Below, in pieces: positions 1 through 14,109 of a DNA stretch of 14,109 nucleotides. The notes beneath the pieces are model-generated. The model saw only the letters and a program-made list of their open reading frames with translations. It was not told where the DNA came from and ran no database searches. A program made the translations under genes and the position numbers. The DNA comes from an uncultured Methanomethylovorans sp. (lineage in GTDB: Archaea; Halobacteriota; Methanosarcinia; Methanosarcinales; Methanosarcinaceae): contig CALBTS010000369.1 of assembly GCA_937968035.1 (NCBI GenBank), positions 1-14,109 on the forward strand. The letters are read 5' to 3'. Each line of letters starts with the position of its first letter. Positions within the stretch are counted from its first letter, which is position 1.

Positions 1-39
1 AAAGGATCTACTTTTGCTTTCGAAATACCGGTCAAATAA
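1..39 (+). CDS. C-terminal end of a histidine kinase (partial, cut by the window edge)
   Basis: Frame 1 reads KGSTFAFEIPVK and then TAA at 37-39. This matches the conserved end of the HATPase_c domain of histidine kinases, where a G-x-G-S-x-F-x-F-x-I/L-P pattern forms the last beta strand. The complete kinase elsewhere in this window ends in a comparable way (GKGSVFWFSIKKGV). Only 12 codons are present, so the sensor domains and specificity cannot be judged. The gene converges on the mtaC-mtaB operon, whose last base is at 273. A fortuitous reading frame is possible with so few residues, but the match to the motif and the position of the stop make a real gene end more likely. Confidence 0.68.
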   Translation, partial: KGSTFAFEIPVK

Positions 40-86
40 ATGGGATGTAATGAAAGTGTGTACAGATGGTTTGAACCTTTATGGAG

Positions 87-186
87 AAAGGGCTTGCAGA
101 AACTTGACCGTTTAGTAGATTGATCAGAAGAAGGAGGTAAAACTGATCAGACCATAGACCCCAAACAAGTTTTCCTGCAAGCCTTT
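87..186 (+). ncRNA. Candidate structured RNA or large inverted repeat between the kinase end and mtaB
   Basis: Bases 87-106 and 166-186 are an imperfect inverted repeat. The pairs are 87-89/184-186, 91-99/175-183 and 100-106/166-172, interrupted by a single-base bulge at 90 and a two-base bulge at 173-174, about 19 base pairs in total. Inside it is a second hairpin, TGATCAG (121-127) with CTGATCA (143-149), whose 15-base loop carries AAGGAGGT, a near-perfect ribosome binding site. No ATG, GTG or TTG start with a usable frame follows that site. A T-rich tract, TTTTTTGTTTTT, at 215-226 could end a plus-strand transcript. The element could be a small RNA, the 3' untranslated structure of the kinase mRNA, or a mobile palindrome. 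Strand is inferred from the T tract only. Confidence 0.4.
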
Positions 187-212
187 GTGTAATAGTGAAG
201 ATTCGGGAAGTT

Positions 213-227
213 GGTTTTTTGTTTTTG
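213..227 (+). terminator. T-rich tract, possible plus-strand terminator
   Basis: GGTTTTTTGTTTTTG follows the structured segment and lies about 175 bases after the stop codon of the upstream kinase gene. Runs of U are the main intrinsic termination signal in archaea. It would end the kinase transcript, or a separate small RNA, before the convergent mtaB gene. Confidence 0.4.
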
Positions 228-237
228 GAAATAAAGA

Positions 238-263
238 GTAAGGGTTTGAAGTGAAACCCTTAC
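238..263 (-). terminator. Hairpin terminator of the mtaC-mtaB operon
   Basis: GTAAGGGTTT (238-247) and AAACCCTTAC (254-263) form a perfect 10-bp stem with a six-base loop. The stem begins 10 bases after the mtaB stop codon in the direction of mtaB transcription. On the minus strand it is followed by the T-rich sequence TCTTTATTT. Position, perfect pairing and the following U-rich stretch fit an intrinsic terminator or a 3'-end stabilising hairpin of a highly expressed mRNA. Confidence 0.7.
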
Positions 264-272
264 ATAAGGTAT

Positions 273-1652
273 TTAGAGGCCGTAGTTCTCTGGCCTGAAG
301 ACCTTTATTTCGGCCTTGTACTTGCTCATGCAGTCGCTCATGAACTTGTCTGCATCTGCAGTGAGTGCTTCCAGTTCACCCTTTGCCTTCTGCAATGCAT
401 TGATCTCGAACCTGGTCATCTCAAGACCCTGTGCAGAGGTCAGCAGGTTGCAGCATTCCACAGCAGCGTTCTTTGCACGGAGGTACAGGTTGTTACCGTC
501 CTTTACGATTGCCTGGCCTATCTTGTATGCGTTGTCGTATGCAAGGATGTAGGACTGTGGATCCCTGTACTTGTCAGACGCTACAAGCAGGTCCCTGAGG
601 AGCTTCTCGTTTCCGGATTTGAGTGCAACGTTCATCAGTGCGCAGTCGTAGCTGAGGGTCTCGGACCAGCACTGGACCGTAGTTCCACCGAATTCGGAGT
701 GATATTCGACGGATTCGTTGGACCACAGGTCACAGCACTGCATGATGAGGTTACCCATTACATCGGAATGTGCACAGGTGGAGGTCTTACCTTCAAAGGC
801 CATTGGCATACCAGTGATCGCCTTTACGAAGATGTTCTCGTATCCGCAGTCCTTTCCTGGGCCTACTGCACCGGCTTCATATCCGGAGAGCGTCCTTGCT
901 CCTGCCAGGCTCCTGGCAATGATCGCAAGGGTGTGTGCCAGGTTCTTGTCAAGCAGTCCGCCTGCAATGAACATTGCAGTGTTCGCCTGTGCACAGTCTG
1001 TGTCACCGGCTGCAACGACATTCTTCTTCTGGGCGACCTTTGCAATGTCCTGCCAGAGGTATTCCATATCCATGCTGCCGAGAACACCTATTGCGTAGAG
1101 CATACCAGCAATATCGTTCCTCAGGATCGCATAGTCGAAGATCTCCTTTCCACCCATTGATTCAATGGACAAGAAGTCTGCTCCGCCTTCTGCAACAGCC
1201 TCGAATGACTCCATAAGCACAGGGTACTTGTTTCCTCTGAGGTCCATGTAGTCCTTGTTCTCTCTGATGTCACCGGGGGTGTGTCTCAGTGCGGACTTCA
1301 GACCATATTCTTCATAGTACTCTTCCATAATGGTCTTCTGTGCGTGTGCGACCTCCCCACCCCATGTTGGGTTGTTGGTCATCTGCTGCACGTGTTCTGT
1401 CTCGAGGACTACTGCAGGGAACCCTACCTGGACCATTCTCTGGAGAATGTCCCTTGTAATTCTCTGGTATTCGTTTACCAGCTTCTCTTTGGAAGCGCCT
1501 GCTTCTGGTCTGGGTGCGTAGTTAACTTCAGCGATAGTGCATCCTGCACCCAGCTCAATTCCAAGTCCTGTCTTTACCGGGTATTTTGCACGGCCGAAAA
1601 CCATCTCATCTGCATTTGCATAAGCCATCTGTGTGTATCTTTTTACTGCCAT
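273..1652 (-). CDS. mtaB: Methanol:corrinoid methyltransferase MtaB
   Basis: MtaB is the zinc enzyme that activates methanol and methylates the Co(I) corrinoid of MtaC, the first step of methanogenesis from methanol in the cytoplasm. The protein is 459 aa, close to the family length of about 460. From the ATG at 1652, the three zinc ligands established for Methanosarcina barkeri MtaB fall at the same numbers: Glu164 (in LSIESMGG), Cys220 (in AGDTDCAQ) and Cys269 (in GPGKDCGYE). This supports the ATG at 1652 over the in-frame GTG at 1661. The GAGGTG ribosome binding site (1659-1664) lies six bases before that ATG. mtaC ends 14 bases upstream, so the two genes form an operon in the usual mtaC-mtaB order. 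No in-frame amber codon is used, as expected for MtaB, unlike the methylamine methyltransferases. Assignment is firm. Confidence 0.97.
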   Translation of the reverse strand: MAVKRYTQMAYANADEMVFGRAKYPVKTGLGIELGAGCTIAEVNYAPRPEAGASKEKLVNEYQRITRDILQRMVQVGFPAVVLETEHVQQMTNNPTWGGEVAHAQKTIMEEYYEEYGLKSALRHTPGDIRENKDYMDLRGNKYPVLMESFEAVAEGGADFLSIESMGGKEIFDYAILRNDIAGMLYAIGVLGSMDMEYLWQDIAKVAQKKNVVAAGDTDCAQANTAMFIAGGLLDKNLAHTLAIIARSLAGARTLSGYEAGAVGPGKDCGYENIFVKAITGMPMAFEGKTSTCAHSDVMGNLIMQCCDLWSNESVEYHSEFGGTTVQCWSETLSYDCALMNVALKSGNEKLLRDLLVASDKYRDPQSYILAYDNAYKIGQAIVKDGNNLYLRAKNAAVECCNLLTSAQGLEMTRFEINALQKAKGELEALTADADKFMSDCMSKYKAEIKVFRPENYGL

Positions 1653-1666
1653 TTTTTTCACCTCGT

Positions 1667-2431
1667 TCAGTGTTTGTGGAACATTGTCCTAAGCTTGTCT
1701 ATACCAGCACCGGCCAAGATAGCATCTGCCATCTTTGGTGCATCTGCTGCCTCTTCACCATAGACACCCAGTGAGTATGTTGAAACGAAGTCCTGGTTAA
1801 CTGCTCCGCCACCACACTGGAATGGTATCTTTATGCCGGCTTCAAGAAGCTGGTCGTTGACCTCTTTGAATGCGTACATGGTGGTTGTCATCAATGCAGT
1901 GCCTGTTACCATGAGTGGCTTGTTTGCCTTGACGGCTGCGAGGACCTCTGCGGCTGGTACATCCCTTCCGAGGTCGATAACTTCATAGCCGTTTGCTCTG
2001 AGGAGTGCTGCAACAATGGACTTACCTATGTCATGAACGTCTCCTTCTGCCACGTGGACAACTACCTTGCCTTTTGATTCAGGGGACTCACCAGATTTCT
2101 CCTTGCAGTACTCGATACCTTCAAGCATTGCATCGGCAGACATCATAACATTTGGCAGGAAAATTATACCCTGGTCATACAGGTTTGTTACTACACCCAT
2201 ACCGACCATCAGTGCGTCATCAATGAGGGAAATTGGACTCTTTCCGGCTGCAATGGCCTTCTCCAGACCTGCGATCACATCGTCTTCTTCGCCTTCAAAA
2301 ATAGCTTCAGCGATGGAACGGAAAAGAGCATCCTTTGGATAAAGCTCTGCTGCAGCATCTTCCGGGGTCATTGATTTTTCCATTTTTACGTTGTATCTTA
2401 CTAATATATCCTTGTAGTCTATTTTTAACAT
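1667..2431 (-). CDS. mtaC: Methanol corrinoid protein MtaC
   Basis: MtaC carries the corrinoid that MtaB methylates and that MtaA demethylates to make methyl-coenzyme M. The protein is 254 aa, near the usual ~258. Residues about 35-115 are the helical cap domain (B12-binding 2) and 120-245 the Rossmann-type B12-binding domain. The base-off/His-on motif is D131-x-H133-x-x-G136 (EGDVHDIGKS), so His133 is the lower axial ligand of cobalt. The later TGTALMTTTMY and CGGGAV segments match the nucleotide-tail binding loops. The ATG at 2431 has an AAGGAAG site 6-8 bases upstream. It is the first gene of the operon and lies behind a 631-bp AT-rich region containing tandem TATA boxes. A hairpin in its leader is described separately. 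Confidence 0.97.
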   Translation of the reverse strand: MLKIDYKDILVRYNVKMEKSMTPEDAAAELYPKDALFRSIAEAIFEGEEDDVIAGLEKAIAAGKSPISLIDDALMVGMGVVTNLYDQGIIFLPNVMMSADAMLEGIEYCKEKSGESPESKGKVVVHVAEGDVHDIGKSIVAALLRANGYEVIDLGRDVPAAEVLAAVKANKPLMVTGTALMTTTMYAFKEVNDQLLEAGIKIPFQCGGGAVNQDFVSTYSLGVYGEEAADAPKMADAILAGAGIDKLRTMFHKH

Positions 2432-2457
2432 ACTACACTTCCTTCAATTTATTTTTC

Positions 2458-2473
2458 AGGCTTGAATAAGCCT
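2458..2473 (-). promoter_or_regulatory. Hairpin in the mtaC 5' leader
   Basis: On the mRNA strand AGGCTT and AAGCCT form a perfect six-base-pair stem around a four-base loop. It ends about 26 bases before the mtaC start codon and 14-15 bases before its ribosome binding site. It may help fold the leader or influence translation. It is short enough to be chance in isolation. Confidence 0.3.
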
Positions 2474-2520
2474 TGATCCAATCTACCTTAGTAGGTCCTT
2501 TAGACCCGACTATGCAACAC

Positions 2521-2568
2521 TTGTTTTCATATATAAACATTTGTTTTATTTTGTTTTCATATATATAG
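2521..2568 (-). promoter_or_regulatory. mtaCB promoter with tandem TATA boxes and 15-bp direct repeats
   Basis: TTGTTTTCATATATA occurs exactly at 2521-2535 and again at 2551-2565, 30 bp apart, about three helical turns. A partial copy, TTGTTTTATT, lies at 2541-2550. Read on the minus strand, the repeats give TTTATATATG and CTATATATATG, both good archaeal TATA boxes, directly downstream of each of which lies GAAAACAA. Transcription from the proximal box would begin near 2507 and give a leader of roughly 75 bases; the distal box would begin near 2538. The repeats could be binding sites for a dedicated regulator or a duplicated promoter. Confidence 0.55.
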
Positions 2569-2953
2569 TTTTCTTCTAAGAGTATTAAATTAAACTAAGT
2601 AAACCATCAAAAAACAATGTCAATTGATAGTGTTTTTGTGACTTCCATCTCTTTAACATCAAATGAGTATACACTATTGTAGAAGAATACTCTTATATTA
2701 TTAAATTAAGAAACATTATCTGGTACTAAAATAAAAACATATTTGCAATATAGTGCATATATCAATACTTGTTTAGTATTGTCATTCCTTACGGATTACG
2801 TTTTTATCACATCTGTTTTTTTCATTATTTTATATATACTTAAAAGAAACAAAAAACATAAATACTAGCATTTTTCTGAAAAGAAAAACATAATAAAAAA
2901 CAGAGGATAAAGTTGAAAATAACTGCTTTAAATCAAAGAATATAGAGTAATAT

Positions 2954-2985
2954 TGTTTTCTTATCCTTTAGCTGGAAAGAAAACA
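2954..2985 (-). terminator. Possible 3' hairpin downstream of the orphan mtaC-like gene
   Basis: Bases 2954-2962 pair with 2977-2985, and 2964-2966 with 2974-2976, giving 12 base pairs with one bulged A and a seven-base loop. The hairpin lies 78 bases after the stop codon of the mtaC-like gene. On the minus strand it is preceded by a T run (the complement of the A run at 2988-2993). The T run plus hairpin would suit transcript ending, but no strong U tract follows the hairpin, so the call is tentative. Confidence 0.3.
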
Positions 2986-3062
2986 TGAAAAAACATTATC
3001 AATAAATAAAATCATGTACAAACCGGGGAAAAATCATCGCATAAAGGTCTGAGATTATATTA

Positions 3063-3827
3063 TTAATGCCTGTGGAATTTCTCCCTTAGTTCCTGCACAC
3101 CAGCACCTTTCAGGATGTCATCAGCTATCTTTGGTGCATCTGCTGCTTCCTCACAATATACCCCAAGTTCATAACCAAACACGAAATCCTGTTTTACAGC
3201 TCCACCACCACAAACAAAGGGAATACGAATGTTGTTCTCAAGTAGCAAGTTATTGATCTCTTTGAACGAATACATGGTAGTGGTCATCAAAGCAGTACCT
3301 GAAAGCATGATAGGTTTTTCTCTTTTGACAGCATTTATAACTTCACTGACCAGCACATCGCTGCCAAGATCTATGACCTCATAACCATTCGCACGTAAAA
3401 GAACAGTGACGATCTTCTTTCCAATGTCATGCATATCTCCTTCTACAACAAACGACACAACCCTGCCTTTGAATTCATGGACTTCACTGGACATCTGTTT
3501 ACAATATTCAATACCATCGGTCATGGCATGTGCGGATATTATGACATCAGGAAGAAAAAGGATACCTTCATCATATAGCTTAGATACGATACCCATTCCT
3601 GGCATGAGGGCATCATCAATCAGAGACAAAGGATCACTGCCAGCCTGTATCGCTGTCTCTAAAGCATCAATAACATCATCTTCATCACCTTCAAAAACAG
3701 CTTCAATGATAGATCGTATCATCATGTCTTCAGGAAATAACTCCTTAGCTATTTCTTCTGGACTTTGCTCCTTTTCAACCTTAACATTATAACGGACCAG
3801 GATCTCAGATGGGTCGATATTTATCAT
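3063..3827 (-). CDS. mtaC: Second, orphan MtaC-like methanol corrinoid protein
   Basis: An ungapped hand alignment with the MtaC encoded at 1667-2431 gives about 168 identities in 254 positions, and both proteins are exactly 254 aa. The cobalt-binding motif is intact (D131-x-H133-x-x-G136, EGDMHDIGKK), as are the GTALMTTTMY and CGGGAV loops, so it should bind a corrinoid. I chose the ATG at 3827 because it aligns with the start of the other MtaC and has GAAGGAAAG 5-13 bases upstream. An upstream ATG at 3857 would add 10 unrelated residues. No mtaB lies beside it: downstream is 631 bp of AT-rich DNA. Upstream, 39 bases away on the same strand, is a PAS/GAF protein. It is visibly richer in A/T-ending codons than mtaC, which hints at lower expression. 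It may be an alternative partner of MtaB or have a sensory role; the latter is inference. Confidence 0.93.
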   Translation of the reverse strand: MINIDPSEILVRYNVKVEKEQSPEEIAKELFPEDMMIRSIIEAVFEGDEDDVIDALETAIQAGSDPLSLIDDALMPGMGIVSKLYDEGILFLPDVIISAHAMTDGIEYCKQMSSEVHEFKGRVVSFVVEGDMHDIGKKIVTVLLRANGYEVIDLGSDVLVSEVINAVKREKPIMLSGTALMTTTMYSFKEINNLLLENNIRIPFVCGGGAVKQDFVFGYELGVYCEEAADAPKIADDILKGAGVQELREKFHRH

Positions 3828-3845
3828 ATTCTTTCCTTCTAATAA

Positions 3846-3856
3846 TTTTATATACA
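3846..3856 (-). promoter_or_regulatory. TATA-like box before the orphan mtaC-like gene
   Basis: On the minus strand the 39-base gap after the PAS/GAF gene reads GTATATAAAAT, a strong TATA sequence centred about 25 bases before the ATG at 3827. It could start a transcript at or next to that codon, which would make the mtaC-like gene at least partly independent of the upstream gene. A ribosome binding site also lies between them, so read-through from the upstream gene would be translated as well. Confidence 0.35.
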
Positions 3857-3866
3857 TGTGTTTTTT

Positions 3867-6617
3867 TCAGCCGCTTCCTCTGCCAAGACAGATAAGAGCT
3901 GAATGTCCGTCCCAATTTCCCCGGGTGGCTTTTATTTCCACAGGTACCAGTTTCCCATCACATGATTCAAAAGGGATCCTTACTATGGACATTTTCCCAG
4001 CCAATATATCGGCAAGCGCAGTGGCGGCCTCAATAGCTCTGTTCTGAGGATGGAGATTAAGCACGTTCAAGCCAAGCAGTTCTTCATGGGAATAGCCGAG
4101 ATTTTTGCACAGATAACTATTGGTATGTAATATACAGCCATTCAGATCAAGGACATATAGAAAATCCTCTATAGTGTCAAAAATTTCCTGTAAATTGTTA
4201 AGGTTGTTTTGGAAATGTACCTGTTCCCTTATGCGCCCAATCGAGGGTCCTACTTGAGAAGCAATACTTTCAAGTATACTGCGTGTGTTTTGTGAAATGG
4301 CATATTCAGTGTGTGACGCGAGCAGGAACACTGCGACAACATTCCCTTCATACTTGAGGGGCAGTATCGCAGTGGCTTCAAGTCCTTCAAAATCAAGATC
4401 TTTTCCATGGGTCATGGAATTTATCTCATAATAAAGTTTATAGATCGGATATTCGCTCTTCAGTATCCTGGAGTGTAGAGAATTGGCAGCATAATGTCGT
4501 GTACTGTTCACAAACCTGAACGATAGACCTTTATGCGCAATTAGGTTCAACTCTCCTGTAGACCCATCTACAAGATACAATGCACCGCAATCTATTCCTT
4601 TGACCTGCGTCACAAGTTCAATGAATTGCTGAAAGGTATCTTTTACATCGGTCGTGGGAGTGAAAAGGGTACCGAGCTCTGCGCCTATGCGCATGAAATT
4701 ATTAACGTTCTTGCGCTCAGTGATATCAACTATAATACCCTGTAGATATTCGATCCTGCCATCAGGATCTCTCTTAATGATCGATCGTTCATCTATCCAG
4801 CGCACTTCACCAGATCTTGTAAGGATACGATACTCAAGAGAAATGTTACTTTCACCTTCCTGGAAACATCTTGAAGTATCATTATCCCTTTTTTGAAGAT
4901 CTGATGGATGAATAATATCCTCATAAAATATCTTCCCCGATATAAATTCTTTCGCAGTGTATCCGAATTGGGAAATATTCTCAGATACGAACTCTACTGA
5001 CCATTTCTTATCGGGTTTCCAGAAAAACACAATTGCCGGACTGCTTTCGATCACGTTCTCGAGGACCTTTTGCACCTCTATGAGCTTAAGAAGTTCTTTT
5101 TCTCTTGTTTTCTGCTCCGTAATATCCCGGATGATGGCCATGTAAGACGGCCTGCCTTCATGTTCGATTATTGATGAATTTATCTCTGCAGGGATCCTAT
5201 TCCCACTCTTTGAAAGCAGTTCGATCTCATATTTATGAGCGGTCTCACGCTTTTTCTCCAGATTTCTCCTGAACTTCCCGGTGATCATGCGACGATATTC
5301 CATTGAAAGGAAGTTGGCAAATGGTTTACCAATAGCTTCTGTACGGGTATATCCGGTGATCTCAATAAACTTGCTATTGGCAAACACGAGATGGTCATCC
5401 TGCAAAATAACGATCCCGTCATTGCTCTTTTCAACAAGGGTCGAGTATTTCTTTTCAGAGTTTTTAAGCTCTGTCTCAGCTTTTTTCCGTTCTGCAATGT
5501 CCCTTACAGTGAGCATCACAGCAGGTCCATTTTCATAGTATATGAATGAAAGACTGATCTCAGCCGGAAAAGTAGAACCATCTTTCTTGAAGAGGTCCAC
5601 TTCATAATTACGCTTTATGCTTCTTTCATCTCTTAGTGCCTTAGTGCATCTCTTTAACAGCATACGCCTGAAATCTATTGGAACGTGATCTAACAATAGA
5701 CTATTGATGATTTCCTCTTTCTGATACCCTGTTAGTTCCAGGAATTTGGAATTCGTAAACTTCAATAGATCCGCCTGCATTATAATTATGCCATCATTAC
5801 CATGCTCTACAAGGACAGAATAATTTGCCTCTGATGCCTTTAATTCCATCGTAGATCTTTTTCTGTCAGTGACATCTTCGATGGCAAGTAAGATCATTCT
5901 ATTTGTGCTATCCGATGTGTTCATGATTTTGGATTTCACGCTTATCACACGATGTCCTTTTTTGCCGGAATGTTGCTCTAGCTCAAGATCATTGAACTCT
6001 GTACCATGTTTCTGGAGTTCTGACATCCTGGCCCTTAAGACAGGAATATTCCACTGCCCGTCTTCAACATCGTATAGGAACTGACCTTCGGTTCTTGAGG
6101 GTCCTGTTCCGAACAAACTGTAGAATGAAAGGTTTGCAAATATTATTTTTAAATTTATATCTAGTACTAATAGCGCTTCTCGTACATTATTGACAACACT
6201 TTTTAAATAATCGTTCTCCTGCCCGATGCATAGTTCTTTTCTCTTACTTTCTGTGATATCCACGATCGTTCCATGCAGACATTTAAGAATACCCTCTTCG
6301 TCATATTGCCCATGACAAAACTGTGCCACCCAGTGCACATCGCCTTTCTTATCCAGTATTCTGTATTCCAGAAAAAAGCATGACAGGTTATCATTGTACA
6401 TTTTCCGGACCGTATACTTTATTTTATCCCTATCGTCGGGATGGACAATATCCGAATATGTGAGAAAACCTGATATGAACTCACCTGGTGTATATCCAAA
6501 TTGTTCTATATTCTCCGAAACTGAAGCTATGGACCAGTTCTCATCATTTTTCCATGAAAAAGTAAATACATCATTATTGCAAAATGTAGATCCAATTTTT
6601 TTTATTAAACAGTCCAT
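3867..6617 (-). CDS. Cytosolic multi-PAS/GAF sensor protein without an output domain
   Basis: From the ATG at 6617 the protein has 916 aa. In order it has PAS (about 12-124), PAS (131-253), PAS (262-379), PAS (383-505), PAS (518-636), GAF (640-796) and PAS (806-916). Most PAS units end with the typical DIT/DIAxRK linker (IVDITESKRK, VRDIAERKKAE, IRDITEQKTRE, IVDITERKN). The first and fifth resemble each other, as do the third and fourth, which points to internal duplication. No transmembrane segment, histidine kinase core, receiver or DNA-binding domain is visible. The last PAS stops at LICLGRGSG where a D-I-T-E-R-K linker would be expected. Start choice: AGGTG lies five bases before 6617. 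The ATG at 6638 (GAGG nine bases upstream) is an alternative, while the ATG at 6674 has no ribosome binding site. It precedes an orphan mtaC-like gene by 39 bases. The ligand is unknown; the domains could bind heme, flavin or small molecules. Confidence 0.9.
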   Translation of the reverse strand: MDCLIKKIGSTFCNNDVFTFSWKNDENWSIASVSENIEQFGYTPGEFISGFLTYSDIVHPDDRDKIKYTVRKMYNDNLSCFFLEYRILDKKGDVHWVAQFCHGQYDEEGILKCLHGTIVDITESKRKELCIGQENDYLKSVVNNVREALLVLDINLKIIFANLSFYSLFGTGPSRTEGQFLYDVEDGQWNIPVLRARMSELQKHGTEFNDLELEQHSGKKGHRVISVKSKIMNTSDSTNRMILLAIEDVTDRKRSTMELKASEANYSVLVEHGNDGIIIMQADLLKFTNSKFLELTGYQKEEIINSLLLDHVPIDFRRMLLKRCTKALRDERSIKRNYEVDLFKKDGSTFPAEISLSFIYYENGPAVMLTVRDIAERKKAETELKNSEKKYSTLVEKSNDGIVILQDDHLVFANSKFIEITGYTRTEAIGKPFANFLSMEYRRMITGKFRRNLEKKRETAHKYEIELLSKSGNRIPAEINSSIIEHEGRPSYMAIIRDITEQKTREKELLKLIEVQKVLENVIESSPAIVFFWKPDKKWSVEFVSENISQFGYTAKEFISGKIFYEDIIHPSDLQKRDNDTSRCFQEGESNISLEYRILTRSGEVRWIDERSIIKRDPDGRIEYLQGIIVDITERKNVNNFMRIGAELGTLFTPTTDVKDTFQQFIELVTQVKGIDCGALYLVDGSTGELNLIAHKGLSFRFVNSTRHYAANSLHSRILKSEYPIYKLYYEINSMTHGKDLDFEGLEATAILPLKYEGNVVAVFLLASHTEYAISQNTRSILESIASQVGPSIGRIREQVHFQNNLNNLQEIFDTIEDFLYVLDLNGCILHTNSYLCKNLGYSHEELLGLNVLNLHPQNRAIEAATALADILAGKMSIVRIPFESCDGKLVPVEIKATRGNWDGHSALICLGRGSG

Positions 6618-6800
6618 TTTCACACCTGCAATTTTCATTGTCAGTGTCCTCTTTTTCTTAAAGAGGTGATTCATGGGAGATGATCGATCTATAAATTGCT
6701 GACAATACAGATATTGGTATTAATGAAGCTATTGACTATCATTGAAAAGATCCTGTTACTTTAAAAGAGAATCTTAAATACAAGTTGAACAGATTATATA

Positions 6801-6877
6801 GTAGCTCGCATCTGACTAATGATACTTCCTTCCTTCGATCCAATCTACAGAGGAGTATTCTCAAGGATGTGAGCTAC
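6801..6877 (+). repeat. 12-bp inverted repeat with a 53-base loop
   Basis: GTAGCTCGCATC (6801-6812) pairs with GATGTGAGCTAC (6866-6877), eleven Watson-Crick pairs and one G-U in RNA. Inside it, ATACTTCC (6822-6829) can pair with GGAGTAT (6852-6858) with one bulged base, so the whole 77 bases can fold into one structure. A plus-strand TATA-like ATTATATA ends at 6800, directly at its left arm. It may be a regulatory site for the divergent promoters or a small RNA; nothing in it looks coding. Confidence 0.35.
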
Positions 6878-6912
6878 ATTCCTTATGTGTTTTCTGCATC
6901 AATAGAAAACCT

Positions 6913-6920
6913 TAATATAT
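6913..6920 (+). promoter_or_regulatory. pdaD: TATA box of pdaD, leaderless arrangement
   Basis: TAATATAT is centred about 25 bases before the ATG at 6942, the distance from TATA box to transcription start in archaea. There is no ribosome binding site before that ATG. Both facts fit a leaderless mRNA that begins at the start codon. Confidence 0.45.
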
Positions 6921-6941
6921 CAAGTTGTGTTTGAAAAGAGT

Positions 6942-7490
6942 ATGATACCAACAAAAGCTTTCATGGTTAAAGGCGCTGGTGTTCATAAAGACAAACTCGC
7001 ATCTTTTGAATTGGCCTTAAGGAATGCAGGTATAGAGAAATATAACCTTGTATCTGTTTCAAGTATATTGCCTCCTAATTGTAAGATCGTAAAAAAGGAG
7101 GAAGGTCTGCCTGAATTAAAACCAGGGGCTATTGTTCATTGTGTCCTTGCAAGGAATCAGACGAATGAGCCCCATCGCCTGATGGCGGCTGCCATCGGTA
7201 CTGCCATACCGGTAGCTGCAAAGGAACAATATGGATATATTTCAGAACATCATTCCTTCGGAGAAGATGAGATAACTGCAGGAGAATATGCAGAGGACCT
7301 TGCTGCAACCATGCTGGCAACAACACTCGGTATTGAGTTTAACGTCGAGTCCGCATGGCATGAGAGAGAACAGGTTTACAAAGCAAGCGGTCATATATTT
7401 GATTCACTTCATATTTGTCAGTGTGCAAAAGGCGATAAAGACGGTAAATGGACTACAGTAGTGGCTGCAATGGTGTTTGTCATACCATAA
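6942..7490 (+). CDS. pdaD: Pyruvoyl-dependent arginine decarboxylase
   Basis: The enzyme converts arginine to agmatine and CO2, the first step of polyamine synthesis in many methanogens. It is made as a proenzyme that cleaves itself at a Ser-Ser bond, and the second serine becomes the pyruvoyl cofactor. That site is SVSSILPP, cleaving between Ser40 and Ser41. The family's catalytic glutamate fits Glu102 in YGYISEHHSFG. GAGVHKDKLASFELALRNAGIEKYNLVS and the AEDLAATMLATTLGIEF segment are typical of the Methanosarcina type. The protein is 182 aa from the ATG at 6942, whose MIPTKAFMVKG matches the family's usual start as I remember it. A GTG at 6927 would add five residues and has no better signal. 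It stands alone, divergent from the PAS/GAF gene and followed by a T-run terminator. Confidence 0.94.
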   Translation: MIPTKAFMVKGAGVHKDKLASFELALRNAGIEKYNLVSVSSILPPNCKIVKKEEGLPELKPGAIVHCVLARNQTNEPHRLMAAAIGTAIPVAAKEQYGYISEHHSFGEDEITAGEYAEDLAATMLATTLGIEFNVESAWHEREQVYKASGHIFDSLHICQCAKGDKDGKWTTVVAAMVFVIP

Positions 7491-7507
7491 ATGTAGCTAT
7501 CTTTACT

Positions 7508-7523
7508 CTCTTTTTTTATTTTG
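7508..7523 (+). terminator. T-run terminator after pdaD
   Basis: CTCTTTTTTTATTTTG begins 18 bases after the pdaD stop codon. Oligo-U tracts like this terminate archaeal RNA polymerase. No hairpin is evident in front of it. Confidence 0.55.
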
Positions 7524-7550
7524 ATCATCCATTTGTTTTGTTTGCATAGA

Positions 7551-7558
7551 GTTTTATA
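7551..7558 (+). promoter_or_regulatory. TATA-like box of the sensor histidine kinase gene
   Basis: GTTTTATA is centred about 28 bases before the ATG at 7583, and no ribosome binding site precedes that ATG. A leaderless transcript is plausible. A second AT-rich stretch (TTATAATA, 7571-7578) is too close to the start to serve as its TATA box. Confidence 0.35.
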
Positions 7559-7582
7559 GTGCTTTCTTAATTATAATATTTG

Positions 7583-9520
7583 ATGCGTTCACATTTCTAC
7601 GAGTTTGCCGCCAGAAACCGATGGACTCTAATGGTTGCTTTAATTCTCATCATATTCATAGCCCTTGCATCTTATTCCATAGAGGAGGACAGAAAGGATA
7701 TCACTGCAAGCATGGAATACAAAACAAAGATAGAAACCCTGCATATCAGTATGAACCTCAGTTCAGAGCTTGGTGAAGTAACCCGTGAACTTTTGACAAT
7801 ATATGACATTAAGAAAAGTTCTCCACCACAGGACCAGGATGAGTTCTCTTATAAAACCGAACCATTGCTCCGCAGGAATGCATTCCTTTCTTCTGTATAT
7901 TATATTGATACAGAGCAAGATCTGGTCCTGAAAGCACCAGAAGATAGCAATTCTTCGCCAGCTGCATATGAAGACAACAATTCGATATTGGAAATAGCAA
8001 TGATCGTTGCTGATCATACGCAGAAGCCATACCTTTCAAGGCCGTATGAGATCACACCAGGTAATTATGGGTATTCTTTAATGGTGCCGTATGGGAATCA
8101 TTCTTTTTTCCAGCTCATTTTTACATGTGAAGATGTCTTTGCACAGGATACTAGCTTCAGACTGGATAATGAGCTATTGATACAGGTAATGGATGACCAG
8201 AAAGTTGTTTACACTTCAGAGGCTTATGAATTGGAGCTGTCCCGATCAGATAGGTTCCTAACGACTTCCAGAATAAAGCTCTATAACAGAGAAATAGCGC
8301 TGGAAACCTTGCCATCTGATGCCATGTTGAGCACACATATGGAACTGTGGGAAACGTTCGGACATGGAAGCCTCTATCTTATTTTACTTATTCTTTTACT
8401 AATCATACTTTTCCAGATGTTCGATATAAGTGAACGTAAGGAACACGAACGAAAACTGGAACTGTCTGAAAAGAAGTTTAGATCGATATTCAATAATGTC
8501 AATGATGCTATATATATAAATGATCTCAAAGGAAATTTCCTGGAGGTCAATAATGTATTATGTGATACTCTGGGTTATTCTAAGGAAGAACTACTCAAAA
8601 TGCAGCGATGGGAGATCATGCTTCATCAGTCCCCCAGAAAAACAGAAAAAAGAATTAATGCAGTTCTTAAGCGTACAGAAGTGTTTTCCGAGACTGTGCA
8701 CGTTGCACGAGATGGTACTCTTATCCCTGTAGAACTGAGCAGCCGTCTAATTGATTATGAAGGCCAGCAAGCTGTAATAAGTATTGCAAGGGACCTGTCG
8801 GAAAGTAAAAGGGCTGAAATGCTGCGCAAATCCAATGAAGAACTAATGCAGTTAACTAGAATGAAGGACCTTTTCACCGACATACTCCGGCATGATCTGC
8901 TTGGCCCTGCATCTGTTATGAAGGGGTACACTGAGTTTCTGCTGGACACTACTGAAGACAGCGAAAAGAAACAAGTGCTTGAGAAGATGTATCAGAATAA
9001 TCGTAAGCTTATTGAAATGATAGATAATGCCGCAAAACTTGCAAAGTTCGAGAGCATTGAAGAACTTGATTTTAAGACAGTTGATCTGTTCCCGTTGTTG
9101 ATGTCAGTAGTAGATAGCTATCAGCCACAGTTACAGGTGAAGGGCATTTTATTGAAAGTCCCTCTGGAAAAAGAATATAACTCTTTGATCAACCCTATAA
9201 TTACAGAAGTGTTCTCCAACATACTCTCCAATGCTATCAAATATAGTCCTCTCGGCAGCGAGATCCTGATCGGCATAGAAGATGAGACAACGAACTGGAA
9301 AATACTTGTGACAGATTCAGGAGAAGGTGTGGAAGCAGATGACAGGGAACAGATATTTGATCGTTTCAGCAGGGCTCACAAAGGAGGGGTAAAGGGAAGC
9401 GGTTTGGGTTTAGCCATCGCAAAAAGAATAATTGACCTTCACGGTGGAAGCATCGGTGTCACCAGTAACCCGGCTGGCAAAGGGAGCGTTTTCTGGTTCT
9501 CCATAAAGAAAGGAGTATGA
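7583..9520 (+). CDS. Membrane-bound PAS sensor histidine kinase
   Basis: The protein has 645 aa. A first membrane helix lies at about 14-32, an extracytoplasmic sensor domain at about 33-262, and a second helix at about 263-280. Then come a PAS domain (290-408, ending with ARDLSESKRAE) and a complete kinase core. The phosphorylated histidine is His437 in DILRHDLLGPAS. The ATP-binding half has the N box (Asn546 and Asn550 in FSNILSNAIKYS), the G1 box DSGEGV (from Asp578), an F box (IFDRFSRAH) and the G2 box GSGLGLAIAKR (from 605). It senses an external signal that cannot be named. No response regulator is adjacent, as is common for archaeal kinases. The start is the ATG at 7583; the TTG immediately before it adds one residue and is not needed. 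It converges on a small gene, with only 12 bases between the stop codons. Confidence 0.93.
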   Translation: MRSHFYEFAARNRWTLMVALILIIFIALASYSIEEDRKDITASMEYKTKIETLHISMNLSSELGEVTRELLTIYDIKKSSPPQDQDEFSYKTEPLLRRNAFLSSVYYIDTEQDLVLKAPEDSNSSPAAYEDNNSILEIAMIVADHTQKPYLSRPYEITPGNYGYSLMVPYGNHSFFQLIFTCEDVFAQDTSFRLDNELLIQVMDDQKVVYTSEAYELELSRSDRFLTTSRIKLYNREIALETLPSDAMLSTHMELWETFGHGSLYLILLILLLIILFQMFDISERKEHERKLELSEKKFRSIFNNVNDAIYINDLKGNFLEVNNVLCDTLGYSKEELLKMQRWEIMLHQSPRKTEKRINAVLKRTEVFSETVHVARDGTLIPVELSSRLIDYEGQQAVISIARDLSESKRAEMLRKSNEELMQLTRMKDLFTDILRHDLLGPASVMKGYTEFLLDTTEDSEKKQVLEKMYQNNRKLIEMIDNAAKLAKFESIEELDFKTVDLFPLLMSVVDSYQPQLQVKGILLKVPLEKEYNSLINPIITEVFSNILSNAIKYSPLGSEILIGIEDETTNWKILVTDSGEGVEADDREQIFDRFSRAHKGGVKGSGLGLAIAKRIIDLHGGSIGVTSNPAGKGSVFWFSIKKGV

Positions 9521-9532
9521 TCTCCTAAAAGA

Positions 9533-9736
9533 TCAGTTCTTTTTCTTCTTTTCCGACTGGATCGCAGATCCCTTTGAGCCGGCACACCAGTCATCTATCT
9601 CTACATCAGCTATGCTTTTGGGATCTGATGTATGGGATGGGAGTTCGCACCAGGCATCTATCTCTTCTTCCATCGTAAGAACTGTAATGTCTTTTTCCTT
9701 TTCAGCCGTATTTTTTATTTTTTTAGAGGTGGCCAT
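9533..9736 (-). CDS. Small hydrophilic protein with a duplicated EIDxWC motif, unknown function
   Basis: A 67-aa protein is encoded, with GGGTG five to six bases before the ATG, a good archaeal ribosome binding site. EIDAWC (25-30) and EIDDWC (46-51) repeat 21 residues apart and hold the only two cysteines and two tryptophans. Both ends are lysine-rich (MATSKKIKNTAEKEK and SEKKKKN) and the middle is acidic. There is no signal peptide or membrane helix. On the minus strand TTTAAATAAG at 9781-9790 could be its TATA box. The two Trp-Cys motifs might bind a metal, form a disulfide or dock to a partner, but I do not recognise the family. The clear ribosome binding site and internal duplication argue that it is real. 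Confidence 0.68.
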   Translation of the reverse strand: MATSKKIKNTAEKEKDITVLTMEEEIDAWCELPSHTSDPKSIADVEIDDWCAGSKGSAIQSEKKKKN

Positions 9737-9780
9737 TGTTTCACCCTTTCACTAATACTTAATGATAGGATGGGATATTG

Positions 9781-9790
9781 CTTATTTAAA
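9781..9790 (-). promoter_or_regulatory. TATA-like box of the small EIDxWC gene
   Basis: On the minus strand this reads TTTAAATAAG, about 45-54 bases before the ATG at 9736. A transcript from it would start near 9759 and have a leader of about 22 bases that includes the GGGTG ribosome binding site. Confidence 0.35.
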
Positions 9791-9869
9791 GATGATGTAT
9801 CTCAGGCTCTGTAAAAATGTCATGCTCGGTTATTTGTCAATGGCCATCCCATTATATTAATATTTGACA

Positions 9870-10565
9870 TTAGATATTCTCCAATTTTTCCATATCCAAC
9901 AATCCGTCCTTGACCCAGATTATCCGGTCTGCCTTCTCACCTTCATCTTTCTCATGTGTGACCATTACTATAGTTTGCCCGATCTCCTTATTGAATTTCC
10001 TGAACAGGTTGATAACATCCTCTGAAGATGCAGAATCAAGATTAGCCGTTGGCTCGTCTGCAAAAAGGATCTTTGGTTTATTGACCAATGCTCTTGCAAT
10101 GGATACTCTCTGCTGTTGTCCCCCGGAAAGCTCGGAAGGGTAATGATACATCCTGTCTTCTAATCCCACTGCAGCAAGTATTTCCTCTGCCATTTTCTCA
10201 TACTCTTCTCTTTTCAGATTTCTTGCCATTGCCGTGATATAGACATTTTCAATAGCTGTAAGTTCTGGTATCAGGTTATATGACTGAAAAACATAACCTA
10301 ATTCGTGGAGTCTGAATCTGGTCCTCTCTTTTTCAGAAATATTGATGACATCGCTTCCACCTATAGTTATACTTCCTTTTGTAGGCTTATCCAGAAGTCC
10401 AAGTTGATGCAACAAAGTACTCTTGCCGCTTCCGCTCTTTCCCATGATGGCAACGAACTCACCCTCGTTTATTTCAACACTTATATCTCTGAGGGCATAT
10501 GTCTTAACAACACCTGTAATATAAAACCTTTCGAGATTCTTGGTCTTGATTATCGCCCTTTCCAT
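9870..10565 (-). CDS. ABC transporter ATP-binding protein, LolD/MacB type
   Basis: This is the ATPase of the exporter-like ABC system with the permease gene upstream. The 231-aa protein contains Walker A (GKSGSGKST, about 42-50), a Q-loop (GYVFQSYNLIPELTAIENV), the signature LSGGQQQR (146-153), Walker B (ILFADEP, 166-172) and the H-loop His204 (VTHEKDE). The length and the SYNLIPELTAIENV stretch are typical of the LolD/MacB/FtsE branch (COG1136), whose members drive membrane-anchored substrate extraction or mechanical transmission rather than import. I chose the ATG at 10565 because GGAGG ends six bases before it. The ATG at 10571 directly abuts that site. The ribosome binding site lies in the last codons of the permease gene, and the permease stop codon falls two bases before this start, so translation is coupled. 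Confidence 0.94.
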   Translation of the reverse strand: MERAIIKTKNLERFYITGVVKTYALRDISVEINEGEFVAIMGKSGSGKSTLLHQLGLLDKPTKGSITIGGSDVINISEKERTRFRLHELGYVFQSYNLIPELTAIENVYITAMARNLKREEYEKMAEEILAAVGLEDRMYHYPSELSGGQQQRVSIARALVNKPKILFADEPTANLDSASSEDVINLFRKFNKEIGQTIVMVTHEKDEGEKADRIIWVKDGLLDMEKLENI

Positions 10566-10567
10566 CT

Positions 10568-11770
10568 TCATCCTCCGAATATTGCATCCAGTATATTTTC
10601 ATCAGCTGCTTTTCTGGACGGGAAAAAACCAGCAACTATCGATGCCAGTATAAGTGTGGCACTGGTTGTCATAAGTCTCTCTGTGGTGAGGATCGGGATC
10701 ACCGGACCGATAGGCATGCTAAGTGGGTGTATCGACAGAAGTAAGAGTAACAGTTTCATTATTATATTTCCTATTATGACCCCGGTGATTCCATAGGCCA
10801 ATGACTGCAGGACATACGAACCCAGGATTATTTGCTTTTTAATGCCCACTGCCTTAAGTATACCTATCTGTTTTCTTTTGTTCGTGACATTGATAAATAT
10901 AATTATATATATCGTTGCAAAAGCAGTTAGAAGTCCTATAGTGCCTGTTATCTGATTTGTGATCTGAAGACTTCCCACAAACTGATTTACAGCTCCCATC
11001 TTTGTCTGCCATTTATTTATTTGCTCACTAACCCCAAGATCAATGATCCTTTCTGTATAGGATTCTTCCAAGCCCCTTTGAGGAAGTGCTATAAGAATGT
11101 TAGATGCAATATCTTCCGTGGAATTAAATATCAACTGGTACTGGTCGAAGCTGATTATTATTTTGTCATCAACAAACCGTGATCCTGTTTTATATATACC
11201 CTTTATTCTGTACTCTTTTACGAAACCATTGCTAAAGCTCAATATGATCTTATCGCCCACATCCACATCAAATCTCTTTTGTGTGTCTCCTTCTGCAGCA
11301 TAGGACTTAACCAGATTTGCCCCTATCAGTAATTCATCTGTATCTTTCTTTGAAAGATATTCCCCTGCAATAACACTACTCCAGTAATCTGATACAGCTT
11401 TCTCATTTTCAGGTTCTATAAAGAGAACCGGATTCCCGATTTCTATTGTTTCATATCGTGCTACTGCACTTGCATCAAGTCTTCGTGCAACCCCAACAAC
11501 CCCGGGAATTCGGCGGATGTCTTTTACAAGGTCTCCTGAACCTGAAATATAAAGTTCATCTTCTTGAGGTTCTATCATAAGATGTCCGGTTTGCCCCCGG
11601 ATCATCCCTTCTTCGAATTCATATCCCAGGCCATCAATGATCGAAGCAAAGAAAGTAATGGAGAGAAAACTCATCGCCATCACGGCAACAATAACCATGA
11701 AAGTGATCTTGCTTTTGATGAGGTTCTTGTAAGCTAAAAAAAACATTACTTTAAGATCATTGTTCTCCAT
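10568..11770 (-). CDS. ABC transporter permease, MacB/LolC (FtsX-like) family
   Basis: A 400-aa protein with the four-helix topology of the MacB/LolC family. Helix 1 lies at about 22-46, a large extracytoplasmic domain (MacB periplasmic core type) at about 50-270, and helices 2-4 at about 276-295, 316-345 and 366-384. After helix 2 comes KRKQIGILKAVGIKK, the conserved cytoplasmic coupling segment of FtsX-type permeases, and the end FPSRKAADENILDAI is also typical. The start is the ATG at 11770, with GGAGTG a few bases upstream; it overlaps the end of the upstream surface-protein gene by 14 bases. It lies between the surface protein and the ATPase in one operon. The substrate is unknown; the linked surface protein may be a transported, released or co-functioning component. 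Confidence 0.92.
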   Translation of the reverse strand: MENNDLKVMFFLAYKNLIKSKITFMVIVAVMAMSFLSITFFASIIDGLGYEFEEGMIRGQTGHLMIEPQEDELYISGSGDLVKDIRRIPGVVGVARRLDASAVARYETIEIGNPVLFIEPENEKAVSDYWSSVIAGEYLSKKDTDELLIGANLVKSYAAEGDTQKRFDVDVGDKIILSFSNGFVKEYRIKGIYKTGSRFVDDKIIISFDQYQLIFNSTEDIASNILIALPQRGLEESYTERIIDLGVSEQINKWQTKMGAVNQFVGSLQITNQITGTIGLLTAFATIYIIIFINVTNKRKQIGILKAVGIKKQIILGSYVLQSLAYGITGVIIGNIIMKLLLLLLSIHPLSMPIGPVIPILTTERLMTTSATLILASIVAGFFPSRKAADENILDAIFGG

Positions 11771-12926
11771 TTTCACTCCGCCTTCTCTTATATACAAGAT
11801 AAGCTACTGGTATGGCTATTACAATCAACAGGACAATGGACAGGATAACATTGGTCTTTGGCCTTTCTACTTCCATTGGTATTGACTGCTGGATCTTATG
11901 TGAGCCAAAATCATCGGTGTAATTTATGGTTATGTTAAGATCCTTCTTTCCTGCAGAACCTGGGTCTATATCAAAATAGAAAGGAGAATCATCTTCGCTT
12001 CTGAGCTGTCCAATGAAAGACTTATAGCTTGTATCTTCATTTTCCAGTTCTACAACTACCTGCTCTGCAGCACCATTGCCTGTATTCTCAATGATCCCAG
12101 TAATATGAACTTCGTCGAGGGGAGTGATCTGGGTTGGATTTACCTTTATGCTCTGGATTCCAATATCTGCCCGATTAAGTATATTGATCCCGATATTGTA
12201 GGTTGAAGTATAATTTGAACCCAGTTCATCAATATACTTAAGTGTTATAGGAAATTGATGTGCATCGGGGTTCAGATCATTCTTTGCAATAAAACCACTT
12301 TCTATCTGTGCTGTCTCTGCCGGCATTATCTTCTCGATCAGTTCAATGTTGGACCCAAGGATCAATATACTTTCAGATTCAGAAATGATCTTAACGTTCT
12401 TTGCCATGCCCGTACCAATATTATTCACAGAGAGCTTTAGCGGAAATGTATCTCCTGGAGCAATATTGTCAATAACATCGGCTTTTATTGCAAGGTCCGG
12501 TTTTCCAACTACTTGCACATAAACGTTGTTATCGGAGGAATTAAATATCACATCGTTGAGATAAATATCAAATTCTATCGGATAGATGCCAGATATTGCA
12601 TCCGGATCAACTGTCATATAATAGACATTGTCTACAGATGAGCCTACACTTAATGTCCTTTTGTTCTCTAAATTCTTACTTTCGCTCTTCAGGTAGAAAG
12701 GATATTGCACATCCATTTTAACTGAAAAGTCTTCGATTTTTTCCATGCCTTCATTTGTGACCCGTACCTTAAGAGTGACATCACCCCCCGGCTCTGCTGG
12801 CTGTGGAGTGATTTCTGTGATCGTTATCCCAATTCCGTTGATTTTCGCAGAAGATATGATTGACGTACCAATGATCAGCGATAGGATCAACATAAAGATG
12901 ATAATATTTCGTATGTTTATTTTCAT
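11757..12926 (-). CDS. Cell-surface protein with three CARDB/NEW3-like domains (COG1361-type), membrane anchored
   Basis: The 389-aa product starts with a signal peptide or membrane anchor (about 5-26). Three immunoglobulin-like domains of about 100 aa follow (roughly 31-141, 142-250 and 253-353). Each opens with the pattern seen in archaeal S-layer-related CARDB/NEW3 domains, for example ITPQPAEPGGDVTLKVRVTNEG and VNPTQITPLDEVHITGIIENTGNG. It ends with a membrane helix (about 358-378) and the positive tail YKRRRSENGEQ, so most of the protein faces outward. The ATG at 12926 has AGGGTG six bases upstream and begins the hydrophobic signal; longer in-frame starts would place about 46 unlike residues before it. 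It is the first gene of an operon with a MacB-like permease and ATPase, and its end overlaps the permease by 14 bases. It may act with the transporter at the cell envelope, as inferred from linkage. Confidence 0.87.
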   Translation of the reverse strand: MKINIRNIIIFMLILSLIIGTSIISSAKINGIGITITEITPQPAEPGGDVTLKVRVTNEGMEKIEDFSVKMDVQYPFYLKSESKNLENKRTLSVGSSVDNVYYMTVDPDAISGIYPIEFDIYLNDVIFNSSDNNVYVQVVGKPDLAIKADVIDNIAPGDTFPLKLSVNNIGTGMAKNVKIISESESILILGSNIELIEKIMPAETAQIESGFIAKNDLNPDAHQFPITLKYIDELGSNYTSTYNIGINILNRADIGIQSIKVNPTQITPLDEVHITGIIENTGNGAAEQVVVELENEDTSYKSFIGQLRSEDDSPFYFDIDPGSAGKKDLNITINYTDDFGSHKIQQSIPMEVERPKTNVILSIVLLIVIAIPVAYLVYKRRRSENGEQ

Positions 12927-12968
12927 GAGGGACACCCTATTGTTTGATAATATTTTGTAAATGCCTTT

Positions 12969-12993
12969 TTGTGTAGGATATTTCACTACACAA
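12969..12993. promoter_or_regulatory. Inverted repeat, candidate operator in the divergent promoter
   Basis: TTGTGTAG (12969-12976) and CTACACAA (12986-12993) form a perfect 8-bp inverted repeat around a nine-base spacer. It lies immediately upstream of the TATA box of the TrmB-like gene and about 43 bases upstream of the surface-protein start. A dimeric regulator bound here could affect both genes. Confidence 0.5.
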
Positions 12994-12994
12994 T

Positions 12995-13003
12995 AATTAT
13001 AAA
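12995..13003 (+). promoter_or_regulatory. TATA box of the TrmB-family regulator gene
   Basis: AATTATAAA is centred about 26 bases before the ATG at 13025. There is no ribosome binding site before that ATG, so a leaderless mRNA starting at the ATG is likely. Confidence 0.5.
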
Positions 13004-13020
13004 CAACTAAGTAGTTGTTT
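13001..13020. promoter_or_regulatory. Perfect palindrome between TATA box and start of the regulator gene
   Basis: AAACAACTA and TAGTTGTTT form a perfect 9-bp inverted repeat separated by AG. It begins at the end of the TATA box and stops four bases before the ATG at 13025. A protein bound here would block RNA polymerase recruitment, which is the classic site for autorepression in archaea. The TrmB-family protein encoded next to it is the obvious candidate; this is inference. Confidence 0.6.
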
Positions 13021-13024
13021 GTAT

Positions 13025-13909
13025 ATGGGATTTTCACTCCATAATAAACCTCAAAGTAGTTCAACGCCGGAATGTGAACAGTTGTTAAGGAATATAGGAT
13101 TCAATAAGTATGAGGCATCTGCCTATTTGACTCTCTTAGAAGAAGGATTTACAGATGCGAGTCTGCTTTCGAAAAGGTCAAAAATACCAACTGGCAAGAT
13201 TTATTCAGTGCTTGATAATCTGGAAAACATCGGATTTATCGAAGTCCAGCATTCTAGACCAAAAAAATATCGTGCAATAGAAGCAAGCATAGCTTTTGAA
13301 AAATATTTCACATTAAAGGAAAATGAGATTCAAAGAGAGCTGAGTACACTGAGAAAAACAGTAGATGATCTTAAAAAAGCTTTATCGAATTATAGTACGC
13401 AGGGGGAGAAAGAAAAACATTTCTGGTCGGCTGCAATGGGAGACCAAGAGGTCATGAAAATGATCAAAAATGTTTACCATGAAGCTAAAAGTGAAATTTG
13501 TGTTGTTGTTCCAGGGAATATAAGATCAATGGAACCAAATCAATTCAAGGATATGTTTACTTCAATGTTCCATGACACTCTTCTTCCGTTAGTGAAAGAA
13601 GGAATTAGAATAAGAATGATCGATCCAAACCCAGCGCTTTCTGAAGCTCTGAGGGAATGGTATGATTCTACAGAAGATAAAGTATCAATACAAAATCTAT
13701 CGGAACATCTGGAAGTAAAGGCTCTGGATACTCCAAACAGGTTTATACTGATCGACCTGGATCTGGTCATATTGGAAATCAATGATCCGCTTTCTGCAGA
13801 CAAGATTTATGGCATGGTCAAAATATATGACCGAGAATTGGCAAATGAACTACATACAAAATTCGAAGAATTTTGGCAAAAGGGCAAGAATCAACTGTCT
13901 TATGGTTAA
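13025..13909 (+). CDS. TrmB-family transcriptional regulator
   Basis: A 294-aa protein. Residues about 15-88 are a winged helix-turn-helix of the TrmB type (LLRNIGFNKYEASAYLTLLE, then IPTGKIYSVLDNLENIGFI as the recognition region, then a wing with RPKKYRAIE). A short coiled-coil linker follows (about 95-125). The C-terminal part (about 130-290), with KSEICVVVPGNI, RIRMIDPN and RFILIDLDLVI, resembles the effector and dimerisation part of TrmB-like proteins. The effector cannot be named; classical TrmB proteins bind sugars, but methanogen members often control other functions. The ATG at 13025 is preferred over a TTG at 13019 because of the TATA spacing. It is divergent from the surface-protein/ABC operon with about 98 bp between starts, containing two inverted repeats, so it likely controls itself and that operon. 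Confidence 0.9.
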   Translation: MGFSLHNKPQSSSTPECEQLLRNIGFNKYEASAYLTLLEEGFTDASLLSKRSKIPTGKIYSVLDNLENIGFIEVQHSRPKKYRAIEASIAFEKYFTLKENEIQRELSTLRKTVDDLKKALSNYSTQGEKEKHFWSAAMGDQEVMKMIKNVYHEAKSEICVVVPGNIRSMEPNQFKDMFTSMFHDTLLPLVKEGIRIRMIDPNPALSEALREWYDSTEDKVSIQNLSEHLEVKALDTPNRFILIDLDLVILEINDPLSADKIYGMVKIYDRELANELHTKFEEFWQKGKNQLSYG

Positions 13910-14057
13910 ATAATGCCTTTTCCTCTATTAAACACTCAGTCCTTCGGATATGCCCACGACGTTCTCCGCAAGGGTATGATTTTTCTGAAGATCCAAATAG
14001 AGAGATCAGCCGGGTAATTAATGACAGGCGTGAAAGATCAAAGTCATATTCGATTCT

Positions 14058-14069
14058 CTTTATATAAGC
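14058..14069 (+). promoter_or_regulatory. TATA box, probable promoter of a gene beyond the window
   Basis: CTTTATATAAGC is a strong archaeal TATA sequence. Transcription would begin near 14090, and AGGTGATCACA at the very end of the window includes a possible ribosome binding site. No coding start is visible before the edge. The rest of 13910-14057 shows no gene that I can support. Confidence 0.4.
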
Positions 14070-14109
14070 TGAAGCTCATATAATCCTCTGGATTTAATAG
14101 GTGATCACA

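Follow-up and report, generated by a model that had tools for sequence, protein, structure and literature searches.

A lone MtaC-type corrinoid protein gene paired with a PAS/GAF protein gene at the methanol loci of methanogens: a candidate reporter of methylation or redox state

Sensing of methylated substrates by methanogens is little known; sensors encoded near methyltransferase genes have been described, their cue and target being mostly open. Outside this field, CarH uses a corrinoid for sensing and carries its own HTH, and in purple bacteria the genes aerR and crtJ adjoin. The sensors MsmS and RdmS of Methanosarcina acetivorans presumably have a PAS/GAF make-up, and we know of no lone corrinoid partner for either of them. 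According to excerpts of PMC11784639 both belong to the sensor-type proteins of the cytosol and are linked to methyltransferase genes, RdmS binding and hydrolysing ATP and MsmS being described as a similar kinase. AerR, a B12-domain protein that serves as light receptor, acts on the PAS-domain regulator CrtJ, which has a DNA-binding HTH (excerpts of PMC6199135 and PMC9144470), and the corrinoid protein MtaC docks MtaB with its N-terminal arm (excerpt of PMC9842639). An earlier report of a lone MtaC together with a PAS/GAF protein was not found in the literature, as represented by extracts of open-licence papers.

Exactly this combination is present in a 14,109-base stretch of DNA from an uncultured Methanomethylovorans sp. 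(contig CALBTS010000369.1), here called the window, whose relevant features are collected in Table 1. A preliminary description of the window had noted a complete MtaC-like protein with its cobalt-ligand histidine, 39 bases downstream of a PAS/GAF gene on the same strand and with no mtaB beside it, and each of these points proved correct: the gap is as described, and the one mtaB of the window stands behind the other mtaC. The lone protein, MtaC1, passed the cut-off of the NCBIfam family MtaC_Meth (NF040655; 456 bits, cut-off 420), contains both B12-binding Pfam domains, matches PDB 2i2x chain B (query 17-264) and has the cobalt-ligand motif GDMHDIGK (DxHxxG) intact, with the ligand His133 encoded at 3429-3431 (counted by hand from the sequence). 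Its start is the ATG at 3827; the listed open reading frame has a further ATG upstream, at 3857, and because the latter was used in the comparison of 51 loci described below, the gap of the window counts as 9 there.

Table 1. Features of the window around the lone mtaC1 gene
Feature	Position	Strand	Basis
mtaB2, sole methanol:corrinoid methyltransferase gene of the window	273-1661	minus	profiles, tree
mtaC2, methanol corrinoid protein, its mtaB behind it	1667-2431	minus	profiles, tree
mtaC1, lone MtaC-type corrinoid protein, 254 aa	3063-3827	minus	profile matches, alignment, tree
Gap from PAS/GAF stop to mtaC1 start, 39 bases	3828-3866	minus	read from sequence
PAS/GAF protein, 916 aa, six PAS and one GAF, no recognised output domain	3867-6617	minus	profile searches
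TATA-like string GTATTTAA, about 20-25 bases behind the 3' arm of the element	6774-6781	minus	by eye, coordinates counted from sequence
Conserved inverted-repeat element, 85 bases, upstream of the PAS/GAF gene	6797-6881	minus	
Arms of the element	6866-6877 and 6801-6812	minus	
Core of the element, near-invariant	6829-6845	minus	

MtaC1 of the window is 66% identical to the neighbouring MtaC2. That it might be a duplicate of mtaC2 was ruled out by the tree, in which all lone copies fall in MtaC1, separated from MtaC2 and MtaC3 by a 100/100 branch. Among 51 MtaC1 loci compared, an mtaB follows directly behind mtaC1 in 24 and is absent in 27, the latter being the window, 3 further loci of Methanomethylovorans type and 23 of Methanolobus type (these labels, like Methanococcoides, Methanosalsum and Methanohalophilus, denote a "type" defined by genus grouping and trees). 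In the genomes of the lone loci no MtaB1 was found elsewhere, their other MtaBs being MtaB2 and MtaB3 (MtaB3 sampled in 12 genomes). A hidden, distant mtaB1 was considered and rejected: the 12 far MtaB rows sampled and one more form a separate MtaB3 clade, and the far MtaBs are accompanied by their own mtaC3. From the 24 loci that keep their mtaB and from the trees it follows that the lone MtaC1 is an old isozyme that lost its mtaB1 and did not arise by copying of the mtaC next to it.

The PAS/GAF protein starts at the 6617 end, where the first Met of two relatives (L001 and L002) aligns, and is composed of six sensory_box stretches (NCBIfam) and one GAF (Pfam). It had been described as having no kinase, receiver or DNA-binding part, which holds for all family members scanned: kinase, receiver, cyclase/phosphodiesterase and DNA-binding families were matched by none of 30 members, the window's included, at E values up to 0.001. 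Apart from PAS and GAF families, the 30 gave a few odd weak matches, to aldo-keto reductase in 8 members, to a phage chaperone family in 3 and to a piece of PrP8 in 1, and these were taken for chance. A histidine kinase encoded in the window (7580-9520) was rejected as a fixed partner, as it occurs in L002 and in G071 (L262, in two pieces) and is not beside the pair in L069. PAS/GAF relatives are also found beside other corrinoid methyltransferase genes, and among 20 further relatives sampled, 12 are without an MttC-like gene within five open reading frames.

The preliminary description had asked for a survey of the adjacency in related genomes and had named a pair not kept in relatives as an outcome that would refute its idea; this outcome did not arise. 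The pairing is kept: every one of the 51 MtaC1 loci, with or without mtaB, has a gene of the PAS/GAF family next to mtaC1. Conversely, when the PAS/GAF places in 111 family genomes were ranked and those from 466.7 bits upwards were taken (a threshold chosen in this analysis), 54 of these 55 adjoined an MtaC1-type gene, in two cases with a single kinase gene in between. In Methanosarcina-type genomes the pair was not seen. In three betaine-type loci a PAS/GAF gene and a lone MtaC1-like gene lie upstream of genes for a BCCT protein, for an enzyme of the MTTB family and for the corrinoid protein that belongs to this enzyme; the MtaC1-like copies have kept the PAS/GAF gene as partner with 26 of 98 carrier-conserved columns changed, and two of the three no longer have the docking arm, which is altered in the third. 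The evolutionary distances of MtaC1 and PAS/GAF protein correlate after partialling out those of MtaC2 and MtaB2 (r 0.88, 21 loci, 0 of 999 permutations; G049 was excluded and of the other 22 rows one without MtaB2 was dropped). Linkage may add to this correlation, which is equally strong (0.85) in the partnered loci alone (11 loci).

Upstream of the PAS/GAF gene there is a conserved inverted repeat, which in loci with swapped gene order stays with the PAS/GAF gene and not with mtaC1. Rfam gave no match at gathering score in the window and five sub-threshold matches in the region of the element. Folding z values of -2.9 to -5.2 (six element sequences) and covarying arms fit a structured mRNA leader; a DNA operator or promoter element is as likely judged from these sequences, since TATA-like strings follow the 3' arm and since two inner positions have mismatches other than G-U in many sequences. 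The string behind the arm in the window may serve the PAS/GAF gene as core promoter; relatives have similar strings at a similar distance (about 20-25 bases, by eye), whereas automatic best-score positions were scattered and did not bring this out by themselves. Apart from G100 and G102, weak matches to the element were inspected: those in G079, G090 and G091 lie inside one type of gene, presumably truA from the way its start reads, and were set aside, and one in G028:C5 is intergenic.

The second TATA-like string, in the gap before mtaC1, had been taken to make co-transcription of the two genes uncertain. For the group of the window this doubt loses ground, because the string was not seen at the corresponding place in three relatives (gaps of 39, 34 and 21 bases), which favours co-transcription there. 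In Methanolobus-type loci the doubt holds: mtaC1 comes first and the PAS/GAF gene second, 68-478 bases apart (automatic starts), and with this reversed order and the upstream element placed between them the two genes may have separate promoters.

Codon scores were compared in four genus-type groups. Those of lone MtaC1 (-0.36 in Methanomethylovorans-type and -0.45 in Methanolobus-type loci) are at the level of the PAS/GAF protein (-0.39 and -0.44) and far under those of the working carriers of the same genomes, MtaC2 (0.00 and 0.20) and MtaC3 (0.06 and 0.14; in the MtaC3 rows the gene of G002 is counted twice, as L075 and L126, and a fused frame of G050 enters under C3 as well as under B3). 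The mcrA of G001 in the codon comparison is a 295-aa piece. Ordinary genes of the window score alike (the kinase -0.34, arginine decarboxylase -0.35, transporter genes -0.30 and -0.45, TrmB -0.60), so that the score means merely "not highly expressed"; it argues against bulk carriage by lone MtaC1 and not for sensing as such. A fall in codon adaptation upon loss of mtaB1 was suspected from dS, which for most of six Methanomethylovorans-type pairs is roughly double in lone MtaC1 compared with MtaC2; the idea was dropped, partnered MtaC1 and MtaB1 being low as well.

Low codon adaptation and matched evolutionary distances fit a joint, non-bulk role of the two proteins. We tentatively propose, with a confidence that stops somewhat short of even, that they form a two-gene unit in which lone MtaC1 would be a low-abundance reporter of methylation or redox state for the PAS/GAF protein, adjusting the neighbouring methanol genes. 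MtaC1 would dock MtaB2 through its N-terminal arm (35 of 40 conserved cells are kept across four lone copies) and become methylated when methanol is used; it would touch the PAS/GAF protein, which would read its methylation or redox state and thereby adjust the use of the methanol genes. Having no output of its own, the PAS/GAF protein would act in trans, relaying the signal to some kinase or regulator. At the betaine-type loci, given the state of the docking arm there, the input would be the redox state or another methyltransferase. That the pair might report methyl flux or redox state had been suggested before; conserved pairing, codon usage and distances speak for it, and against it speaks that MtaC1 of the window is as carrier-like as the partnered ones (2.6% of carrier-conserved cells broken in its group versus 2.5-6.1% in the partnered groups). 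A CarH-like upper histidine, in the string SAHAM of the window's MtaC1, was considered and rejected, since among the aligned rows inspected lone copies carry His, Gln or Asn at this position and partnered copies carry Gln.

The same carrier-like state, with the docking arm and almost all of the carrier residues preserved in the window's copy, makes it quite possible that MtaC1 is instead a minor or conditional methyl carrier served in trans by MtaB2 or MtaB3, with the PAS/GAF protein merely regulating the cluster. It also passed the MtaC equivalog cut-off, the order PAS/GAF-mtaC1-mtaB1-mtaC2-mtaB2 of other genera resembles a plain isozyme operon, and conditional expression can give a low codon score. 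Thus the simpler view of the preliminary description, a spare MtaC sharing the single MtaB, also survives. Against a carrier role, the codon score of lone MtaC1 lies far under that of the MtaC3 isozyme of related genomes, and the betaine-type copies are still paired in spite of their changed columns. If the PAS/GAF protein alone sensed for the mta cluster, MtaC1 being kept for an unrelated reason such as translation coupling or mRNA stability, it would be understandable that family members stand at mtt operons, where no extra lone corrinoid gene was noticed, and that the upstream element follows the PAS/GAF gene in the swapped order; we consider this unlikely, as the two genes are found together at betaine-type loci too and share a history distinct from that of mtaC2 and mtaB2. 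Less probable still is a decaying relic left by the loss of mtaB1. Methanolobus-type lone copies are indeed more changed (12.5% of conserved cells), 4 of 27 Methanolobus-group genomes have neither MtaC1 nor the paired PAS/GAF protein, and mtaC1 is split in one partnered locus (L190, excluded from conservation and codon counts). However, each of the 27 lone loci has an open reading frame, truncated in one case where the contig ends, and a dN/dS of 0.03-0.08 in the six Methanomethylovorans-type pairs, with dS partly saturated (>1 in five), indicates that purifying selection is acting on lone MtaC1 in these loci.

Returning to the proposed reporter, a wider version of it, possible but doubtful, is that a catabolic carrier has turned into an archaeal receptor: MtaC1 would be methylated by the working MtaB during methanol use and have its cobalt state read by a kinase-less PAS/GAF protein, the two forming a portable module for methanol and betaine loci, and at methanol loci their expression would be set via the 85-base element. 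If a corrinoid carrier is the receptor, it would be methyl flux itself, and not the substrate, that the cell senses. The pair is apparently present in cultured species too, e.g., Methanolobus zinderi and M. mangrovi, and would thus be accessible to laboratory study.

Compared with the known systems, lone MtaC1 is like MtaC (NF040655; PDB 2i2x chain B) in family score, B12 domains, cobalt-ligand motif and N-terminal arm, and unlike it in that an mtaB is missing directly behind it (0 of 27 lone loci have one), in adjoining a PAS/GAF gene and in a codon usage far below that of working carriers. It differs from CarH in matching B12 domains only, with no HTH. The PAS/GAF protein resembles MsmS and RdmS as a cytosolic protein of sensor type linked to methyltransferase genes and differs from them in that an ATP-binding kinase domain is found in 0 of 30 family members. 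From AerR-CrtJ the pair is set apart by a PAS/GAF protein without HTH and by a proposed methyl or redox cue in place of light; it is like AerR-CrtJ in that the gene of a B12 protein adjoins that of a PAS protein and in that the one protein, by the contact proposed here, would act on the other.

The preliminary description took the lone corrinoid protein gene of the window (mtaC1) to encode a complete MtaC-like protein, which its score of 456 bits (NCBIfam MtaC cut-off, 420 bits) bears out. The protein can be aligned with chain B of PDB 2i2x and shares 66% identity with MtaC2, the MtaC encoded next to it. The PAS/GAF protein contains six PAS stretches and one GAF; its supposed lack of an output part agrees with a scan of 30 family members, which recognised no output domain in any of them (E up to 0.001).

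The PAS/GAF-MtaC1 pair, whose conservation in relatives had been left to a survey, is real and conserved. We searched 111 genomes of the family for MtaC and the PAS/GAF protein, fetched the neighbourhoods and ordered the genes. PAS/GAF adjoins MtaC1 in 51/51 MtaC1 loci counted, a figure that is partly circular because the loci were fetched via matches to one or the other. Less circular is the count from the 55 best PAS/GAF places in these genomes (from 466.7 bits upward, our own cut-off): 54 adjoin an MtaC1-type gene, two of them with one kinase gene between, and the exception (G009) lies beside an MttC-like gene. The neighbourhood of the next lower place (G011) was left out of the fetch; that in G008 has no MtaC nearby. 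A PAS/GAF gene of this type is absent near other mtaCB loci, namely two of mtaC3 (L074, L075) and one of Methanosarcina type (L085). Both genes are missing in 4 of 27 Methanolobus-group genomes (G050, G051, G054, G055); in G050 mtaC3 and mtaB3 seem to form one open frame. In the Methanomethylovorans group the pair is present in 3 of 6 genomes and was not found in G069 and G070; in G071 the element discussed below sits at a contig end, so it may be just the assembly that lacks the pair.

Coordinates of features in the window and in fetched loci
Feature	Position	Strand	Remarks
Lone MtaC-type gene (mtaC1)	window 3063-3827	-	254 aa
PAS/GAF gene	window 3867-6617	-	916 aa
Inverted-repeat element	window 6797-6881	-	upstream of PAS/GAF gene; arms GTAGCTCACATC and GATGCGAGCTAC around near-invariant core
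Pyruvoyl arginine decarboxylase, PAS histidine kinase	window 6927-9520	+	divergent from PAS/GAF gene
Separate cluster	window 9870-13909		LolD/FtsX-like ABC transporter, repeat-containing protein, TrmB/DUF7436 regulator
Betaine-type loci	L199 297-10390; L200 3044-10770; L201 177-10198		PAS/GAF, lone MtaC1-like, BCCT, MTTB-family enzyme, second corrinoid protein
PAS/GAF-before-mttB loci	L070 4122-9416; L071 14303-19584; L072 4078-9380; L073 3177-7271		
mtaC3 + mtaB3	L111 (G050:C95:22866-24230)		795 aa
CobW-like GTPase gene	L083 14385-15431; L086 4844-5935		
mtaC1 in two frames	L190 7515-8279		partnered locus
Stray element copy	L261 9757-9859 (G028:C14)		full length, 59.5 bits

The usual order in Methanococcoides-, Methanohalophilus- and Methanosalsum-type genomes is mtaA, ramA, PAS/GAF, mtaC1, mtaB1, mtaC2, mtaB2, some loci ending at a contig edge, missing an early gene or holding an extra one between. 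In two mta clusters ramA and PAS/GAF are separated by a CobW-like GTPase gene, and one mtaC1 is split by decay or sequencing error. Methanolobus-type genomes have mtaC1, PAS/GAF, mtaC2, mtaB2, and Methanomethylovorans-type genomes PAS/GAF, mtaC1, mtaC2, mtaB2. An mtaB stands directly behind mtaC1 in 24 of the 51 loci and is absent there in 27 (23 Methanolobus-type, 3 Methanomethylovorans-type and the window, described correctly as lacking an mtaB of its own). The window's PAS histidine kinase recurs in L002 and L262, split into two pieces in the latter.

A tree of 104 proteins sets 51 MtaC2/MtaC3 rows apart from the remainder (support 100/100) and groups the window copy with the MtaC1 proteins; the lone MtaC1 is not a duplicate. 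MtaB1 was not found in Methanolobus- and Methanomethylovorans-type genomes, whose MtaBs are MtaB2 and, where sampled, MtaB3; at one partnered locus (G031) the MtaB behind MtaC1 belongs to the other clade. The PAS/GAF tree resembles the MtaC tree in shape and unites lone-type with betaine-type copies (SH-aLRT 99); the corresponding MtaC1 group is weakly supported (82/32). Across 21 Methanolobus-type loci the correlation between MtaC1 distances and PAS/GAF distances is 0.96, and it is still 0.88 with MtaC2 and MtaB2 partialled out (0/999 permutations). Linkage alone may add to this, yet mtaC2 and mtaB2 are also nearby. Since 11 partnered loci correlate likewise (0.85), the correlation does not set lone loci apart.

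The 12-pair helix of the upstream element is paired in 84.7% of cells vs 25-44% when slid (49 aligned loci), a test favouring the structure, which was drawn from those same sequences; 0/500 shuffles reached its covariation score. A model from the 49 loci finds the element (E up to 1e-4) in 51 of 185 genomes of the order: all 50 with an mta-linked PAS/GAF gene, and G071. Matches outside the model-building set are G005, G040, G071, a stray G028 copy with no PAS/GAF gene recognised nearby, and a second, apparently identical G024 locus. The mtt and betaine-type loci searched gave nothing better than E 0.75, and Rfam no family at gathering score. Where mtaC1 lies on the other side, the element remains with PAS/GAF. 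It may be an operator or a structured leader; TATA-like strings noted by eye behind its 3' arm raise the possibility of promoter DNA rather than RNA. Four Methanococcoides-type loci (L176, L179, L182, L183) carry a 17-base string with 3 mismatches to the core 61-81 bases before mtaC2; in L180 and L181 such a core-like string overlaps the called mtaC2 start.

In G028, G066 and G024 a same-clade PAS/GAF gene and a gene for an MtaC1-like protein precede genes for a BCCT transporter, which in G066 passes the betaine BCCT cut-off, and an MTTB-family enzyme; in G028 and G024 a histidine kinase gene stands between PAS/GAF and the MtaC1-like gene. The enzyme is a single open frame of 475 aa, under the trimethylamine-enzyme cut-off in the 2 scanned. 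An MttC-like gene follows it directly, so that the corrinoid protein beside PAS/GAF is again without its own enzyme. PAS/GAF relatives also head mtt operons: one of 852-867 aa precedes mttB in four Methanomethylovorans-type genomes (mttC recognised in 3), and the one mttB-linked protein scanned gave no kinase match. For 12 of 20 further relatives sampled there is no MttC-like gene within five ORFs.

That the lone MtaC1 is a reporter, a low-abundance protein whose methylation or redox state the PAS/GAF protein would read, is the view we prefer and seems to us nearly an even bet. We used a codon score anchored by mcrA at its high pole and by PAS/GAF genes at its low pole; the genome being scored was excluded from both. 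Lone MtaC1 scores -0.36 in 4 Methanomethylovorans-type and -0.45 in 23 Methanolobus-type loci, MtaC2 0.00 and 0.20 without overlap of the ranges, MtaC3 0.06 and 0.14 (7 and 8 rows), and PAS/GAF -0.39 and -0.44, values whose lowness is built into the method. The window gives 0.22 (mtaB2), 0.06 (mtaC2), -0.41 (mtaC1) and -0.46 (PAS/GAF), the Methanolobus-type betaine locus -0.53 (lone copy), -0.28 (MTTB enzyme) and -0.21 (the enzyme's own corrinoid protein). Because ordinary window genes (-0.30 to -0.60) and partnered MtaC1 and MtaB1 (medians -0.33 to -0.44) are low too, the score marks the whole PAS-linked unit as built for low or conditional expression and makes no statement on sensing.

MtaC1 could instead be a minor shared carrier, which we consider possible but rather doubtful. 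Carrier residues are as well preserved in the window's group as in partnered MtaC1 (2.6% vs 2.5-6.1% of conserved cells changed), and the group's retained N-terminal arm suggests that the window protein probably still docks MtaB. Methanolobus-type lone copies keep these residues less well (12.5%); betaine-type copies have 26 of 98 carrier-conserved columns changed and the arm lost or altered. According to PMC6855144, the first methyltransferase is consistently encoded beside its corrinoid partner, and work with non-cognate corrinoid proteins had, to those authors' knowledge, never been reported; from the rule as worded there, the lone MtaC1 is a departure.

In its placement the PAS/GAF protein resembles MsmS and RdmS, which have a kinase part, whereas it has no recognisable one. 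AerR-CrtJ joins a B12 protein to a PAS protein; the MtaC1-PAS/GAF pair is not a member of this kind, because its PAS protein is without a DNA-binding part, but would work likewise.
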